Shown piece after piece: positions 1 to 64,000 of a stretch of DNA of 64,000 nucleotides. How positions within the stretch are numbered: the first letter of the stretch is position 1; each line of letters begins with the position of its first letter. The translations under genes were made by a program, and so were the position numbers. Origin of the DNA: Polaribacter sp. MED152 (lineage in GTDB: Bacteria > Bacteroidota > Bacteroidia > Flavobacteriales > Flavobacteriaceae); contig NC_020830.1 of NCBI RefSeq assembly GCF_000152945.2, positions 868,001 to 932,000 of the forward strand. The letters are read 5' to 3'. The notes below the pieces were generated by a model that was given only the letters and a program-made list of their open reading frames with translations, was not told the DNA's origin and did no database searches.

Positions 1-34
1 GCTCTAAATTAGCAGTATCTACGAAAAATTTCAT
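1..34 (-). CDS. fsa: Transaldolase / fructose-6-phosphate aldolase, N-terminal fragment (runs off left edge)
   Basis: Reading the minus strand from the ATG at 34-32 gives MKFFVDTANLE, which is the characteristic N-terminus of the small TalB/FSA-type transaldolases (the family usually begins MKFF-I/V-DTA). Only eleven codons are inside the window, so the rest of the gene and its Schiff-base lysine cannot be seen. A perfect Bacteroidetes -7 box, TATCTTTG, lies on the minus strand at 68-61, giving a leader of about 20 nt. Members act in the cytoplasm in the non-oxidative pentose phosphate pathway. Transaldolase versus fructose-6-phosphate aldolase activity cannot be decided from this fragment. 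Confidence 0.7.
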   Translation of the reverse strand, partial: MKFFVDTANLE

Positions 35-60
35 GCGTTGAAAATTAAATTTATTTTCGT

Positions 61-68
61 CAAAGATA
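61..68 (-). promoter_or_regulatory. -7 promoter box of the transaldolase-like gene
   Basis: Minus-strand TATCTTTG matches the Bacteroidetes -7 consensus TAnnTTTG exactly and ends 26 nt before the ATG at 34. No good TTTG -33 element is seen. Confidence 0.5.
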
Positions 69-187
69 AAAAACTATCACTTTTCTAATGTCCATTACTC
101 AATTATTTTTTACACATATTCGCTTAGATAAAAATGCTTAATTTTTGTTAAATAGTATCTCAATTCGTTTTTACTTTATAAAACCTT

Positions 188-195
188 TACTTTTG
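188..195 (+). promoter_or_regulatory. -7 promoter box of the lipoprotein gene
   Basis: TACTTTTG matches TAnnTTTG and ends 16 nt before the TTG start at 212. The implied leader is only about 11 nt. Confidence 0.5.
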
Positions 196-211
196 TAAAA
201 AAGAGTCTATT

Positions 212-1243
212 TTGAATTTTATAAAAACGTTTGGTTTACTGCTAATTCTTTGTCTAGCAACATCTTGTTCTACAACTAGCTCATCAGAAATTATAGATCC
301 TGTTACTCCTGAAATAGAAGAATGCGTTAATACTGATATTTCTATTTCTGAAGCAGATAATATTGTTGTTCCTCATGCTACAAACCCTGTTGTTTGGGAA
401 GGTTCTTATAATGATGAAACAGTAACAATCAGCTTTACAACACCTGTTGGTACTGATGGAGAAACTGAAACTAAAGCTTTTATTTTTGATAAAAAAGATG
501 ACTGCCTTACTAAAAATAGAGCTTACGAATATTATAATGGAGAAAATGTAGACGTTTCTGCTGTAACAGAGATGGAGGTATCAGAATTTTATATCAAAGA
601 GTATATTGAAGATGAAAAATTTATAGGTTATGTTGTGTATACAGATCCTCATGATAAAATTACCTATTCAAAAAAATTCTATGTTGAATTTACCACAGAT
701 GATTTTAAAGTAGACATTACCAATTTTCTACTTTTTGAAGATTGTTTATTAGACAAATTACCAATAGAAATAGACCTTAATTCTGATGGAATTGTTGATT
801 TTAATTTAACTTATGAAGAAGTAAATGATGTTGGTAACAGACCAAGATACAATCAATACACCATTAAATTAACATCTACGTTTGAAGAGCAAAACAAGAT
901 CTTATCTCCTATTAAAAATCAAGAGCCTTATTTTATTGTGCATGAACCGCCATTTACATCAGAAAATAAAACACAATATATTAATGGTGTAAAAGATGCT
1001 TTAGATATTTTTTACGAATATGAAGCTCCTTATCAAAACTTTAATTATTTCTTAGACAATACCTTAACCTATAGTAGTACTTTAAAGAACAATAAAGACG
1101 ATTACTATATAATTAGTATGTCTTTAAACAACGAAACCTATTATGGTTGGATTAAACTTACTGTAAATACTCAAAATTGTGAAGCTGCAATTTTAGATAC
1201 TTTTTTAAACACAACTGCAGATGAGCATGTAAGTGTGAATTAA
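212..1243 (+). CDS. Hypothetical lipoprotein, 343 aa
   Basis: I recognise no family beyond a lipoprotein. The start is TTG at 212, chosen because it alone supplies the signal: a short positive N-terminus, hydrophobic residues 7-16 and a lipobox ending ATSC (Cys19), followed by a Ser/Thr-rich tether. The mature part is acidic and beta-rich. Around residue 195 it has DLNSDGIVDF, a D-x-N-x-D-G calcium-loop-like motif, and it has several scattered Cys residues. The product is expected in the cell envelope, probably outer-membrane anchored. Its stop overlaps the convergent SDR stop by 4 nt. The function is unknown. Confidence 0.75.
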   Translation: MNFIKTFGLLLILCLATSCSTTSSSEIIDPVTPEIEECVNTDISISEADNIVVPHATNPVVWEGSYNDETVTISFTTPVGTDGETETKAFIFDKKDDCLTKNRAYEYYNGENVDVSAVTEMEVSEFYIKEYIEDEKFIGYVVYTDPHDKITYSKKFYVEFTTDDFKVDITNFLLFEDCLLDKLPIEIDLNSDGIVDFNLTYEEVNDVGNRPRYNQYTIKLTSTFEEQNKILSPIKNQEPYFIVHEPPFTSENKTQYINGVKDALDIFYEYEAPYQNFNYFLDNTLTYSSTLKNNKDDYYIISMSLNNETYYGWIKLTVNTQNCEAAILDTFLNTTADEHVSVN

Positions 1244-2043
1244 AGTTTGTAATGATTCATTAAAATTTTCTCATAAATTCTATCTGGAAGAATTCGTTTT
1301 AAAACAATCGAAAACTTTTCTAAAGTATTCCCTACTTTATAGTGTATTTTAGGATTTTTAGTGTTTGTGATTTTATAAATTACTTTAGCCATTTCAACAG
1401 GATCTTTTCCCCCATCAACATCTGCATCAATAATTTTTAAATTATTCTCATAATCTTCTTTGTAAGCAGAATTTTCAAAAACTGGTGTATGATATCTACC
1501 TGCTGCAATATTTGTTGCAAAATCACCAGGAGCAATACTTACTACATTTATACCAAAACCTTTTACCTCCATACTAACTCCTTCTGTAATCAATTCTAAA
1601 GCTCCTTTAGATGCTGAATACAAACTTCTAAATGGCAAACCCATATAACCAGCAATAGAAGTAATATTAACAATAGTACCAGAGTTCTGTTTTCTCATTT
1701 TTGGTAAAACAGCTTTCATAACATCAATAGCTCCGAATAAATTGGTGTCGAAAACAGATTTCATTTCATTAATAGGAGTGTCTTCAATAGCACCTGTAAT
1801 TCCCATTCCTGCATTATTTACCAAAACATCCAATCTTCCTTTCTCATTAATAATTTGATCTACAGCAGCTGTAATAGATTCATTTTTTAAAACGTCTAAT
1901 GCAATTAATTTAAAAGTAAAGTTTTCTTGGTTTTTAGGATTTCTGCTAGTTCCATAAACAAAATATCCTTTTTGTTGCAAATAAGTGGCTACAGCCTTAC
2001 CAATTCCTGAAGATGCACCTGTAACTAAAACTACTTTAGACAT
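1240..2043 (-). CDS. SDR family NAD(P)-dependent oxidoreductase
   Basis: This is a 267-residue classical short-chain dehydrogenase. The cofactor-binding TGASSGIG is at residues 8-15, the structural NNAG at 76-79, and the catalytic Ser129, Tyr142 and Lys146 sit in ITSI and YSASK. The C-terminus is slightly extended and basic, as in many classical SDRs annotated as short-chain dehydrogenases of lipid or retinol type. The substrate cannot be inferred. It is monocistronic and convergent with the lipoprotein gene. The SRP RNA gene, on the same strand, lies just upstream. Confidence 0.9.
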   Translation of the reverse strand: MSKVVLVTGASSGIGKAVATYLQQKGYFVYGTSRNPKNQENFTFKLIALDVLKNESITAAVDQIINEKGRLDVLVNNAGMGITGAIEDTPINEMKSVFDTNLFGAIDVMKAVLPKMRKQNSGTIVNITSIAGYMGLPFRSLYSASKGALELITEGVSMEVKGFGINVVSIAPGDFATNIAAGRYHTPVFENSAYKEDYENNLKIIDADVDGGKDPVEMAKVIYKITNTKNPKIHYKVGNTLEKFSIVLKRILPDRIYEKILMNHYKL

Positions 2044-2097
2044 AATTTCTATTTTAAAAAATCAATATTACAAAATCTAAATTTAGGGCACAAAAAA

Positions 2098-2193
2098 TGG
2101 CAAGCTACCTACATCACACTGCTACAACCTAATACCTTTGCTGTGTTCCCACCCTGGAGGATTCAAAGGGAGCTAGTTGTGTAGAACTTGCCA
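2098..2193 (-). ncRNA. ffs: Signal recognition particle RNA (4.5S type)
   Basis: The minus-strand transcript of about 95 nt starts with GGCAAG (2192-2187) and ends with CTTGCC (2104-2099), which pair to close the long SRP hairpin. Its apical domain contains CCAGGGTGGGAACACAGCA (about 2157-2139), matching the conserved Ffh-binding region of bacterial small SRP RNA. The closing stem runs directly into a run of T on the minus strand (2097-2092), which would terminate transcription. In the particle it binds Ffh and FtsY for co-translational membrane targeting. The identification rests on motif and fold recognition by eye. Confidence 0.88.
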
Positions 2194-2196
2194 CTG

Positions 2197-2227
2197 CAAA
2201 TTTACATTCTATTTTTAAATTGACAAT
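2197..2227 (-). promoter_or_regulatory. SRP RNA promoter
   Basis: The minus strand carries TAAATTTG at 2204-2197 (perfect -7 box) and ATTG at 2227-2224 (partial -33 box), with a spacer of about 19-20 nt. A transcription start 5 nt beyond the -7 box is 2192, exactly the first G of the SRP closing stem. Confidence 0.65.
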
Positions 2228-2333
2228 TAAAAAAATATTAAAATTTTTGTAACAATTATAACTTCTTGATTACTAATAAAATGTTTTTGGATGAACTTAT
2301 TTTATAGGAAATTAGTCATCTATTAGAAATTAA

Positions 2334-2341
2334 TATATTTG
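2334..2341 (+). promoter_or_regulatory. -7 promoter box of the DUF4199 / GT2 gene pair
   Basis: TATATTTG matches TAnnTTTG and ends 25 nt before the ATG at 2367. Confidence 0.5.
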
Positions 2342-2366
2342 TAAAACATCAACTAAACTTTAAAAA

Positions 2367-2894
2367 ATGGAAAATCAAGTAAGTAGTAAAGGTATTATTT
2401 TAAACAACGGTTTATATTACGGAATCGTTTTAATTTTAGCTAGTCTTGTTATTTATGCATTAGGAATGCATTTAGACCCAACAGGTGGTTACATTAATTT
2501 TGCTGTAATTGCAATTGCAGTAATTGCTTTTCCTATTATAGGAATGTCTGCTTTCAAAAAAGCAAATGGTGGTTTTATGACTTGGGGACAAGGTGTTAAA
2601 ATTGGTGTAGGTATTGTAATTATTGGTTCTTTATTAACCATTGTTTATCAGCATATTTTTACTGCATTTATTGAACCCGAATTTTATACTCAAGTAGAAG
2701 AAATTACAAGAAAAACTTTATACGATAATGGGTTAACAGAAGAACAAATTGAAACTCAAATGGAAATGACCAGCAAGTTCCAAGGTACAATAATTGGTGA
2801 TGCTATTGGTTTATTATTCATGGCCTTTATTGGTTTTGTAGTTTCTGCAATTGTAGCCGCTGTGAAGAAAAAAACAGAAGAGGAAACATATTAA
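2367..2894 (+). CDS. DUF4199 domain-containing membrane protein
   Basis: This 175-residue integral membrane protein matches the Bacteroidetes DUF4199 family in layout. Hydrophobic segments lie at about residues 16-33, 42-60, 74-98 and 144-166. A conserved Gly/Trp/Gly stretch (FMTWGQGVKIG) precedes the third helix, and an acidic soluble loop (about 105-140) precedes the last. The tail is charged. It is followed 67 bp downstream by the GT2 glycosyltransferase; my recollection is that this pair is common in flavobacteria, suggesting a shared role with lipid-linked sugars, but no biochemical function is established. Own promoter box at 2334. Confidence 0.85.
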   Translation: MENQVSSKGIILNNGLYYGIVLILASLVIYALGMHLDPTGGYINFAVIAIAVIAFPIIGMSAFKKANGGFMTWGQGVKIGVGIVIIGSLLTIVYQHIFTAFIEPEFYTQVEEITRKTLYDNGLTEEQIETQMEMTSKFQGTIIGDAIGLLFMAFIGFVVSAIVAAVKKKTEEETY

Positions 2895-2961
2895 ACTGTT
2901 AGAAATACGTCCTTCTAGGATACTTTCTTAACTTTACAACTTGTAACTATATAGAAGAAAT

Positions 2962-3918
2962 ATGGAAATTTCGGTAGTAATACCACTTCTTAACGAAGAA
3001 GAATCTTTACAAGAATTACACGATTGGATTGCAACTGTTATGCAATCCAATCGTTATTTATATGAAATTATTTTTATTGATGATGGTAGTTCTGATAACT
3101 CATGGCAAAAAATAGAAGAGTTATCCTCTAAAAACAAGTCAGTTAAAGGAATCCGTTTTCAAAAAAACTATGGCAAATCTCAAGCCTTAGATGCTGGTTT
3201 TGAATTAGCCCAAGGTAATGTTGTTATTACTATGGATGCAGATCTACAAGACAATCCAGAAGAGATACCAGAACTTTACAATTTAATTGTTAATGAAAAT
3301 TTTGATTTAATTTCTGGATGGAAAAAGAAACGTTATGACAATGTAGTTACTAAAAATATACCATCTAAATTATTTAATGCAGCTGCCAGAAAAACTTCTG
3401 GTTTAAAACTTCATGACTTTAACTGCGGACTAAAAGCCTATAAAAATGAGGTAATTAAAAGTATAAAAGTAAGTGGAGAAATGCATAGATACATACCTGT
3501 TCTAGCCAAAAATGAAGGTTACAATAGAATAGGAGAAAAAGTAGTACAACACCAAGCAAGAAAATATGGTGAAACTAAATTCGGGATGGATCGTTTTGTA
3601 AATGGTTTTTTAGATTTAATTACCATTTCTTTTTTATCTAAATTTGGAAAAAGACCTATGCACTTTTTTGGTCTTTGGGGTACTTTTATGTTCTTATTTG
3701 GAACTTCTGCTGCTTTTTATATTGGTGCATATAAATTATATAAGGTTTTTAATAACATAAAAACCATTCTTGTTACAGATAATCCTTGGTTTTATATTGC
3801 ACTAACTTCTATGATTCTAGGAACCCTATTATTCTTAGCAGGATTTTTAGGAGAACTAATCATTAAAACAAAAAACACCGAAAAACACTATACAATAAGA
3901 GAAAAACTTAATTTCTAA
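2962..3918 (+). CDS. GT2 family glycosyltransferase, GtrB / dolichol-phosphate-mannose synthase type
   Basis: This 318-residue protein has an N-terminal GT-A domain: SVVIPLLNEEESL at residue 4, the nucleotide-binding IDDGSSDNS at about 39, and the DxD-type MDADLQD at about 92. Two C-terminal transmembrane helices follow (about 233-256 and 273-300), as in bactoprenol glucosyl- and mannosyltransferases (GtrB, DPM1, ArnC). It probably transfers a hexose from a nucleotide sugar to undecaprenyl phosphate on the inner face of the inner membrane. It sits between DUF4199 and a phosphohexomutase, which could supply hexose-1-phosphate. The sugar identity is unknown. Confidence 0.88.
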   Translation: MEISVVIPLLNEEESLQELHDWIATVMQSNRYLYEIIFIDDGSSDNSWQKIEELSSKNKSVKGIRFQKNYGKSQALDAGFELAQGNVVITMDADLQDNPEEIPELYNLIVNENFDLISGWKKKRYDNVVTKNIPSKLFNAAARKTSGLKLHDFNCGLKAYKNEVIKSIKVSGEMHRYIPVLAKNEGYNRIGEKVVQHQARKYGETKFGMDRFVNGFLDLITISFLSKFGKRPMHFFGLWGTFMFLFGTSAAFYIGAYKLYKVFNNIKTILVTDNPWFYIALTSMILGTLLFLAGFLGELIIKTKNTEKHYTIREKLNF

Positions 3919-3921
3919 CTG

Positions 3922-3929
3922 TATATTTG
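3922..3929 (+). promoter_or_regulatory. -7-like box upstream of the phosphohexomutase
   Basis: TATATTTG lies 3 bp past the GT2 stop and 47 nt before the mutase start. It is a perfect -7 match without a clear -33 element. Confidence 0.35.
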
Positions 3930-3976
3930 TATTAAACCAAATAAAAAAATTACTATAAACCATTAAACTCTAACTC

Positions 3977-5692
3977 ATGACAGACTTTGTAAATAAAGCA
4001 AAACAGTGGTTAACACCAACTTTTGACGCAGAAACACAATCGGAAATTCAAAATTTAATCGACAACAATCAAGCTGAATTGGCTGATCGATTTTATAAAG
4101 ATATGGAGTTTGGTACTGGTGGTATGAGAGGTGTAATGGGTGCTGGTACTAATAGAATTAATAAATACACTTTGGGTAGAGCAACCCAAGGCCTATCTAA
4201 CTATTTAGTAGATAATGTTTCTAAAGATCAAATAAGAGTAGTAATTGCTTACGATTGTAGACACAACAGCAAAAAATTTGCTAAAGTAGTTGCTGATGTT
4301 TTATCTGCAAATAATATTAAAGTTTTTCTTTTTGAAGATTTAAGACCAACTCCAGAATTGTCTTTTGCAGTTCGTCATTTAAATTGTGATGCAGGTATTG
4401 TTTTAACAGCTTCTCACAATCCACCAGAATATAATGGTTACAAAGTGTATTGGGCTGATGGTGGACAAATTGTACCTCCACATGATAGTGGTATTATAAG
4501 TAAAGTAAATGCTTTAGAATTTTCAGAAATTAATTTTGATGCCAATGAAGATTTAATTGAAGTTATTGGTAAAAATGTAGATGATGTTTTCATAGAAGCT
4601 TCTGTTAAAAACGGTTCTTTATCAGATAAAATTGATAGAAATAGTCTTAAAATTGTTTTTACGCCTTTGCATGGTACATCAATAATGTCTATACCTCATA
4701 CCTTAAAAGGTGCAGGATACACAGATGTTCATATTGTAGAAGAACAGCGTAAGCCAAATGGAGATTTCCCTACTGTAAAATCACCAAATCCAGAAGAGCC
4801 AGAAGCTTTACACATGGCTACTGAATTAGCGAACAACATTGGTGCTGATATTGTTATTGGTACAGATCCTGATTGTGATAGATTAGGGGTTGCTGTAAGA
4901 GATTTAAATGGCAATATGAAACTGTTAAATGGTAACCAGACAATGGTTGTTATGACAGATTTCTTATTAAAAAAATGGAAAGAAGAAGGTAGATTAAATG
5001 GTAAAGAATTTATAGGTTCTACAATTGTATCTACAGAACTTGTAAACCAAATAGCTGCAAAATACAATGTTGAAACCAAGGTAGGTTTAACTGGTTTTAA
5101 ATGGATAGCTAAAATGGTTGTTGATTTTCCTGAACTAGAATTTATTGGTGGTGGAGAAGAAAGTTTTGGTTATATGGTTGGTGATTTTGTAAGAGATAAA
5201 GATGCAGTGACTGCTACATTATTAGCTTGTGAAGTTGCAGCTTATGCCAAACAGAATGGAAGTTCTTTCTATCATGAATTATTAAATATTTACATAGAAA
5301 ATAGCTTTTATAAAGAACATTTAATTTCAATTACCAAAAAAGGAATGGATGGTGCTGCAGAAATTCAGCAAATGTTAAGTGACATGAGAAACAATCCATT
5401 AACTGAGATTGATGGAGAAAAAATAGAATCACTTTCTGATTACCAAGCATCAACTAGAAAAAATTTAATTACTGGTGAGGTTTCGAACATGGATATCCCA
5501 AAATCTAATGTACTTATTTACCAAACAGCTTCTGGAACTAGAATTGCAGCAAGGCCTAGTGGAACTGAGCCTAAAATTAAATTTTATTTTAGTGTAAATG
5601 CTCCTTTAGACAAAATCGAAAATGCAGAAAAAGTAGAAGATGCTTTAGATGCTAAAATTCAAAGAATCATAAAAGAGATGAAATTGAATTAA
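3977..5692 (+). CDS. Phospho-sugar mutase (phosphoglucomutase / phosphomannomutase, alpha-D-phosphohexomutase family)
   Basis: At 571 residues it has the length of PgcA-type and eukaryotic PGM2-like enzymes. It shows all four phosphohexomutase signatures: the phosphoserine loop TASHNPPEYNGYK (about 145-157), the metal loop DPDCDR (about 297), the sugar-binding GGGEESFG (about 390) and the phosphate-binding RPSGTEPKIKF (about 525). It interconverts hexose 6- and 1-phosphates in the cytoplasm and so feeds nucleotide-sugar synthesis. Its stop shares a base with the ABC transporter start (TAATG), so the two are translationally coupled. Glucose versus mannose preference cannot be read from sequence. 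Confidence 0.92.
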   Translation: MTDFVNKAKQWLTPTFDAETQSEIQNLIDNNQAELADRFYKDMEFGTGGMRGVMGAGTNRINKYTLGRATQGLSNYLVDNVSKDQIRVVIAYDCRHNSKKFAKVVADVLSANNIKVFLFEDLRPTPELSFAVRHLNCDAGIVLTASHNPPEYNGYKVYWADGGQIVPPHDSGIISKVNALEFSEINFDANEDLIEVIGKNVDDVFIEASVKNGSLSDKIDRNSLKIVFTPLHGTSIMSIPHTLKGAGYTDVHIVEEQRKPNGDFPTVKSPNPEEPEALHMATELANNIGADIVIGTDPDCDRLGVAVRDLNGNMKLLNGNQTMVVMTDFLLKKWKEEGRLNGKEFIGSTIVSTELVNQIAAKYNVETKVGLTGFKWIAKMVVDFPELEFIGGGEESFGYMVGDFVRDKDAVTATLLACEVAAYAKQNGSSFYHELLNIYIENSFYKEHLISITKKGMDGAAEIQQMLSDMRNNPLTEIDGEKIESLSDYQASTRKNLITGEVSNMDIPKSNVLIYQTASGTRIAARPSGTEPKIKFYFSVNAPLDKIENAEKVEDALDAKIQRIIKEMKLN

Positions 5693-7521
5693 TGGGTTAT
5701 TTTAAAGATATTCTTAAATATGAAAGAAAGTACAGAAAGTTTACGTTATTAAATGTAGTCTTTAATATTTTCTATGCCATTTTTAATGTTCTTTCTGTCC
5801 TTGCATTTATTCCTGTTTTAGGCATATTATTTGAAACAGACAAAGACATTGTTGTAGAACCTACTTATGAAGGTATTACAAGTATTGGATCTTATTTAAA
5901 AGAAAGCTTTTACTTTTTTATATCAGAAAAAATAGAAAATGATGGTCAAATAAAAACATTGTTATTCATATGTTTATTAGCACTTTCATTATTCTTTTTA
6001 AAGAACTTTTTCAGGTATTTAGCCTCTTACGTGATTACATTCTTAAGAACAGGAATTGTTAAAGACTTAAGAGACAAACTATATCATAAAATTGTAGAAC
6101 TACCAATTTCTTACTTTACAGAAAAAAGAAAAGGAGACATTATTGCAAGAATGACTGCTGATGTTCAAGAAGTAGAAGTTTCAATTTTAACCTCAATAGA
6201 AACTATTGTTAGAGAACCACTTACTGTTGTAATTGCAATTTCTATTATGCTTTTTATGAGTGTTAAATTAACGCTGTTTGTTTTTATATTATTACCAGTT
6301 TCAGGATTTATCATTTCATCAATTAGTAAAAAATTAAAAGCAAACTCGGTTAAAGCACAGCAAGAAACTGGTACATTTTTATCATTTATAGAAGAAACAC
6401 TTACAGGTTTAAGAGTTATTAAAGGTTTTAATTCTGAAAAGATTATAGAGAGAAAGTTTAATGCATCTACCACTACCTTTAGAAATTTGATGACCAGTGT
6501 TTTTCATAGGCAAACGTTAGCATCACCTATGAGTGAATTTTTAGGGTCTGCAACAATTATTGCTATTTTATGGTTTGGTGGTAGAGAGGTTTTATCAAAC
6601 ACAAGTTCTTTACAACCAGATGAATTTATGGGTTATATTGTATTATTCTATACTGTATTAAACCCAATAAAATTAATTACAACTTCTTACTACAACATTC
6701 AAAAAGGTGAAGCTTCTGCAGAAAGAATTATGTCTGTTTTAAATACAGAAAATCATATCAAAGACAATCCAAATGCTATTGTTAAAGCTTCTTTCGATAG
6801 TAAAATTGAGTTTAAAAACATATCGTTTAAATACAAAAAAGACTATGTTTTAAAAGACTTTTCTTTAACTATTAATAAGGGTGAAACTGTTGCTTTGGTT
6901 GGCCAATCAGGAAGTGGTAAATCTACTTTAGCAAATCTAATTACTCGTTTTTACGATGTAAATTCTGGTGATATTTTAATTGATGGTGAAAGCATTAAAA
7001 ACATTACTAAAAAATCTTTACGAGATTTAATGGGTATTGTAACGCAAGAATCTATTTTATTTAATGATACTGTAGAAAATAATATAAAATTGGGTACAGA
7101 AAATGCAACTGAAGCAGAAGTGTTAGAAGCTTCAGAAATTGCGAACGCAAATGAGTTCATTCAAAATTTACCTGAAAAATTCCATACTAATATTGGTGAT
7201 AGTGGAGGCACTTTATCAGGAGGTCAAAAACAGCGTTTATCTATTGCTAGAGCTGTATTGAAAAATCCGCCAATTATGATTTTGGATGAAGCTACATCTG
7301 CCTTAGATACAGAATCTGAGCAACTTGTACAGTTAGCTTTAGAAAAGATGATGCAAAATAGAACCTCTTTAGTTATTGCTCATAGATTATCTACCATACA
7401 AAAAGCAGATACAATTGTCGTAATGAAAAAAGGTGAAATTGTAGAAAAAGGTAAACACGATGAGTTACTATCCAAAAAAGGTGAATATTTTAAGTTAGTA
7501 ACTATGCAAAGCCTATCTTAA
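5692..7521 (+). CDS. ABC transporter, fused permease / ATP-binding protein, MsbA-like lipid exporter
   Basis: This 609-residue half-transporter has a six-helix exporter transmembrane domain (about 1-340) and an ATP-binding domain with Walker A GQSGSGKST (about 403), signature LSGGQKQR (about 508), Walker B ILDEATSALD (about 529) and the switch histidine in IAHRLST. The type matches MsbA and lipid A or lipid-linked oligosaccharide flippases that work as homodimers in the inner membrane. TAATG coupling to the phosphohexomutase and nearness to a polyprenyl-phosphate GT2 suggest a lipid or glycolipid substrate, but this is inference. Its 3' end overlaps the convergent pyruvate carboxylase stop by 4 nt. 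Confidence 0.9.
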   Translation: MGYFKDILKYERKYRKFTLLNVVFNIFYAIFNVLSVLAFIPVLGILFETDKDIVVEPTYEGITSIGSYLKESFYFFISEKIENDGQIKTLLFICLLALSLFFLKNFFRYLASYVITFLRTGIVKDLRDKLYHKIVELPISYFTEKRKGDIIARMTADVQEVEVSILTSIETIVREPLTVVIAISIMLFMSVKLTLFVFILLPVSGFIISSISKKLKANSVKAQQETGTFLSFIEETLTGLRVIKGFNSEKIIERKFNASTTTFRNLMTSVFHRQTLASPMSEFLGSATIIAILWFGGREVLSNTSSLQPDEFMGYIVLFYTVLNPIKLITTSYYNIQKGEASAERIMSVLNTENHIKDNPNAIVKASFDSKIEFKNISFKYKKDYVLKDFSLTINKGETVALVGQSGSGKSTLANLITRFYDVNSGDILIDGESIKNITKKSLRDLMGIVTQESILFNDTVENNIKLGTENATEAEVLEASEIANANEFIQNLPEKFHTNIGDSGGTLSGGQKQRLSIARAVLKNPPIMILDEATSALDTESEQLVQLALEKMMQNRTSLVIAHRLSTIQKADTIVVMKKGEIVEKGKHDELLSKKGEYFKLVTMQSLS

Positions 7522-10500
7522 TTTAAGCTTAAAACTAAATCATCAGCGTTAACAATTGTACCTTCAGTTAATATGATAGTGTCAATTTTACCATCATCAT
7601 TGGCTGTAATTGTAGTTTCCATTTTCATAGCTTCAATAATAAATAAAGGCTGATTTCTAGTTACCTTTTCTCCTTTTTTAACTAAAATAGTAGACAATAA
7701 CCCTTGCAAAGGTGCACCAATTTGTTTGCTATTATTTTTATCAGCTTTTATATTTTGAACTGATGTAACTTTGATAGACTCATCTTTAATCTGCACTGTT
7801 CTTCCTTGTCCATTTACTTTAAAATAAACAGTTACAAATCCTTTTTCATTAGCTTCACTAATAGAATCTAACGTAATTAATACAGTTTTACCTTTATCTA
7901 AATCAACAGTAATCTCCTCTCCTATTTCCATGCCGTAAAAGAAATTTTTGGTAGGTAAATTGGTTAGATTATCGTATTTTAAATGTGTATTAAAAGCATC
8001 TAAAAACACCTTTGGATATAATTTATAGGATAAGAAATCTGTAAAATCAATTTTTCTACCCAAGTCATTTTCAAATATTCTTCTAAATTCTGCATATTCT
8101 TTATCAAAATCTACAGGTGGTAAATGTGCATTTGGTCTTTCTGTATAGGGAGATTGATCTTTTAAAATAAGCTTCTGTAATTTTTCTGGAAAACCACCAA
8201 CTGGCTGACCTAAATCTCCTTTAAAGAAACTCACCACAGATTGAGGAAAAGAAATAGTATCACCTCTTTCCAAAACATCTTTTATAGTTAAATTATTACT
8301 TACTAAATATTGAGCCATATCACCAACAACTTTAGAACTTGGTGTAACTTTTACGATGTTACCAAAAAGTGTATTTACTTCTCCATACATTTTTGTAATT
8401 TCATGAAAACGACCTTCTAAACCTAAAGCTTGTGCTTGTGGTTTTAAATTTGAATATTGGCCACCAGGAATTTCGTGTTTAAATACTTCTCCTGAGCCCG
8501 ACTTTAAGCCAGATTCAAAAGGATAATAATATTCTCTTACAGTTTCCCAATAGTTAGAATACTCATTTAAGGAAGTAGCATTCATAGGGTTTTCCCTTTC
8601 GTGAAACTTCATCATTTCTACAATTGAGTTAAAATTTGGTTGCGATGTTAAACCAGACAAGCCACTTAATGCAACATCTACAACATCTACACCTGCCTCA
8701 ATTGCTTTTAAATAAGTGGCAGATTGTATAGAGGATGTGTCATGTGTATGCAAGTGAATTGGAATGTTTAATTCCGATTTTAAAGCAGTAACCAATTCTG
8801 AAGCTGCATAAGGTTTTAACAAACCAGCCATATCTTTAATTGCCAAAATATGTGCGCCTGCATTTTCAATTTCTTTGGCTAAATTGATATAATATTTTAA
8901 ATTGTATTTAGTGTTTTTTACATTTAAAATATCAGAGGTATAACAAATAGAACCTTCTGCTAAACCTTGTGTTTTTGTTCTTACATGCTCTATGCATGGA
9001 GCAATCGATTTCATCCAATTTAGAGAATCAAAAATTCGGAATAAATCAACTCCATTTTCCCAAGATTGTTCAACAAATTTACCAATTAAATTGTCTGGAT
9101 AGGCAGTATAACCAACACCATTAGAGCCCCTTATTAACATTTGCAATAGCACATTTGGCATTTTTTCTCTAAGCAAACGTAATCTTTCCCATGGATTTTC
9201 ATGTAAAAATCGTAAGCAAACATCAAAAGTGGCACCTCCCCAAACTTCCAGACTAAAAATATCTGGATGGTTTTTAGCATAGCCTTCTGCAACTTTTAAC
9301 ATATCGAAAGTTCGCATTCTGGTTGCCAACAAACTTTGATGCGCATCACGCATTGTAGTGTCTGTGAAATGTATTTTCTTTTCGTTTTTCAACCAATTAG
9401 AAAAACCTTCTGGCCCTAACTCTGTCAGTAAATCTTTTGTTCCTTTTGGGTAAGCTGCATTAACATCAAAAGCGGGAATTTTGGGTTTTACAAATGTTTT
9501 TGTTGCATCAAATTTCTTAACATCTGCATTGCCATTAATAGTAACATCACCCAAATAAGTAATTATTTTATTAGCTCTATTTCTAGGTGCTTTAAACTTA
9601 AATAAACTTGGTGTAGATTTAATAAAGTTTACTGTAATTGCACCTTTTCTAAAAGTTTCGTGCTGAAGTATATTATCTAAAAAAAGCATGTTAGTTTTTA
9701 CACCACGAATTCGAAATTCGCCAAGAGCCCTTCTAATTTTACGAGCAGCACCATCTAAAGTTCTACTATTTGCAGTAACTTTTACCAACATAGAATCAAA
9801 AAACGGAGATATTGTAACACCTTGATAAACGCTACCTGCATCTAATCGAATACCAAAACCTGAAGCACTTCTGTAGGTAGATATTGTTCCAAAATCTGGT
9901 TTAAAATCATTTTGCGGATCCTCTGTAGTTATTCTACACTGCAGTGCATAACCGTTTATTTTAATAGACTCTTGATTCGGAATTTTTATTTGTTGATCAG
10001 ATAATTTATAACCTCCAGCAATAAAAAGCTGTGTCTTCACCAAATCTATATTTGTTACAACTTCTGTAACAGTATGTTCTACTTGTATTCTTGGATTAAC
10101 CTCTATAAAGTAAATTGAATCATCATCATCTACTAAAAATTCTACAGTACCAATATTATTGTAATTTACGGCTTTACATATATCTATTGCATATTTGTAA
10201 AGTGCATCTTTTGTTTCTTGCTTTAAACCATAAGAAGGTGCAAACTCTATTACTTTTTGATAGCGTCTTTGCACAGAGCAATCTCTCTCAAATAAGTGAA
10301 CTGTATTACCAAAACTATCTGCAACAATTTGAATTTCAATATGTTTCGGGTTTTCAACAAATTTTTCTAAAAAAACAGTGTCATCTCCAAACGCATTTAA
10401 TGCTTCTCTCTTACTTTCGCCATAAGCTTTTTTAAGTTCATCTGCTTTTCTAATAACTCTCATTCCTCTACCTCCACCTCCAGAAGCAGCTTTCAACATT

Positions 10501-10970
10501 ATTGGGTATCCAATTTTTTCTGCCTCTTCTAAAGCTATCTCAATACTTTCTAAAGGGTTTTTGTTACTTTTTATAATAGGTATATTATTATCTATTGCAA
10601 CTTTCTTGGCCGTAATTTTATCTCCTAAAGATTTTAAAACAGATACTTTCGGTCCTACAAAAATAATATCGTTTTCTTCACATTTTTGAGCAAAATTGGC
10701 ATTTTCAGATAAAAATCCATACCCAGGATGAATGGCATCTACTCCATTATCTTTTGCAACTTTAATTATTGCATCAATATCTAAATAAGGTTTTAAAGGT
10801 TGATTATCTTCACCTATTTGATAAGATTCATCAGATTTATATCTATGCAAAGAGTAGCGATCTTCGTATGTATAAATTCCAACAGTTTCTACATTAATCT
10901 CTGCACAAGCTCTAAAAATTCGAATAGCAATTTCTCCTCTATTTGCAACTAATACTTTTTTAATTTTCAT
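7518..10970 (-). CDS. pyc: Pyruvate carboxylase
   Basis: The start at 10970 (MKIKKVLVANRGEIAIR) is preferred over an in-frame ATG 51 nt upstream because the family begins at this motif. The product is 1150 residues, the normal length. Order: biotin carboxylase with ATP-grasp loop GGGGRGMRV (about 164), carboxyltransferase starting at FTDTTMRDAHQSL (about 535) with metal histidines in LHTHDTSS, allosteric linker, and a C-terminal biotin carrier with EAMKMET (biotinyl-Lys about 1115). It carboxylates pyruvate to oxaloacetate for anaplerosis. It is monocistronic; a palindrome in its leader may be regulatory. Confidence 0.96.
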   Translation of the reverse strand: MKIKKVLVANRGEIAIRIFRACAEINVETVGIYTYEDRYSLHRYKSDESYQIGEDNQPLKPYLDIDAIIKVAKDNGVDAIHPGYGFLSENANFAQKCEENDIIFVGPKVSVLKSLGDKITAKKVAIDNNIPIIKSNKNPLESIEIALEEAEKIGYPIMLKAASGGGGRGMRVIRKADELKKAYGESKREALNAFGDDTVFLEKFVENPKHIEIQIVADSFGNTVHLFERDCSVQRRYQKVIEFAPSYGLKQETKDALYKYAIDICKAVNYNNIGTVEFLVDDDDSIYFIEVNPRIQVEHTVTEVVTNIDLVKTQLFIAGGYKLSDQQIKIPNQESIKINGYALQCRITTEDPQNDFKPDFGTISTYRSASGFGIRLDAGSVYQGVTISPFFDSMLVKVTANSRTLDGAARKIRRALGEFRIRGVKTNMLFLDNILQHETFRKGAITVNFIKSTPSLFKFKAPRNRANKIITYLGDVTINGNADVKKFDATKTFVKPKIPAFDVNAAYPKGTKDLLTELGPEGFSNWLKNEKKIHFTDTTMRDAHQSLLATRMRTFDMLKVAEGYAKNHPDIFSLEVWGGATFDVCLRFLHENPWERLRLLREKMPNVLLQMLIRGSNGVGYTAYPDNLIGKFVEQSWENGVDLFRIFDSLNWMKSIAPCIEHVRTKTQGLAEGSICYTSDILNVKNTKYNLKYYINLAKEIENAGAHILAIKDMAGLLKPYAASELVTALKSELNIPIHLHTHDTSSIQSATYLKAIEAGVDVVDVALSGLSGLTSQPNFNSIVEMMKFHERENPMNATSLNEYSNYWETVREYYYPFESGLKSGSGEVFKHEIPGGQYSNLKPQAQALGLEGRFHEITKMYGEVNTLFGNIVKVTPSSKVVGDMAQYLVSNNLTIKDVLERGDTISFPQSVVSFFKGDLGQPVGGFPEKLQKLILKDQSPYTERPNAHLPPVDFDKEYAEFRRIFENDLGRKIDFTDFLSYKLYPKVFLDAFNTHLKYDNLTNLPTKNFFYGMEIGEEITVDLDKGKTVLITLDSISEANEKGFVTVYFKVNGQGRTVQIKDESIKVTSVQNIKADKNNSKQIGAPLQGLLSTILVKKGEKVTRNQPLFIIEAMKMETTITANDDGKIDTIILTEGTIVNADDLVLSLN

Positions 10971-10988
10971 AACGATCTGTAGGTTTTT

Positions 10989-11002
10989 AGCGAATGTTCG
11001 CT
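10989..11002. promoter_or_regulatory. Palindrome in the pyruvate carboxylase leader
   Basis: AGCGAATGTTCGCT is a 6-bp perfect inverted repeat around a 2-bp centre. It lies between a near-consensus minus-strand -7 box (TATTTTTA, 11012-11005) and the pyc start at 10970. It could be an operator or an RNA hairpin in the leader. No cognate regulator is identified. Confidence 0.35.
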
Positions 11003-11193
11003 GTAAAAATACAAAACGCAAGTTAGAGTTTAAGTATTATTTATAACAATTTACTATTATTTGTAATTATTTAATATAAAATACTCACTAATTCTACTGA
11101 TAATGTAAAAAGTAAATTAAAAAAATAATAAACTATAATGCCAGTAAAAGTTTAATAAATGAATTAAAAGCTAAAAATTAAGAGTAGTTGAGC

Positions 11194-11964
11194 TTAATCT
11201 ATATCTTGATGTAATTTGAACCCAAACTTTTTAAAGGTCATTTTTTTAGAAATTTCAGGAATATGCTTATAAGCTAAAACAGATAAAATCGCTTGATCTT
11301 GCCTATGATTGTCTCTACTACTACCCTCAGGAGCAATTACCTTTTTATTTAAAGCTGCATCTTTCCATTTTTCAATAACCACTCTAGCAGTTTCGCAATT
11401 ATAGTTTACAGCAATACAAGCACCATTTAAATTGGTTTGTTTAAGCAACGTTTTATTGTTTGATACTTCTAAAATTTTTAAAGATTTATAGTGTGTCCAA
11501 TCAGCAATTGTGTCTTTAGAAAATGGTGAATAAAACCCTAAATATTCAATAACTTTTCGTAAGCTTTTTAACTCTTGAGTAATTACATTACCAGCATCAA
11601 TCCAACAAACGGAACATTTAAATTCATTTAAAACTTTATGCACTATTACTGGTTTCCAAGCATACTCTCCTGCATTACTCTTAATATTGAAATACGCTGG
11701 ATATTTAGAATAATCAAACTTCCTTAAATCAACAAAGTCAAAAGATTGTTCTAGAGATAATTGTTCTTCTTCTGTTAGCCCTAAATCAAAAACTACAGTT
11801 TTAGTATTCTTTTCAAAAGTTTTAATACTATTTAGAAGTTGGCATAAACTTTTATAGTGAGAGCTATCAGAACCTGTGACTAGAACTAATTCTTGTTTGT
11901 TATCAAAAGATTTTAACTTAAGTTCTAAAAAAGCTGTGGAAATAAAGTTTGAAACTTTTTGCAT
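11194..11964 (-). CDS. DUF1647-like protein, putative glycosyltransferase
   Basis: This 256-residue protein has the hallmarks I associate with DUF1647: VVFDLGL, then LRKFDYSKYPAYF, the GEYAWKP motif and WIDAGN (a DxG/DxD-like position) in one half. Those are followed by a conserved NGACIAVNY and a DNHRQDQAIL segment resembling the acceptor/metal region of GT8-like GT-A enzymes. No signal peptide or membrane helix is seen, so it is probably cytoplasmic. It lies next to GT11, GT25 and GT2 genes, which supports a glycan role. The assignment as a transferase is inference. It ends up 10 bp from the cca gene on the same strand, so the two may be co-transcribed. Confidence 0.65.
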   Translation of the reverse strand: MQKVSNFISTAFLELKLKSFDNKQELVLVTGSDSSHYKSLCQLLNSIKTFEKNTKTVVFDLGLTEEEQLSLEQSFDFVDLRKFDYSKYPAYFNIKSNAGEYAWKPVIVHKVLNEFKCSVCWIDAGNVITQELKSLRKVIEYLGFYSPFSKDTIADWTHYKSLKILEVSNNKTLLKQTNLNGACIAVNYNCETARVVIEKWKDAALNKKVIAPEGSSRDNHRQDQAILSVLAYKHIPEISKKMTFKKFGFKLHQDID

Positions 11965-11974
11965 AAATCTTAAA

Positions 11975-13387
11975 TCATTTTCTTTTTAACCCTAAATCTA
12001 ATCCTTTTTGAATCATAAAATCATATGAAGGTTGATGTTCATTAGGTATTTCTCCTTCTAAAATTGCCTCTTTTATAGCCTCTTTTATTTGACCAATTTC
12101 TCTACATGGTTTTAAGTTAAAGGCTGTCATAATTTCTTCTCCAGTAATTGGTGGCTGAAAATTCCTTATTCGATCTCTTTCTTCTACTTCTTTAATTTTC
12201 TTTCGAACAAGCTCAAAATTCTTATGATATTTTTTGAATTTTCTAGGATTTTTAGTGGTGATATCTGCTTCACAAAGAGTCATTAAATCGTTAATTTCTT
12301 CACCAGCATCAAACACCAAACGTCTAACTGCAGAATCTGTAACATCTGAAGCTAAAACTATTGGCCTAGAACTTAATAACACCATTTTTTGAACAAATTT
12401 CATTTTGGCATTTAAGGGCATTTTTAATCTCTTAAAAATTTTATAAACCATTTTAGATCCTACAAACTCATGACCATGAAATGTCCAACCCACTTTTTTA
12501 CTAAAACGCTTTGTAGGCGCCTTTCCAATATCATGCAACAAAGCAGCCCATCTTAACCATACATCTTCTGTATTTTTAGAAATATTATCAACAACTTCTA
12601 ATGTGTGATAAAAATTATCTTTATGTTTTTGGCCTTCTACTTCTTCTACTCCTTTTAAAGCAATTAACTCAGGTAAAATCTGAGGTAGTAATTTTGTTTT
12701 TTCTAATAACAGAAAACCTATAGAAGGTTTTTTAGCAGCTAAAATTTTATTCAACTCAACTACAATTCTTTCTTTTGTAATTATTTTTAAACGATGTGCA
12801 TTTTTAGAAATTGCAGCCAAAGAAGATGCTTCAATCTCAAAATTTAATTGAGTTGCAAATCGAATTGCACGCATCATTCTAAGTGGATCATCAGAATAGG
12901 TTATATCTGGGTTTAATGGAGTTCTAATAATCTTATCCTCTAAATCCTTCATTCCATTAAAAGGATCTAATATATCACCAAAATTGGCATCATTTAAACT
13001 TAAAGCTAATGCATTAATTGTAAAATCCCTTCTATTTTGATCATCTACTAACGTTCCAGAAGAAACTTGCGGATTTCTACTATTTTCTGTGTACGATTCT
13101 TTTCTAGCACCAACAAACTCGATTTCTATATCTTTATAACGTAACATGGCTGTACCATATGTTTTAAAAACTTGAACCTTTGGTTTATTAGGCAACAACT
13201 TAGAAACTTGTAAAGCCAAATCAATTCCACTACCAACAGCAACAATATCAATATCTTTAGCTGTGCCTCTATCTAAAAAGAAATCACGCACATAACCTCC
13301 AATCACATAGGCATCTATTTCTAGATTTTTTGCAGCTTGTGAAATAAAAGTAAAAATTTCTGAGGTTAAGGCTTCTTTGTAATTCAT
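11975..13387 (-). CDS. cca: CCA tRNA nucleotidyltransferase (polyA polymerase family) with HD domain
   Basis: I place the start at 13387 (MNYKEALTSEIF, 470 aa); an in-frame ATG at 13438 would add 17 residues unlike the family. The nucleotidyltransferase head domain has GGYVRDFFLDR (about 31) and the DxD-type KDIDIVAVG, then RRDFTINALAL (about 119). The RNA-binding neck and body follow, and a C-terminal HD domain with LLHDIGK (about 285). It adds or repairs the 3' CCA of tRNAs in the cytoplasm; the HD domain can give 2',3'-cyclic phosphatase activity in relatives. Confidence 0.93.
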   Translation of the reverse strand: MNYKEALTSEIFTFISQAAKNLEIDAYVIGGYVRDFFLDRGTAKDIDIVAVGSGIDLALQVSKLLPNKPKVQVFKTYGTAMLRYKDIEIEFVGARKESYTENSRNPQVSSGTLVDDQNRRDFTINALALSLNDANFGDILDPFNGMKDLEDKIIRTPLNPDITYSDDPLRMMRAIRFATQLNFEIEASSLAAISKNAHRLKIITKERIVVELNKILAAKKPSIGFLLLEKTKLLPQILPELIALKGVEEVEGQKHKDNFYHTLEVVDNISKNTEDVWLRWAALLHDIGKAPTKRFSKKVGWTFHGHEFVGSKMVYKIFKRLKMPLNAKMKFVQKMVLLSSRPIVLASDVTDSAVRRLVFDAGEEINDLMTLCEADITTKNPRKFKKYHKNFELVRKKIKEVEERDRIRNFQPPITGEEIMTAFNLKPCREIGQIKEAIKEAILEGEIPNEHQPSYDFMIQKGLDLGLKRK

Positions 13388-13466
13388 GTGTTTTTGAAAA
13401 AATGCAAATTTATTGTTTTCAGATGTTTTAAGCGCCAATTGGCAAAAGAATTTGTGATAACATTCG

Positions 13467-13474
13467 TACTTTTG
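13467..13474 (+). promoter_or_regulatory. -7 promoter box of the GT11-GT25 pair
   Basis: TACTTTTG matches TAnnTTTG and ends 32 nt before the fucosyltransferase ATG at 13507. Confidence 0.5.
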
Positions 13475-13506
13475 TACGTACTCAATTTTAAATTTAGAAA
13501 ATTTTA

Positions 13507-14310
13507 ATGGTTGTTGTTAGAATTCTTGGTGGACTAGGAAACCAAATGTTTCAATATGCGTATGCAAAATCCTTGGCTGAAAAAGGATATGAAGTACAAA
13601 TTGACATTTCTAAATTTAAAAGCTATAAACTTCATGGAGGCTATCATTTAGATAAGTTTAGAATTGATTTAGAGACTGCAAATAGTTCTTCAGCTTTTCT
13701 ATCTAAAATTGGTTTAAAGAAAACCATAAAAGAGCCTAATTTATTATTCCATAAAGATCTTTTGAAGGTTAACAACAATGCCTTTATCAAGGGATATTTT
13801 CAGGCAGAGCAATATTTTAGTGATATTAGAGAAATTCTAATAAATCAATTTAAAATTAAAAAAGAATTAGCTAAATCTACTTTAGCCATTAAAAATCAAA
13901 TAGAATTATTAAAAACTACTTGCTCTCTGCATGTGAGAAGAGGAGATTATATTTCCGATAAAAAAGCAAACAAAGTTCATGGTACTTGTGATTTAGATTA
14001 TTACAGCAGCGCTATTGAGCACATTTCAAAACAAAATTCAAATGTTCATTTTTTTGTTTTTTCTGACGATATTGCTTGGGTAAAAGACAACTTAAACATA
14101 ACTAATGCCACTTATATTGATCATAATGTAATTCCACATGAGGATATGTATTTAATGACTTTGTGCAACCATAACATTACAGCCAACAGCAGTTTTTCTT
14201 GGTGGGGTGCTTGGCTAAACCAAAATCCCGATAAAATTGTGATAGCTCCTAAAAATTGGTTTGTAGATAAAGAAAATGAAGTTGCTTGCAAATCATGGAT
14301 AACATTATGA
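13507..14310 (+). CDS. Alpha-1,2-fucosyltransferase family protein (GT11)
   Basis: This 267-residue protein carries the GT11 signatures: GGLGNQMFQYA at residues 8-18, the GDP-fucose-binding HVRRGDY at about 140-146, a VFSDD motif at about 185 and NSSFSWWGAWLN at about 230. It has no signal peptide and should act in the cytoplasm on a lipid-linked or LPS glycan, transferring fucose (or a related sugar) in alpha-1,2 linkage. Its stop overlaps the next start as ATGA, so it is coupled to the GT25 gene. The acceptor is unknown. No GDP-fucose synthesis genes are in the window. Confidence 0.92.
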   Translation: MVVVRILGGLGNQMFQYAYAKSLAEKGYEVQIDISKFKSYKLHGGYHLDKFRIDLETANSSSAFLSKIGLKKTIKEPNLLFHKDLLKVNNNAFIKGYFQAEQYFSDIREILINQFKIKKELAKSTLAIKNQIELLKTTCSLHVRRGDYISDKKANKVHGTCDLDYYSSAIEHISKQNSNVHFFVFSDDIAWVKDNLNITNATYIDHNVIPHEDMYLMTLCNHNITANSSFSWWGAWLNQNPDKIVIAPKNWFVDKENEVACKSWITL

Positions 14311-15056
14311 TATCTTACAAATTCTATTATATAAATCTAGATAAAAGCACTGAAAGACGTGCTTTTATGGAAGAACAATTCAACAAATTAAATATACCAA
14401 TAACCAGGATTTCAGCTACTTATGGAAAAGATTTAGACCCTAAAATATTAAAAGAAGAAAAAAGAAAACATAATATTTTAGCACACTACCCTTTACCCAA
14501 TGATGGTGAAATTGGTATTTGCTTAACTCATTTTAAATTATGGGAGTTTTTATCAAAACAACCTGAAGATTTTTCGATTGTTTTAGAAGATGATGCGTTA
14601 ATTCAGAATAATTTTACTGAAGATTTAGAACAACTTTTATCTCAAATTACAATTAACGACTTTATTGATATTTCAGGAAAAAAAGGGTTTTATGCTTTAG
14701 AAAAAAACACTTTATTAACTAAGTTTTTAATGCCTCCTGTTTTAATGATAGGTCAAGTCATAGGTAAAAATGCAGCACAGAAACTAACTAATAATTTAAG
14801 TGATTATTATGCACCTATTGATGTAATGAAGCAAGATGTTTACAAACATAAAGTTCCGTTATTTTCTACCAACAAACAATATGTAAAAAGTATTGATAAA
14901 CAAATGGGTGGTAGTACTATTCAGCAAAACAACATGATTGCTTGGAAAAAAGTGATTCGAGAAATTTTTAGGCCTTTTTGGCAACTTATTTCTTTGGTTA
15001 CGTATAAATTCCAAAGATGTGTTAGAAATTACTTTTTTTACAAGACAAAACAATAA
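14307..15056 (+). CDS. Glycosyltransferase family 25 protein (LPS biosynthesis type)
   Basis: I choose the ATG at 14307, which forms an ATGA overlap with the fucosyltransferase stop, over the TTG at 14286. The product is 249 aa and begins MISYKFYYINLDKSTERR, the GT25 N-terminus. GEIGICLTHFKLW follows at about 68 and the DxD-like LEDDA at about 92, the sugar-nucleotide/metal region. GT25 enzymes such as LgtB and LpsA add galactose to LPS or lipooligosaccharide. The C-terminal 50 residues are basic and aromatic, consistent with membrane association. Linkage and acceptor are unknown. Confidence 0.88.
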   Translation: MISYKFYYINLDKSTERRAFMEEQFNKLNIPITRISATYGKDLDPKILKEEKRKHNILAHYPLPNDGEIGICLTHFKLWEFLSKQPEDFSIVLEDDALIQNNFTEDLEQLLSQITINDFIDISGKKGFYALEKNTLLTKFLMPPVLMIGQVIGKNAAQKLTNNLSDYYAPIDVMKQDVYKHKVPLFSTNKQYVKSIDKQMGGSTIQQNNMIAWKKVIREIFRPFWQLISLVTYKFQRCVRNYFFYKTKQ

Positions 15057-15059
15057 AAC

Positions 15060-15809
15060 TTATTTAACATTTCTGTTATAAAGCCATAGTTTAATATATC
15101 TTGTTAGCACAGCATAACCCTGGGTAATTGACAATATTAAACCAGTATAGCCATCTAAAAAACCTCTTTTTAAAATAAAGTGAGAAAAAACTCTGTAAAT
15201 AGGTTTTATAACCAAATGAAATGCATGAACTGCTCTCCCTTTTGCATGCAAATCTCTAGCTTTTAATTCTGCATATTGATGTATTTTAGATATAAAATGA
15301 TCATAATTTTTATATCCAAAATGATCTATTTTACCTTTAAAAAAACCTATTTCTCCATTAGTTTTAATAGTTTCGTGAACAATACCTTGGTATTTACAAA
15401 ACTCTTTTAAAAATAGACGAACAACTTTATCTCTTTGCCATCCAGAATATTTTATTTTTTTACCTGCAAAATAAAAGCTTCTTCTAACATAAAATCCCAC
15501 TTTTCCTTTTGGGTTTTCTACAGCCTCTAAAATTTCCTTTTTTACTTGTGGAGTTACTCTTTCATCTGCATCTAAAATATAGATCCAAGGATGCTTTGCC
15601 TGTTCAATTGCAAAGTTTTTTTGAGAAGAAAAATCATCAAACTTACGTTTGATGATTTTTACTTTATGTTTTTCTGCCAACAAAACAGTATCATCTGTAC
15701 TATAAGAATCAATTACTATAATTTCATCAGCAAAACTAACTGTCTTAATAGCTGCTTCAATATGAATTTCTTCATTTAAAGTCGGAATTATAGCAGTGAT
15801 TTTAGTCAT
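15060..15809 (-). CDS. GT2 glycosyltransferase, WaaE/KdtX-like
   Basis: This 249-residue GT2 enzyme has TAIIPTLNEEIHI at residue 4, IIVIDSYSTDDT at about 30, FSSQKNFAIEQA at about 60 and LDADERVTP at about 79. This combination is typical of the WaaE/KdtX family, which adds glucose to the LPS inner core. A basic, aromatic tail with one or two weak hydrophobic stretches follows. It is convergent with the GT25 gene (3 bp between stops) and 12 bp downstream of dapD on the same strand, so it may be transcribed with dapD. Confidence 0.87.
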   Translation of the reverse strand: MTKITAIIPTLNEEIHIEAAIKTVSFADEIIVIDSYSTDDTVLLAEKHKVKIIKRKFDDFSSQKNFAIEQAKHPWIYILDADERVTPQVKKEILEAVENPKGKVGFYVRRSFYFAGKKIKYSGWQRDKVVRLFLKEFCKYQGIVHETIKTNGEIGFFKGKIDHFGYKNYDHFISKIHQYAELKARDLHAKGRAVHAFHLVIKPIYRVFSHFILKRGFLDGYTGLILSITQGYAVLTRYIKLWLYNRNVK

Positions 15810-15821
15810 ATAAAATAATCT

Positions 15822-16637
15822 TTAAACAGCTACATCATACTCACGTAAAGCATCGTTTAAAGATGTTTTTTTGTTGGTACTTTCTTTTCTTTTTCCAATA
15901 ATTAATGCACAAGGCACATTGTATTCACCGGCTGCAAATTTTTTAGTATAACTTCCAGGAATTACCACAGATCTTGCAGGTACTAAACCTTTCATTTCCA
16001 CTGGCTCATCACCTGTTACATCTATAATTTTAGTACTCATTGTTAACACAACATTTGCACCTAAAACCGCTTCTTTTTCTACTCTTACACCTTCTACTAC
16101 TATACATCTAGACCCTATAAAAGCACCATCTTCTATAATAACTGGAGCAGCTTGTAATGGTTCTAAAACACCACCAATACCAACACCACCAGATAAATGT
16201 ACATTTTTACCAATTTGAGCGCAAGAACCAACAGTAGCCCAAGTATCAACCATGGTACCTTCATCTACATACGCACCAATATTTACATAACTTGGCATTA
16301 AAATAGTTCCAGCAGAGATATAGGCTCCATGTCTTGCAACAGCATTTGGTACAACTCTTATACCTCTGTCAGCAAAGTTTTTCTTTAAGGGAATTTTATC
16401 ATGATATTCAAAAATACCAGCTTCTAAAGTTTCCATTTTTTGAATAGGAAAATACAAAACAACTGCTTTTTTAACCCACTCATTTACTTGCCAACCATTC
16501 TCTATAGGTTCAGCAACTCTTAATTCACCTTTATCCAATAAATCAACTACTTCTCTTATTGTGTTAATCGTTTTTTCTTCTTTTAATAAATCACGATTTT
16601 CCCAAGCTGACTCTATAATTTCTCTAATTTCTTCCAT
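15822..16637 (-). CDS. dapD: 2,3,4,5-tetrahydropyridine-2,6-dicarboxylate N-succinyltransferase
   Basis: The 271-residue protein has a helical N-terminal domain followed by a left-handed beta-helix of hexapeptide repeats (about 100-215). It contains the family stretches GIRVVPNAVARHGAYI and GGVGIGGVLEPLQAAPVII. DapD transfers succinyl from succinyl-CoA in the lysine / meso-diaminopimelate pathway and so feeds peptidoglycan synthesis. A perfect minus-strand -7 box at 16664-16657 precedes it by about 20 nt. Confidence 0.95.
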   Translation of the reverse strand: MEEIREIIESAWENRDLLKEEKTINTIREVVDLLDKGELRVAEPIENGWQVNEWVKKAVVLYFPIQKMETLEAGIFEYHDKIPLKKNFADRGIRVVPNAVARHGAYISAGTILMPSYVNIGAYVDEGTMVDTWATVGSCAQIGKNVHLSGGVGIGGVLEPLQAAPVIIEDGAFIGSRCIVVEGVRVEKEAVLGANVVLTMSTKIIDVTGDEPVEMKGLVPARSVVIPGSYTKKFAAGEYNVPCALIIGKRKESTNKKTSLNDALREYDVAV

Positions 16638-16656
16638 TTTAATATATTGATTTCTG

Positions 16657-16664
16657 CAAATATA
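16657..16664 (-). promoter_or_regulatory. -7 promoter box of dapD
   Basis: Minus-strand TATATTTG matches TAnnTTTG and ends 19 nt before the dapD ATG at 16637. Confidence 0.55.
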
Positions 16665-16799
16665 AATCGATTGTTAAAATACAGAGCGAATATACATTTT
16701 TTAAACATATTAGTTATGATTGTTTAAATTATTGAATGCATTTTATTAAACTCTACAATATTATAAACTGTATTTTATTCTTTGTTAGAATTTAAGGTT

Positions 16800-16807
16800 T
16801 ATTTTTG
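16800..16807 (+). promoter_or_regulatory. -7 promoter box of ruvX
   Basis: TATTTTTG matches TAnnTTTG and ends 17 nt before the TTG start at 16825, supporting that start. Confidence 0.5.
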
Positions 16808-16824
16808 TACAAAATAATTTTAAG

Positions 16825-17235
16825 TTGGGAAGAATTTTAGCCTTAGATTTTGGAAAAGTACGAACAGGAATTGCTGTAACTGATGAGTTACAAATTATTG
16901 CCTCTGGTTTAAAAACAGTTGCCACAAATGAATTGCTGCCTTTTCTAAAAAACTACCTTAAACAAGAAAAAGTAGAACTTATCTTATTGGGTAAACCTAA
17001 ACAAATGGATAATTCTGATAGTGAAAGTGAGGTTTTAATTAAACCTTTTCTAGAAAAACTCGAAAAAACGTTTCCTAAAATTCCTTTAAAAAGAGTTGAT
17101 GAACGTTTTACTTCTAAAATGGCTTTTCAAACTATGATAGACAGTGGTTTAAAGAAAAAACAACGTAGAAACAAGGCTTTAGTTGATGAAATAAGTGCCA
17201 CAATTATCTTACAATCTTATTTATATAACCAATAA
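16825..17235 (+). CDS. ruvX: Holliday junction resolvase RuvX (YqgF)
   Basis: This 136-residue RNase H-fold protein begins at TTG 16825; the first residues MGRILALDFGKVRTGIAVTD are the family N-terminus, with catalytic Asp8. LILLGKP (about 54) and the DERFTSKMA segment (about 95) carry the other expected acidic positions, and KALVDEISATIILQ closes the domain. The family is annotated as a putative pre-16S rRNA nuclease and Holliday junction resolvase. A perfect -7 box ends 17 nt before the start. The def gene follows about 80 bp later with its own promoter box. Confidence 0.92.
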   Translation: MGRILALDFGKVRTGIAVTDELQIIASGLKTVATNELLPFLKNYLKQEKVELILLGKPKQMDNSDSESEVLIKPFLEKLEKTFPKIPLKRVDERFTSKMAFQTMIDSGLKKKQRRNKALVDEISATIILQSYLYNQ

Positions 17236-17247
17236 TATTAAGAAGAT

Positions 17248-17284
17248 TTTTTGAATTCAAAATTCGTAATTCGTAATTCTAAAT
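17248..17284. repeat. Short AT-rich tandem microrepeat
   Basis: The ruvX-def spacer holds repeated units of the form AATTCGTAATTCGTAATTCT preceded by AATTCAAAATTCG. It resembles the simple intergenic microrepeats common in flavobacterial genomes. No function is apparent. Confidence 0.4.
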
Positions 17285-17286
17285 TG

Positions 17287-17294
17287 TACTTTTG
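17287..17294 (+). promoter_or_regulatory. -7 promoter box of def
   Basis: TACTTTTG matches TAnnTTTG and ends 20 nt before the def ATG at 17315. Confidence 0.55.
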
Positions 17295-17314
17295 CAATCT
17301 TTAAAATTAAAAAA

Positions 17315-17905
17315 ATGATTTTACCTATAGTTGCTTATGGAGATCCTGTTTTAAGAAAAATGGGAGTAGAAATAGATAAAGACTACCCTAATTTAAAGGA
17401 GCTAATTGCAAACATGAAAGAAACCATGTACAATGCTTCTGGAGTTGGGTTGGCTGCACCACAAATTGGTAAAGCAATTCGTCTTTTTGTTATTGATGCA
17501 TCACCTTTTGCAGAAGATGATGATTTAGATGATGAAGAAAGAGCAACATTAAAAGATTTTAATAGAGTATATATTAATCCAAAAATCATCGATGAAGAAG
17601 GTGAAGAATGGACATTTAATGAAGGTTGCTTAAGTATACCAGATGTTAGAGAAGATGTTACTCGTAAATCTAAGGTAACCTTAGAATATCAAGATGAAGA
17701 CTTTAATACGCATACTGAGGTTTTAGACGGCTTAGCTGCTAGAGTTTTTCAGCATGAATACGATCATATAGAGGGTGTATTATTTACAGACAAAGTGTCT
17801 TCACTTAAAAAGAGATTAATTAAAAGAAAATTAGAAAATATATCTAAAGGAAAAATAAGAGCAGATTATAGAATGCGCTTTCCTAATTTAAAGAAGAAAA
17901 AATAA
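17315..17905 (+). CDS. def: Peptide deformylase
   Basis: The 196-residue enzyme has all three deformylase motifs: GVGLAAPQIG (about 43), EGCLS with the metal-binding Cys (about 106) and QHEYDH with the catalytic Glu and two metal His residues (about 147). It removes the N-formyl group from nascent proteins at the ribosome exit. There is an acidic insertion (DDDLDDEERATL, about 67-80) between motifs 1 and 2, typical of Bacteroidetes enzymes. It heads a run with DUF5606 and mazG. Confidence 0.96.
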   Translation: MILPIVAYGDPVLRKMGVEIDKDYPNLKELIANMKETMYNASGVGLAAPQIGKAIRLFVIDASPFAEDDDLDDEERATLKDFNRVYINPKIIDEEGEEWTFNEGCLSIPDVREDVTRKSKVTLEYQDEDFNTHTEVLDGLAARVFQHEYDHIEGVLFTDKVSSLKKRLIKRKLENISKGKIRADYRMRFPNLKKKK

Positions 17906-17933
17906 AGTCTATTCTAGACAAAAAAATATTAAT

Positions 17934-18353
17934 ATGGAATTTAGTAAAATTATTTCAGTAGCTGGTAAACCAGGCTTATTTCAAGTAATATCACAATCTA
18001 AAAACGCTATTATTGTTCAAGGTTTAAATGACAATAAAAGAGTGGCAATTAACGCAACACAAAACGTAAGTTTATTAGAAAATATAGCCATCTATACTTA
18101 CGAAGAAGATTTACCATTGTTAGAAGTATTTAAAGCAATGTCTGAAAAAACTAATGGTGAAAAAGCAATTTCTCATAAAGAAAGTGGCGCAAAACTAACT
18201 AGCTTTTTTGCAGAAGTTTTACCTAATTATGATGATGAAAGAGTGTACACTTCTAACATTAAAAAAGTAATTCAGTGGTACAATCTTTTAGTTGATGCAG
18301 GCATGGACTTCACTGCTGTTTCTGAAGAAAATACTGCAGAAGAAACTGAGTAG
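17934..18353 (+). CDS. DUF5606 domain-containing protein
   Basis: This 139-residue protein begins MEFSKIISVAGKPGLFQV and matches the small Bacteroidetes DUF5606 family. The N-terminal 60 residues look like a beta-rich SH3/Tudor-like fold (GLFQV, IIVQGL, RVAIN). A helical middle and an acidic C-terminus follow. It has no signal peptide. It lies 28 bp after def and 45 bp before mazG, an arrangement I recall as conserved in flavobacteria. The molecular function is unknown; a translation- or housekeeping-linked role is suggested only by neighbours. Confidence 0.85.
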   Translation: MEFSKIISVAGKPGLFQVISQSKNAIIVQGLNDNKRVAINATQNVSLLENIAIYTYEEDLPLLEVFKAMSEKTNGEKAISHKESGAKLTSFFAEVLPNYDDERVYTSNIKKVIQWYNLLVDAGMDFTAVSEENTAEETE

Positions 18354-18398
18354 TTTCATCATAATAATTATCAGTTTATAGGTCTAATAAAGTTTATA

Positions 18399-19178
18399 AT
18401 GAATTCTAGGAAAGAACAACTTGCTGCATTTAATCGTCTGTTAGATATTATGGATGATTTGCGTGAGAAATGTCCTTGGGATAAAAAACAAACTTTAGAA
18501 AGCCTTAGACATTTAACCATTGAGGAAACTTACGAATTAGCAGATGCAATTCTTGACAATGATTTACAAGAAATCAAAAAAGAATTGGGTGATGTTCTGT
18601 TACATATCATCTTTTACGCAAAAATTGGAAGTGAAAAAAATGCTTTTGATATTGCAGATGTTGCCAATAGTATTTCTGATAAATTAATTGATAGGCATCC
18701 TCATATTTATGGTGATGTTAAAGTTGAAAATGAAGAAGATGTAAAACGAAATTGGGAACAACTAAAACTAAAGGAAGGTAATAAGTCTGTTCTGGAAGGT
18801 GTTCCTAAAAGTTTACCTGCAGTTGTAAAAGCCAATCGTATTCAAGATAAAGTAGCTGGAGTTGGTTTTGACTGGGAAAAACCAGAGCAGGTTTGGGAAA
18901 AAGTACAAGAAGAACTTTCAGAATTGAATGACGAGATAAAAGCTGGTAATTCAGAAAACATAGAAAAAGAGTTTGGCGATGTTTTGTTTTCAATGATTAA
19001 CTATGCTCGTTTTATAAATGTGAATCCAGAAAACGCATTAGAAAAAACGAATAAAAAATTTATTAATCGATTTCAGTTTTTAGAAGAGGCCGCTAAAAAA
19101 GAAGGTAAAAACCTATCTGACATGTCTTTAACTGAAATGGATGTTTATTGGGAAGCTTCAAAAAAACACTTTTCTTAG
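18399..19178 (+). CDS. mazG: Nucleoside triphosphate pyrophosphohydrolase MazG
   Basis: The 259-residue protein has two tandem MazG domains. The first contains CPWDKKQTLESLRHLTIEE (about 24) with an EExxE type metal motif (ETYELADA) and KKELGDVLLHI (about 65). The second has the matching pattern around EELSELNDEI and EFGDVLFSMINYARF (about 190-205). It hydrolyses (d)NTPs to NMP and pyrophosphate, a house-cleaning activity, and in some bacteria it lowers ppGpp. It is the last gene of the def-DUF5606-mazG run. Confidence 0.95.
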   Translation: MNSRKEQLAAFNRLLDIMDDLREKCPWDKKQTLESLRHLTIEETYELADAILDNDLQEIKKELGDVLLHIIFYAKIGSEKNAFDIADVANSISDKLIDRHPHIYGDVKVENEEDVKRNWEQLKLKEGNKSVLEGVPKSLPAVVKANRIQDKVAGVGFDWEKPEQVWEKVQEELSELNDEIKAGNSENIEKEFGDVLFSMINYARFINVNPENALEKTNKKFINRFQFLEEAAKKEGKNLSDMSLTEMDVYWEASKKHFS

Positions 19179-19245
19179 CATACTAATCTCAAATAATTAA
19201 TTGGCTATTTTGCTTATCTTTAGCAAGATAAAACATCTATTTATT

Positions 19246-19743
19246 ATGAAATTAGCCAAAACTACCTTATTCTCTAGTCTTCTTTTTATTTTTTCACTCA
19301 CCACATCTTGTAATGTTAGCAATAGCAAAGAGAATACTTTTGAAGAAAAAACATACAATCAAGAAGATTATGACAATGTAAGAGGTGCTATTTTAGATTA
19401 TGTAGAAGCTCTTTATTTGGTAGATTCTACCAGAATTATAAAAAGTGTAGATCCTAAATTAAGAAAAGTTGGTTATTACTTTAATCCTGAGAAAAAAGAA
19501 TACATAGATAATTTAGAAATGACACATCAACAATTGGTAAGATTGGCTGCAAGGTGGAACTCAGATTTTGATCAAGCTGATGAAAACTCACCTAAAGAAA
19601 TAGAAATTTTTGATGTTAATTCAAAAACTGCGTCAGCAAAATTAACTGCAGCTTGGGGTATTGATTTATTTCATTTAGCTAAAGTTGATGATACTTGGAA
19701 AATTGTAAATGTAATTTGGCAAAGCCAGCCAGAACTTGAATAA
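19246..19743 (+). CDS. Lumazine-binding-like / NTF2-fold lipoprotein
   Basis: The ATG at 19246 (MKLAKTTLFSSLLFIFS) is chosen because it starts directly with a lipoprotein signal ending LTTSC (Cys22). An upstream in-frame start would add a run unlike a signal, within what looks like promoter sequence (TATCTTTAG). The mature 140 residues have the NTF2-like pattern: an N-terminal helix pair (YVEALYLVDSTRI), a second helix (MTHQQLVRLAARW) and C-terminal strands ending WKIVNVIWQ. This is typical of the putative lumazine-binding family. It is envelope-anchored; its ligand is unknown. Confidence 0.75.
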   Translation: MKLAKTTLFSSLLFIFSLTTSCNVSNSKENTFEEKTYNQEDYDNVRGAILDYVEALYLVDSTRIIKSVDPKLRKVGYYFNPEKKEYIDNLEMTHQQLVRLAARWNSDFDQADENSPKEIEIFDVNSKTASAKLTAAWGIDLFHLAKVDDTWKIVNVIWQSQPELE

Positions 19744-19750
19744 TAAATTG

Positions 19751-20857
19751 CTATTCTTGTTCTAAACCATATTCTCCAGAAAGCGATCTTATAGATCGTT
19801 TACTAGGAATCAATTTTGATAGAAAGACTATAAAATCCATCACAAAATTATTTTGAGAGTATTTAAAAAAGCGTTCTTGACTTCTTTTAGATCTTTTATA
19901 GTTTTCAGAAAACCGGTTTCTCCAAAGCACTTCATAGTCTTTTAACTTTGTTAAATCATTAGATTCTAATGCTAAAATTATGGCCTTATTTGCCATTATT
20001 GCAGACTCAAAAATAAACTTATAACCCTCACCAACTATAGGGTTTACTTGAGATACACTATCGCCTACACATACTAAATTATTCAGCACAAATTTTTCTA
20101 TAACAGGTGTAATTGGTATGCTCCCTCCTTCTACTTTATCATTATCTTTTTCTACCAACTTTTTAATCATTGGTATTTCTAATATTTGATGTAATCTATT
20201 CTTTAAATCCTTAACAATAGCTTCATCAAAAGTACCAAAGCCAATAATGGCTCTGTTATTTTTTAAGGGAAAAATCCAACCATAACCTCCTTGATACATC
20301 TCTCCAATCAGCAAAAAGATTTCTTTAGTATTTCCTTTATATTTTACATTATACTCAACACCTGTAGCCAATTGTGTTTTCTTTGGTAGCAAACCAACTT
20401 TTTTACTCAATACACCATTTGTACCTGAAGCATCCACAAAAATAGTAGCTGAATATTCTTTTTTATTCTGATCTATTACTGAAGTAAAGTGATGATTATC
20501 ATCAGTAATAATCGATTTAATATTGGTATTTAATTGAATGGTTACAAATTTTCTATCAATAGTTTCTACCAATTCTTCATGTACCTTTTTCTTATCTAAG
20601 GTATATAAATCTGCCTTTAATGAACTCTTTACTGAATTAGAATGAAAGGTAATTTTATTAATTTTTTGCGCTACTACATTGTTCGATAAATTAAATTCAT
20701 CAAGGTTAATGAAACTAGCAAGGGTATTGAAAGAGAATTCTAAAAGCTGTTTTTTTCGATCTAAAACAAGTACTTGCTTTTTAGATTTACTCAATTCTCT
20801 AGCTAACATTAACCCTGCAGTACCTGCACCAACAATAATTACATCAAAATTTTTCAT
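19751..20857 (-). CDS. FAD-dependent oxidoreductase, geranylgeranyl-reductase-like
   Basis: The 368-residue flavoprotein starts MKNFDVIIVGAGTAGLM with the Rossmann GxGxxG at residues 10-15. It has a mid-domain FVDASG (about 140) and GYGWIFPL (about 190). The second FAD motif VCVGDS...VGEGYKFIFESA is at about 263-285. This matches the geranylgeranyl reductase / halogenase-like monooxygenase group. Such proteins reduce isoprenoid chains or hydroxylate aromatics; the substrate here is unknown. The C-terminus is basic, suggesting membrane contact. It is convergent with the NTF2-like lipoprotein gene (7 bp between stops). Confidence 0.82.
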   Translation of the reverse strand: MKNFDVIIVGAGTAGLMLARELSKSKKQVLVLDRKKQLLEFSFNTLASFINLDEFNLSNNVVAQKINKITFHSNSVKSSLKADLYTLDKKKVHEELVETIDRKFVTIQLNTNIKSIITDDNHHFTSVIDQNKKEYSATIFVDASGTNGVLSKKVGLLPKKTQLATGVEYNVKYKGNTKEIFLLIGEMYQGGYGWIFPLKNNRAIIGFGTFDEAIVKDLKNRLHQILEIPMIKKLVEKDNDKVEGGSIPITPVIEKFVLNNLVCVGDSVSQVNPIVGEGYKFIFESAIMANKAIILALESNDLTKLKDYEVLWRNRFSENYKRSKRSQERFFKYSQNNFVMDFIVFLSKLIPSKRSIRSLSGEYGLEQE

Positions 20858-20973
20858 AGCATTTAAAAGTACCGCAAATTAAATTTAAATGCATAATAAA
20901 CAAAATTAGCAGGCGCTTTTTATTACCAAAAATATACCCAGTTTTAGGTATTTCAACTAACATTAAATTCTAC

Positions 20974-20981
20974 TAGTTTTG
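20974..20981 (+). promoter_or_regulatory. -7 promoter box of the Cys-rich lipoprotein
   Basis: TAGTTTTG matches TAnnTTTG and ends 24 nt before the ATG at 21006. Confidence 0.45.
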
Positions 20982-21005
20982 AGTATTAACTAAAAATAAA
21001 TTTTT

Positions 21006-21296
21006 ATGAAAAAGAGAAATCGATTTTTACTACTGTTGTTAACAGTATTTACAATCAGCTTTTATAGCTGTGAAGAACTATTTGGAATTGAAGAAGAGGA
21101 AGATGCAATAATCAACTCTACTGTTTGTGATGGTTATGTAGGACCTAGCAATATAGACCAGCAATATGATTACCAATGTCAAGCAGCTTATGCTTACAAG
21201 TGTAATGGTCAAGATGATGCTTTGAGAAAGCAATGTGCTTATTACAAAGAGTTACAGAGGCAATTAGATTTGCCTGATTGTGATTATTGCGATTAA
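21006..21296 (+). CDS. Small Cys-rich lipoprotein, 96 aa
   Basis: I do not recognise the family. The protein opens with MKKRNRFLLLLLTVFT and a lipobox-like ending FYSC (Cys22), followed by an acidic stretch (EEEEDA). The C-terminal half has six Cys (VCDGY, YQCQAAYAYKCNG, KQCAYY, LPDCDYCD), likely forming disulfides in the envelope. It has its own promoter box and is followed at once by a strong terminator, so it is monocistronic. The function is unknown. Confidence 0.75.
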   Translation: MKKRNRFLLLLLTVFTISFYSCEELFGIEEEEDAIINSTVCDGYVGPSNIDQQYDYQCQAAYAYKCNGQDDALRKQCAYYKELQRQLDLPDCDYCD

Positions 21297-21328
21297 AAAA
21301 AGCCTCCAAATTGGAGGCTTTTTTTTTA
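21294..21328. terminator. Bidirectional intrinsic terminator between the Cys-rich lipoprotein and lon
   Basis: Stem AGCCTCC (21301-21307) and GGAGGCT (21313-21319), loop AAATT, flanked by an A run on the left and a T run on the right. It serves both convergent genes. Confidence 0.9.
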
Positions 21329-23779
21329 CACTAATTTCTTAGCGTTTTTAACTTTTTGCTTTGTAAGTGCAATATCTAAAACCTGTTTCATTTCTGTAAC
21401 ATAATGAAATGTTAAGCCTTTTAAATAGCTTTCTTTGATCTCTAAAATATCTTTTCTATTGTCTTCACACAGAATAATTTCTTTGATATTTGCTCTTTTT
21501 GCAGCTAGTATTTTTTCTTTAATTCCGCCAACTGGTAATACTTTTCCTCTTAAAGTTATTTCACCAGTCATTGCAAGTTTATTCTTTACCTTTCTTTGGG
21601 TATAGGTAGAAACTAAAGACGTTAACATTGTAATACCTGCACTTGGCCCATCTTTAGGAGTAGCTCCTTCAGGCACGTGAATATGTACATTGTATTTTTC
21701 TATGATTTCTGGTTTTATACCAAATTCTTCTGCATTCGATTTAATGTATTGTAAAGCTATAGTTGCAGACTCTTTCATTACTGTACCTAAATTTCCAGTA
21801 ATAGAAAGCGTTCCTTTTCCTTTAGATAAAATAGATTCAATAAAAAGAATATCTCCACCAACAGAAGTCCATGCTAAACCAGTAACTACACCAGCAACAT
21901 CGTTATTTTCGTACTTACCTCTATTTCTTGGTGTTCCTAAAATTTCTTCAACTTTTTCAGTAGATAAATTAACATCATACTCTTCTTCTAAAGCAATAGA
22001 CTTTGCTGCAAAACGTACAACCTTAGCCACTTGTTTTTCTAAACCACGTACACCAGATTCTCGAGTATAACCCTCTACAATTTGCTCAATTTGCTTTTTA
22101 CCTAATTTTAAATCTTTGGTTGTTAACCCATGTTCTTTTAATTGTTTAGGTAACAAATGTCTTTTAGCAATTTCTACTTTTTCTTCAATAGTATAACCAG
22201 TAACATTTATAATTTCCATTCTATCACGTAAAGCCCAAGGAATTTGTCCTAAATTATTGGCTGTTGCAATAAAAAGTACTTTAGACAAATCGTAACCCAC
22301 TTCTAAATAATTGTCATAGAAGGCTGTGTTTTGCTCAGGATCTAATACCTCTAACATTGCAGAAGATGGATCTCCTTGATGACTTTGCCCCAATTTATCA
22401 ATTTCATCTAATACAAAAACTGGGTTAGATGTGCCTGCCTTTTTAAGATTTTGAATTAATCTTCCTGGCATTGCACCTATATATGTTTTTCTATGTCCTC
22501 TAATTTCTGCTTCATCTCTTAAACCTCCCAAAGACATTCTTACATACTTACGTCCTAAAGATTCTGCAACAGATTTACCTAAAGATGTTTTACCAACTCC
22601 TGGAGGCCCATATAAACAGATTATTGGAGATTTCATATCGTTTCTAAGCTTTAAAACTGCTAAATACTCTATAATTCTCTCTTTTACTTTCTCTAGTCCA
22701 AAATGATCTCTATCTAAAACTTTGGTTGCATGCTTAAGGTCAAATTTATCTTCAGAGAAAACTCCCCAAGGTAATTCTAACATTAACTCTAAGTAGCTTC
22801 TTTGCACTCCATACTCTGCAGCCTGAGGGTTCATTCTTTTTAAACGCGCTATTTCTTTATCAAAGGTTTGAGCTACTTCTTTGCTCCACTTTTTCTTTTT
22901 AGCTTGTTTGCGCATTTCTTCTAATTCTTGATCATTAGAAACACCCCCCAATTCTTCTTGAATTGTTTTTAATTGCTGATTTAAATAGTACTCACGCTGT
23001 TGTTGGTCTAAATCTTCTCTTGTTTTGGACTGAATATCATTACGTAATTGTAATTTTTGAAGTTCTTTATTTAAGTTTTTAAGTGTTAATAATGCACGTT
23101 CTTTTAAGTTATCTTTTTCTAGAATAACTTGTTTTTGCATTACACTTAAATCCATATTAGAAGCAATAAAATTGACTAAAAATGAATTAGATTTAATATT
23201 TTTTATGGCAAAAGAAGCTTCACTAGGCAACATTGGGTTTTCCTTAATCACCTCTAAAGCTTGTTCTTTTATAGAATCTATAATTGCATCAAACTCTTTT
23301 TTATCTTCAATTTCTCTATCTTCTAAAGCCTCTTTAACTGTAGCTTTTAAATAAGGCTCAGTTTGTACTAACTCGTCTATTTCAAAACGTTTTTTACCTT
23401 GAATGATTACTGTTGTATTACCATCAGGCATTTTTAAAACTCTTAAAATCTGAGCTACAACACCAGTTGTATGAATATCTTTTAATGTTGGCACTTCCTC
23501 TTCTTCATTACGTTGTGCAACAACACCAATTATTTTATCTCCTTTGTTGGCTTCTTTTATCAATTGAATAGATTTATCTCTACCTGCTGTAATAGGTATT
23601 ACAACTCCTGGAAATAAAACTGTATTTCTTAAAGGTAAAATTGGCAAAACTTCTGGTACGCTTTCTTTATTAATGATTTCTTCATCTTCAGGCGTCATTA
23701 AAGGAATCAACTCAGAATCTTCATTCATAATATTCTGAAAAGACAAACTGTCTAATTTTATTACTTTTGATTTGCTCAT
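21326..23779 (-). CDS. lon: Endopeptidase La (ATP-dependent protease Lon)
   Basis: I place the start at 23779 ([15 protein letters not shown], 817 aa); an in-frame ATG at 23824 would add 15 atypical residues. Order: LON substrate-binding domain ([17 protein letters not shown], about 55), coiled-coil linker, AAA+ module with Walker [10 protein letters not shown] (about 391) and Walker [10 protein letters not shown], and a C-terminal Ser/Lys protease with PKDGPSAGI (catalytic Ser about 711). It degrades misfolded and regulatory proteins in the cytoplasm. It is monocistronic and shares the terminator with the neighbouring lipoprotein gene. Confidence 0.96.
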
Positions 23780-23976
23780 ATGCTTTATATATGTCATTCT
23801 GACATTATTGAAAATACTTATCAAACATCAGAATTCTATTTTAAAAATTAAAATATTCATTATCAATTATTTACATAAAATAGATTGATAATTCATCTAA
23901 ATAAAACAATTAATATGCCATTTCATAATTATTACTAAAGTTGACTTATATTTATATCGTTTGTAAATAGTAGTGA

Positions 23977-24921
23977 ATGTCATCAATTACAGTAAAAAAT
24001 ATTCAATATAAAGGTTGGAAAGAGGCTCTAGAAATTTCAAATTCTGATATTCAGCTAATCGTAGTTCCTGAAGTTGGTAGAATTTTGCACTATAGCCTGA
24101 TAGATGGCGAAAATATATTCTATGAAAATTCAGATTTTAAAGGTAATTCATTTAAAAATGGAACCTTTTATAATAACAAAACTGAAGCTCCAAACGTGGG
24201 TGGAAATAGAGTTTTACCTTGTTCTGAAGATTATTTTCATGAAATTTCTGGGTATAGACACATCCCTGATCCTTTTATAAACGCGAGTTCTTATTCTATT
24301 TCTTATTTGACTAATGGTGTTATTTTAAAAAGCCCTATTAGTGATTTTCTTGGGATTCAAATAGAAAGAAAAATCACTGTAAATGAAACTGGAAGTGATG
24401 TTTCAATACATCAAAAACTTACCAAAGTAAAATCCACAAAAAATACGCTACTATCAAAAATACCTTTAACCATTTGGAGTTTATCTAAAATTAAAACTCC
24501 AAATACTGCTTATGTAAAACTTGCAAATAAAAGTATTTTTAAAAATGGTTATACCATTTCTAAATGGCCAGATGCAAAAAATCATGCAGCTAAAAACATT
24601 TCTGTAGAAAATGGAATTTTAAAGTTAAAATCATCAAATAAGTTACCTCAGAAAATTGGAGCAGATGCAAAACATTGGGTTGCTGGTTATTTAGAAAACC
24701 ATCTATTTATAGAAAGTTTTACGTTTGATGAAACTTCAAAATACCCAGATTTTGGAACATCAATTACGATTTTTGGAAATGATTTATTTAGTGAATTGGA
24801 GGTTTTGAGCCCTGAGAAACATTTGGAATTAGGAGAGTGCATTGAATATCAACTACAGTGGAGTCTTCACAAAATGCCTACAAACAAAGAGGCTGAAGAA
24901 TATTTACATCAATTGCATTAA
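23977..24921 (+). CDS. DUF4380-like protein, galactose-mutarotase-like fold
   Basis: This 314-residue protein begins with strands reading LEISNSDIQLIVVPEVGRILHY, then GGNRVLPCSEDYF at about 90. It is beta-rich throughout and ends with ELGECIEYQLQW. The early VPEVGGRI-type motif and the GG-N-x-x-P segment are what I associate with DUF4380 and aldose-epimerase-like beta-sandwich proteins. No signal peptide is visible. A carbohydrate-related role is plausible but unproven. It stands alone between lon and the sigma factor operon; a weak hairpin (ACTTCTTTT/AAAAGAAGT) lies just after the stop. Confidence 0.6.
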   Translation: MSSITVKNIQYKGWKEALEISNSDIQLIVVPEVGRILHYSLIDGENIFYENSDFKGNSFKNGTFYNNKTEAPNVGGNRVLPCSEDYFHEISGYRHIPDPFINASSYSISYLTNGVILKSPISDFLGIQIERKITVNETGSDVSIHQKLTKVKSTKNTLLSKIPLTIWSLSKIKTPNTAYVKLANKSIFKNGYTISKWPDAKNHAAKNISVENGILKLKSSNKLPQKIGADAKHWVAGYLENHLFIESFTFDETSKYPDFGTSITIFGNDLFSELEVLSPEKHLELGECIEYQLQWSLHKMPTNKEAEEYLHQLH

Positions 24922-25014
24922 TCAAAATTTAACTTCTTTTAAAAAGAAGTAAATTTATTTTGAGAAACTGTCACAAGTTAAAAACAGTTTAGTCTTTAGT
25001 ATAGAAGTTTTTAA

Positions 25015-25581
25015 TTGGAAGCTAATCAACCACATATAACCAACCTATTAGAACGCTGCAAATCGTCAGATAAAAATGCGCAGCTGAAGATTTACAATGC
25101 CTATTATAAAGCAATGTATAATTCAGCCCACAGAATTTTAAAAGATAGTTTTGAAGCTGAAGATATTATGCAAGAAGCCTTTTTAACGGCTTTTACAAAA
25201 TTGCATTCGTATAAGGGTGAGGTTGCATTTGGTGCTTGGTTAAAACGAATTGTAATTAATAAAAGTTTAACTCAATTAAAAAAGAATAGTAGGTATCAAG
25301 AAGTTAAGTTAGAAGTGATACCAAATACAGAAATTGAAGATGAAGCCATAGATTATAGAGGATTAAATCCTAAAATGGTGTTAGATACGCTTCAAAATTT
25401 AAAAGAAAATTACAGAGTTGTGCTCACTCTTAATTTAATTGAAGGATTTGATTATGAAGAAATTGCTCAAATTCTAAATTACACTAATGAAAATGTAAGA
25501 ACTACAGTTTCTAGAGCAAAAAAGAAATTAAAGCAAGTGTTACTTGCAGAAAATATACAAGCGCAAGCATATGGAAGATAA
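25015..25581 (+). CDS. RNA polymerase sigma-70 family factor (ECF type)
   Basis: The 188-residue protein uses TTG 25015 as start. Region 2 covers about 15-85 with the sigma2 core SFEAEDIMQEAFLTAFTKL and FGAWLKRIVINKSL. Region 4 (about 120-180) carries LNLIEGFDYEEIAQIL and NVRTTVSRAKKKLKQ, the promoter -35-reading helix-turn-helix. No region 1 or 3 is present, as expected for ECF factors. It overlaps the next ORF by 11 nt, which encodes a membrane protein that is probably its anti-sigma factor, and it likely controls its own operon including the head-GIN protein. Confidence 0.93.
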   Translation: MEANQPHITNLLERCKSSDKNAQLKIYNAYYKAMYNSAHRILKDSFEAEDIMQEAFLTAFTKLHSYKGEVAFGAWLKRIVINKSLTQLKKNSRYQEVKLEVIPNTEIEDEAIDYRGLNPKMVLDTLQNLKENYRVVLTLNLIEGFDYEEIAQILNYTNENVRTTVSRAKKKLKQVLLAENIQAQAYGR

Positions 25582-26095
25582 ATTTGAACATTTTTTTTCT
25601 GAAAATAATTTTGATTTTCAAGAACCACATTCAGGACACTTAGAACGTTTTGAGCGTAAATTGAATCAACCTAAAAAAGTGAACAGAACTTCTTGGAAAT
25701 GGTTGTCTGTTGCAGCATCTGTAGTATTGGTACTGGGTTTTTGGTTAGGTAATAATCATCAGAAAAATAAAATTGATATTGCTAAAGCAAATCCTAGTGT
25801 AGAAGAAATACAGAACTATTTTATAGCTACCATAAATGATGAGCTAAAAACAATAGAAAGTAATAGAAGTTTAGAAACAGAAACAATTATTGAAGAAGCT
25901 TTAAATGATTTAGAAGATTTGGAGGAAAGCTACATTATACTAACTACAAAGCTTTCTCTAGCAACTAATAGAAAGAAAATTATTAAAGCGATGATTAAAA
26001 ACTACGAGGAGCGTTTAAAAATTTTAGACAATTTATTATTAGAAATTGATCAGATAAAGAATCCAAAAATTATTGAAGACGAAATCTATATTTAA
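25571..26095 (+). CDS. Putative anti-sigma factor, single-pass membrane protein
   Basis: I choose ATG 25571 (MEDKFEHFFSENNFDF, 174 aa) rather than an upstream TTG; it overlaps the sigma stop by 11 nt. The N-terminal 45 residues are acidic and cytoplasmic (HLERFERKL), followed by one transmembrane helix (WLSVAASVVLVLGFWLG, about 53-69). The periplasmic C-terminal part is long and helical with coiled-coil potential (about 85-165). No ZAS zinc motif is seen. The topology and position after an ECF sigma gene support an anti-sigma role; this is inference from context. Confidence 0.7.
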   Translation: MEDKFEHFFSENNFDFQEPHSGHLERFERKLNQPKKVNRTSWKWLSVAASVVLVLGFWLGNNHQKNKIDIAKANPSVEEIQNYFIATINDELKTIESNRSLETETIIEEALNDLEDLEESYIILTTKLSLATNRKKIIKAMIKNYEERLKILDNLLLEIDQIKNPKIIEDEIYI

Positions 26096-26125
26096 AAGTA
26101 AAATCAACATAAAAACCCATAAAAC

Positions 26126-26860
26126 ATGTTAAAAAAAATTACAATTGCCCTATTTATTGCTGCCTTTAGTTTTTCAACAAACGCACAAAACTGGTGGGGA
26201 AACAGTAAAAAAGTGAAAGGAAATGGAAATGTAATTACTGTAGATAGAACTACATCTAATTATGATGGAATTGCTATTGGAGGCTCATTTGATGTAATTT
26301 TAATGAAAGGAAAAGAAGGCAACATTAGCATTGAAGGAGAAGAAAACTTAATACCCTATATACAAACAGAAGTAAAAAGAGGTACACTACAAATTAAATT
26401 TGATAAAAATATTAATGTTAGAACAACAAGAAGATTAACTGTTACTGTAACTTATGATGATATAGAAATGGTTTCTTTAGGTGGTTCAGGTAATATTAAA
26501 AGCAAAGGAACTATTAAAACCAATGAATTTAAAGTTTCTATAGGTGGCTCAGGTAATATTTCTTTAGATATTGAAGCAGATGAAATAAGCTCTAACATTG
26601 GTGGCTCAGGTAATATTAAATTATCTGGCTATGCAAATGAATTAAATTGCTCTATTGCAGGTTCTGGAAGCATAAAAGCCTATGAGTTAAAAGTTGATGT
26701 TTTAAATGCCTCTATTGCAGGTTCTGGAAGTATAACTACTACAGTTGCGAATAAAATTAAAGCAAATGTGGTTGGTTCAGGAAGTATTTATTACAAAGGT
26801 AACCCTTCTGATATTAGTAAAAAATCTGTAGGTTCTGGAAGTGTAATTAACAGAAATTAA
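26126..26860 (+). CDS. Head GIN domain-containing protein (DUF2807)
   Basis: The 244-residue protein has a Sec signal peptide ending about residue 20 (FSFSTNAQ) and then a right-handed beta-helix-like head-GIN domain. Repeated turns read LGGSGNIKSKG, IGGSGNISLD and IGGSGNIKLSG, then IAGSGSIKA and IAGSGSITT, about every 20-22 residues. Such proteins are predicted surface or periplasmic adhesin-like proteins in Bacteroidetes; no enzymatic role is known. It lies 30 bp after the anti-sigma-like gene and before a strong terminator, so it is likely the output gene of the sigma operon. Confidence 0.88.
   Translation: MLKKITIALFIAAFSFSTNAQNWWGNSKKVKGNGNVITVDRTTSNYDGIAIGGSFDVILMKGKEGNISIEGEENLIPYIQTEVKRGTLQIKFDKNINVRTTRRLTVTVTYDDIEMVSLGGSGNIKSKGTIKTNEFKVSIGGSGNISLDIEADEISSNIGGSGNIKLSGYANELNCSIAGSGSIKAYELKVDVLNASIAGSGSITTTVANKIKANVVGSGSIYYKGNPSDISKKSVGSGSVINRN
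26477..26845 (+). repeat. In-frame repeats encoding GGSGNI / GSGSI turns
   Basis: Near-identical DNA units recur at about 60-66 bp spacing. The clearest is TCTATTGCAGGTTCTGGAAG at 26651-26670 and again at 26711-26730. They encode beta-helix turns of the head-GIN protein and are not CRISPR-like. Confidence 0.8.
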
Positions 26861-26876
26861 TTATTTGAAATTAAAT

Positions 26877-26910
26877 AAAAAAGCAGTCATTTTCATGACT
26901 GCTTTTTTTA
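26877..26910. terminator. Bidirectional intrinsic terminator after the head-GIN gene
   Basis: Stem AAGCAGTCAT (26881-26890) and ATGACTGCTT (26895-26904), loop TTTC, with an A run before and a T run after. It also faces the convergent GlmU-like gene. Confidence 0.9.
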
Positions 26911-26929
26911 TATATGGAATTAATACTAT

Positions 26930-28105
26930 TTAATAATTTCTGTATTTCTTAGTTTCTTCAAAAACGTTCTCTAAAATTCTCTGTTCTACAGCATCAAAAG
27001 TTAAATTTCTACGCTTCATCACAACATCTGCTACTTCAAAAACTTTGTTGGTTTTGTATTCTGTAAATCCAGATGCTCCTCCCCAACTAAAACTTGGCAC
27101 AAAATTTCTTGGAAAACCACTTCCAAAAATATTAGAAGAAACACCAATTACTGTACCTGTATTAAACATGGTATTTATTCCGCATTTCGAATGATCTCCC
27201 ATCATTAAACCACAAAATTGTAATCCAGTTTTAGCAAATCTACCTGTTTCATAATCCCATAATTTTACTTCTGCATAATTATTTTTAAGATTAGAATTGT
27301 TTGTATCTGCACCTAAATTACACCATTCACCTAAAACCGAATTTCCTAAAAACCCATCATGACCTTTATTTGAATATCCCATTAAAACTGAGTTATTCAC
27401 TTCACCACCAACTTTACAATAAGGGCCAAGTGTTGTTGCTCCGTAAATCTTAGCCGATAATTTTAAAACCGAATTTTCGCACATAGCTAAAGCACCTCTC
27501 ACTACACAGCCCTCCATTATTTCAGCATTTTTACCAATGTAAATTGGACCATTTGTAGCATTTAATGTAGCAAAAGTCAATTTTGCTCCTTCTTCTATAA
27601 AAATGTTTTCTTTGTTGATATATTGAACACCTTCTGGAATTGGTTGAGATGTTCTATCTTTTGTAACAAGCTCAAAATCTTGGGCTATTGCTTTATCATT
27701 TAGCGAGAAGATATCCCAAGTATTCTTAATTTGTAAAACATCTTCATTAAAATCAATTTGCTTATAATCATTAAAATCAACTTCTTCTTGTTTATCTGAA
27801 GTATGAAACGCAATTACATCATCTCCTTTAAAAATAGCTTCGTTTTTACCAAGATTTTGAATTTGATTTACCAAACTTTCTGTTGGACAAAAAGAGGCGT
27901 TAATCAAAATGTTTTCCTCTAACTCAACCATTGGGTATTTTTCTTCTAAATACTCTTCTGTAATAGTGGTAGTTGTTAAGCCTAAGTATTTTTCCCATTT
28001 TTCTCTAATGGTTAAAATACCAATTCTTAAATCTGCCACTGGTTTCGTAAAGGTAAATGGTAGTAAAGCATTTCTTACACTACCATCGAATAAGATGTAA
28101 TTCAT
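26930..28105 (-). CDS. GlmU family protein (putative sugar-1-phosphate nucleotidyltransferase / acyltransferase)
   Basis: This 391-residue protein is of the Bacteroidetes GlmU-like type. A divergent N-terminal nucleotidyltransferase-like domain begins MNYILFDGSVRNALLPFTFTK and carries LRIGILTIREKW at about 27. The C-terminal half is a left-handed beta-helix with hexapeptide repeats (about 190-340), including MEGCVVRGALAM and NNSVLMGYSNKGHDGFLG. The canonical GlmU start motif LAAGxGTRM is absent, so classical UDP-GlcNAc pyrophosphorylase activity is uncertain. It probably acts on an amino sugar phosphate for envelope glycans. Promoter not recognised. Confidence 0.8.
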   Translation of the reverse strand: MNYILFDGSVRNALLPFTFTKPVADLRIGILTIREKWEKYLGLTTTTITEEYLEEKYPMVELEENILINASFCPTESLVNQIQNLGKNEAIFKGDDVIAFHTSDKQEEVDFNDYKQIDFNEDVLQIKNTWDIFSLNDKAIAQDFELVTKDRTSQPIPEGVQYINKENIFIEEGAKLTFATLNATNGPIYIGKNAEIMEGCVVRGALAMCENSVLKLSAKIYGATTLGPYCKVGGEVNNSVLMGYSNKGHDGFLGNSVLGEWCNLGADTNNSNLKNNYAEVKLWDYETGRFAKTGLQFCGLMMGDHSKCGINTMFNTGTVIGVSSNIFGSGFPRNFVPSFSWGGASGFTEYKTNKVFEVADVVMKRRNLTFDAVEQRILENVFEETKKYRNY

Positions 28106-28151
28106 TTTTTTGGTTTTAAAGCATCACAAATTTACTTTAATTAAGGCATAT

Positions 28152-28182
28152 AAAAAACCGATTGCAAAAATACAATCGGTTC
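28152..28182 (-). terminator. Intrinsic terminator of the T9SS protein gene
   Basis: On the minus strand AACCGATTG and CAATCGGTT form the stem (28181-28173 and 28164-28156), followed by TTTTT. It lies 22 bp after the stop of the gene at 28204-28980. Confidence 0.8.
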
Positions 28183-28203
28183 ATTCCTTAAATTAAGTTT
28201 TTT

Positions 28204-28980
28204 TTACTGCTTGATAAATTTTTGAGTACCAATTTTATTATCAGCGATTACTTTAAGAATATAAATACCTGTTGCTAAATCTCTAACATTAATAGTTTTA
28301 GAATTGGCATCTAAATTTTGAGTATATGCTAATTTCCCAATTTGATCATAGAATTCAACAGTCACTTTTTCTGATATTTCTGGTAATTCAATATTTAAAA
28401 TATCAGTTGCTGGGTTTGGATACATTGCAAAATCAATTCTTTGAGCATCTGAAATGCTTAAAGAGGCTGCTTGTGTATTAACTAATACAACTTGATCATT
28501 ACCACTAAATGAACCTTGACCAGCACTTGCATTTACAGCAGAGTAAAATGTTACAGCTCCTAAATCTGTAGAAGGAGATCTCCAAGTAAAAGACCAATCT
28601 CCAGAACTTGAAGGTGTAGAATGTGTTATGGAAGCTCCACTATTAATAATTCTTGAACCTGAACCTGCTGTAAAAGCGCCAATTTTAGTATCAGAACTAT
28701 TTTCTGCTGTTAATTGAAAACCAACAGAACTTGAGCTAGATGTTGTATTTATAGTAATTGTATAGTCTGTATCTAAAGCATAACCAGCTGCTGGTATATT
28801 AGATGTAATGACCGCTGATGCATCTGTAACTGCTCCTGGATGACAGGTAACACAAGATGCTCCTCCATCTCCTGGAGAACCAGATCTGGCATCATTTCTT
28901 CCTCCTGAACTCGACATTAATAAAAATGCGGATACAGGAATTGCTAATAAAATAAATTTGAAAATGTAATTTTTATTCAT
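28204..28980 (-). CDS. T9SS type A sorting domain protein with choice-of-anchor V-like domain and CxxCH motif
   Basis: The 258-residue protein starts with a signal peptide (FKFILLAIPVSAFLLMSSSGG). A CVTCH motif at about residues 43-47 follows, which is a c-type-heme-like CxxCH. An Ig-like Ser/Thr-rich domain (about 55-165) matches the choice-of-anchor V type. The C-terminal 75 residues are a type IX secretion signal: FAMYPNPATDILNIELP, then an ending GIYILKVIADN and KFIKQ. The protein should be exported across the outer membrane and attached to the cell surface. Whether the CxxCH binds heme is unknown. Confidence 0.85.
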   Translation of the reverse strand: MNKNYIFKFILLAIPVSAFLLMSSSGGRNDARSGSPGDGGASCVTCHPGAVTDASAVITSNIPAAGYALDTDYTITINTTSSSSSVGFQLTAENSSDTKIGAFTAGSGSRIINSGASITHSTPSSSGDWSFTWRSPSTDLGAVTFYSAVNASAGQGSFSGNDQVVLVNTQAASLSISDAQRIDFAMYPNPATDILNIELPEISEKVTVEFYDQIGKLAYTQNLDANSKTINVRDLATGIYILKVIADNKIGTQKFIKQ

Positions 28981-29152
28981 AGTTGTAAATTTTAAGTTCT
29001 TGCTTGATTTTTTAAATTTAAGATAAATTAACTTATAAATTACTGATTAACAAACATAAATAAAGTGAGATGGGAAAATTTACCCCTAAAAAGGAAAAAA
29101 CAGACTTAAAATTTAACCACAAATCTCAATTTTATAAAATACAAAAGAGTTG

Positions 29153-29160
29153 TACTTTTG
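29153..29160 (+). promoter_or_regulatory. -7 promoter box abutting the thioesterase start
   Basis: TACTTTTG matches TAnnTTTG and ends only 4 nt before the ATG at 29165, so the transcript would begin at or next to the start codon (leaderless). Confidence 0.5.
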
Positions 29161-29164
29161 ATTT

Positions 29165-29728
29165 ATGGCAGAACTAAAAAAAGAATTTAAGCAAATTGGC
29201 GAATCTCAAATAAACATAACTGAATTGATGTTACCATCACATTCTAACTTTAGTGGTAAAATTCATGGGGGTCATATTTTAAATTTAATGGATCAAATTG
29301 CATTTGCCTGCGCATCAAAACATTCAGGTAACTATTGTGTTACAGCTTCTGTTAATAAAGTAGACTTTTTGAATCCTATTGAGGTTGGTGAATTATTAAC
29401 TATGAAAGCCTCTATAAACTTTACAGGCAGAACGTCTATGGTAGTTGGTGTACGCGTAATTTCTGAAAATATTAGAACAGGAGAAACTAAGCATTGCAAC
29501 TCTTCTTACTTTACAATGGTTGCTAAAGATGATGAAGGAAAAAGTGTACCTGTGCCTGGCATAATTTTAACTACTAAAAAGGAAATAAGACGTTTTGCTA
29601 GGAGTATTATTAGACAACAAGAAGGTAGAAATAGAACCTCTAGATTCAATACAAAAACATTTAAAATTGATGATTATTTGCCATTGTTTGAAAACAGTAA
29701 TTCAAAAATTGAATTAAAAAACAAATAA
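29165..29728 (+). CDS. Acyl-CoA thioesterase, hotdog fold (YciA-like)
   Basis: The 187-residue protein has a single hotdog domain (about 12-130) with the N/D-x-x-G-x-xHGGHILNLMDQIA active-site helix start (NFSGKIHGGHI at about 28-38) and conserved strands VNKVDFLNPIEVGE and GVRVISENI. The C-terminal 50 residues are basic. It hydrolyses acyl-CoA thioesters in the cytoplasm, as in YciA and the acyl-CoA thioester hydrolase family; chain-length preference is unknown. The next ATG lies inside the fold, so the start is firm even though the -7 box is only 4 nt away. Confidence 0.9.
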   Translation: MAELKKEFKQIGESQINITELMLPSHSNFSGKIHGGHILNLMDQIAFACASKHSGNYCVTASVNKVDFLNPIEVGELLTMKASINFTGRTSMVVGVRVISENIRTGETKHCNSSYFTMVAKDDEGKSVPVPGIILTTKKEIRRFARSIIRQQEGRNRTSRFNTKTFKIDDYLPLFENSNSKIELKNK

Positions 29729-29760
29729 AAAAAGCTTAGAAATTAATCTAAGCTTTTTAT
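29726..29760. terminator. Bidirectional intrinsic terminator between thioesterase and E2 genes
   Basis: Stem AAAGCTTAGA (29731-29740) and TCTAAGCTTT (29747-29756), loop AATTAA, with A and T runs on the two sides. Confidence 0.85.
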
Positions 29761-29780
29761 AAAGTCAAATAATTACAGAT

Positions 29781-31118
29781 TTAGAAATCTTGATTTACAT
29801 CCCAAGCTTCTAAAGTTTCTTTTAATGTTTTAATAAACATACCACCAAGTGCACCGTTTACAACTCTGTGATCGTAAGAATGTGAGACAAACATTTTTTG
29901 TCTAATTCCAATAAAATCACCTTCTGGAGTTTCGATAACTGCAGGTACTTTACGAATTGCACCTAAAGCTAAAATAGCAACTTGCGGCTGATTAATAATT
30001 GGTGTACCCATTACAGAACCAAAACTACCTACATTAGTTACTGTATAAGTTCCTCCTTGAATTTCATCTGGTTTCAAAGCGTTGTTTCTCGCTCTATTTG
30101 CTAAATCATTTACAGATTTAGTCATGCCCACCAAATTCAATTGATCTGCGTTTTTAATTACGGGTACAATTAAATTTCCATCAGGTAAAGCAGCAGCCAT
30201 ACCTAAGTTTATATTTTTCTTTTTGATAATCTTATCACCATCAACAGCAATGTTTATCAAAGGATATTTTTTTATTGTAGAAGCAACAGCTTGCATTAAA
30301 ATTGGTGTAAATGTTAACTTTTCACCTTCTCTTTTAAAATAAGCATCTTTTACCTTACTTCTCCACTTAACAATATTGGTAACATCAATTTCTATAAAAG
30401 ATTGCACATGCGCAGAAGTTTGTACAGAATCTACCATATGTTTAGAAATAAGTTTACCCATTCTAGACATTTCGATAATTTCATCTTCTCCATTTACAGA
30501 AACTGGTGCAGCCTTAGCTACAGGCTTATCAGAAGGTTTTGAAGCAACCTTTGGCTTAGCTACTTCTTGCTTTTGTGGAGCATTGTCTTTATTTTCTATA
30601 TAAGATAAAATATCATCTTTCGTAACTCTACCATCCTTACCTGTTCCTGAAATATTCTCTAACTCATCCATAGAAATACCTTCTGTTTGAGCAATATTTC
30701 TTACTAATGGAGAGTAAAATTTTCCAGAATCTGAAGTTTTTGCAATTGGTGCAGCTAGAATTTCTGAGGCTTTTTCAATAGTTTTTTCAACTTCAGCAAC
30801 TTCTTGAGGCTTTATCTCTTCTTTATTTGGTGCAGATGCAGAAGTATTGGCACCAGCATTGTTATTTGCATCTCCTCCTTCTGTTTCTATAACTGCAATA
30901 GTTTCTCCTACTGCAACAACCTCATCTTTCTCAAATAAAATTTCAACTAAAGTTCCTTCAACTTCAGAAGGTACTTCAGAATCTACTTTATCCGTAGCAA
31001 TTTCAACAACAGCTTCATCCAATTCAATAGTATCTCCTACCTCTTTTAACCAAGAAGTAATTGTTGCTTCTGCAACACTTTCTCCCATTTTTGGTAACTT
31101 TAATTCAAATCTTGCCAT
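29781..31118 (-). CDS. 2-oxo acid dehydrogenase complex E2 component (dihydrolipoamide acyltransferase)
   Basis: The 445-residue protein has one N-terminal lipoyl domain with ATDKVDSEVPS (lipoyl-Lys44), an Ala/Glu-rich linker, an E1/E3-binding domain (FYSPLVRNIAQTEGI, about 132) and a C-terminal catalytic domain from about 215. The active-site segment reads SYDHRVVNGALGG; the usual HxxxDG Asp is Asn here. It is most like branched-chain or pyruvate/2-oxoglutarate E2s. It is not linked to E1 or E3 genes in this window, so the partner complex is open. A -7 box lies 22 nt upstream. Confidence 0.9.
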   Translation of the reverse strand: MARFELKLPKMGESVAEATITSWLKEVGDTIELDEAVVEIATDKVDSEVPSEVEGTLVEILFEKDEVVAVGETIAVIETEGGDANNNAGANTSASAPNKEEIKPQEVAEVEKTIEKASEILAAPIAKTSDSGKFYSPLVRNIAQTEGISMDELENISGTGKDGRVTKDDILSYIENKDNAPQKQEVAKPKVASKPSDKPVAKAAPVSVNGEDEIIEMSRMGKLISKHMVDSVQTSAHVQSFIEIDVTNIVKWRSKVKDAYFKREGEKLTFTPILMQAVASTIKKYPLINIAVDGDKIIKKKNINLGMAAALPDGNLIVPVIKNADQLNLVGMTKSVNDLANRARNNALKPDEIQGGTYTVTNVGSFGSVMGTPIINQPQVAILALGAIRKVPAVIETPEGDFIGIRQKMFVSHSYDHRVVNGALGGMFIKTLKETLEAWDVNQDF

Positions 31119-31139
31119 TCCTGTTTATTTTTTGGATTG

Positions 31140-31147
31140 CAAAAATA
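31140..31147 (-). promoter_or_regulatory. -7 promoter box of the E2 gene
   Basis: Minus-strand TATTTTTG matches TAnnTTTG and ends 21 nt before the ATG at 31118. Confidence 0.55.
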
Positions 31148-31302
31148 CGAAAAAAGGAACAGAAATTCACAAAAATTCGGATTGAAAATAATTTACAATA
31201 ACCAGGTTTTATTAAATTATTAACAAAATAACGTTAAATCATTAAATTATCTTTAGTGTAAGCGTATAAAACAGCCTATTAATTACAGAATAATCAATGA
31301 AA

Positions 31303-32205
31303 CTAAACCCAATCTTTAGGATTTGCTAAAACTTTTAGTAGTTTTTCTTCTGGTGAATTTTCTTCTGGATGATGATTGTACTTCCATTGTACAACAGGAG
31401 GCAAACTCATTAAAATACTTTCTATTCGTCCATTTGTTTTTAAACCGAATAAAGTTCCTCGATCATGAACAAGATTAAATTCTACATACCTACCTCTTCT
31501 CACCTCTTGCCAGTCTTTGTGATCTTGAGTATATGTTGAGTTTTTTCTTTTTTCTACTATTGGCACATAACTATCTAAAAAACTATCACCTATTTCTGTA
31601 ACGAAATTGTATCTGTCTTCAATTGTAAATTGTTCTGTATGCTTTAAATAATCAAAAAACAAACCTCCAATACCTCTGGCTTCATTTCTATGCGTATTCC
31701 AAAAATATTCATCACATGTTTTCTTAAACTTCGGATAAAATTCAGAATGATGTTTGTCACAAGCATTTTTACATACATTATGAAAATGGGTAGCATCTTC
31801 ATCAAATAGATAATAAGGTGTTAAATCTTGACCACCACCAAACCATTGGGTAACAATATCTCCAGTTGAATTATACATTTCAAAATAACGCCAATTTGCA
31901 TGCACAGTTGGCACAAAAGGGTTTTTAGGATGCAAAACCAAACTTAAACCGCAAGCAAAAAAATTACCTTCTTTGACTTTAAATTGATTTCTTAGCACTT
32001 CTGGCAATTCACCATGCACTGCAGAAATGTTTACACCTCCTTTTTCAAAAACGGCTCCATTTTCTATAACTCTGGTTCTTCCTCCTCCACCTTCTTTGCG
32101 ATCCCAAAGGTCTTCTTTAAACTTTGCAGAACCATCCACCTCTTCTAACTTAGAGGTAATTGAATCTTGTAAATTCTCTATATAAGCATAAAACTTATCT
32201 TTCAT
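31303..32205 (-). CDS. hemF: Oxygen-dependent coproporphyrinogen III oxidase
   Basis: The 300-residue enzyme shows the HemF landmarks: GGGGRTRVIENGAVFEKGGV (about 37), HANWRYFE, WFGGGQDLTPYY at about 116 and a C-terminal RGRYVEFNLVHDRGT at about 237. It decarboxylates coproporphyrinogen III to protoporphyrinogen IX with O2, which fits an aerobe. It is the last gene of the hem operon and overlaps the EI24 gene by 11 nt. Confidence 0.96.
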   Translation of the reverse strand: MKDKFYAYIENLQDSITSKLEEVDGSAKFKEDLWDRKEGGGGRTRVIENGAVFEKGGVNISAVHGELPEVLRNQFKVKEGNFFACGLSLVLHPKNPFVPTVHANWRYFEMYNSTGDIVTQWFGGGQDLTPYYLFDEDATHFHNVCKNACDKHHSEFYPKFKKTCDEYFWNTHRNEARGIGGLFFDYLKHTEQFTIEDRYNFVTEIGDSFLDSYVPIVEKRKNSTYTQDHKDWQEVRRGRYVEFNLVHDRGTLFGLKTNGRIESILMSLPPVVQWKYNHHPEENSPEEKLLKVLANPKDWV

Positions 32206-32953
32206 AAACCAAGTTATTTTTTTCGTGCATTAATTGCACCGTTTTTTTCGAAGCTGCTGTTACAGAAAGTGGTAAAACAATGATTATACCAACAATTGGT
32301 ATTAATAAAAATAGCATAAACACTATTCCATTACCTATAACATAACCTTTATTTCTGCTTACAAATTGTACACTTTCTTTATAGTTTAAATGACGTTCTA
32401 AGGTATAATCCATATTTCCAAAACCAGCATAGTAAGCCTGAACTATAAATAGTAAAATGGTTGAGAAAATATTAACAACAGGAATAAATTTTAGAACCAA
32501 AATAGGAACTGTTATAATTAATTCTTTGAATAGGTTTCGAATATTTATTCGAATTCCCCTTAGTAACTGTTCTGTATTTGAAGTTTTTCTGTGCAAATGC
32601 GAAACATCACCATAAAAATGTTTCTCAATTTTTTCTGAAACAGGACTCATAAATGGCGCAGACAAAGCCATTATAATGTGTTTGTATAAAATTAAACCTA
32701 TGATTAAAACAATTAAGCCACCAATAAAATTACTGATAGAAGAAAAAACTTCTTTTCCCCAATCCCAAATCCAGACTTTGGAAATATGAACACCAACATT
32801 GTCTGATAAAACATAAGCCTCTACACCAATTAAGATTGCTGTGCAAAAACTAATCAACATAGGTATTATAAAATATTTCCAAAGTTTTAAATCTGACATC
32901 AGTTTAAAAACTCCTGCATATTCTTTAATACCTAAAATGATGTTTTGAATCAT
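32195..32953 (-). CDS. EI24 / CysZ-like integral membrane protein
   Basis: The 252-residue protein has hydrophobic segments at about 25-45, 70-95, 140-170 and 200-230 and a conserved YAGFGNMDYTLERH stretch in the loop before the last pair. This is the pattern of the EI24 domain / CysZ family. CysZ transports sulfate in some bacteria, but in this place, inside a heme operon, the substrate is unknown. It lies 5 bp after hemE and overlaps hemF by 11 nt, so it is co-translated with heme genes; a link to heme or porphyrin handling is inference only. Confidence 0.82.
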   Translation of the reverse strand: MIQNIILGIKEYAGVFKLMSDLKLWKYFIIPMLISFCTAILIGVEAYVLSDNVGVHISKVWIWDWGKEVFSSISNFIGGLIVLIIGLILYKHIIMALSAPFMSPVSEKIEKHFYGDVSHLHRKTSNTEQLLRGIRINIRNLFKELIITVPILVLKFIPVVNIFSTILLFIVQAYYAGFGNMDYTLERHLNYKESVQFVSRNKGYVIGNGIVFMLFLLIPIVGIIIVLPLSVTAASKKTVQLMHEKNNLVYER

Positions 32954-32958
32954 TATTC

Positions 32959-33987
32959 TTACTCTGCTTTGTATTCTTTTACAGCATCTACAAATGCTTT
33001 TGCATTTTCAACAGGAATGTTTGGTAAAATTCCATGTCCTAAATTTACAATGTATTTGTCTTTCCCAAATTCATTAATCATTTGGGTTACCATTTTTTTA
33101 ATTTCTGATGGTGAAGAAAATAATCTGGAAGGGTCAAAATTACCTTGTAATGTAATTTGACCTCCAGATAAATATCTTGCATTTTTTGCAGAACATGTCC
33201 AATCTACACCTAAAGCTGAAGCTCCTGATTTAGCCATATCACTTAAAGCAAACCAACAACCTTTACCAAAAGCAATTACTGGTGCATCATCTTTTAAGGC
33301 ATCAATAATTTGTTGCATGTATTGCCAAGAAAATTCTTGATAGTCTACAGGAGATAACATACCACCCCAAGAATCAAATACTTGCACAGCATTTACACCT
33401 GCTTTTACTTTTTCTTTTAAATAAGCAATAGTAGTATCTGTAATTTTTTGTAGTAATGTATGTGCCACAATTGGGTTTGTAAAGCACAATTCTTTGGCTT
33501 TATCAAAGTTTTTAGAACCTTGACCTTGTACACAATAACACAAAATTGTCCAAGGTGAGCCTGCAAAACCAATTAACGGAATTTCATCATTCAGTTTTTC
33601 TTTGGTTGCTTTAATAGCATCCATTACATAACCCAAAGAATCTTGAATATCAGGAATAATTACTGAATCTAAATCTTTTTGCGAACGAATTGGATTTGGT
33701 AAATACGGCCCAAAATTTGGTTTCATTTCCACTTCTATATTCATAGCTTGTGGAATCACCAAAATATCTGAGAATAAAATTGCAGCATCCATACCATACC
33801 TTCTGATAGGTTGTACTGTTATTTCTGAGGCTAATTCTGGAGTTTGGCATCTTGTAAAGAAATCGTATTTCTTTTTGATTTCCATAAACTCAGGCAAATA
33901 TCTTCCTGCTTGTCTCATCATCCAAACTGGAGGTCTATCTACAGTTTCACCTTTTAACGCTCTTAAAAATAAATCGTTTTTTATCAT
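32959..33987 (-). CDS. hemE: Uroporphyrinogen decarboxylase
   Basis: The 342-residue enzyme has the signature [17 protein letters not shown] (about 19), substrate-binding [13 protein letters not shown] (about 70), [12 protein letters not shown] (about 140) and the C-terminal [11 protein letters not shown] (about 316). It removes four acetate carboxyls from uroporphyrinogen III to give coproporphyrinogen III. The ATG is 5 bp from a short-repeat array that separates it from the four-helix-bundle gene; without that insert it would directly follow hemL. Confidence 0.96.
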
Positions 33988-33991
33988 CTTA

Positions 33992-34037
33992 TAGCTTTTG
34001 GCTATTAGCTTTTAGCTTTTGGCTTTGGCTTTTAGCT
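33992..34037. repeat. Short-repeat array with inverted-repeat arm, hemE side
   Basis: On the plus strand TAGCTTTTGGCTATTAGC begins at 33992 and the 24-bp arm ends at 34015; further units of AGCTTTTGGCT / TTAGCTA continue to 34037. The arm is the inverted partner, with 22 of 24 positions matching, of 34398-34421. The stop codon of the four-helix-bundle gene lies inside the array. Confidence 0.75.
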
Positions 34038-34388
34038 ATTCTTTATTGTATTTATTAATCCGTTTATCACTTTACCTTCTTCAGCAATTAATTCAAAAAT
34101 AGGGGTTAATTCTTCTAAACGAATCAAACCTAATTCCTGAATAATTATTAACTGTGTTTCAACTTCAAAAAGTGAACCTATTGATATTTCTAAAAATCTT
34201 TTAAACTCAACTTCACTATTTCTACTTGAACCCTCAGCTATATTTGATGGAATAGAAACAGCTGCTCTTGTAATTTGACTTTTTAATCCAAATTTTTCAT
34301 CATCAGGCAACTTCTTAGCAACTTTATAAATCTCTTTGACAATAATAATGCCTTGACTCCAAATCTTAAGTTTTCTAAAATTTCTCAC
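34032..34388 (-). CDS. Four helix bundle protein (23S rRNA intervening-sequence protein / Avd-like)
   Basis: The 118-residue protein starts at GTG 34388 (MRNFRKLKIWSQG). It carries the family core SQITRAAVSIPSNIAEGSSR (about 41-60) and the helix EFKRFLEISIGSLFEVETQL. Homologs are encoded in intervening sequences of 23S rRNA genes and as Avd proteins of diversity-generating retroelements; free-standing copies are frequent in Bacteroidetes and their role is unknown. It interrupts the hem operon between hemL and hemE in the same orientation and is flanked by 24-bp inverted repeats, so it looks like an acquired cassette. No reverse transcriptase or rRNA is nearby. Confidence 0.9.
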   Translation of the reverse strand: MRNFRKLKIWSQGIIIVKEIYKVAKKLPDDEKFGLKSQITRAAVSIPSNIAEGSSRNSEVEFKRFLEISIGSLFEVETQLIIIQELGLIRLEELTPIFELIAEEGKVINGLINTIKNS

Positions 34389-34397
34389 TGTTTATCA

Positions 34398-34421
34398 CTA
34401 AAAGCAAATAGCTAAAAGCTA
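34398..34421. repeat. Inverted-repeat arm, hemL side of the four-helix-bundle cassette
   Basis: The plus strand reads CTAAAAGC, AAATAGC, TAAAAGCTA across 34398-34421 (24 bp). In the operon mRNA it would pair with the arm at 33992-34015 at 22 of 24 positions. The hemL stop codon (34414-34412) lies inside it. Confidence 0.75.
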
Positions 34422-35704
34422 TCTGCTACTTTTTTCATTGCTTTGTCAGTAGCATTCGCTATTATTTTAATATCCTTATCTGAGATTGCTGAATTTAAAA
34501 ACCAAGCTTCAAATTGACTTGGAGGTAAAAAGACTCCGTTTTTAATCATTTCCCAAAAGAAAACTGCAAACTTTTGGGTGTCTGAAGTTTGAGCTTCGTT
34601 AAAATTAGTGACTTTACTTTTTGTGAAGAAAGGGTTCATCATTGAACCAAATCTATTCACAACTAAATCTACATTATATTTTTTAGCAGATTCTAAAAGA
34701 ATCACCTCTAAAATAGCACCAATTTCCTCGAATTTATCATAAGGATTTTGCTTTTTCAATTCGGTTAATGTTGATATTCCACCAGCCATTGCTATTGGAT
34801 TTCCAGACAAAGTACCTGCTTGATACATTCCTCCTAAAGGTGCAACATTTTCCATAATTTCGTTTCTTGCACCATAAGCTCCCACAGGAAATCCACCACC
34901 AATTACTTTACCTAAACAGGTGATATCTGCAGTTACTCCTAATTTTTCTTGAGCTCCTCCAAAAGTAGATCTAAAACCAGTCATAACTTCATCAGCAATT
35001 AAAACAGCTCCGTTTTTATTGGCCAATTCTTTTAAATCTTTTAAGAAATCGTTTTGTGGAATTACAACTCCCATATTACCACCAATAGGCTCTATGATTA
35101 CACCTGCAATATTATCATCATTTTCAAAATGCTTTTTTACACTTTCTAAATTATTGTATTCTGCAATTAACGTGTTTTTTACAGCTCCTTCAGGCACACC
35201 TTTTGAACCAGGTAAACTTAGTGTTGCTAAACCAGAACCAGCAGCTACCAATAACGCATCTTGATGCCCATGATAACAACCAGAAAATTTGATAATTTTA
35301 TCTTTACCTGTATATGCTCTTGCTAAACGAATTCCGCTTAAAACAGCTTCTGTACCCGAGTTTACAAAACGAACTTTATCCATTTCTGGAAACGCATCAC
35401 AAACTATTTTTGCTAATTTAATTTCCGCTTCTGTAGATGCCCCAAAAGAATATCCTTTTTTTAAGGCTTTTTTAGCCGCTTTTTCTACAGCTTTGTGTCT
35501 GTGACCTAAAATCATTGGTCCATAAGAAACTACTAAATCTACATATTCATTTCCATCAACATCTACAATCTTACTTCCTTTTGCTTTTTTTATAAACAAA
35601 GGATTTCCACCTACTGAAGAAAACGCTCTTACAGGTGAATTTACTGCACCTACAAGATGTTTTAATCCTTTTTGATATAACTCTTCTGATTTACTAAATT
35701 TCAT
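34412..35704 (-). CDS. hemL: Glutamate-1-semialdehyde 2,1-aminomutase
   Basis: The 430-residue PLP enzyme (class III aminotransferase fold) has FVNSGTEAVLSGIRLARA (about 113), CYHGHQDALL (about 143), the PLP-contacting ADEVMTGFR (about 237) and the Schiff-base lysine in CLGKVIGGGFPVG (about 265). It makes 5-aminolevulinate in the C5 pathway. It lies 10 bp after hemB. Its last residues and stop codon are formed by a copy of the TAGCTTTTAG repeat, so insertion of the downstream cassette may have replaced the native C-terminus. Confidence 0.95.
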   Translation of the reverse strand: MKFSKSEELYQKGLKHLVGAVNSPVRAFSSVGGNPLFIKKAKGSKIVDVDGNEYVDLVVSYGPMILGHRHKAVEKAAKKALKKGYSFGASTEAEIKLAKIVCDAFPEMDKVRFVNSGTEAVLSGIRLARAYTGKDKIIKFSGCYHGHQDALLVAAGSGLATLSLPGSKGVPEGAVKNTLIAEYNNLESVKKHFENDDNIAGVIIEPIGGNMGVVIPQNDFLKDLKELANKNGAVLIADEVMTGFRSTFGGAQEKLGVTADITCLGKVIGGGFPVGAYGARNEIMENVAPLGGMYQAGTLSGNPIAMAGGISTLTELKKQNPYDKFEEIGAILEVILLESAKKYNVDLVVNRFGSMMNPFFTKSKVTNFNEAQTSDTQKFAVFFWEMIKNGVFLPPSQFEAWFLNSAISDKDIKIIANATDKAMKKVADSF

Positions 35705-35714
35705 CTTTAAGCTT

Positions 35715-36680
35715 TTAACTTTTTAATAATAATCTTGCTGCCTCTTTTGCAAAATAGGTGATGATAATATCTGCACCTGCTCTTTTCATAGACAACAAAC
35801 TTTCCATCATTACTTTCTCTCCATCAATCCAGCCTTTTTCTGCAGCAGCTTTAACCATTGCATATTCTCCACTTACATTATAACATGCAATAGGTCTATC
35901 AAAATTATTTTTTAAATCTCTAATAATATCCAAATAAGATAAAGCTGGTTTTACCATTAAAATATCAGCACCTTCTTGATCATCGAAAGTGGCTTCTCTT
36001 AAACCTTCATCTCTATTTGAAGGATCCATTTGATAGGTTCTTCTATCACCAAAAGTTGGTGCAGAATCTGCAGCATCTCTAAATGGCCCATAAAATGCTG
36101 ATGCATATTTTACTGAATAGGCCATAATTGGCAAGTTTGGATACCCAGAATTATCTAAAGATTGACGAATCATATCTATAGTACCATCCATCATACCTGA
36201 AGGTGCAACCATATCTACACCAGCTTTTGCATGTGATATAACTTGCTTGGCAATATTTACCAAAGTTGCATCATTATCTACATCATTGTCATGAATAATT
36301 CCACAATGACCATGAGAAGTATACTCACAAAAACATACATCTGTAATTACGTACAAACTTGGATAATTGGTTTTGATAAAACGAATTGCTTGTTGCATAA
36401 TTCCATTATCATTCCATGTCTCTGTACCTTCATCATCTTTTTCTGAAGGAATACCAAATAGTAAAACTGCTGGTATATTTAGAGAAACTACCTCATCTAA
36501 CTCTTTAGAAATAGTATCTAAAGAATAACGTTTTATACCTGGCATAGAAACAATTTCTGTTTCTATATTTTCACCTTCTTCTATAAATAATGGATAAATA
36601 AAATCGTCTACAGAAAGTTTGGTTTCTTTAACTAACCTTCTAATACCCTCTGTTTTTCTTAATCTTCTTGTTCTAAACAT
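35715..36680 (-). CDS. hemB: Porphobilinogen synthase (delta-aminolevulinic acid dehydratase)
   Basis: The 321-residue enzyme has the cysteine-type zinc site [14 protein letters not shown] (about 117-130), so it is a Zn-dependent ALAD rather than a Mg-only one. The two Schiff-base lysines are in [13 protein letters not shown] (about 195) and [11 protein letters not shown] (about 245). It condenses two 5-aminolevulinates to porphobilinogen. It lies 4 bp after hemCD and 10 bp before hemL. Confidence 0.96.
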
Positions 36681-36684
36681 TTTC

Positions 36685-38277
36685 TTAGTTTGATGTAAAA
36701 TGACTGTTCACCAATTCTAAAACCGAATCTACGCTAGGTAAATTAGCTACTTGAACATTTTCGAAATGTTTTCTTGCTTCTTTTGCAGTGGTTTCACCAA
36801 TACAAAATGCAATCTTATCTGCACTATTTTTTGTTAAGTAACTCTCTATACCTGAAGGACTATAAAATAATACTCCAGTAATTGAATCATCTAATTTTTC
36901 TGGACTTAACATTGTTTTGTAAGCTTCAACCTCGTTTACAACAATATAATGAGATTGTAAATACGCAGGCAAAATATCTAAACGAACATCACTACAGAAA
37001 TAAGTTACTTTCTTATTTTCTAACTCATTAGATAAATATTCTGCAAGTACTTTTGCATTTTTAGCAGCTTTAGTAACCTTACCAATTCTGTTTTCTATTA
37101 ATTTTTTAGTTCGTCTACCAACGCAATAGATGTTTTTAAACTTCATTTCATCTTTGGTAAATGAATTTAAAAGTGCTTCTACTCCATTCTGACTTGTAAT
37201 AACAACGTTTTCGATTTCGTTTTTCATCACCTTAGGAGAAATTCTATTAAATCGAATTTTTATAAAATCGCTATCTTCTATACCTATTGCAGAAGACAAA
37301 ACTTCTTTTTGCAATTCTGATAATTTTTTGGTTGAGTAAACAGAAGCTATTCTTTCACCTACTTCTTCATCTTCTGCAATTAACTCTTTACCACCTCTAT
37401 TAATTACATAATCTGCGCAATCTTTGGCCAAATACCTATGGCTACCTAATTTAGCAGTTTTTGTTACTGTAATTTTCTTAGAACCATCTCTTTTTAATAA
37501 AATTCCTTTAAAATTGATTTCTTGAGTTTTCTCATCAACATAAGCTAAAGCACCAATTGGAGCTGTACAACCACCCTCTAACAACCTAAGAAATTCACGT
37601 TCTATACCCACACAAACTTTGGTTTCATAATGGTTTAATTGTTCACAGGCATCAATTACAAATTGATCTTTTTCTAAACAAGCTAACATAATTGCACCTT
37701 GTGCAGGTGCAGGAATCATCCATGTTAAAGGTATTGCTCCTTTTTCTCTTAACCCTAATCTTTCTAAACCAGCAGCAGCAAAAATAGCTCCATTCCAAGT
37801 TTCGCTATTTTCTAACTTGCTTAAGCGAGTATTTACATTTCCTCTTAAATCTTCTACTTTATGAGTTGGATACCTATTTAACCACATTGCTTTTCTTCGT
37901 AAACTACCAGTAGCAATAATTCCTCCTGGTTGACCGAAAAATTCTTCTGTATCTTTTAAAACTAACAAATCTGAATAATTAGCTCTCTTTAAAACTGCAC
38001 CTTGCATAATTCCTTCTGGCAATGCAGTTGGTACATCTTTTAATGAATGAACAGCAATATCTATATCTTCATTTAATAAGGCAATGTCTAAATTTTTAGT
38101 GAAAATTCCGGTAATACCTAACTCATACAAAGGCTTATCTAAAATAATATCTCCTGTAGATTTTATAGGAACAATTTCGGTTTCATAACCTAATTCTTCT
38201 AATTGTTTGCGTACTTTGTTTGCTTGCCAAAGAGCCAATTGACTTTCGCGAGTTCCTATTCTAATCGTTTTTTGCAT
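36685..38277 (-). CDS. hemCD: Fused hydroxymethylbilane synthase - uroporphyrinogen-III synthase
   Basis: The 530-residue protein joins two enzymes. Residues 1 to about 305 are Hem[16 protein letters not shown] at the start, HSLKDVPT (about 77), the Arg-rich GSLRRKAM and the dipyrromethane-carrying Cys in [11 protein letters not shown] (about 236). Residues from about 310 to 530 are a HemD-like domain with [13 protein letters not shown] and [13 protein letters not shown]. The fusion channels hydroxymethylbilane to uroporphyrinogen III. There is no stop codon or frameshift between the halves. It lies between hemA (10 bp) and hemB (4 bp). Confidence 0.95.
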
Positions 38278-38287
38278 TAAGTAGTTT

Positions 38288-39523
38288 TTAAGATTGAAAA
38301 ACCTTATTGATGACCTCTAAACTTTGTGCAACAGATGTTTCTTCATCTTTTAAGTGTTTCACAAATTGAGTTGTTATTTTTTGTATGAATCGTGAAGTTA
38401 CTATTTCTGCTTGACTTTCATCAAAATCTGCTATTTTTTTCCTTTGAAAGTTAATTTCATCGTTTTTAATAGTTTCTAATGATTGTTTTAAAGCTGCAAT
38501 GGCTGGCGTAAATCTTCTATGATTTAACCAATCATTAAATTCAGATTTATGTTTTTCTATAATTGCCTCTGCTTTTGGTATTTCTTGTTTTCGAGCTGCC
38601 AAAGTTTCATCTGTAATTTTAGATAGTTCATCTACATTTACCAAAGAAATATTGTCGAAATCAGTAACATCTTTCGCTACATTTTCTGGCATTGATAAAT
38701 CTAAAATTAATAATTCTTTATCACCTGAAATATATTGCTTTGTAATAGTTGGTTTATCTGCACCAGTAGAAACAATTAATACATCTGCATTATTTACTTC
38801 TTCTGTTAAATTTTCTATAACCGATTTTCTTATAGAATGATGTTCTTTTACAAACTCAGCAGCTTTTTCTTCTGTTCTATTCACCAAACAAACAGATTTG
38901 TTTTGTGTATACTCTGCTAAATTTTTACAAGTATGTTTTCCCATTTTTCCCAATCCAAAAACTAATATATTTTTCGAATTGTAATCTGGTAAATTTTTAA
39001 TGATATACTGCACAGCTGCATAAGAAACAGATGTAGTTCCAGAACTTAAACGAGTATCGTTCTTTACTTTTTTACTTGCCTGTAGCACACTATTTACCAA
39101 TCTTTCTAAGTATGCATTCGTAGTTTTATGCAATTTGGCCATTTTAAAAGCTTGCCTTAATTGCCCTACAATTTCATAATCTCCTAAAATTTGACTTTCT
39201 AAACCAGTACCTATTCTAAATAAGTGATGCACTGCATCCTGATTTTTATACACATTAGAAATAGAAGCAAATTCCTCTACTGTACCTTCAGAGAAATGAC
39301 ACAATAATTGAATTAATTGGTAAGGATGTTCTGCGAAACCAGAAATTTCGGTTCTGTTACAGGTAGATAAAATGAAAACACCTTCAAAGTTTTTAGCCTT
39401 AGCTAATTCCAATAACGCAGCCTGATTATCTTTAGATAAAGAGAACTTACCACGAGTATTTGCATCTGCTTTTTTATAACTGACGCCAATATTGTAAAAA
39501 TGTGTTTTCGCTGTTTCTAACAT
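38288..39523 (-). CDS. hemA: Glutamyl-tRNA reductase
   Basis: The 411-residue enzyme has the catalytic Cys55 in LSTCNRTEI, substrate-recognition residues around EILGDYEIVGQ-type sequence (LGDYEIVGQLRQAF, about 114), the NADPH-binding VFGLGKMG (about 187) and a C-terminal dimerisation helix. It reduces glutamyl-tRNA to glutamate-1-semialdehyde, the committed step of C5 heme synthesis. It heads the minus-strand hem operon; a perfect -7 box lies 18 nt upstream and an AraC-type regulator is divergent from it. Confidence 0.95.
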   Translation of the reverse strand: MLETAKTHFYNIGVSYKKADANTRGKFSLSKDNQAALLELAKAKNFEGVFILSTCNRTEISGFAEHPYQLIQLLCHFSEGTVEEFASISNVYKNQDAVHHLFRIGTGLESQILGDYEIVGQLRQAFKMAKLHKTTNAYLERLVNSVLQASKKVKNDTRLSSGTTSVSYAAVQYIIKNLPDYNSKNILVFGLGKMGKHTCKNLAEYTQNKSVCLVNRTEEKAAEFVKEHHSIRKSVIENLTEEVNNADVLIVSTGADKPTITKQYISGDKELLILDLSMPENVAKDVTDFDNISLVNVDELSKITDETLAARKQEIPKAEAIIEKHKSEFNDWLNHRRFTPAIAALKQSLETIKNDEINFQRKKIADFDESQAEIVTSRFIQKITTQFVKHLKDEETSVAQSLEVINKVFQS

Positions 39524-39540
39524 AAACCTTAAAAGTGGTA

Positions 39541-39548
39541 CAAAAGTA
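39541..39548 (-). promoter_or_regulatory. -7 promoter box of the hem operon
   Basis: Minus-strand TACTTTTG matches TAnnTTTG and ends 17 nt before the hemA ATG at 39523. A TTTTAG sequence further upstream is only a weak -33 candidate. Confidence 0.6.
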
Positions 39549-39643
39549 TAAAGAGTTCTTAAAAAAAAATATCGCTAAAAGTACTTTAAATAACGTTCTA
39601 TGTTTTTTAGATGCTAAATGAGATAAAAACATTCAAAATTCCT

Positions 39644-39651
39644 TATTTTTG
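39644..39651 (+). promoter_or_regulatory. -7-like box upstream of the AraC regulator
   Basis: TATTTTTG matches TAnnTTTG but ends 75 nt before the ATG at 39727. This would leave a longer leader than is usual here. Confidence 0.4.
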
Positions 39652-39726
39652 TTGACAGTAAAGGATTTGCGGTAATTTTATATAGAACCATTCTAAATAA
39701 AAGCAGATTGAAATAAATATTGGATT

Positions 39727-40611
39727 ATGTTTAAAAATGTCGGAGAAAGTACTTTAGACGAAATTAACCTAGAAAAAGGTTTTTATGTTCTTCATTTTCA
39801 GAACGAAAGCAAAGAAGTAGAGAGCTTTGAACGCGAAATAGATAGCACTTTTATTCAAATTCATTTTTGTTTACGAGGTAAATCTAAATTTTTGTTCAAT
39901 AATAGTTCTTATTCGTTTGATGTTTTAGACAACAGATCAATACTACTCTACAATCCTCAAAGAACGTTACCAATTAACTTAGAGATACAGCCAAAAACAA
40001 CACTTATTTCTTTATTAATATCTATAGAAAAATTTCACTCCTTGTTTTCCAAGGAATCTGGTTACATTCCTTTTTTGAGTGATGAAAATAGCAACAAAAA
40101 ATATTATGATGATGCAGAAATAAAACCAACTGTTGCTATAGTATTGCAGCAAATCATCAACTCTAACATCAATAGCTCTATAAGAGACTTGTATGTAAAA
40201 GGTAAAGTTTACGAATTACTAAGTTTACATTTTCAAAAAGATGAAACTGCAGAAGGTGAATATTGTCCTTTTTTAGTAGACGAACAGAATGTTTTAAAAA
40301 TTAGACAAGCCAAAGAGATTATTATTTCTAGAATGGCAGAACCACCTAGTTTGCAAGAATTAGCTAATGAAATAGGCTTAAATATTAAAAAACTAAAAGA
40401 AGGGTTTAAACAAATTTATGGTGATACCGTTTACAGTTTTCTATTCGATTATAAAATGGAGCATTCTAGGCGACTTTTAGAAACTAACCAATACAATGTT
40501 AATGAAGTGGGCACACAGGTTGGTTACAGCACTGCTAGCCATTTTATAGCTGCTTTTAAAAAGAAGTTTGGCACTACACCAAAGAAATATGTAATGAGTT
40601 TAAATCAATAG
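39727..40611 (+). CDS. AraC family transcriptional regulator
   Basis: The 294-residue protein has an N-terminal cupin-like sensing domain (about 1-160; FIQIHFCLRGKSKFLF) and a C-terminal AraC DNA-binding domain with two helix-turn-helix units: SLQELANEIGLNIKKLKEGF (about 217) and NEVGTQVGYSTASHFIAAF (about 262). The layout resembles PchR-like iron or siderophore regulators. Being divergent from hemA with hemH and hemJ just downstream, it is a good candidate for control of heme genes; the effector is unknown. Confidence 0.88.
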   Translation: MFKNVGESTLDEINLEKGFYVLHFQNESKEVESFEREIDSTFIQIHFCLRGKSKFLFNNSSYSFDVLDNRSILLYNPQRTLPINLEIQPKTTLISLLISIEKFHSLFSKESGYIPFLSDENSNKKYYDDAEIKPTVAIVLQQIINSNINSSIRDLYVKGKVYELLSLHFQKDETAEGEYCPFLVDEQNVLKIRQAKEIIISRMAEPPSLQELANEIGLNIKKLKEGFKQIYGDTVYSFLFDYKMEHSRRLLETNQYNVNEVGTQVGYSTASHFIAAFKKKFGTTPKKYVMSLNQ

Positions 40612-40623
40612 CACCTAATTATA

Positions 40624-41139
40624 GTGAAGCAGTTAACGCATAATGATGTAGAAAACCAACAGCAAAAGTTTCCAATAACTATTGTTTGTGATGCTATTAG
40701 AACTCCAGAAAATATAGGCATGTGTTTTCGAATTTCTGAAAGTTTTGGAGTAGAAAAAATCTATTTTCATGAGAACTCCCCTTCTATAGAAAACAGAAAA
40801 GTAATTAATACTGCCAGAAATACCATCAACCAAATTGAATACCAAACTTATTCTGAGTTTGACCAACTCATTCAAGAATTAAAACAAAAAGGAAACACCA
40901 TTATAGGCATAGAAATTACTGATAAAAGTATCGATATTCAAGATTTTGATTTTAAAAAATATGAAAAAATCGTACTACTTTTGGGTAGTGAAAGAAATGG
41001 GATTGAGAATATAAATTTGGTAGATGAAACCATAGCTATACCTATGTATGGTAGAAATTCATCTATGAATGTAATTCACAGTTTAGCCATTACACTTTAC
41101 GAAATAACAAATCAACTAAAAATAAAGAGCAATTATTAG
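40624..41139 (+). CDS. TrmH family RNA methyltransferase (SpoU)
   Basis: The 171-residue protein starts at GTG 40624. It has the SPOUT-fold landmarks: DAIRTPENIGMCFRISESFG (about 24-43), the SAM-binding LLLGSERNGI (about 117) and the C-terminal knot IPMYGRNSSMNVIHSLAI (about 138). It probably 2'-O-methylates a tRNA or rRNA ribose; the target cannot be told. It lies 12 bp after the AraC gene and 69 bp before hemH. Confidence 0.9.
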   Translation: MKQLTHNDVENQQQKFPITIVCDAIRTPENIGMCFRISESFGVEKIYFHENSPSIENRKVINTARNTINQIEYQTYSEFDQLIQELKQKGNTIIGIEITDKSIDIQDFDFKKYEKIVLLLGSERNGIENINLVDETIAIPMYGRNSSMNVIHSLAITLYEITNQLKIKSNY

Positions 41140-41208
41140 TTGTCATTATATAATAAGTTCTGCAAATGAGATCAGAACAGCATAAAAAATGAACTAAATT
41201 CAGCAAAC

Positions 41209-42225
41209 ATGAAAGGAGTTTTATTAGTAAATTTAGGATCACCAGCAAGCACATCAACCAAAGATGTTAGAAACTATTTGGAAGAGTTTTTGATGGATGA
41301 GAGAGTAATAGATGCCCCAAAATGGTTAAGAACCATATTGGTAAAGGGTATTATTTTAAATACAAGACCAAAAAAATCTGCAAAAGCATATAAAAAAATA
41401 TGGTGGGAGGAAGGTTCTCCATTAATTGTTTTATCGGAAAGACTATTAGAAAAAGTTCAGGAAAAAACCGAACTGCCTGTAGCTTTAGCAATGCGTTATG
41501 GAACACCATCAATAAAAATGGGGCTTCAAGAATTACATGATAAAGGTGTTACAGATGTTTTAATTGTTCCTTTATATCCACAACATGCTATGGCTACTAC
41601 TGATACAATTTTAGTATTAGCAGAGGAATTAAGACAGGAATTTTTCCCTCAAATGAAATTTAATCACATACCTGCTTTTTACCATAAAAAAGACTACATC
41701 AAAGTATTGGGAGACAGTATTAAAAACCATTTAGAAGGCAAAGAATGGGATAAAATTTTGTTTTCTTATCATGGAATTCCTGAAAGGCATGTGCGTAAAT
41801 CAGATATTACAAAAAGCCATTGCAACCCTTCAGATAGCAAAAATTTTACATGTTGTAAAACAGAATCTCCAGCTCACGAATTTTGTTATAAACATCAATG
41901 TTATGAAACCACATGGCAAGTTGTTGAATACTTGGGTTTAGAACCACATCAATATTTTGTTTCATTTCAATCAAGATTAGCAGGAGATCCATGGTTACAG
42001 CCTTACACAGACAAAATGTTAGAAAAATACCCAGAAGAAGGTGTTAAAAAACTAGCAGTTGTAACTCCGGCTTTTGTATCAGACTGTTTAGAAACTCTTG
42101 AAGAAATTGCGATGGAAGGTAAAGAAGACTTTTTAGAAGCAGGTGGAGAAGCTTTTTATGCAATACCTTGTATTAATGATAATGATGATTGGGTTGATGT
42201 TTTAGTAAATTGGATTGAAGCTTAA
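41209..42225 (+). CDS. hemH: Ferrochelatase
   Basis: The 338-residue enzyme has the N-terminal GVLLVNLGSPAS, the catalytic His in FSYHGIPERH (about 186-193), and the C-terminal FQSRLAGDPWLQPYTD (about 258). It inserts Fe2+ into protoporphyrin IX (or coproporphyrin). After the catalytic His there is a Cys-rich insert (about 200-232) with HCNPSD, FTCCKTE and FCYKHQC, five Cys in some 30 residues, that many short ferrochelatases lack; it may bind metal. It is 102 bp upstream of hemJ on the same strand. Confidence 0.95.
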   Translation: MKGVLLVNLGSPASTSTKDVRNYLEEFLMDERVIDAPKWLRTILVKGIILNTRPKKSAKAYKKIWWEEGSPLIVLSERLLEKVQEKTELPVALAMRYGTPSIKMGLQELHDKGVTDVLIVPLYPQHAMATTDTILVLAEELRQEFFPQMKFNHIPAFYHKKDYIKVLGDSIKNHLEGKEWDKILFSYHGIPERHVRKSDITKSHCNPSDSKNFTCCKTESPAHEFCYKHQCYETTWQVVEYLGLEPHQYFVSFQSRLAGDPWLQPYTDKMLEKYPEEGVKKLAVVTPAFVSDCLETLEEIAMEGKEDFLEAGGEAFYAIPCINDNDDWVDVLVNWIEA

Positions 42226-42327
42226 AATTAAATTTAAAAGTCATTCCTTATATTGCATTTCACTTAAATGTCATTTAAAACTGATTTTATGACTTTAATT
42301 ATTAAAAATCTAAAATATATTTAGAAT

Positions 42328-42933
42328 ATGGATTTTCTATACATAAAAGCATTACACATTATTTTTGTAGTAACTTGGTTTGCAGGTTTATTTTACATTG
42401 TACGTTTATTTATTTATCATACAGAAGCAGAAACCAAATTAGAACCTGCAAAAACAATTTTGCAAACTCAGTATAAATTAATGAGTAAAAGGCTTTGGTA
42501 TATTATAACCTGGCCATCTGCCATTTTAGCAAGTATTTTTGCTTTTTGGATGTTGTATACAAATCCATATTACTTATCTGAACCTTGGATGCATGTGAAA
42601 CTTACGTTTGTTTTAGGCTTGTATTTTTACCATGGTTTCTGCCAAAATATTTACAATAAACTTCAAAAAGATATTATAAAATATTCTGCGTTTAGATTAC
42701 GTATTTTTAATGAAGTTGCCACTTTAATATTATTTGCGGTCGTTTTTCTGGTTACCATAAAAAGTGCTATTAATTGGATTTGGGGTGTAGTTGGAATTAT
42801 ATTATTTGGTGTACTTTTAATGTTAAGCATTCGTATTTACAAAAAGATTAAAGAAAAAAAGTCTTGGGATAAAGCAGAAAAAGAAGTCTTAGAACAAGAA
42901 AATACTACCTCAGAAAGTGGAGAACAATTATAA
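42328..42933 (+). CDS. hemJ: Protoporphyrinogen oxidase HemJ / CopD family protein
   Basis: The 201-residue protein has four to five transmembrane helices and begins MDFLYIKALHIIFVVTWFAG, with the conserved His10 of HemJ. A WMHVKLTFVLGLYFYHGFCQ-type second motif follows at about 90. HemJ is the membrane protein that oxidises protoporphyrinogen IX in many bacteria lacking HemG and HemY. Placement directly after hemH in a cluster that otherwise lacks this step strongly supports HemJ over a generic CopD name. The tail is acidic, and the stop is inside the following kinase ORF (17-nt overlap). Confidence 0.85.
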   Translation: MDFLYIKALHIIFVVTWFAGLFYIVRLFIYHTEAETKLEPAKTILQTQYKLMSKRLWYIITWPSAILASIFAFWMLYTNPYYLSEPWMHVKLTFVLGLYFYHGFCQNIYNKLQKDIIKYSAFRLRIFNEVATLILFAVVFLVTIKSAINWIWGVVGIILFGVLLMLSIRIYKKIKEKKSWDKAEKEVLEQENTTSESGEQL

Positions 42934-43672
42934 GGAGCAACTATTAGCGCTGCAAAAAGAACACGATGAATTACTTGCCAAAAACAAGCATTTATCTGAA
43001 CAAAATAAGGAACTGAAACAGTTTTCTCATTTAGCTTCTCATGACCTGCAACAACCTTTAAATAACATTATCTCTTATTTAAGCTTGTTAGACAGCAGTA
43101 AAGACAAGTTAGATGATATTGGTAAATTGAGCCTAAAAGTAATTAGCAAGTCTACTGCCAAAATGAAAAGTTATATTTCTTCTTTGTTAGATTTGTCTTT
43201 AATTGGTAATTCTAAGAAATCTGAAAAGGTTGTTCTAAAAGAGGTTTTAACAGATGTAAAAGATGCCTTATACCAACAAATTACAACTTCAAATGCTGAC
43301 TTATCCTTTAATTTAATAGATCATCAAATTGAAGGAATTAAAAATGATTTTTATTTGCTCTTTTTAAACATCATAGAAAACGCAGTAAAGTTTCATAAAG
43401 AAGGTAGCACACCTAAAATTATAGTTACATCAGAAATTAAAGACAACAATTACTTGTACACCATTGCTGATAATGGAATTGGAATTGCTAAGGACCAATT
43501 TGACACTATTTTTGAAATTTTTAAAACATTACATCCAGATGAAGAATTTGAAGGTGTAGGTATTGGTTTGGCGCAAGCAAAAAAAATAACCAAACTTTAC
43601 AATGGTAAAATTTGGTTAGATTCTACACCCAATAAAGGCACTACATTTTATATAAGTTTTCCTAAAGGATAA
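42917..43672 (+). CDS. Soluble sensor histidine kinase
   Basis: The 251-residue protein uses GTG 42917 and overlaps hemJ by 17 nt. An N-terminal coiled coil (about 3-36) leads into a HisKA-type helix with the phospho-acceptor His42 in LASHDLQQPLNNI, then HATPase with N-box ENAVKF (about 153), DNGIGIA (about 188) and GVGIGLA (about 215). It has no input domain or membrane segment, so it must take its signal from a partner. It is convergent with a single-domain receiver gene 4 bp away, an obvious candidate partner. Confidence 0.9.
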   Translation: MENNYKEQLLALQKEHDELLAKNKHLSEQNKELKQFSHLASHDLQQPLNNIISYLSLLDSSKDKLDDIGKLSLKVISKSTAKMKSYISSLLDLSLIGNSKKSEKVVLKEVLTDVKDALYQQITTSNADLSFNLIDHQIEGIKNDFYLLFLNIIENAVKFHKEGSTPKIIVTSEIKDNNYLYTIADNGIGIAKDQFDTIFEIFKTLHPDEEFEGVGIGLAQAKKITKLYNGKIWLDSTPNKGTTFYISFPKG

Positions 43673-43676
43673 TATA

Positions 43677-44105
43677 CTACCAGATATTGGTCATTAAATT
43701 GGCAACCATTTCTTTCGTTAATGGTTTGTTTAAAAACATATCAATATCGTCATTAGATTCTATTTTTTCTTTTTCTTCATCTATTAAAGAGGTTGATAAA
43801 ACTACAATTTTAGGTCTGTTTTCCTTAAAATTTTTAGTGGCCGTATACAACTCTATAAAACGAAAACCGTTCATAACTGGCATATTTAAATCAACCAAAA
43901 TTAAATCTGGTTCAATAAAGTTATCAGTTTTATTTTTGTATTGGCCTTCACCTAACAAATAATCTAAAGCATCTTTGCCATTTCTAGAAAATATAATATT
44001 TTTTGTAGTTGGTAATCTTTCAAATACAATCTGATGAAATCTACTCGTAGAAAAATCATCATCTATCAGCATTATATTATACTTATTTATTTTCGATTCA
44101 ATCAT
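43677..44105 (-). CDS. Single-domain response regulator (CheY/Rcp1-like)
   Basis: The 142-residue protein is one receiver domain. Acidic pocket IDDD is at 14-17, the phospho-acceptor Asp72 is in LVDLNMP, the Thr/Ser is in VLSTS and the Lys in FLNKPLT. The extended alpha2 loop (EGQYKNKTDNF) is typical of Rcp1-like regulators that serve phytochrome-type or PAS kinases. Its start overlaps the stop of the CheB-CheR kinase as ATGA, so the two are translationally coupled. It has no output domain. Confidence 0.92.
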   Translation of the reverse strand: MIESKINKYNIMLIDDDFSTSRFHQIVFERLPTTKNIIFSRNGKDALDYLLGEGQYKNKTDNFIEPDLILVDLNMPVMNGFRFIELYTATKNFKENRPKIVVLSTSLIDEEKEKIESNDDIDMFLNKPLTKEMVANLMTNIW

Positions 44106-47100
44106 TCCTCATTGTTTTTAAAACAAAGTGTAAAAGTAGATCCTTTACCCAATTCACTCTCCAGTTTTATATCTCCTCCTGTTTTATCTAATATTTTTTT
44201 AATTAAATACAAGGCTAATCCACTACCTTCATGCTCATCTGTAGCTCTTTTAAACAAACCAAAAACATGTTTTTTATGCTCATTTAAATTAATACCAATA
44301 CCATTATCTTTAATAGAAATACAGTTAAAACCATCTTCTTCAAACGTTTTAATATCTATTTGCAAATCTCTTTCTGGAGATTTATATTTAATAGCATTAT
44401 TTAAAACATTTTGAAGCATACTATTAAAATGTGGCTCAGAAAACAACACAGTTTTGCATTCAGAAAAATCTTGATTTACAGTTATATTTCTCTTCTCAAT
44501 AATTGATTTAAAACTACTTATAACACTATTAAAAGAATTTTCTACATCAATATCTGTTAAGTTATCTAAAACTTGAGTTCTTGCTTTAGCCACAGACATT
44601 AAATTAGATAATGTTTCTGTAGCGTTTTTAATATTCTGCTCAATCCATTTAATGGCCTCTAAAGACGTTTCATCAACAATTTTCTTATCTTCTTTCAGTA
44701 AAGATAAAAACGAACTTATATTATTAATAGGCGCTTTCATATCATGCGTACTTGCATAAGTAAGTTCTTCTAACTCAGACATAACTTGTTTTAAATCTGT
44801 AATATCTCTCCAAGAAGATGAGCTATATAATATATTACCATTTTTATCTTTGATAGAGGATACATTTAGATTCACTTCTATAAAGCCTCCTCTTTTTTTA
44901 TTAATTTTTAGCTCTTTATTTGTAACCTTACCTTCTTTTTTGAAAAGTTCAAAAGCTTTTTTAGCATCTTCTTGAGATTCTTGATGATAAATATCTAAGA
45001 TCTGAGACCCAATAATTTCTTTTCTGGTAAACCCAGTTTTATCTAATAAGGTTTTGTTGCATTCTATAATTTCGCCATTTTTAGGATCTACAGAAACAAA
45101 CATATCTGGAGCATTATTATACAAACGCTTATATTTTTGTGTGGTAAGCTCTAATTGACGAGTTCTATCTTTTACCTCTTTTTCTAAATTTTCATTTGCT
45201 GCCTTTAATTTTGCTTCTGAATCTTTAATATAAGTAATATCTGTAGCAACACCAATATGCTTTACAAAATCTGTACCTTCAATTCTTTCAAATATAGTAT
45301 CTAAAGATAAATACCATCTGTAATCACCATCTTTATGTTTAATTCTATAATCAAACTCTAAAACTTCTCCATCTTTTGAATTATTTATATTTTCAAAATG
45401 TTTTACTACTCTAGGTAAATCATCAGGATGCATAATTGTTGGCAGCATTTCTGCTCCCATTTTTTGAATCTCCTCAGTAGAGTACCCTAATTGATTCATT
45501 AAATCTTTGTTGGCATATTCATTAGATTGTGTTTGCTGATTAAAGATGTATAGTATATTTGGAGTTACCTCAAATATTTTCTCTAAAAATTTATTTTTCT
45601 CATCTAAGGTCTTTTCTAATTTCTTAAGTTCTGTTATGTCTACAAAAGAAATTACTACTCCTTCAATATTCTTTTGAGAGTTTATAAAAGGATGCAGCCT
45701 TTTTAAATACCATTTTTTATTTTGATGAAATATTTCTTTCTCGTAAGGAATTCCAGTGTTTAATACATTGTAAATGGTATCTATAAATGTATGACCATCT
45801 GTTTCACCAAAAGTAGAATTAAAGTGCGCTATTGGCCTACCTAAATCGCTATCAATAATATTAAAGAATTTTTTTACAGTGGGCGTAAACTTTCTAATTC
45901 TTAAATCTTTATCTAAAAAAATGGTACCTATTTCAGTACTATCAATTACATTTTCTAAATCAGAATTAATTTCTGCTACCTCTACCATTTTTTCTTGGTA
46001 CTCAGCATTTACAGTGTGTAATTCTTCGTTAACACTTTGCAACTCTTCATTTGTACTTTGCAATTCTTCGTTAGAAGAAAGCAATTCTTCATTAGTTGCT
46101 TGCAACTCTTCATTAGAGGTTTCAATTTCCTCTACCATAGATTGTAGATTGGCCTTAGTATCCATCAACTCTTGTTCTAAAAGAACAATCCTTTCTTTAT
46201 CAAGCTCACTTAAATTAAAACCTTCTTGAACTACAGCTGTGTTATTCCTTTTTGCATTTTCTGTATCAATAACATTAGATTGAGCTAAAAATAAAATCAA
46301 ATAAAGATTACTTAAACTATTAGGTGTAATCTTAACTGGGTTTACTATTAAAGTTATAGTTTCAAGGTTACTTCTGTCATCAGAAACTAAAATATCTTTA
46401 TAAATTACCTTTATACTTTCCTTCTCAGCTTTACGCAAAGCTGTGCTTAAAGCTATTGCAATGGGTTGAGGTAATATTTTTAAAATGTGAAAAGATCGTA
46501 ATCGTTTTTTTGGAAATTGAAAGAAATTTCTAAAATTACCATCTGCACTTATTAAATCAAAATCCTTATCTACAAAAGCACTTGCTGCCCCAAATTCTTC
46601 CAACAATGCATCTGCAAGAGTTTCATTCAGCACTTTATCTTGTAAGGTTTGCCTACTCATTACCTCTCTAGAAAATTGTTCTGAAGATGAAAAGGTTTTG
46701 TTATAGTAACCCATATCTAAAGTCTTAGTAGGCGCTACATTTTGATATATCCTCCATTTTCTAGACAATACTTTAAGAGAGGAAGAAAACTGCCCTATAG
46801 ATTCACTTGGCCCTAAGAATAAATATTTATCAGGATTTAAGGCATAATGAAAAGTACCAATAATTTTTTGCTGTAAAGCAGAATTTACATAAATCAATAA
46901 ATTTCTACACGTAATTAAATCCATTTTAGTTAAAGGCGGATCTTGAGCTACATTGTGCTGTGAGAAAATTATCATTTTACGTATTTCAGGTGAAATGTTG
47001 TATAAATCTCCCTTTTGAATAAAATACTTTTTTAACAATTCTAAAGAAACATCAGCTACAATACTTTGAGTAAATGAGCCTTTATTTGCTTTATGAATTA

Positions 47101-48184
47101 CTTCTTTATCTAAATCTGTTGCAAAAATTTTAACATCTTGAATAATGTTATTCTCATCCATATATTCTTTAAGCAAAATAGCTAAAGAATAGGCTTCTTC
47201 TCCAGAAGAACAACCCACAGACCAAATTTTTACTCTTTCTTTTGGGCCTTTATTTTTAAATAATTCAGGAATAACATTTTTCTTGATAAAATTAAAAGCT
47301 TCTATATCTCTAAAAAACTTAGTAACCCCAATTAAAAACTCTTTATTTAAAATTTCTAATTCATTCTCATTCTCAAATACATAGTGCAAATAATCTCTTA
47401 TAGTTTGCGCTTTATTTACACTCATTCTTCTTTCTACTCTTCTTATCAGCGTAGGTAGTTTATAGTCAGAAAAATCGATATCTGTTTTTTTATGTACTAA
47501 TGAAATTAGCTTTTCAAAGTCTTTTTTAAAGATTGAGTTTTCATCATCTTCAAAAGTACTTAATGACTTAGGATGCTGAATAAAGTTTACTAATTCTGTT
47601 GGTATGTCTGATACTGGCAAAACATAATCTACTAAACCTGTGGCTATTGCACTATTAGGCATACCATCAAATTTGGCATCTCTTGGCTTTTGCACCATTA
47701 ACATTCCACCATATTCTTTAATAGTTCTAATACCTCTAGTACCATCAGAACCTGTACCAGAAAGTACAATACCAACAGATTTTTCTTGTTGATCTACTGC
47801 CAACGACTTAAAGAAAATATCAATAGGTAAGTTTAAATCAAAGCCTTTGGGCTTATCTGTTAAATGCAACACACCATTCTTAATGGTCATGTTTTTCTTT
47901 GGCGGAATTAAATAAACATTACCAGCTTCAATAACAGAACCATCCTCTACTTCATGAATGGGTAATTCAGTGTTTCTAGACAGTAAATCTGCCATTAAAC
48001 TTTTATAATCTGGTGATAAGTGTTGTACAATTACTATGGCATGGTTAAAATCGCTTGGTAAATTATCGAAGAAAAGCTTTAAAGCCTCTAAACCTCCTGC
48101 TGATGTTCCTATACCTACAATAAAAGAATCTTTATTTACAATACTTCTACCCCCCTTTTGATCTTTGGTTTCTTTGCTATCCAT
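44102..48184 (-). CDS. CheB-CheR-PAS-histidine kinase fusion
   Basis: The 1360-residue protein joins, in order: a CheB methylesterase domain (GTSAGGLE, Ser28; QHLSP; GTGSDG), a CheR methyltransferase domain (about 215-480; SVGCSSGEEAYSLAILL and TCRNLLIY), a heptad-repeat coiled coil (about 685-721), several PAS domains (about 740-1130), and HisKA (STHDMKAPINN, about 1145) plus HATPase (DNGIGINL; GSGLALYLI). No receiver or membrane segment is present. Such hybrids are frequent in Bacteroidetes; whether the CheB/CheR parts act on a methyl-accepting protein is unknown, and none is nearby. It is coupled to the receiver gene downstream. Confidence 0.93.
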   Translation of the reverse strand: MDSKETKDQKGGRSIVNKDSFIVGIGTSAGGLEALKLFFDNLPSDFNHAIVIVQHLSPDYKSLMADLLSRNTELPIHEVEDGSVIEAGNVYLIPPKKNMTIKNGVLHLTDKPKGFDLNLPIDIFFKSLAVDQQEKSVGIVLSGTGSDGTRGIRTIKEYGGMLMVQKPRDAKFDGMPNSAIATGLVDYVLPVSDIPTELVNFIQHPKSLSTFEDDENSIFKKDFEKLISLVHKKTDIDFSDYKLPTLIRRVERRMSVNKAQTIRDYLHYVFENENELEILNKEFLIGVTKFFRDIEAFNFIKKNVIPELFKNKGPKERVKIWSVGCSSGEEAYSLAILLKEYMDENNIIQDVKIFATDLDKEVIHKANKGSFTQSIVADVSLELLKKYFIQKGDLYNISPEIRKMIIFSQHNVAQDPPLTKMDLITCRNLLIYVNSALQQKIIGTFHYALNPDKYLFLGPSESIGQFSSSLKVLSRKWRIYQNVAPTKTLDMGYYNKTFSSSEQFSREVMSRQTLQDKVLNETLADALLEEFGAASAFVDKDFDLISADGNFRNFFQFPKKRLRSFHILKILPQPIAIALSTALRKAEKESIKVIYKDILVSDDRSNLETITLIVNPVKITPNSLSNLYLILFLAQSNVIDTENAKRNNTAVVQEGFNLSELDKERIVLLEQELMDTKANLQSMVEEIETSNEELQATNEELLSSNEELQSTNEELQSVNEELHTVNAEYQEKMVEVAEINSDLENVIDSTEIGTIFLDKDLRIRKFTPTVKKFFNIIDSDLGRPIAHFNSTFGETDGHTFIDTIYNVLNTGIPYEKEIFHQNKKWYLKRLHPFINSQKNIEGVVISFVDITELKKLEKTLDEKNKFLEKIFEVTPNILYIFNQQTQSNEYANKDLMNQLGYSTEEIQKMGAEMLPTIMHPDDLPRVVKHFENINNSKDGEVLEFDYRIKHKDGDYRWYLSLDTIFERIEGTDFVKHIGVATDITYIKDSEAKLKAANENLEKEVKDRTRQLELTTQKYKRLYNNAPDMFVSVDPKNGEIIECNKTLLDKTGFTRKEIIGSQILDIYHQESQEDAKKAFELFKKEGKVTNKELKINKKRGGFIEVNLNVSSIKDKNGNILYSSSSWRDITDLKQVMSELEELTYASTHDMKAPINNISSFLSLLKEDKKIVDETSLEAIKWIEQNIKNATETLSNLMSVAKARTQVLDNLTDIDVENSFNSVISSFKSIIEKRNITVNQDFSECKTVLFSEPHFNSMLQNVLNNAIKYKSPERDLQIDIKTFEEDGFNCISIKDNGIGINLNEHKKHVFGLFKRATDEHEGSGLALYLIKKILDKTGGDIKLESELGKGSTFTLCFKNNEE
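46020..46131 (-). repeat. 21-nt in-frame repeats encoding a heptad coiled coil
   Basis: Five or six consecutive seven-codon units of the type SNEELQSTNEELQS at residues about 685-721 of the CheB-CheR kinase. The coil is a likely signal-transmitting helix between the CheR and PAS parts. Confidence 0.8.
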
Positions 48185-48291
48185 GAGTTGCTGGTTAATT
48201 ATGATAAAGATAATTTTTTAAAAATTATTTTAAAAATATTTGGAGACTAAAATATTTTTTATAAATTGTAACTAATTAAGACAATAATCGA

Positions 48292-48336
48292 CGAAAAAAG
48301 ACATTCAACCTTCCCCCACTAAATGACTTTTTTTCG
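48292..48336. terminator. Long imperfect hairpin with CCTTCCCCCAC loop
   Basis: CGAAAAAAG-A-CATT (48292-48305) pairs with AATG-A-CTTTTTTTCG (48322-48336) around a single A-A mismatch. The loop shows CCTTCCCCCAC on the plus strand (48309-48319), nearly complementary to the GTGGGG loop of the two sRNAs downstream. Both strands end in a U run, so it could terminate transcription in either direction. Confidence 0.55.
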
Positions 48337-48357
48337 GAATTAAAAAGAAATCTTAAT

Positions 48358-48396
48358 TAAAAAGAGCTGGATGTCACCAGCTCTTTTTTTTTTTTG
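48358..48396. terminator. Strong intrinsic terminator in the kinase-regulator gap
   Basis: Stem AAAAAGAGCTGG and CCAGCTCTTTTT (48359-48370 and 48377-48388), loop ATGTCA, with a T run of about 12 on the plus side. No plus-strand gene precedes it closely, so it may end a short plus-strand transcript or isolate the kinase promoter. Confidence 0.75.
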
Positions 48397-48399
48397 CTT

Positions 48400-48465
48400 A
48401 AAAAAAAGAACCAACGTTTTAAAAAGCGTTAGTTCTTATGTGATAGCCTTCCCCACAAAGGTTAT
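48400..48465 (-). ncRNA. Candidate small RNA, copy 1 (about 66 nt)
   Basis: On the minus strand a consensus promoter (48502-48470) places the start at 48465. From there the RNA folds into a 5' hairpin, AUAACCUU / AAGGCUAU with one A-C mismatch and loop UGUGGGG. A short linker and an intrinsic terminator follow, AAGAACUAACG pairing with CGUUGGUUCUU plus a U run ending about 48400. A 27-nt core including the whole 5' hairpin is identical in copy 2 (48740-48714). No start codon or ORF is present. I do not recognise a named family with certainty; Flavo-1 is a candidate to compare. Confidence 0.62.
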
Positions 48466-48469
48466 GAGC

Positions 48470-48502
48470 CAAAATTAAAAGACAATTTCATTATATTCAA
48501 AA
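48470..48502 (-). promoter_or_regulatory. Promoter of sRNA copy 1
   Basis: Minus-strand TAATTTTG (48477-48470) is a perfect -7 box and TTTTG (48502-48498) a perfect -33 box, with a 20-nt spacer. The start 5 nt downstream is 48465. Confidence 0.65.
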
Positions 48503-48675
48503 TAATTTAACAACCATTTTCGACAACACTTTCTCTATTTTCGACATAAAGTTACTCTAATTGAAGAACATTTAAAGCACAAGATTTTTATATAGATTAT
48601 ACAAATTAGCGCTACTTTTAAATATATTCTTATAGTAAATAGCTTTCTTATTTTGTATCCAAAATACTTTTCCAT

Positions 48676-48738
48676 AAAAAAAAAGAACCAACATAAACGT
48701 CAGTTCTTTTACTTGATAGCCTTCCCCACAAAGGTTAT
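48676..48738 (-). ncRNA. Candidate small RNA, copy 2 (about 63 nt)
   Basis: It has the same design as copy 1: -7 box TAAATTTG at 48750-48743, predicted start 48738 and the identical 5' hairpin with UGUGGGG loop. The terminator stem is AAGAACUGAC with GUUGGUUCUU and a run of 9 U. The two terminator stems differ in sequence but both keep pairing on the minus strand through G-U wobbles, while the plus-strand versions have mismatches. This points to the minus strand as the transcribed one. Confidence 0.62.
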
Positions 48739-48742
48739 GATT

Positions 48743-48750
48743 CAAATTTA
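48743..48750 (-). promoter_or_regulatory. -7 promoter box of sRNA copy 2
   Basis: Minus-strand TAAATTTG matches TAnnTTTG. The distance from it to the shared TCATAACC sequence is the same as in copy 1. The -33 element is weak. Confidence 0.55.
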
Positions 48751-49022
48751 ATAGACATCTTTAACATATGTTAATAAATCATTTAACTATTGAAGACTTA
48801 AAAACAACCATTTCAGACACATAGAAATTAAAACATAATTTAAATTACTAACTTTCTAGTAATAGAACCAACTATATATCAGTCTAAATTTATACTCAAA
48901 TCACTTGATAAATCATTCTATAATTATTTTATATTCATATAGTTCCGAATTAATAATTGATCTTTTTCCAATAAAATTTACTATTTTAGATTTATAAACC
49001 TTCTGTTTAGCCTTAAAAATTT
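48751..49022. other. AT-rich intergenic stretch before the receiver-AraC gene
   Basis: About 270 bp of low-complexity AT-rich sequence between sRNA copy 2 and the ATG at 49023. I see no convincing ORF, hairpin or perfect promoter box, although the regulator's promoter must lie here. Confidence 0.5.
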
Positions 49023-49724
49023 ATGAAAACTAAAATTTTAGTAGTTGATGATTCTATAGATTCTAGGATCTATGTTTCTAGTATCTTATCTGATTATGAA
49101 GTTTTAGAAGCAAAAAGTGGCGAAGAAGCTTTAGATACCATTTCTAAGGTCAATATTGATTTGCTAATTACTGATTACAACATGCCAGAAATGGATGGTT
49201 TTGAGTTAGTTTCCAAAATTAAGCAGAAGAAATACGAGTTTCCTATTATCATAATAACATCACTTACTTCTTTAGATAAGAAGAAAAAAATGCTAAGGTT
49301 GGGTATAGATAATTATGTTTACAAGCCATTTTTCAAAGAAGAATTAATTAACATAATTTCAAGAGCTATTGTATACCACAAAACAGTACTTTCTTCTAAA
49401 AGCAAATTAGACTTAGATACTAATGATCAATTTGAAGATTTTAAAACAAAAACAGAACGAATTCTTTTTGAAAACGTAGATAATTTTAATTTTTCCATAG
49501 AATCCTTGGCAGAAGAATTTGAGATTTCTACAAAAACATTAACTAGAAGAACCAAGGCAATTTTTGGTCAAACTCCAAATCAGTTAATGATTGAGTGCAG
49601 GTTAAATGTGGCTCAAGAAATCATATCACAAAATCCGAGAATTAGTTTAAAAGAAACTGCCAAAAAAGTCGGACTCAAAAATACGACCTACCTAAAAAGT
49701 AGATTAAAAGAAAAATTTAAATAG
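49023..49724 (+). CDS. Response regulator with AraC-type DNA-binding domain
   Basis: The 233-residue protein has an N-terminal receiver (acidic pair DD 9-10, phospho-acceptor Asp51 in LITDYNMPEMDGF, Lys in YKPF about 101). The C-terminal AraC/HTH_18 domain is at about 140-233 (FSIESLAEEFEISTKTLTRR and SLKETAKKVGLKNTTYLKSRL). It is a transcription factor with no cognate kinase gene directly adjacent; the CheB-CheR kinase across the sRNA gap and the soluble kinase are candidates. A strong terminator follows. Confidence 0.93.
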   Translation: MKTKILVVDDSIDSRIYVSSILSDYEVLEAKSGEEALDTISKVNIDLLITDYNMPEMDGFELVSKIKQKKYEFPIIIITSLTSLDKKKKMLRLGIDNYVYKPFFKEELINIISRAIVYHKTVLSSKSKLDLDTNDQFEDFKTKTERILFENVDNFNFSIESLAEEFEISTKTLTRRTKAIFGQTPNQLMIECRLNVAQEIISQNPRISLKETAKKVGLKNTTYLKSRLKEKFK

Positions 49725-49740
49725 AAAAATTTAAAAACTA

Positions 49741-49773
49741 AAAAATCCCGTAATTTCTTACGGGATTTTTTTT
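49741..49773 (+). terminator. Intrinsic terminator of the receiver-AraC gene
   Basis: Stem AATCCCGTAA (49743-49752) and TTACGGGATT (49757-49766), loop TTTC, then a T run. It is also positioned to terminate the tRNA-Ser gene from the other strand. Confidence 0.9.
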
Positions 49774-49774
49774 T

Positions 49775-49860
49775 GCGGAGAAAGAGGGATTCGAACCCCC
49801 GGACCTGTTACAGTCAACAGTTTTCAAGACTGCCGCATTCGACCACTCTGCCATTTCTCC
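49775..49860 (-). tRNA. tRNA-Ser (anticodon TGA)
   Basis: The minus strand begins GGAGAAATGGCAGAGTGG and ends with TTTCTCC plus discriminator G. The acceptor GGAGAAA pairs with TTTCTCC. The anticodon loop reads TCTTGAAAA with TGA centred, and the T arm contains GGTTCGAATCC. A long variable arm is present, giving 86 nt, as expected for tRNA-Ser. No CCA is encoded, in keeping with the cca gene in this window. Confidence 0.95.
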
Positions 49861-50068
49861 AAGTGTCTCATCAGGTATTTCCTGAATGCGGATGCAAATA
49901 TAGAAAGCTTTTTCATTTTGTGAAACAAAAAATCCAATAATTTTTATTTTTTTTGAATATGGCTAATTTATTTTTTTAACACGCTAAATAACAGAACTTT
50001 AAAAATATTCAAGAAAATTAGAAATCGTATTTACAATAAGAAGAATAGTGTTTAGTTCTAGTCTTTAT

Positions 50069-50076
50069 TATATTTG
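50069..50076 (+). promoter_or_regulatory. -7 promoter box of aroC
   Basis: TATATTTG matches TAnnTTTG and ends 23 nt before the ATG at 50100. Confidence 0.55.
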
Positions 50077-50099
50077 TTGCTTAATCTTAATTAATACTG

Positions 50100-51164
50100 A
50101 TGTCTTTTAATTCTTTTGGTAATTTATTAAAGCTAACTACGTTTGGAGAATCTCATGGAACAGCTATTGGAGGTGTAATTGATGGTTTTCCAGCAGGTGT
50201 AGAAATCGATCTAGACGCAATTCAAAAAGAACTGGACAGACGTAAGCCTGGACAATCAAAAATAGTTACACAAAGAAAAGAGCCAGACACTGTAGAATTT
50301 TTATCTGGTATTTTTGAAGGTAAATCAACTGGTACTTCTATTGGTTTTATTATTAAAAATACAAATCAAAAAAGCAAAGACTACAATCACAATACTAACG
50401 TTTACAGACCCTCTCATGCTGATTATACTTATGATCAGAAATATGGATTGCGCGATTTTAGAGGTGGAGGAAGAAGTTCTGCACGTGAAACTGCAAATTG
50501 GGTTGTTGCTGGAGCTTTGGCTAAACAGCTAATTTCGTCAATTAAGATTAATGCGTTTACATCATCAGTAGGAGACATCTTTATGGAAAAACCATATCAA
50601 GATGTTGATTTTTCGAAAACAGAACAAAATATTGTTCGTTGTCCTGATGAAGAAAGTGCAGAAAAGATGATCACAAAAATTAAAGAAATACGCAAGGCTG
50701 GTGATACTATTGGTGGCACAATTACTTGTGTTGCTCAAAATATGCCAATTGGTTTAGGAGAGCCTATTTTTAATAAACTTCATGCAGAATTAGGCAAAGC
50801 AATGTTGTCTATTAATGCTGTTAAAGGTTTTGAGTTTGGAAGTGGATTTTGTGGAGCAAAAATGAGAGGTTCTGAACATAATGACATTTTTAATGCAGAT
50901 GGTTCTACACAATCTAATTTATCTGGTGGTGTACAAGGTGGAATTTCTAATGGTATGGATGTGTATTTTAGGGTTGCTTTTAAACCAGTAGCGACTATTA
51001 TGAGTGCTCAACAAACTATTAATTCTGAAAATGAAGTTACAGAAATTACAGGAAAAGGAAGACATGATCCTTGTGTTGTGCCTAGAGCAGTGCCAATTGT
51101 AGAGGCAATGACAGCTTTAGTTTTAGCAGATTTTTACTTACTTAACAAAACTCGTAAAATCTAA
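50100..51164 (+). CDS. aroC: Chorismate synthase
   Basis: The 354-residue enzyme has the family motifs [18 protein letters not shown] (about 17), [14 protein letters not shown] (about 102), [14 protein letters not shown] (about 118) and [17 protein letters not shown] (about 321). It uses FMNH2 to convert 5-enolpyruvylshikimate-3-phosphate into chorismate, the precursor of aromatic amino acids, folate and menaquinone. It is monocistronic with its own promoter box. Confidence 0.96.
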
Positions 51165-51207
51165 ATTCACTCAATTTTAAGTATCTTCCCCTAAAAATCT
51201 TATCTTT

Positions 51208-52299
51208 TTGAGAAACAGTAGATTATATTTTATTGATATTGTTAGAGCATTTGCTATTTTAATGATGCTTCAAGGTCATTTTATTGATGCTTTACTTGAT
51301 CCTGTTTTTAGAAATCCTGAATTTACTACTTATAAAATTTGGTCTTATTTTAGAGGAATAACAGCACCCACTTTTTTTACAATTTCTGGTCTAATATTTA
51401 CCTACCTTCTTCTTAGAGCGAAAGAAAAAAATGAAGATAAAAAAAGGATGCGTAAAGGAATTACAAGAGGACTTTTTTTAATAGGTGTAGGTTATTTGCT
51501 AAGAATCCCTTTTTTAGCTTGGCTCACAGGGCACTTTAATACCTATTTTTTGGTGATTGATGTTCTACAAATTATTGGACTTAGCCTTATTTTAATTATA
51601 TCTATTTATTTCTTTTCGCTAAAGAAAACCTATCTTTTTTCAGCAGTAACCCTAGTTTTAGCACTAAGTATTTTTGTGTGCGAACCCTTATACAGAGGTA
51701 TTTCTGTTGACAGCCTTCCTATATTTTTAAGCAATTATATTTCTAAGGCAAATGGTTCTGTTTTTACCATAATTCCATGGTTTGGTTATGTCGCATTTGG
51801 CGCATTTGTTGCAACTATTTATTATAAAAATGTACACAAGCAATATTTTAAGGAAATAATGATTTCGATTTTTACGATTATAGGAATTATTTTGATTAGC
51901 TACTCATCTGCCATTTTAGTTTATTTATCAAAATTATTTGATATTCAATTATTTATGGATTCAGCAAGCTATAATTATTTGTTTACAAGATTAGGTAATG
52001 TTTTGCTTTACTTTGCCTTTTTCTATGCATTCGAAAACTTTTTAAAAATTCCGATTCTTTTAAAAATTGGCCAAAAAACGCTATCCATTTATGTTATTCA
52101 CTTTATCATAATTTATGGTAGTTTTACAGGACTTGGTTTAAAACATATATTTGGAAAAAGTTTAAACCCAACAGAAGCAATTTTTGGTGCAGCTCTTTTT
52201 CTAGTGATTGTTTGTTTTATATCTTTTTATTATGCAAAAACAAATGCTTTTTTGTATGTACAGCTTAGAAAATTGATTGATAAAAGAAAAAACGCATAA
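51208..52299 (+). CDS. Heparan-alpha-glucosaminide N-acetyltransferase-like membrane acyltransferase (DUF1624)
   Basis: The 363-residue membrane protein starts at TTG 51208 and has about ten transmembrane segments. Near the N-terminus is the family pattern DIVRAFAILMMLQGHFIDALL with a conserved His, then YFRGITAPTFFTISGLIFTY. This is the DUF1624 / HGSNAT-like acyltransferase superfamily. It probably acetylates a sugar using acetyl-CoA across the inner membrane; the acceptor is unknown. The TAATG stop-start overlap with the next gene couples it to the esterase. Confidence 0.82.
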   Translation: MRNSRLYFIDIVRAFAILMMLQGHFIDALLDPVFRNPEFTTYKIWSYFRGITAPTFFTISGLIFTYLLLRAKEKNEDKKRMRKGITRGLFLIGVGYLLRIPFLAWLTGHFNTYFLVIDVLQIIGLSLILIISIYFFSLKKTYLFSAVTLVLALSIFVCEPLYRGISVDSLPIFLSNYISKANGSVFTIIPWFGYVAFGAFVATIYYKNVHKQYFKEIMISIFTIIGIILISYSSAILVYLSKLFDIQLFMDSASYNYLFTRLGNVLLYFAFFYAFENFLKIPILLKIGQKTLSIYVIHFIIIYGSFTGLGLKHIFGKSLNPTEAIFGAALFLVIVCFISFYYAKTNAFLYVQLRKLIDKRKNA

Positions 52300-53201
52300 T
52301 GATATCAAAATTTAAACTTTTTGTAATAATTTCTGTAATAAGTTTTGGTCAATTATCGGCTCAAAAACTTTATCTCACAGATAGTTTTAAGGTTAAAAAA
52401 AGAACATTTACCTATCATAAATTAAAACTAGAAAAGAATCTAAAGCTAGATTTATACAGACCAAAAAAACTCAAAACTATAAGACCACTTATTATTTATG
52501 TTCATGGAGGTGGATTTTCTGGAGGAAAAAGGAACGATGACGTTTCGAAAACATTCTCTACTGAATTTACAAAATTTGGCTACAATGTTGCATCTATTTC
52601 TTATAGATTAACCATGAAAGGAATTGGTTTTGGTTGTAGTACAAAAGCAGATTTAAAAATAAAAGCTTTTGATGAAGCTTCTAAAGATCTTAGTTATGCC
52701 ATTCAATACTTATTAAAAAAACAAAAACGATTTAAAATAGATACAAGCAAAATTATATTAGTTGGTTCAAGTGCTGGTGCAGAAGCCATTTTACATTTTG
52801 CCTACGCTTACAACAACACTATTTTAAATGATGACGTAAAAATTGCAGGTTTAGTATCTATGGCAGGTGCCTTAACTACCTTAAAAAACATTAATTCAAA
52901 AACTGCTATACCTACTCAATTATTTCACGGAACTAAAGATGAGCTAGTACCTTACAACATAGCTCCCCATCATTATTGTAAGACTACAGATGAAGGTTAT
53001 TTGGAATTATTTGGCTCAAGAGCAATTGCAGATCATCTAAAAAAAATTGATAAATCGTACTATTTATATACTGTAAAAAATGGAGACCATAGTTGGAACT
53101 CCAGACCCATTTTTGAGGCAAAAGAACATATTTTAGACTTTTTATATTTTGATGTTTTACAGAACAAACAAAGAAAAACAGAAGTTAATACATCTATCTA
53201 A
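52299..53201 (+). CDS. Secreted alpha/beta hydrolase (carboxylesterase/lipase-like)
   Basis: The 300-residue protein has a Sec signal (FKLFVIISVISFGQLSAQ). The oxyanion-hole motif HGGGFSGG is at about 70, the nucleophile Ser in GSSAGAE at about 156, a likely acid in GTKDELVP at about 213, and the catalytic His in NGDHSWN at about 264. It is a periplasmic or secreted esterase. Being coupled to a membrane acyltransferase it might remove or recycle acyl groups on the same glycan, which is inference. It overlaps the convergent YaiO-type gene by 8 bp. Confidence 0.85.
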   Translation: MISKFKLFVIISVISFGQLSAQKLYLTDSFKVKKRTFTYHKLKLEKNLKLDLYRPKKLKTIRPLIIYVHGGGFSGGKRNDDVSKTFSTEFTKFGYNVASISYRLTMKGIGFGCSTKADLKIKAFDEASKDLSYAIQYLLKKQKRFKIDTSKIILVGSSAGAEAILHFAYAYNNTILNDDVKIAGLVSMAGALTTLKNINSKTAIPTQLFHGTKDELVPYNIAPHHYCKTTDEGYLELFGSRAIADHLKKIDKSYYLYTVKNGDHSWNSRPIFEAKEHILDFLYFDVLQNKQRKTEVNTSI

Positions 53202-54474
53202 AACGTATAGCATAAGAAACTCCTAAAGTAGGATATAGAAAGTAATCTCCTTTCGAAAATGGTTTTTCCTCTCTAAACATACTAGCATTGAATCCCCATA
53301 AATTTTTCTTGTTTTTGGTGGAAAAATAATAGCCTAAAACTAAGGCTTGAGAATCTAATTGAAAAATTTCATCACCAGAGAAACCTGGTGCAAATCGATC
53401 TAATGCAGGTGATGCACCAAAGCCTGCCTCTATTGTCCAATAATTATCTGCATCACTTGTGTATTTTCTATAAATTAATCGACCAGATTTACTTGTTCCT
53501 GGTTCTCCAGGCGTAACATAAGTTCTAAATGCCCAGTAACTATTACCTGTATACCAACCAACAGAACCAGTATAAATAATAGTTTCTGTAGAGAACTTTA
53601 ACCATCTAAAACCTAATGAAGCTTCGAAACTTTTTGGTAAGGATTTAAACAATTCAAAACCATAACGTTGTGTAGGATTTAAAGGACTATTAGAAAAAGC
53701 TCCACTAACATAAGCATACAAACCTTTGGCAATTCTCGGATATAAGTCTATTTCTAATTGATAATTATCTGTTTCGAATCTATTAGAATAATTTATTCTT
53801 GCATTGATACTTCCAAATTTTGTTTGTCTTGCATAAGAAAATGAGCTGTAATACATATTTGCTCTACCATTATCACCTTCAAAATCGTAATAATCTGTGG
53901 AAACACTAATACCAATTGTATTAAAGCTTAAAGAGGTTTCCAAAGAATTTTTATAATTTAAAACTTCTTGGTTATCAGGATTCAGTTTTATAGCCTCTGT
54001 AATTGTTATTAAAGCTTCATCTTTATTACCTCTATTAAACTCAGATTTGGCTTTTAATTGCATTAACTCTGCATCTCCAGGAAATACTTCTAAGGCTTTG
54101 TTTGAAAGCTCTAAGGCCTTATAATATTTTTCTGCATATTGTTCGTTTTTAATATAAGCTATCCAATCTGTTTTTCTTTCTTTATCTCTATCTAACACAT
54201 ATTTAAACTCTTTTCTTGCTTTGGCATAGCTACCATCCCAAGAATAAGTACTTGCCAAGAAAGCACGAATACCCAAATAGTTTGGATACTTCGTTAAAAT
54301 GAATTTTAAAGAATCTTGTGCTTGCTTTCTTTTACCATTAAATGCTAGTTCTCTAGCCGTTTTAAAGGCAGTATCAGGATTACCATTAAATACTTTTTTC
54401 TGAGCCACTAATTTATCCGTAGAAAAAATCATTACATTAATCAGTACTAGTAAGGGTATTATTTTTTTTATCAT
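53194..54474 (-). CDS. TPR - YaiO family outer membrane beta-barrel protein
   Basis: The 426-residue protein has a signal peptide (IPLLVLINVMIFS), TPR-like helices (about 30-180) and a C-terminal beta-barrel of the YaiO type (about 190-426; alternating strands ending YAIRFR with a terminal aromatic/Arg). One TPR unit (YLGIRAFLASTYSWDGSY) is close to one in the upstream phosphotransferase. It is predicted to sit in the outer membrane, perhaps as a polysaccharide export channel with a periplasmic TPR scaffold, by analogy with PgaA-like proteins. It is the last gene of the operon; its start overlaps the upstream stop as ATGA. Confidence 0.85.
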   Translation of the reverse strand: MIKKIIPLLVLINVMIFSTDKLVAQKKVFNGNPDTAFKTARELAFNGKRKQAQDSLKFILTKYPNYLGIRAFLASTYSWDGSYAKARKEFKYVLDRDKERKTDWIAYIKNEQYAEKYYKALELSNKALEVFPGDAELMQLKAKSEFNRGNKDEALITITEAIKLNPDNQEVLNYKNSLETSLSFNTIGISVSTDYYDFEGDNGRANMYYSSFSYARQTKFGSINARINYSNRFETDNYQLEIDLYPRIAKGLYAYVSGAFSNSPLNPTQRYGFELFKSLPKSFEASLGFRWLKFSTETIIYTGSVGWYTGNSYWAFRTYVTPGEPGTSKSGRLIYRKYTSDADNYWTIEAGFGASPALDRFAPGFSGDEIFQLDSQALVLGYYFSTKNKKNLWGFNASMFREEKPFSKGDYFLYPTLGVSYAIRFR

Positions 54475-56897
54475 TTTAATGATTCTTTAAATTTGATATA
54501 TGCATCATTCTTAGGTTGCTTCTTTAAAATACTATCCATTACTATTTCAGCATCTTTAATATTGCCCATTGTTTTATAAGCTCTAGCTAATTTAAATGCA
54601 ATATCATCGTTCAAAATTTTATTTTCCTTTGCCTTTTTTGCTATTACTTTGGCTTTGTCATTTTGAGAAGACCACCAATACATGTCTAATAATGCTAAAT
54701 AAGCATCATCATAATAAGGTGCTCTATCTAAAGCATTTAACAATTCTTCTTCTGCTTCTGTATATTTACCATCCCAAGCAAATGTTCTTCCTTTTAAAAT
54801 TCTTACATCGATATAATTTGAGTTTTTTCTAAGAATATAATTACAAATTAAACGCGCCAAATCTCTTTCTTCATTAAAGGCTTTTTCTCTAGCCAGCATA
54901 AACATTTCATTTAATTTAAGGTTGGCCGTTAATTCTTCTACTTTTTTTAACTCTTCAGGCTTAAACTTATACACTTCTTTAATAACATCGTTTTTATTAA
55001 AAGGATAAATTTTATCATTCTGTGTAACATAAGCATTTAGACTTTTAAACTCGTTCAATTGCTTTTTTATCTCAGCTTCAATGGTATTGTCTTCTACTTT
55101 ATAAGTGTTAAAATTGTCTTTTATTTTAAACAAGGTTCCACTAGAATACATATAGTCTTTGTAAACAAAATCATTTAAACTGCCTTTATAACGCATTAAA
55201 GGTATTTTATGAATGTTTCTAAAGGCTTGTGCAGTATCTATCCCTGTACCAATCCATGGTGCTTTTTGAGGTATGGTAATATTATAGTTCTTTGATAAGA
55301 AAGCCAACAAACTTGGTGTAACATCTAAATGTGAGGATACTGAATTCATTTTTGAAGTTTGTTTTAACATTGGGCTGTAGATGAACAATGGCACATTAAA
55401 CCTACATAATTGATCTTTCTGTGCAATTGGAATTAATCTATGATCTCCACTAATAATGAATATAGTATTGTTGTAATCTGCTCTTTTCTTGTAAGACTCT
55501 ATAAACATTTCTATACTTTTATCAGCATATAAAATACTTGCAAAAATTTCTTTGTTGGCTGTTATTTGTTTTTCAGTTACCTCTAAATCTGTATCTGAAT
55601 TAATAATACTATCAACTTTTTTTAAGTAAGATTCTTTAACAGGAAAATCGAATGGCTCGTGTATGGTTTGCGTTGTAATTAAATCTAACCTTGGGGCTTT
55701 AGTATTTTTTAATTCGACCAATGTTCTTTTAAAAATTTCATAATCTGAATATCCCCAGCTAAAACCTGTATCTCCATTTGTTGATTTAGGATAAGAGCTG
55801 TCGTATTTATTTTCATCGATGACATTATCTAAACCATGATAATCTAAAAAGTTTATTTTTTTGTCAAAACTAGATTGATCTCCAGAGAAAAAAGAAGTAG
55901 TATATCCATTTTTCTTTAAAACACTAAATAATGATAAATGTGTTGGTGTATCTTCTATTTCTAGAAAACCTTTATTGCCAAAAGGTACAGAAGCCATTAG
56001 CGAAGGCAAAGCCCCAAATGTTCTACCTGTGTTACTTAAAAAGTTAGGCCAGAATAAAGATTTCGGAATTAACGAATTTAAATAAGGTGTAAAACCACTA
56101 TAGTATTTATCACCAACAAACTCAGAACCTAAACCTTCTACAAGTATAATTACAACATTAGGTTTTTCTTCTTTAATGGTAAAAAACGGTCCTAAAACAT
56201 CCTTTATTTCGGATGACTCTCTTAAAAACGGATATTCATTACTACCATCTAATTTTACAGCTTGCACATCCTTTTTTCCAATTTCATAATTGATGACATC
56301 TGTAACAAAATAGTACATCTTATTTTGATACTTAGCATTAGAAAAATCACTGATCGTTAATTTTATTGCAACAACAATTATGGTGGTTATAATAAATATT
56401 CTTCCATAATGCTTGTAATAAGGAGATTTTTTAAGAAAAACACTACTTACTATAAACAACAATGGAAAAATAATAAATGGTAGAAAATAAAATACAGAGG
56501 TGCTTTCTGATGAAGTTACAGTTAAATAAATATCATCTAAAGAATAGCCTAATAAATCTGCACCTAAATTTAAAAGCGTAGTAAGACTATACTTGGTTAA
56601 AGAAAATTCTATAAGAGTTAAAATTACAAACATCACCTTAATAAATACTGCCCCATATTTATATTTCTTACTGGCTAACAAATGATAAAATGGTAAGAAA
56701 ATAAGAAAGATGAATAATACTGTGTATAAATGATTTAATAATTTAAAAGCAATGAGTTTAAATAAATTTGGTAATTCTTTACCACTGAAATACGTAGATG
56801 TAATTTCAAAAACACTTATCATCCAAAAGCTGAGCATTAATGCAAAACACAGTAGAATATAAGCTCTATTTTTTTCTCTTATTGTTTTAATTTTCAT
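54471..56897 (-). CDS. LTA synthase / sulfatase-like membrane phosphotransferase with C-terminal TPRs
   Basis: The 808-residue protein has five N-terminal transmembrane helices (about 10-185) and a periplasmic alkaline-phosphatase-like domain. The domain has NVVIILVEGLGSEF (about 248), a likely nucleophile Thr in SNTGRTFGALPS (about 287) and metal ligands in FISGDHRLI (about 483). A TPR region (about 680-808) contains the unit YIDVRILKGRTFAWDGKY. LTA synthase and OpgB-type enzymes transfer phosphoglycerol or phosphoethanolamine from phospholipids. Attached TPRs are unusual and may dock the YaiO protein. The donor is unknown. Confidence 0.85.
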   Translation of the reverse strand: MKIKTIREKNRAYILLCFALMLSFWMISVFEITSTYFSGKELPNLFKLIAFKLLNHLYTVLFIFLIFLPFYHLLASKKYKYGAVFIKVMFVILTLIEFSLTKYSLTTLLNLGADLLGYSLDDIYLTVTSSESTSVFYFLPFIIFPLLFIVSSVFLKKSPYYKHYGRIFIITTIIVVAIKLTISDFSNAKYQNKMYYFVTDVINYEIGKKDVQAVKLDGSNEYPFLRESSEIKDVLGPFFTIKEEKPNVVIILVEGLGSEFVGDKYYSGFTPYLNSLIPKSLFWPNFLSNTGRTFGALPSLMASVPFGNKGFLEIEDTPTHLSLFSVLKKNGYTTSFFSGDQSSFDKKINFLDYHGLDNVIDENKYDSSYPKSTNGDTGFSWGYSDYEIFKRTLVELKNTKAPRLDLITTQTIHEPFDFPVKESYLKKVDSIINSDTDLEVTEKQITANKEIFASILYADKSIEMFIESYKKRADYNNTIFIISGDHRLIPIAQKDQLCRFNVPLFIYSPMLKQTSKMNSVSSHLDVTPSLLAFLSKNYNITIPQKAPWIGTGIDTAQAFRNIHKIPLMRYKGSLNDFVYKDYMYSSGTLFKIKDNFNTYKVEDNTIEAEIKKQLNEFKSLNAYVTQNDKIYPFNKNDVIKEVYKFKPEELKKVEELTANLKLNEMFMLAREKAFNEERDLARLICNYILRKNSNYIDVRILKGRTFAWDGKYTEAEEELLNALDRAPYYDDAYLALLDMYWWSSQNDKAKVIAKKAKENKILNDDIAFKLARAYKTMGNIKDAEIVMDSILKKQPKNDAYIKFKESLK

Positions 56898-56917
56898 AGT
56901 GATTGTTTAAAATATCA

Positions 56918-58351
56918 TTATTTACTAGAAAGACCTTTTCTAACCATTACACCCCATTTTTTATTTTTATTAAAATAATAATCTATGTTTCCTTTTATAG
57001 CTGCATACAATACTAAAGGATGCAATATAAAAGGCTCTAAAAATATGGTAAGCACCAGTTTTAAACCAATACCTTTCTTCTTATATTGATGGTAAGTAAA
57101 CTCTTCTGTAAAGACAGCTATGAAAGAAAATAGAAGCGAAAATAGATAAGCTAATAAAAAAAGCCCCACCACAAAACTCCAATTTAAAGGTTGATAAACC
57201 ACCAAAAACAAAAAATATAGCATACCCAAAACTTCTACAATTGGCGCTATTCTTTCAAATATAAACCAGTAAGGAAAACTTAAAAGACCTAACAATCTAT
57301 ATTTATAATTCAAACCTATATTTCTATGCGTTTTTAAAGTTTCTATGGTTCCTCTTGTCCATCTATTTCTTTGAGATATTAAGATTTTTCGATCATTAGG
57401 AGCTTCTGTCCAACACAAAGGATCTGGAATGTAAGCTACTTTATATTTCAGATTTTGCTCCTCCATATACTTCCTCATTCGTACAATGATCTCCATATCT
57501 TCACCTACAGTAGTAATATCATAACCACCCACTTTTATAGCTATTTCCCTATCAAACATGCCAAACGCACCAGAAATAACAAGTAAACCATTAAGTTTTG
57601 CCCAAGCCATTCTACCCAATAAAAAAGATCTTAAATATTCTAAAATCTGAACTCTTTCTAGCCATTTATCAGGAAAATTGACCTCTATTAATTTTCCGTT
57701 TTCTATTTTACAAGAATTTGCAATACGAATTACACCTCCAGAAGCAATTACTTTTCTATCTGTATATTCTAAAAATGGTTTTACCATTCTTTGCAGTGAG
57801 TCTGCCATTAACAAACAATCTACATCTATACACGCTAAGTATTTACTGTTACTAATATTTATTCCAAAATTTAGTGCATCAGACTTACCACCATTTTCTT
57901 TATCAACAATAATTAATTTTTCGAATGCAGGATTTTTTGATTTAAATACCCCAGCTCTTAATGGTTTTGTGGGTATTTTCTGATTGATTAAATATTCTAC
58001 CTTTTCTAAATCATAAGCCTTAATAAGTCTTTCTAAACTATCATCTTTGCTACCATCGTTAATAATAATAACATCATAATTTACATAATGTGTAGACAAT
58101 AACGATCGTACGTTTTCTACAATATTTAAACTTTCGTTGTACGCAGGTGCAATTATGGAAATGGATGGAGCTATTGAGGAGTTTAAGAGATCTTTATGGT
58201 AAACAAAGCTGTTTTTCTTTAAATAATCTACTGTTTCTTTAGATGAAAATATAGCCAAAAGTATATAAGAGCCTATAATTAGCAACGTAAACACTAAAAA
58301 GAAGTAGTGAAAAAAAAGTAAGATATTTCTTAAAACTTCATTAAAATCCAT
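56918..58351 (-). CDS. Membrane GT2 polysaccharide synthase (PgaC / cellulose-synthase-like)
   Basis: The 477-residue protein has one N-terminal helix (about 10-35) and a GT2 domain with SIIAPAYNES (about 64), IINDGSKDDS (about 95), DVDCLL (about 175) and GEDMEIIVRM (about 281). The QRNRWTRG motif (about 328) is the QxxRW signature of processive synthases. Three or more C-terminal helices follow. It likely makes and extrudes a beta-linked polymer across the inner membrane, as PgaC, hyaluronan and cellulose synthases do. The sugar is not determined. It overlaps the HEAT gene by 11 nt and is 20 bp upstream of the phosphotransferase. Confidence 0.9.
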   Translation of the reverse strand: MDFNEVLRNILLFFHYFFLVFTLLIIGSYILLAIFSSKETVDYLKKNSFVYHKDLLNSSIAPSISIIAPAYNESLNIVENVRSLLSTHYVNYDVIIINDGSKDDSLERLIKAYDLEKVEYLINQKIPTKPLRAGVFKSKNPAFEKLIIVDKENGGKSDALNFGINISNSKYLACIDVDCLLMADSLQRMVKPFLEYTDRKVIASGGVIRIANSCKIENGKLIEVNFPDKWLERVQILEYLRSFLLGRMAWAKLNGLLVISGAFGMFDREIAIKVGGYDITTVGEDMEIIVRMRKYMEEQNLKYKVAYIPDPLCWTEAPNDRKILISQRNRWTRGTIETLKTHRNIGLNYKYRLLGLLSFPYWFIFERIAPIVEVLGMLYFLFLVVYQPLNWSFVVGLFLLAYLFSLLFSFIAVFTEEFTYHQYKKKGIGLKLVLTIFLEPFILHPLVLYAAIKGNIDYYFNKNKKWGVMVRKGLSSK

Positions 58352-59423
58352 AACTATAATCTAAATACTCTATTATTCTATTATAAGATTCATCTTCAGA
58401 GCTTTTGTCTAATTTATTATACAACTCTGTATCATGCTTCTTTAAAATTGTTAATGCTTTGCTTTTTATTTCAAAATCTGAATCTTTTATATGTTCTAAA
58501 ACGAATAAACTATCGTTTTTAGTGGCTACCTTTTCTAAAAACTCAAACAGCGCTTTTTGCTCTTTAATAGTTAAGCTTTCAAATTTTTCTACCAATATTT
58601 CTTTGGCTTCTGTAATTTCGAAATAAGTGACAACTTCAATAGTTTTTAGCCTAATATCTAAATTTTCATGATGCAATAATTCTAACAATAGCTCTTTAGT
58701 TTCTAATCGATTAAAAATTTTTACAATATTTAAAATGAAAAGAATTACAAAATCATTTTCTGACTTTAGCCATTTCTTAACATCTAATAAGTGCTGATTA
58801 TCAAATTTTTCGATTTCAATTAATAATTCTATTTGATCCCATTCAGACAGTGGTAATTCTAGCGTATCTAAAAATTGTAAACCCTCAAACTCAAATAATT
58901 CTAAAAAGTAAAGATGTGCCTCTCTCCTCACCTCTTCTTTTTTATGATTTACAAACTTTTTGATTATTGGCGCAAATTTTTTAACCTCAAACTGTCTTAA
59001 ATCGCGAATACCTAAAGCAATAATATTCCACTTTTTGCTTTTTATCTTTTGTTTTGCAAAATAAATCAGACCAATTTCTTCATATAAATTATGCATAATG
59101 TCTATAACATTTCCAGACACCTGCTGACTTAATTTTAAAAAAGTATTGGTAATAATTCTTCTTTTTCTGCGATTTTTTACCCCTTTTTTAAATTCTGAAA
59201 TTATATTTTTTTGCGTTTTTAAAAAATTTTCTGATGATTGATCTAGATGTAAATATTCAATTAATAAACCCTCAATATAGTTGGTGTATTTTTGGCTTCT
59301 AGACTCAACAACTCTAATATTACGTCTTAAAATTTTTAGATAAATAATTAAAACTATAACTGCCACAATTAGTACTACTACTAATGTCCAAATTATATTT
59401 TCTATTAAAGGAAATCTCATCAA
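58341..59423 (-). CDS. Membrane-anchored HEAT repeat protein
   Basis: The 360-residue protein has one N-terminal helix (IIWTLVVVLIVAVIVLIIYL, about 9-28) and then a helical HEAT-like array. Units are visible as KKEEVRREAHLYFLELF, LDIRLKTIEVVTYFE and SDFEIKSKALTILKKH. It probably scaffolds the synthase complex at the inner membrane on the cytoplasmic side. No catalytic motif is seen. It overlaps the GT2 gene by 11 nt and the receiver gene by 4 nt, so it is tightly coupled to both. Confidence 0.8.
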   Translation of the reverse strand: MMRFPLIENIIWTLVVVLIVAVIVLIIYLKILRRNIRVVESRSQKYTNYIEGLLIEYLHLDQSSENFLKTQKNIISEFKKGVKNRRKRRIITNTFLKLSQQVSGNVIDIMHNLYEEIGLIYFAKQKIKSKKWNIIALGIRDLRQFEVKKFAPIIKKFVNHKKEEVRREAHLYFLELFEFEGLQFLDTLELPLSEWDQIELLIEIEKFDNQHLLDVKKWLKSENDFVILFILNIVKIFNRLETKELLLELLHHENLDIRLKTIEVVTYFEITEAKEILVEKFESLTIKEQKALFEFLEKVATKNDSLFVLEHIKDSDFEIKSKALTILKKHDTELYNKLDKSSEDESYNRIIEYLDYSYGF

Positions 59424-59794
59424 ATCTTCATTAACATACGCTTAACTCTAATCGTTAATTCATTAGGGCTTAATGGTTTACTCATAAAATCATTAGCACC
59501 TAAATTAAAGGCATTTAAAACCATTTCTTCTTGTCCAGAAGAAGAAAACACCAAAATAGGCGTCTTGCTTTCAAGCTTATTTCTTACATGGCTAATGATC
59601 TCTAAACCACTATAATAATCCATCATAACGTCTGTTAAAATTAAATCTGGATTTTCAGTTTCTATAAATTCTATGGCTTCTTTACCATCCTTAGCTATAA
59701 AGAGTATATAACCTTCTTTTTCTAAGCGAAATTTTAAAAGGAGAGATAAAACAGAATTGTCTTCTGCTAGAACTATTTTACTATTTTGACTCAT
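59420..59794 (-). CDS. Single-domain response regulator heading the polysaccharide operon
   Basis: The start at 59794 (MSQNSKIVLAEDNS, 124 aa) is preferred; an in-frame ATG at 59836 would add 14 residues outside the receiver fold. It is one receiver domain with acidic pocket ED 11-12, phospho-acceptor Asp55 in LILTDVMMDY, Ser in VFSSSGQ and Lys in MSKPLS. It has no output domain. The stop overlaps the HEAT gene start by 4 nt (ATGA-like), so it may act by binding the synthase complex rather than DNA. A Hpt gene is divergent 145 bp away. Confidence 0.9.
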   Translation of the reverse strand: MSQNSKIVLAEDNSVLSLLLKFRLEKEGYILFIAKDGKEAIEFIETENPDLILTDVMMDYYSGLEIISHVRNKLESKTPILVFSSSGQEEMVLNAFNLGANDFMSKPLSPNELTIRVKRMLMKI

Positions 59795-59888
59795 ATTTTT
59801 TGTAGGGGTATGTAGGTTATCACAATTAAATTGCATCCTTAAAAAACCAAGATAATCAAATAAAAAGATAAATAGCAGTTTTTATCTA

Positions 59889-59896
59889 TCTTTGCT
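59889..59896 (+). promoter_or_regulatory. -7 promoter box of the Hpt gene
   Basis: TATCTTTG matches TAnnTTTG and ends 43 nt before the ATG at 59940. Confidence 0.5.
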
Positions 59897-59939
59897 CTAA
59901 AAGTTAGACTTCTAAAAGAGCCCCTAAATAAAATACATT

Positions 59940-60314
59940 ATGCAAATTGAAAACATATTAACCAGCGAAGTTGTAGACTTAACTTCTTTAAAAAGTTTTT
60001 TTTCTTCGGATAAAGATTCTTTAATACAGCTAGTTACAGTTTATTTATCTGACACTAAACCAAGATTAGCTTTGCTAAAAAAAAGTATGGATAATGTAAA
60101 TTATGAAGAAGTACGTAGTATTTGCCATTTCCTAAAATCATCTTTAGGTTTAATGGGTGTAAGTTGTTTAGAAGAAATTACTTCATTAGAAAAAAGAGCT
60201 CAGAATTTAGATCCAGAACCAATTATTAATGAACGTCTACAGCCTATTACTAAGGTTTTAGATGAGAGTATTGTAGAGTATCAACGAATTTTAGATCAGC
60301 TTCAAGCGCTATAA
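59940..60314 (+). CDS. Hpt domain phosphotransfer protein
   Basis: The 124-residue all-helical protein carries the Hpt motif CHFLKSSLGLMG with phospho-acceptor His63. It has no kinase domain, so it must relay phosphate between a hybrid kinase and a receiver. It is divergent from the single-domain receiver of the polysaccharide operon, its most likely partner. It lies 13 bp upstream of the flavoprotein gene on the same strand, which seems a chance operon mate. Confidence 0.88.
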   Translation: MQIENILTSEVVDLTSLKSFFSSDKDSLIQLVTVYLSDTKPRLALLKKSMDNVNYEEVRSICHFLKSSLGLMGVSCLEEITSLEKRAQNLDPEPIINERLQPITKVLDESIVEYQRILDQLQAL

Positions 60315-60327
60315 TTTATTACCTTAA

Positions 60328-61884
60328 ATGATAAAAGAAATACAATTACGTGTCAATTTAATTGAAGAACGTAAAGAAGACATTCTCATTCATAAAGCCT
60401 CAAAATTTTTAAAAATACCTCGTACAGAAATTACAGCAGTTAAAATTCTTAGAAAATCTATAGATGCTCGTAAAAAAGAAACCATTTTTAACTACAAAGT
60501 TGCAGTATATATTAATCAAGAAATTCCAGAAAAATCAGATTATATTTTTGATTATAAAGATGTTTCTAAAGCCAAAGAAATTCATATAATAGGTTTTGGT
60601 CCTGCAGGCATGTATGCTGCCTTAAGATGTATTGAGCTAGGTTTCAAACCTATTGTTTTAGAGCGTGGTAAAAATGTTCAAGAACGCAGAAGAGATTTAA
60701 AGGCCATTAATCAAGATCATAAAGTAAATAGTAATTCTAATTATTGTTTTGGCGAAGGTGGTGCAGGTACTTATTCTGATGGTAAATTGTATACTCGAAG
60801 TTTAAAAAGAGGTGATGTAAGAAGAATCTTTGAAAACCTAGTTTTTCATGGAGCTACAGAGCAAATCTTAATAGATGCTCATCCTCATATTGGTACAAAC
60901 AAATTGCCTAAAATTATTCAAACGATTCGCGAAACCATTTTAAACTTTGGTGGTGAAATTCATTTTAATAGTACTGTTACCGATTTTATTATTAAAGAAA
61001 ATAAAATCAAAGCATTACAATTAAATAATGACACAGAAATGGCTGTAAACTCTGTAATATTAGCTACAGGTCATTCAGCAAGAGACATTTACGAATTATT
61101 ACATGCAAAGAAAATAGCCATAAAAGCAAAATCTTTTGCAATGGGTGTTCGTGTTGAGCATCCCCAAGAAATTATAGATCAAATTCAATACAGCTGTTCT
61201 GGAGAAAGAGATGAATTACTGCCTGCTGCAGCTTATAGTTTGGTGCATCAAGTAAATAATAGAGGTGTTTATTCCTTTTGCATGTGTCCAGGAGGATTTA
61301 TTGTACCAGCAGCAACTGCAGATGGAGAAGTGGTTGTAAATGGAATGTCTCCTAGTAGAAGAAACAACAAATTTGCGAATTCAGGTATTGTAGTTGAACT
61401 AGATATTGATAGAGATTTTAAGAAGTATGAACATTTAGGCCCTTTAAAAGGATTACAATTCCAGAAAGATTTAGAAAAAATAGCTTTTTATGCTGGTGGA
61501 AGAACACAAACTGCTCCTGCACAAAGGTTGGTAGATTTTGTAGATGGAAAATTATCTACAGACTTGAATGATACTTCTTATCAACCAGGATTAAATTCGG
61601 CACCTTTGCATTCTTTGCTCCCAAAAATTATTGGTGGTAGATTACGAAAAGGATTCCCAGCATTTGGTAGTAAAATGCATGGCTACTTTACAAATGAAGC
61701 TAATATTGTTGGTGTAGAATCTAGAACATCATCTCCAATCAACATCCCTAGAAAAGAAAATTTAGAACACCCAGAAATAGAAGGTTTATTTCCTTGTGGC
61801 GAAGGTGGTGGTTATGCAGGTGGTATTATTTCTGCAGCTATGGATGGTGAGAGGTGCGCAGAAGCTGCAATAGCAAGTCTCTAA
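60328..61884 (+). CDS. FAD-dependent oxidoreductase of the COG2509 type
   Basis: The 518-residue protein starts with a small domain (about 1-85; IQLRVNLIEERKEDIL) and then an FAD-binding Rossmann unit IIGFGPAGMYAALRC (about 89). GEGGAGTYSDGKLYTR follows at about 145 and the C-terminal FPCGEGGGYAGGI at about 490. This matches the widespread, uncharacterised COG2509 dehydrogenases. The reaction is unknown. It is highly conserved and cytoplasmic. Confidence 0.85.
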   Translation: MIKEIQLRVNLIEERKEDILIHKASKFLKIPRTEITAVKILRKSIDARKKETIFNYKVAVYINQEIPEKSDYIFDYKDVSKAKEIHIIGFGPAGMYAALRCIELGFKPIVLERGKNVQERRRDLKAINQDHKVNSNSNYCFGEGGAGTYSDGKLYTRSLKRGDVRRIFENLVFHGATEQILIDAHPHIGTNKLPKIIQTIRETILNFGGEIHFNSTVTDFIIKENKIKALQLNNDTEMAVNSVILATGHSARDIYELLHAKKIAIKAKSFAMGVRVEHPQEIIDQIQYSCSGERDELLPAAAYSLVHQVNNRGVYSFCMCPGGFIVPAATADGEVVVNGMSPSRRNNKFANSGIVVELDIDRDFKKYEHLGPLKGLQFQKDLEKIAFYAGGRTQTAPAQRLVDFVDGKLSTDLNDTSYQPGLNSAPLHSLLPKIIGGRLRKGFPAFGSKMHGYFTNEANIVGVESRTSSPINIPRKENLEHPEIEGLFPCGEGGGYAGGIISAAMDGERCAEAAIASL

Positions 61885-61952
61885 TTATTGCAGTATTTTA
61901 AATAGACAAACTCATTAAGAATTTGTAGTTTTACTATCTTTAAAATTCATAC

Positions 61953-62387
61953 ATGAAATTAACGATTGGAAGAGTTGACAAGGCTGATTTTCCAGAACTT
62001 TCTCTTTTAGACATAGATATCAAAATAGACTCAGGTGCATACACCTCTTCTATTCATTGCTCTAACATTAAAGAAGTAAATCTAGAAAATGAACAATACC
62101 TAAAATTTACGCTTCTAGATCCTGAACATGAATTTTATAATCATAAAGAGTTTACATTTAAGAACTACACTTCTAAAATTGTAAAAAGTTCTAATGGAAT
62201 AGCTGAGCAAAGATTCATGATTCAAACATCCATTTTTATTTTTAACCAATCTTTTCCAATTTATTTGACTTTAAGTGAACGAAAAGACATGAAATTCCCT
62301 ATTTTAATTGGCAGAAAGTTTTTGAATAAAAAGTTTATCATAGACACCGCAAAAATGAATATATCACACAAATTAAAAAACAAATAA
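61953..62387 (+). CDS. Retropepsin-like aspartic protease family protein (Zn_protease / RimB-like)
   Basis: The 144-residue protein has a single DSGA motif at residues 26-29 (IKIDSGAYTSSIHC), the half-site of pepsin-like aspartic proteases. A strand with FPILIGRKFLNKKFIID at about 112 completes the fold. The family is annotated ATP-dependent zinc protease, but the fold is retropepsin-like and it should work as a dimer. It ends 1 bp before rimK, so the two form an operon. In RimK systems the partner protein trims or regulates poly-glutamate modification of ribosomal protein S6. Confidence 0.82.
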   Translation: MKLTIGRVDKADFPELSLLDIDIKIDSGAYTSSIHCSNIKEVNLENEQYLKFTLLDPEHEFYNHKEFTFKNYTSKIVKSSNGIAEQRFMIQTSIFIFNQSFPIYLTLSERKDMKFPILIGRKFLNKKFIIDTAKMNISHKLKNK

Positions 62388-63263
62388 ATGAGAATTGTTA
62401 TTCTATCTAGAAATCCAAAATTGTACTCTACAAAAAGATTAGTTGAGGCTGCAGTTAAACGAAAGCACGAAGTAATAGTTGTAGATCATTTAAAGTGTGA
62501 TATAGTTATCGAAAAAAAATCTCCTAAAATTTATTATAAAGGGGAATATATAGAAAACGTAGATGCAATTATACCAAGAATTGGAGCTTCTGTAACTTTT
62601 TATGGTACAGCAGTTATTCGTCAGTTTGAAATGATGAAAGTTTTTACTTCTGTAAGTTCTATTGCTTTAACCAGATCTAGAGATAAACTGAGTAGTTTAC
62701 AAATTTTAGCCAGAGCTGGAGTAGGCTTACCAAAAACCGTTTTTACCAATTACACTAAAGATGTAGAGCATGTTGTTGATTCTGTTGGTGGTGCTCCATT
62801 AGTTTTAAAATTGTTAGAAGGTACTCAAGGTTTAGGTGTAGTGTTGGCTGAAACGAAAAATGCAGCAACCTCTGTATTAGAAGCCTTTAATGGTTTAGGT
62901 GCAAGAGTTATTGCGCAACAATTTATTAAAGAAGCAGGTGGTGCAGATATTAGAGCTTTTGTGGTTGATGGTAAAGTTGTTGGTGCTATGAAACGTCAAG
63001 GAAAAGAAGGTGAATTTAGATCAAATTTACACAGAGGTGGAAACGCTACTGTAATTGAATTAACAGATGAAGAAGAAAAAACGGCTTTAAAAGCAACTAA
63101 AGCCCTAGGCTTAGGTGTAGCTGGTGTAGATATGCTTCAATCTTCTAAAGGTCCTTTAGTGTTAGAAGTAAATTCATCTCCAGGCTTAGAAGGTATAGAA
63201 ATTGCAACTGGTAAAAATATTGCCAAAGAAATTATACGTTATTTAGAAATACATGTCGAATAA
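62388..63263 (+). CDS. rimK: Ribosomal protein S6 modification enzyme, RimK-type ATP-grasp ligase
   Basis: The 291-residue protein begins [20 protein letters not shown] and has an ATP-grasp fold: the central [17 protein letters not shown] (about 141-157), [17 protein letters not shown] (about 186) and VDMLQ...[13 protein letters not shown] (about 243-265). RimK ligates glutamate residues to the C-terminus of S6. It starts directly after the protease stop and overlaps the next gene by 11 nt (ATG at 63253). Other substrates are possible for RimK relatives; the neighbours are consistent with an amino-acid ligase plus hydrolase pair. Confidence 0.93.
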
Positions 63264-64000
63264 ACCTTTTACTCTTTTAGGCAAAGTTATTCCAGAAGGA
63301 AAACGCACTGTAATCGACCTAAAAATTGCCAAATTACATACTAGAACAACAGTTAATGTACCTGTAATTATAGAACATTCTAAAAATCCAGGACCAGTTG
63401 TTTTGCTTCTTGCAGGTATTCATGGAGATGAAACTAATGGAGTTGGTATTGTAAGAGAAATTATTGATCTTAAATTAAACAAACCCAAAAACGGAACTAT
63501 TATATGTATTCCTGTTTTCAATATTTTTGGTTATTTAATACAGACTAGAGAATTTCCTGATGGTAGAGATTTAAATAGAATGTTTCCAGGCAGCAAAAGC
63601 GGTTCTTTAGCGGGTCAATTTGCTTATCAGTTTTCAGAAAAAATTGCTCCTTATGTAGATTATGTAATTGATTTTCATACAGGAGGAGGAGAAAGAGATA
63701 ATATTGCTCAAATTAGATGTAATAAAGACGATGCTAAAGGTTTAGAACTAGCTAAAATATTCAATCCACCAATGATTGTACATTCGAATACAATCATAAA
63801 ATCTTTACGAGAAACATTGCATAAAATGGGTAAAACCGTTTTACTTTTTGAAGGAGGAAAATCAAAAGAACTTAGTCCAACAATTATAAATGAAGGGGTA
63901 AATGGTACAAGAAATGTATTAATCCATTTAGGTTTAATTGAAGGTGAGATTAATGTTAGAGCCACACCAATATTTATTAAAAAAGCAAAATGGATTAGAG
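63253..64000 (+). CDS. Succinylglutamate desuccinylase / aspartoacylase family protein, 3' end outside window
   Basis: The reading frame opens at ATG 63253 ([16 protein letters not shown]), overlapping rimK by 11 nt, and runs open to the right edge (249 codons). It carries the zinc-carboxypeptidase-like motifs of the AstE/AspA family: [10 protein letters not shown] (about 55, metal His and Glu), RDLNRMFPG (about 114) and [10 protein letters not shown] (about 139). Members hydrolyse N-acyl amino acids. In this operon it could remove a glutamyl or acyl group linked to RimK chemistry. Partial gene, so length and C-terminal domain are unknown. Confidence 0.9.

Follow-up and report, generated by a model that had tools for sequence, protein, structure and literature searches.

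A window of 64,000 nucleotides from the genome of Polaribacter sp. MED152, which is the whole stretch of DNA that was analysed, contains a gap between a sensor kinase gene on the minus strand and a gene for a REC-AraC response regulator on the plus strand, and two short units with the features of small RNA genes lie on the minus strand within this gap (Table 1). An earlier note on this sequence had described two minus-strand units that are 273 bp apart and share an identical core of 27 nt, and both were found as stated. Each unit has the TAnnTTTG box noted before, followed by AUAACCUUUGUGGGGAAGGCUAU, which folds as a hairpin, and by an intrinsic terminator, and the predicted start sites (48465 and 48738) fall in both copies on the fifth base past the -7 box. 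Throughout the genome of 2,957,500 bases the 26-nt core is present exactly twice when up to three mismatches are allowed, and the reversed control gave no match. The kinase is the likely partner of the REC-AraC regulator, its HisKA domain scoring under the curated Pfam cut-off (21.5 vs 26.9 bits), and the regulator is in turn the likely activator of the sRNA units.

Table 1. Features of the kinase-regulator gap and of related units elsewhere. Positions are those of the window unless preceded by a genome (G000, the genome of Polaribacter sp. MED152 itself) or a locus (L).
Feature	Position	Strand	Remarks
Predicted sRNA, copy B	48400..48465	-	5' hairpin 48465-48443; G run GUGGGG 48456-48451; terminator 48437-48400
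Predicted sRNA, copy A	48676..48738	-	5' hairpin 48738-48716; G run GUGGGG 48729-48724; terminator 48710-48676
-7 promoter box of copy B	48470..48477	-	TAATTTTG
-7 promoter box of copy A	48743..48750	-	TAAATTTG
Putative tandem operator of copy B	48514..48546	-	TGTCGAAAATAG / TGTCGAAAATGG; 21-bp period; second repeat 48 nt before -7 box
Putative tandem operator of copy A	48787..48819	-	TGTCTGAAATGG / AGTCTTCAATAG; 21-bp period; second repeat 48 nt before -7 box
Sensor kinase, CheB-CheR-PAS-HisKA-HATPase	44102..48184	-	Pfam
Single-domain receiver (CheY-like)	43677..44105	-	Overlaps kinase end; Pfam Response_reg 9.7e-9
REC-AraC (HTH_18) response regulator	49023..49724	+	Pfam Response_reg 2.2e-26, HTH_18 3e-9
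Operator copy beside regulator start	G188:C14:213408-213440
Operator copy beside regulator start	G097:C1:2510674-2510706
UUGGGGGAU hairpin with terminator, L242	G000:2077981-2078049	same as LytTR gene
UUGGGGGAU hairpin with terminator, L249	G000:2144510-2144608	same as LytTR gene
UUGGGGGAU hairpin with terminator, L252	G000:1984900-1984975	same as LytTR gene
G-loop candidate	L170:1518-1589	+	Between THUMP-like methyltransferase gene and fdhD; TATATTTG box, wide loop
Four tandem G-loop units (GTTTATAGTTCGGGGGGACTGTGAAC type), G094	L138:1502-2429	-	Between aldehyde dehydrogenase and peptidyl-tRNA hydrolase genes

Both window units fold better than their shuffled counterparts (fold z-scores -3.13 and -2.55). 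The 5' hairpin proposed earlier, with a UGUGGGG loop, is recovered, and this extent of the loop is one of two readings; in the minimum-energy fold a 5-nt loop, GUGGG, is carried on a CCUUU/GAAGG stem, and a longer stem is possible only by way of an A.C mismatch. The terminators had been thought to pair fully only on the minus strand, and this proved correct for copy A, whose last 40 nt fold with -11.7 kcal/mol in the sense and -7.6 kcal/mol in the antisense direction, and incorrect for copy B (-11.7 vs -11.9 kcal/mol). When whole units are compared, the sense strand is the better folder in 14 of the 15 units of the family, the exception being window copy B. A reading of the units as peptide genes was rejected, as the 6-codon GUG frame present in window copies A and B and in the Polaribacter genome G024 is absent from the five units of Polaribacter vadi.

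A full Rfam scan of the 64-kb window at gathering scores returned only an ordinary small SRP RNA of the Bacteroidales type (RF04183) and an ordinary tRNA (2094-2200 and 49776-49860, minus strand), and nothing in the gap. The Flavo-1 motif (RF01705), which had been put forward for comparison, gave no match in the window at these scores and is also missing when 48200-49020 is searched with E up to 10, where the 47 weak matches look like matches to terminators. At gathering score, Rfam families were likewise not found in ten further loci (L023-L025, L106, L138, L139, L140, L142, L148 and L158). The model of FopS (RF04319) reached 17.1 bits against a cut-off of 56, on the plus strand at 48323-48396 and away from the units. 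No description of this G-loop sRNA family was found among the open-access papers searched, judged by title or the start of the abstract.

The nearest named relatives of the regulator occur in Polaribacter vadi (81% identity), Polaribacter sp. MSW5 (75%) and Wenyingzhuangia sp. 2_MG-2023 (54%). Regulator matches (E <=1e-40) are found in 16 of 166 Polaribacter genomes, five of which (the genome studied here, G024, G188, G097 and G096) encode stand-alone orthologues with 75-100% identity; the other eleven matches show 38-42% identity and belong to frames of 647-739 amino acids, plus one of 299. Among 397 genomes of the same family (E <=1e-50) there are three matches, namely the regulator itself, a 246-residue frame in G367 (54% identity) and an 812-residue frame in G271 (46% identity). 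The sRNA units adjoin the regulator in all five Polaribacter genomes with a stand-alone orthologue, and also in the Wenyingzhuangia locus and in G367, a linkage that rests on seven loci, few genomes having a stand-alone regulator. There are one to five units per genome: two in the window, one in G024, five in tandem in G188, three in G097, two in G096 and one each in Wenyingzhuangia and G367, where G188 and P. vadi (L023) are counted once, as are G096 and MSW5 (L024). The Wenyingzhuangia unit (L025:4515-4620, minus strand) is a single RNA with two hairpins of this kind, both closed by GGGG tetraloops, and an additional, third GGGG run, and has a fold z-score of -8.75. Promoter, structured body and terminator have been kept together in the 15 units of these seven genomes, which is the arrangement expected of genes for trans-acting sRNAs, paralogous copies inside one genome not being independent. 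A search with the core itself (two mismatches allowed, 59 genomes) matched 18 genomes, including that of MED152; around the matches in 16 of the others no promoter-hairpin-terminator unit was seen by eye, and only G024 (locus L006) has one besides MED152.

A covariance model (R1) was built from ten of the relatives' units, leaving out the window copies, G024, an odd unit of G097 (G097b) and the Wenyingzhuangia RNA. Applied to the 64-kb window, the model gave its best score to copy A (53.0 bits, E 1.3e-8) and its second best to copy B (40.0 bits, E 7.5e-6), followed by two weaker matches of 26.5 bits each. In the RNAalifold structure of the ten units, which was the one tested for covariation, 93.6% of 204 cells pair, both-sided changes occur in nine of the 21 base pairs, and the covariation score of 0.372 compares with 0.206 +- 0.025 in shuffles (none of 500 as high) and with at most 0.110 when the partners are slid. 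A register set by hand for 16 hairpins from seven genomes gave 131 paired cells out of 144, against 106.2 +- 3.3 in shuffles (none of 2000 as high), a comparison that is biased towards pairing as the loop bounds were also set by hand. In this register stem positions 5, 6 and 8 vary among A-U, C-G, G-C, U-A, G-U and U-G, and are unpaired in four, three and two of the 16 hairpins, respectively, while the CUU/AAG part of the stem is near-constant. The window copies and G024 have the loop GUGGG, one hairpin has GGAG, another has UUAAGGG, and the rest have GGGG. A stem that is free to change as long as it pairs, together with a loop that is almost fixed, suggests that the G loop is the working part of the RNA. 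The earlier proposal of duplicated sRNA genes is well supported, since the relatives retain the order of promoter, hairpin and terminator and their stems covary. The model matches 48 of the 166 Polaribacter genomes at E 0.001, a number that is not the prevalence of the twin family, as matches below about 49 bits are a mixture of window copy B (40.0 bits), other G-loop units and ordinary terminators; by eye, nine of 23 other R1 loci examined (of 25) have a loop with a G run.

Further analysis went beyond the earlier note in bringing out a putative tandem operator, a tie to the neighbouring regulator and a wider set of G-loop units. A direct repeat of TGTCnnnAATnG with a period of 20-21 bp is recognisable ahead of all 15 units, being degenerate in several of them. 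As measured by script, the start of the second repeat lies 48 nt ahead of the -7 box in 13 of the 15 units, the exceptions being G097b (46 nt) and the MSW5 unit MSW5b (38 nt), where the script took another frame. Column by column, 14 of the 15 units keep each of the T, G and T at -48 to -46, 13 keep the C at -45 and all keep the T at -39, while the spacer downstream of the operator has a mean identity of 37%. When six genomes were searched with the exact operator pattern, 11 matches were obtained in four of them, all inside the kinase-regulator gap (reversed control, none); nine lie ahead of sRNA units and two beside the start of the regulator gene, in G188 and G097, which suggests that the regulator may control its own gene in these two genomes. 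The remaining two, G096 and G367, have degenerate sites only and no exact match. Extended to the 166 Polaribacter genomes, the exact pattern occurs in four of the five with the regulator and, as one stray match each, in 15 of the 161 without it (the reversed control giving a total of 30 matches, every one of them outside the five regulator genomes), a comparison in which the exclusivity is partly by construction, the pattern having been written from these sites, and in which the regulator-less genomes serve as the fair control. Repeats with a period of about 20-21 bp are used by AraC-type proteins. Another TGTC pair, with a 20-bp period, is located upstream of the kinase gene on the minus strand (48280-48303) and is not 48 nt from the likely -7 box of the kinase, TATCTTTA (48212-48205); the kinase gene may or may not be under the same control as the sRNAs.

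Further candidate G-loop units are found elsewhere in the genome and in other genomes. A loose pattern (-7 box, G4, T6) gave 20 rows at 14 places in the MED152 genome, against three rows in the control, and at six of these places, namely the twins and four others, a hairpin with a G loop can form ahead of a terminator. Three of the four have UUGGGGGAU in common, and each of these three follows a LytTR gene of its own strand at a distance of 101-117 nt, so that, of the 13 LytTR domains encoded in the genome, three belong to genes followed by a UUGGGGGAU hairpin and terminator. One of the four candidates (L170) has a wide loop and another, the LytTR-linked L174, has an alternative fold: with upstream bases included, its lowest-energy structure pairs the G run to a CCC, and the G loop is exposed only if the RNA begins past that CCC. 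In other genomes, where the set was picked by eye from the biased R1 list, the tandem units of G094 have TTCATCGA-like elements upstream and relatives in G170, G110 and G132, and further G-loop units are present in G103, G018 and G066. A unit in G004 follows a gene resembling REC-LytTR, while that of G139 has no LytTR gene in view. The element TTCATCGA was seen by eye upstream of several G-loop units, and two loci have two copies of it separated by 21 bp. It is tentatively conceivable that a single G-rich-loop RNA signal is shared by unrelated signalling systems (REC-AraC and LytTR) of Polaribacter and its kin, perhaps with one common receiver, which might be an undescribed RNA-binding protein or a site in the ribosome or in an RNA.

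The partner of the loop was sought among start sites with the pattern TTCCCCA followed by ATG 2-32 nt further on. This gave 49 rows in the MED152 genome against 56 in its reversed control, and 68 rows in G024 against 37, an excess. Among the 59 loci inspected (60 of the 117 rows, 30 per genome) no credible C-rich start-site target was seen; in three of them the ATG opens at least 50 codons, and all three sites lie inside a longer frame. This result argues against simple pairing at start sites and lends no support to the earlier suggestion of pairing between the G loop and C-rich targets. One sequence complementary to the sRNA loop is present within the gap itself, on the plus strand at 48309-48319 (CCTTCCCCCAC; one bulge, duplex of -16.8 kcal/mol), ahead of a plus-strand hairpin with T12 at 48360-48395. 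Read on the minus strand it is GTGGGGGAAGG, which is perhaps a decayed third copy, and a search of 48184-48400 for a plus-strand TAnnTTTG/A box found none, which speaks against a sponge RNA at this site.

The best reading of the locus is that the kinase and the REC-AraC regulator form a two-component system whose main detectable output on the DNA is a multicopy sRNA. In the mechanism that we propose, the twins would be independent genes for trans-acting RNAs of 63-66 nt. The kinase next door would phosphorylate the regulator, which would then bind the tandem TGTCnnnAATnG repeats and recruit RNA polymerase to each sRNA promoter, and additional sRNA copies would provide a higher dose. Each RNA would consist of a 5' hairpin exposing the G-rich loop, and a terminator, and the most likely role of the loop would be to contact C-rich stretches in other RNAs and so alter their translation or stability. 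Judged from the anatomy of the genes, the covariation and the conserved neighbourhood, the twins are very probably real sRNA genes; their control by the neighbouring regulator is probable, given the operator and its near-exclusive position before sRNAs or beside the regulator gene, and the two propositions taken together are still rather likely. Pairing of the RNA by its loop is a plausible idea that we hold with somewhat less than even confidence.

Several other explanations bear on parts of this reading. Instead of being antisense RNAs, the G-loop hairpins could act in the manner of CsrB and RsmZ, as decoys by which an RNA-binding protein is titrated, which would fit the fixed loop on variable stems, the Wenyingzhuangia RNA with its two hairpins and extra GGGG run, and the lack of a credible target among the 59 start-site loci. 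Set against this, CsrA (PF02599) is missing from all 20 genomes searched, that of MED152 included (control genomes match in three of 14), and GGA is absent from some of the loops (GGGGC in one P. vadi copy, GGGGU in Wenyingzhuangia and in the G367 locus L120), and we consider decoys unlikely, at perhaps a minor share of the probability. That the loop mimics a Shine-Dalgarno sequence and contacts the anti-Shine-Dalgarno tail of 16S rRNA, for example on ribosomes lacking bS21, is very unlikely: most loops give just five pairs, contain GGGG and not GGAGG, and are without the flanking A residues of a good Shine-Dalgarno sequence. One unit of the family and the G-loop unit L139 do have GGAGG in place of GGGGG and can pair with CCUCC, and the computed duplexes amount to -7.1 to -9.3 kcal/mol with an assumed 16S tail sequence. 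Flavobacterium ribosomes that lack bS21 are described as gaining a function (PMC9976891).

The units might also be tandem leaders or attenuators of the kinase gene and not separate sRNAs, as the kinase begins downstream on the same strand in MED152, G024 and P. vadi and, by eye, in G096 and G097. This is highly improbable because in Wenyingzhuangia the RNA is followed by a different gene and the kinase is found on the opposite side, past the regulator; in the window, moreover, a second terminator (48360-48395) and the separate TATCTTTA box at 48212 intervene between copy B and the kinase. Repeats spaced by some two turns of the helix are used by proteins of the AraC type as well as the LytTR type, and the operator could be bound by another regulator, the REC-AraC protein being linked by position only. 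We regard this as improbable, as the operator pattern is frequent only in genomes with this REC-AraC regulator and, in G188 and G097, is also present next to the start of the regulator gene itself. Finally, chance, or a recent duplication of functionless filler bearing a terminator, could account for the identical 27-nt core and for the likeness of the copies in the window alone, and is scarcely credible in view of the covariation, the fixed spacing of the operator with a diverged spacer, and a neighbourhood conserved over seven loci.

GacA acting on RsmX, RsmY and RsmZ is an example of a two-component system with small RNAs as its main output, in which GGA loops bind CsrA/RsmA. The two-component system proposed here resembles GacA-RsmX/Y/Z and CsrB in that small RNAs with repeated loop motifs would be the output (PMC2375449, PMC4132741), and differs in the absence of CsrA and in the GGGGC and GGGGU loops without GGA. 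The LhrC1-5 sRNAs of Listeria monocytogenes are described as LisRK-dependent and multicopy, 111-114 nt in length, with three CU-rich (UCCC) sites (PMC4132741). Both families have near-identical copies, several of them in one locus, with a repeated short motif in the loops; the LhrC copies have their own promoters and depend on a two-component system (PMC4132741), and here, judging by sequence, there are likewise copies, promoters and a shared operator. In contrast to the C-rich sites of LhrC the exposed motif is G-rich in the present units, host and sequence are unrelated, and the available portion of the LhrC report does not mention adjacency to the two-component genes, which the present units adjoin (PMC4132741). 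The system would thus work like LisRK-LhrC or GacA-Rsm and is best regarded as a member of neither.

Within the Bacteroidota, FopS of Bacteroides thetaiotaomicron is described as a family of 14 dispersed members in which a terminator follows a single-stranded 5' seed (PMC11697453). Like the present units, FopS is multicopy, belongs to the same phylum, measures about 65-70 nt and has TAnnTTTG-type promoters and a 3' terminator, whereas the units described here have a covarying 5' G-loop hairpin and are clustered at a two-component locus, unlike the dispersed FopS members with their single-stranded seed (PMC11697453). Rfp18 of Flavobacterium psychrophilum, also a flavobacterial sRNA with stem-loops, has a regulatory effect and pairs via its third stem-loop with predicted metalloprotease targets; it is set apart by description, the accessible part of its report mentioning neither a multicopy arrangement nor a two-component link (PMC9723704).

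Little is known of sRNA regulation in the Bacteroidota, and here kinase, regulator, apparent operators and sRNA copies are all brought together in one gap. As these operators are found only before the sRNAs or beside the regulator gene, the removal of a single gene is enough to test the passage from signal to RNA. The range of one to five copies in the same gap across species provides a natural series for the study of sRNA gene multiplication. If several systems do share the G loop as their output, this would be an equivalent of Gac/Rsm in the Bacteroidota, assembled from other components, and finding the receiver of the loop would open up a regulatory layer of marine flavobacteria.
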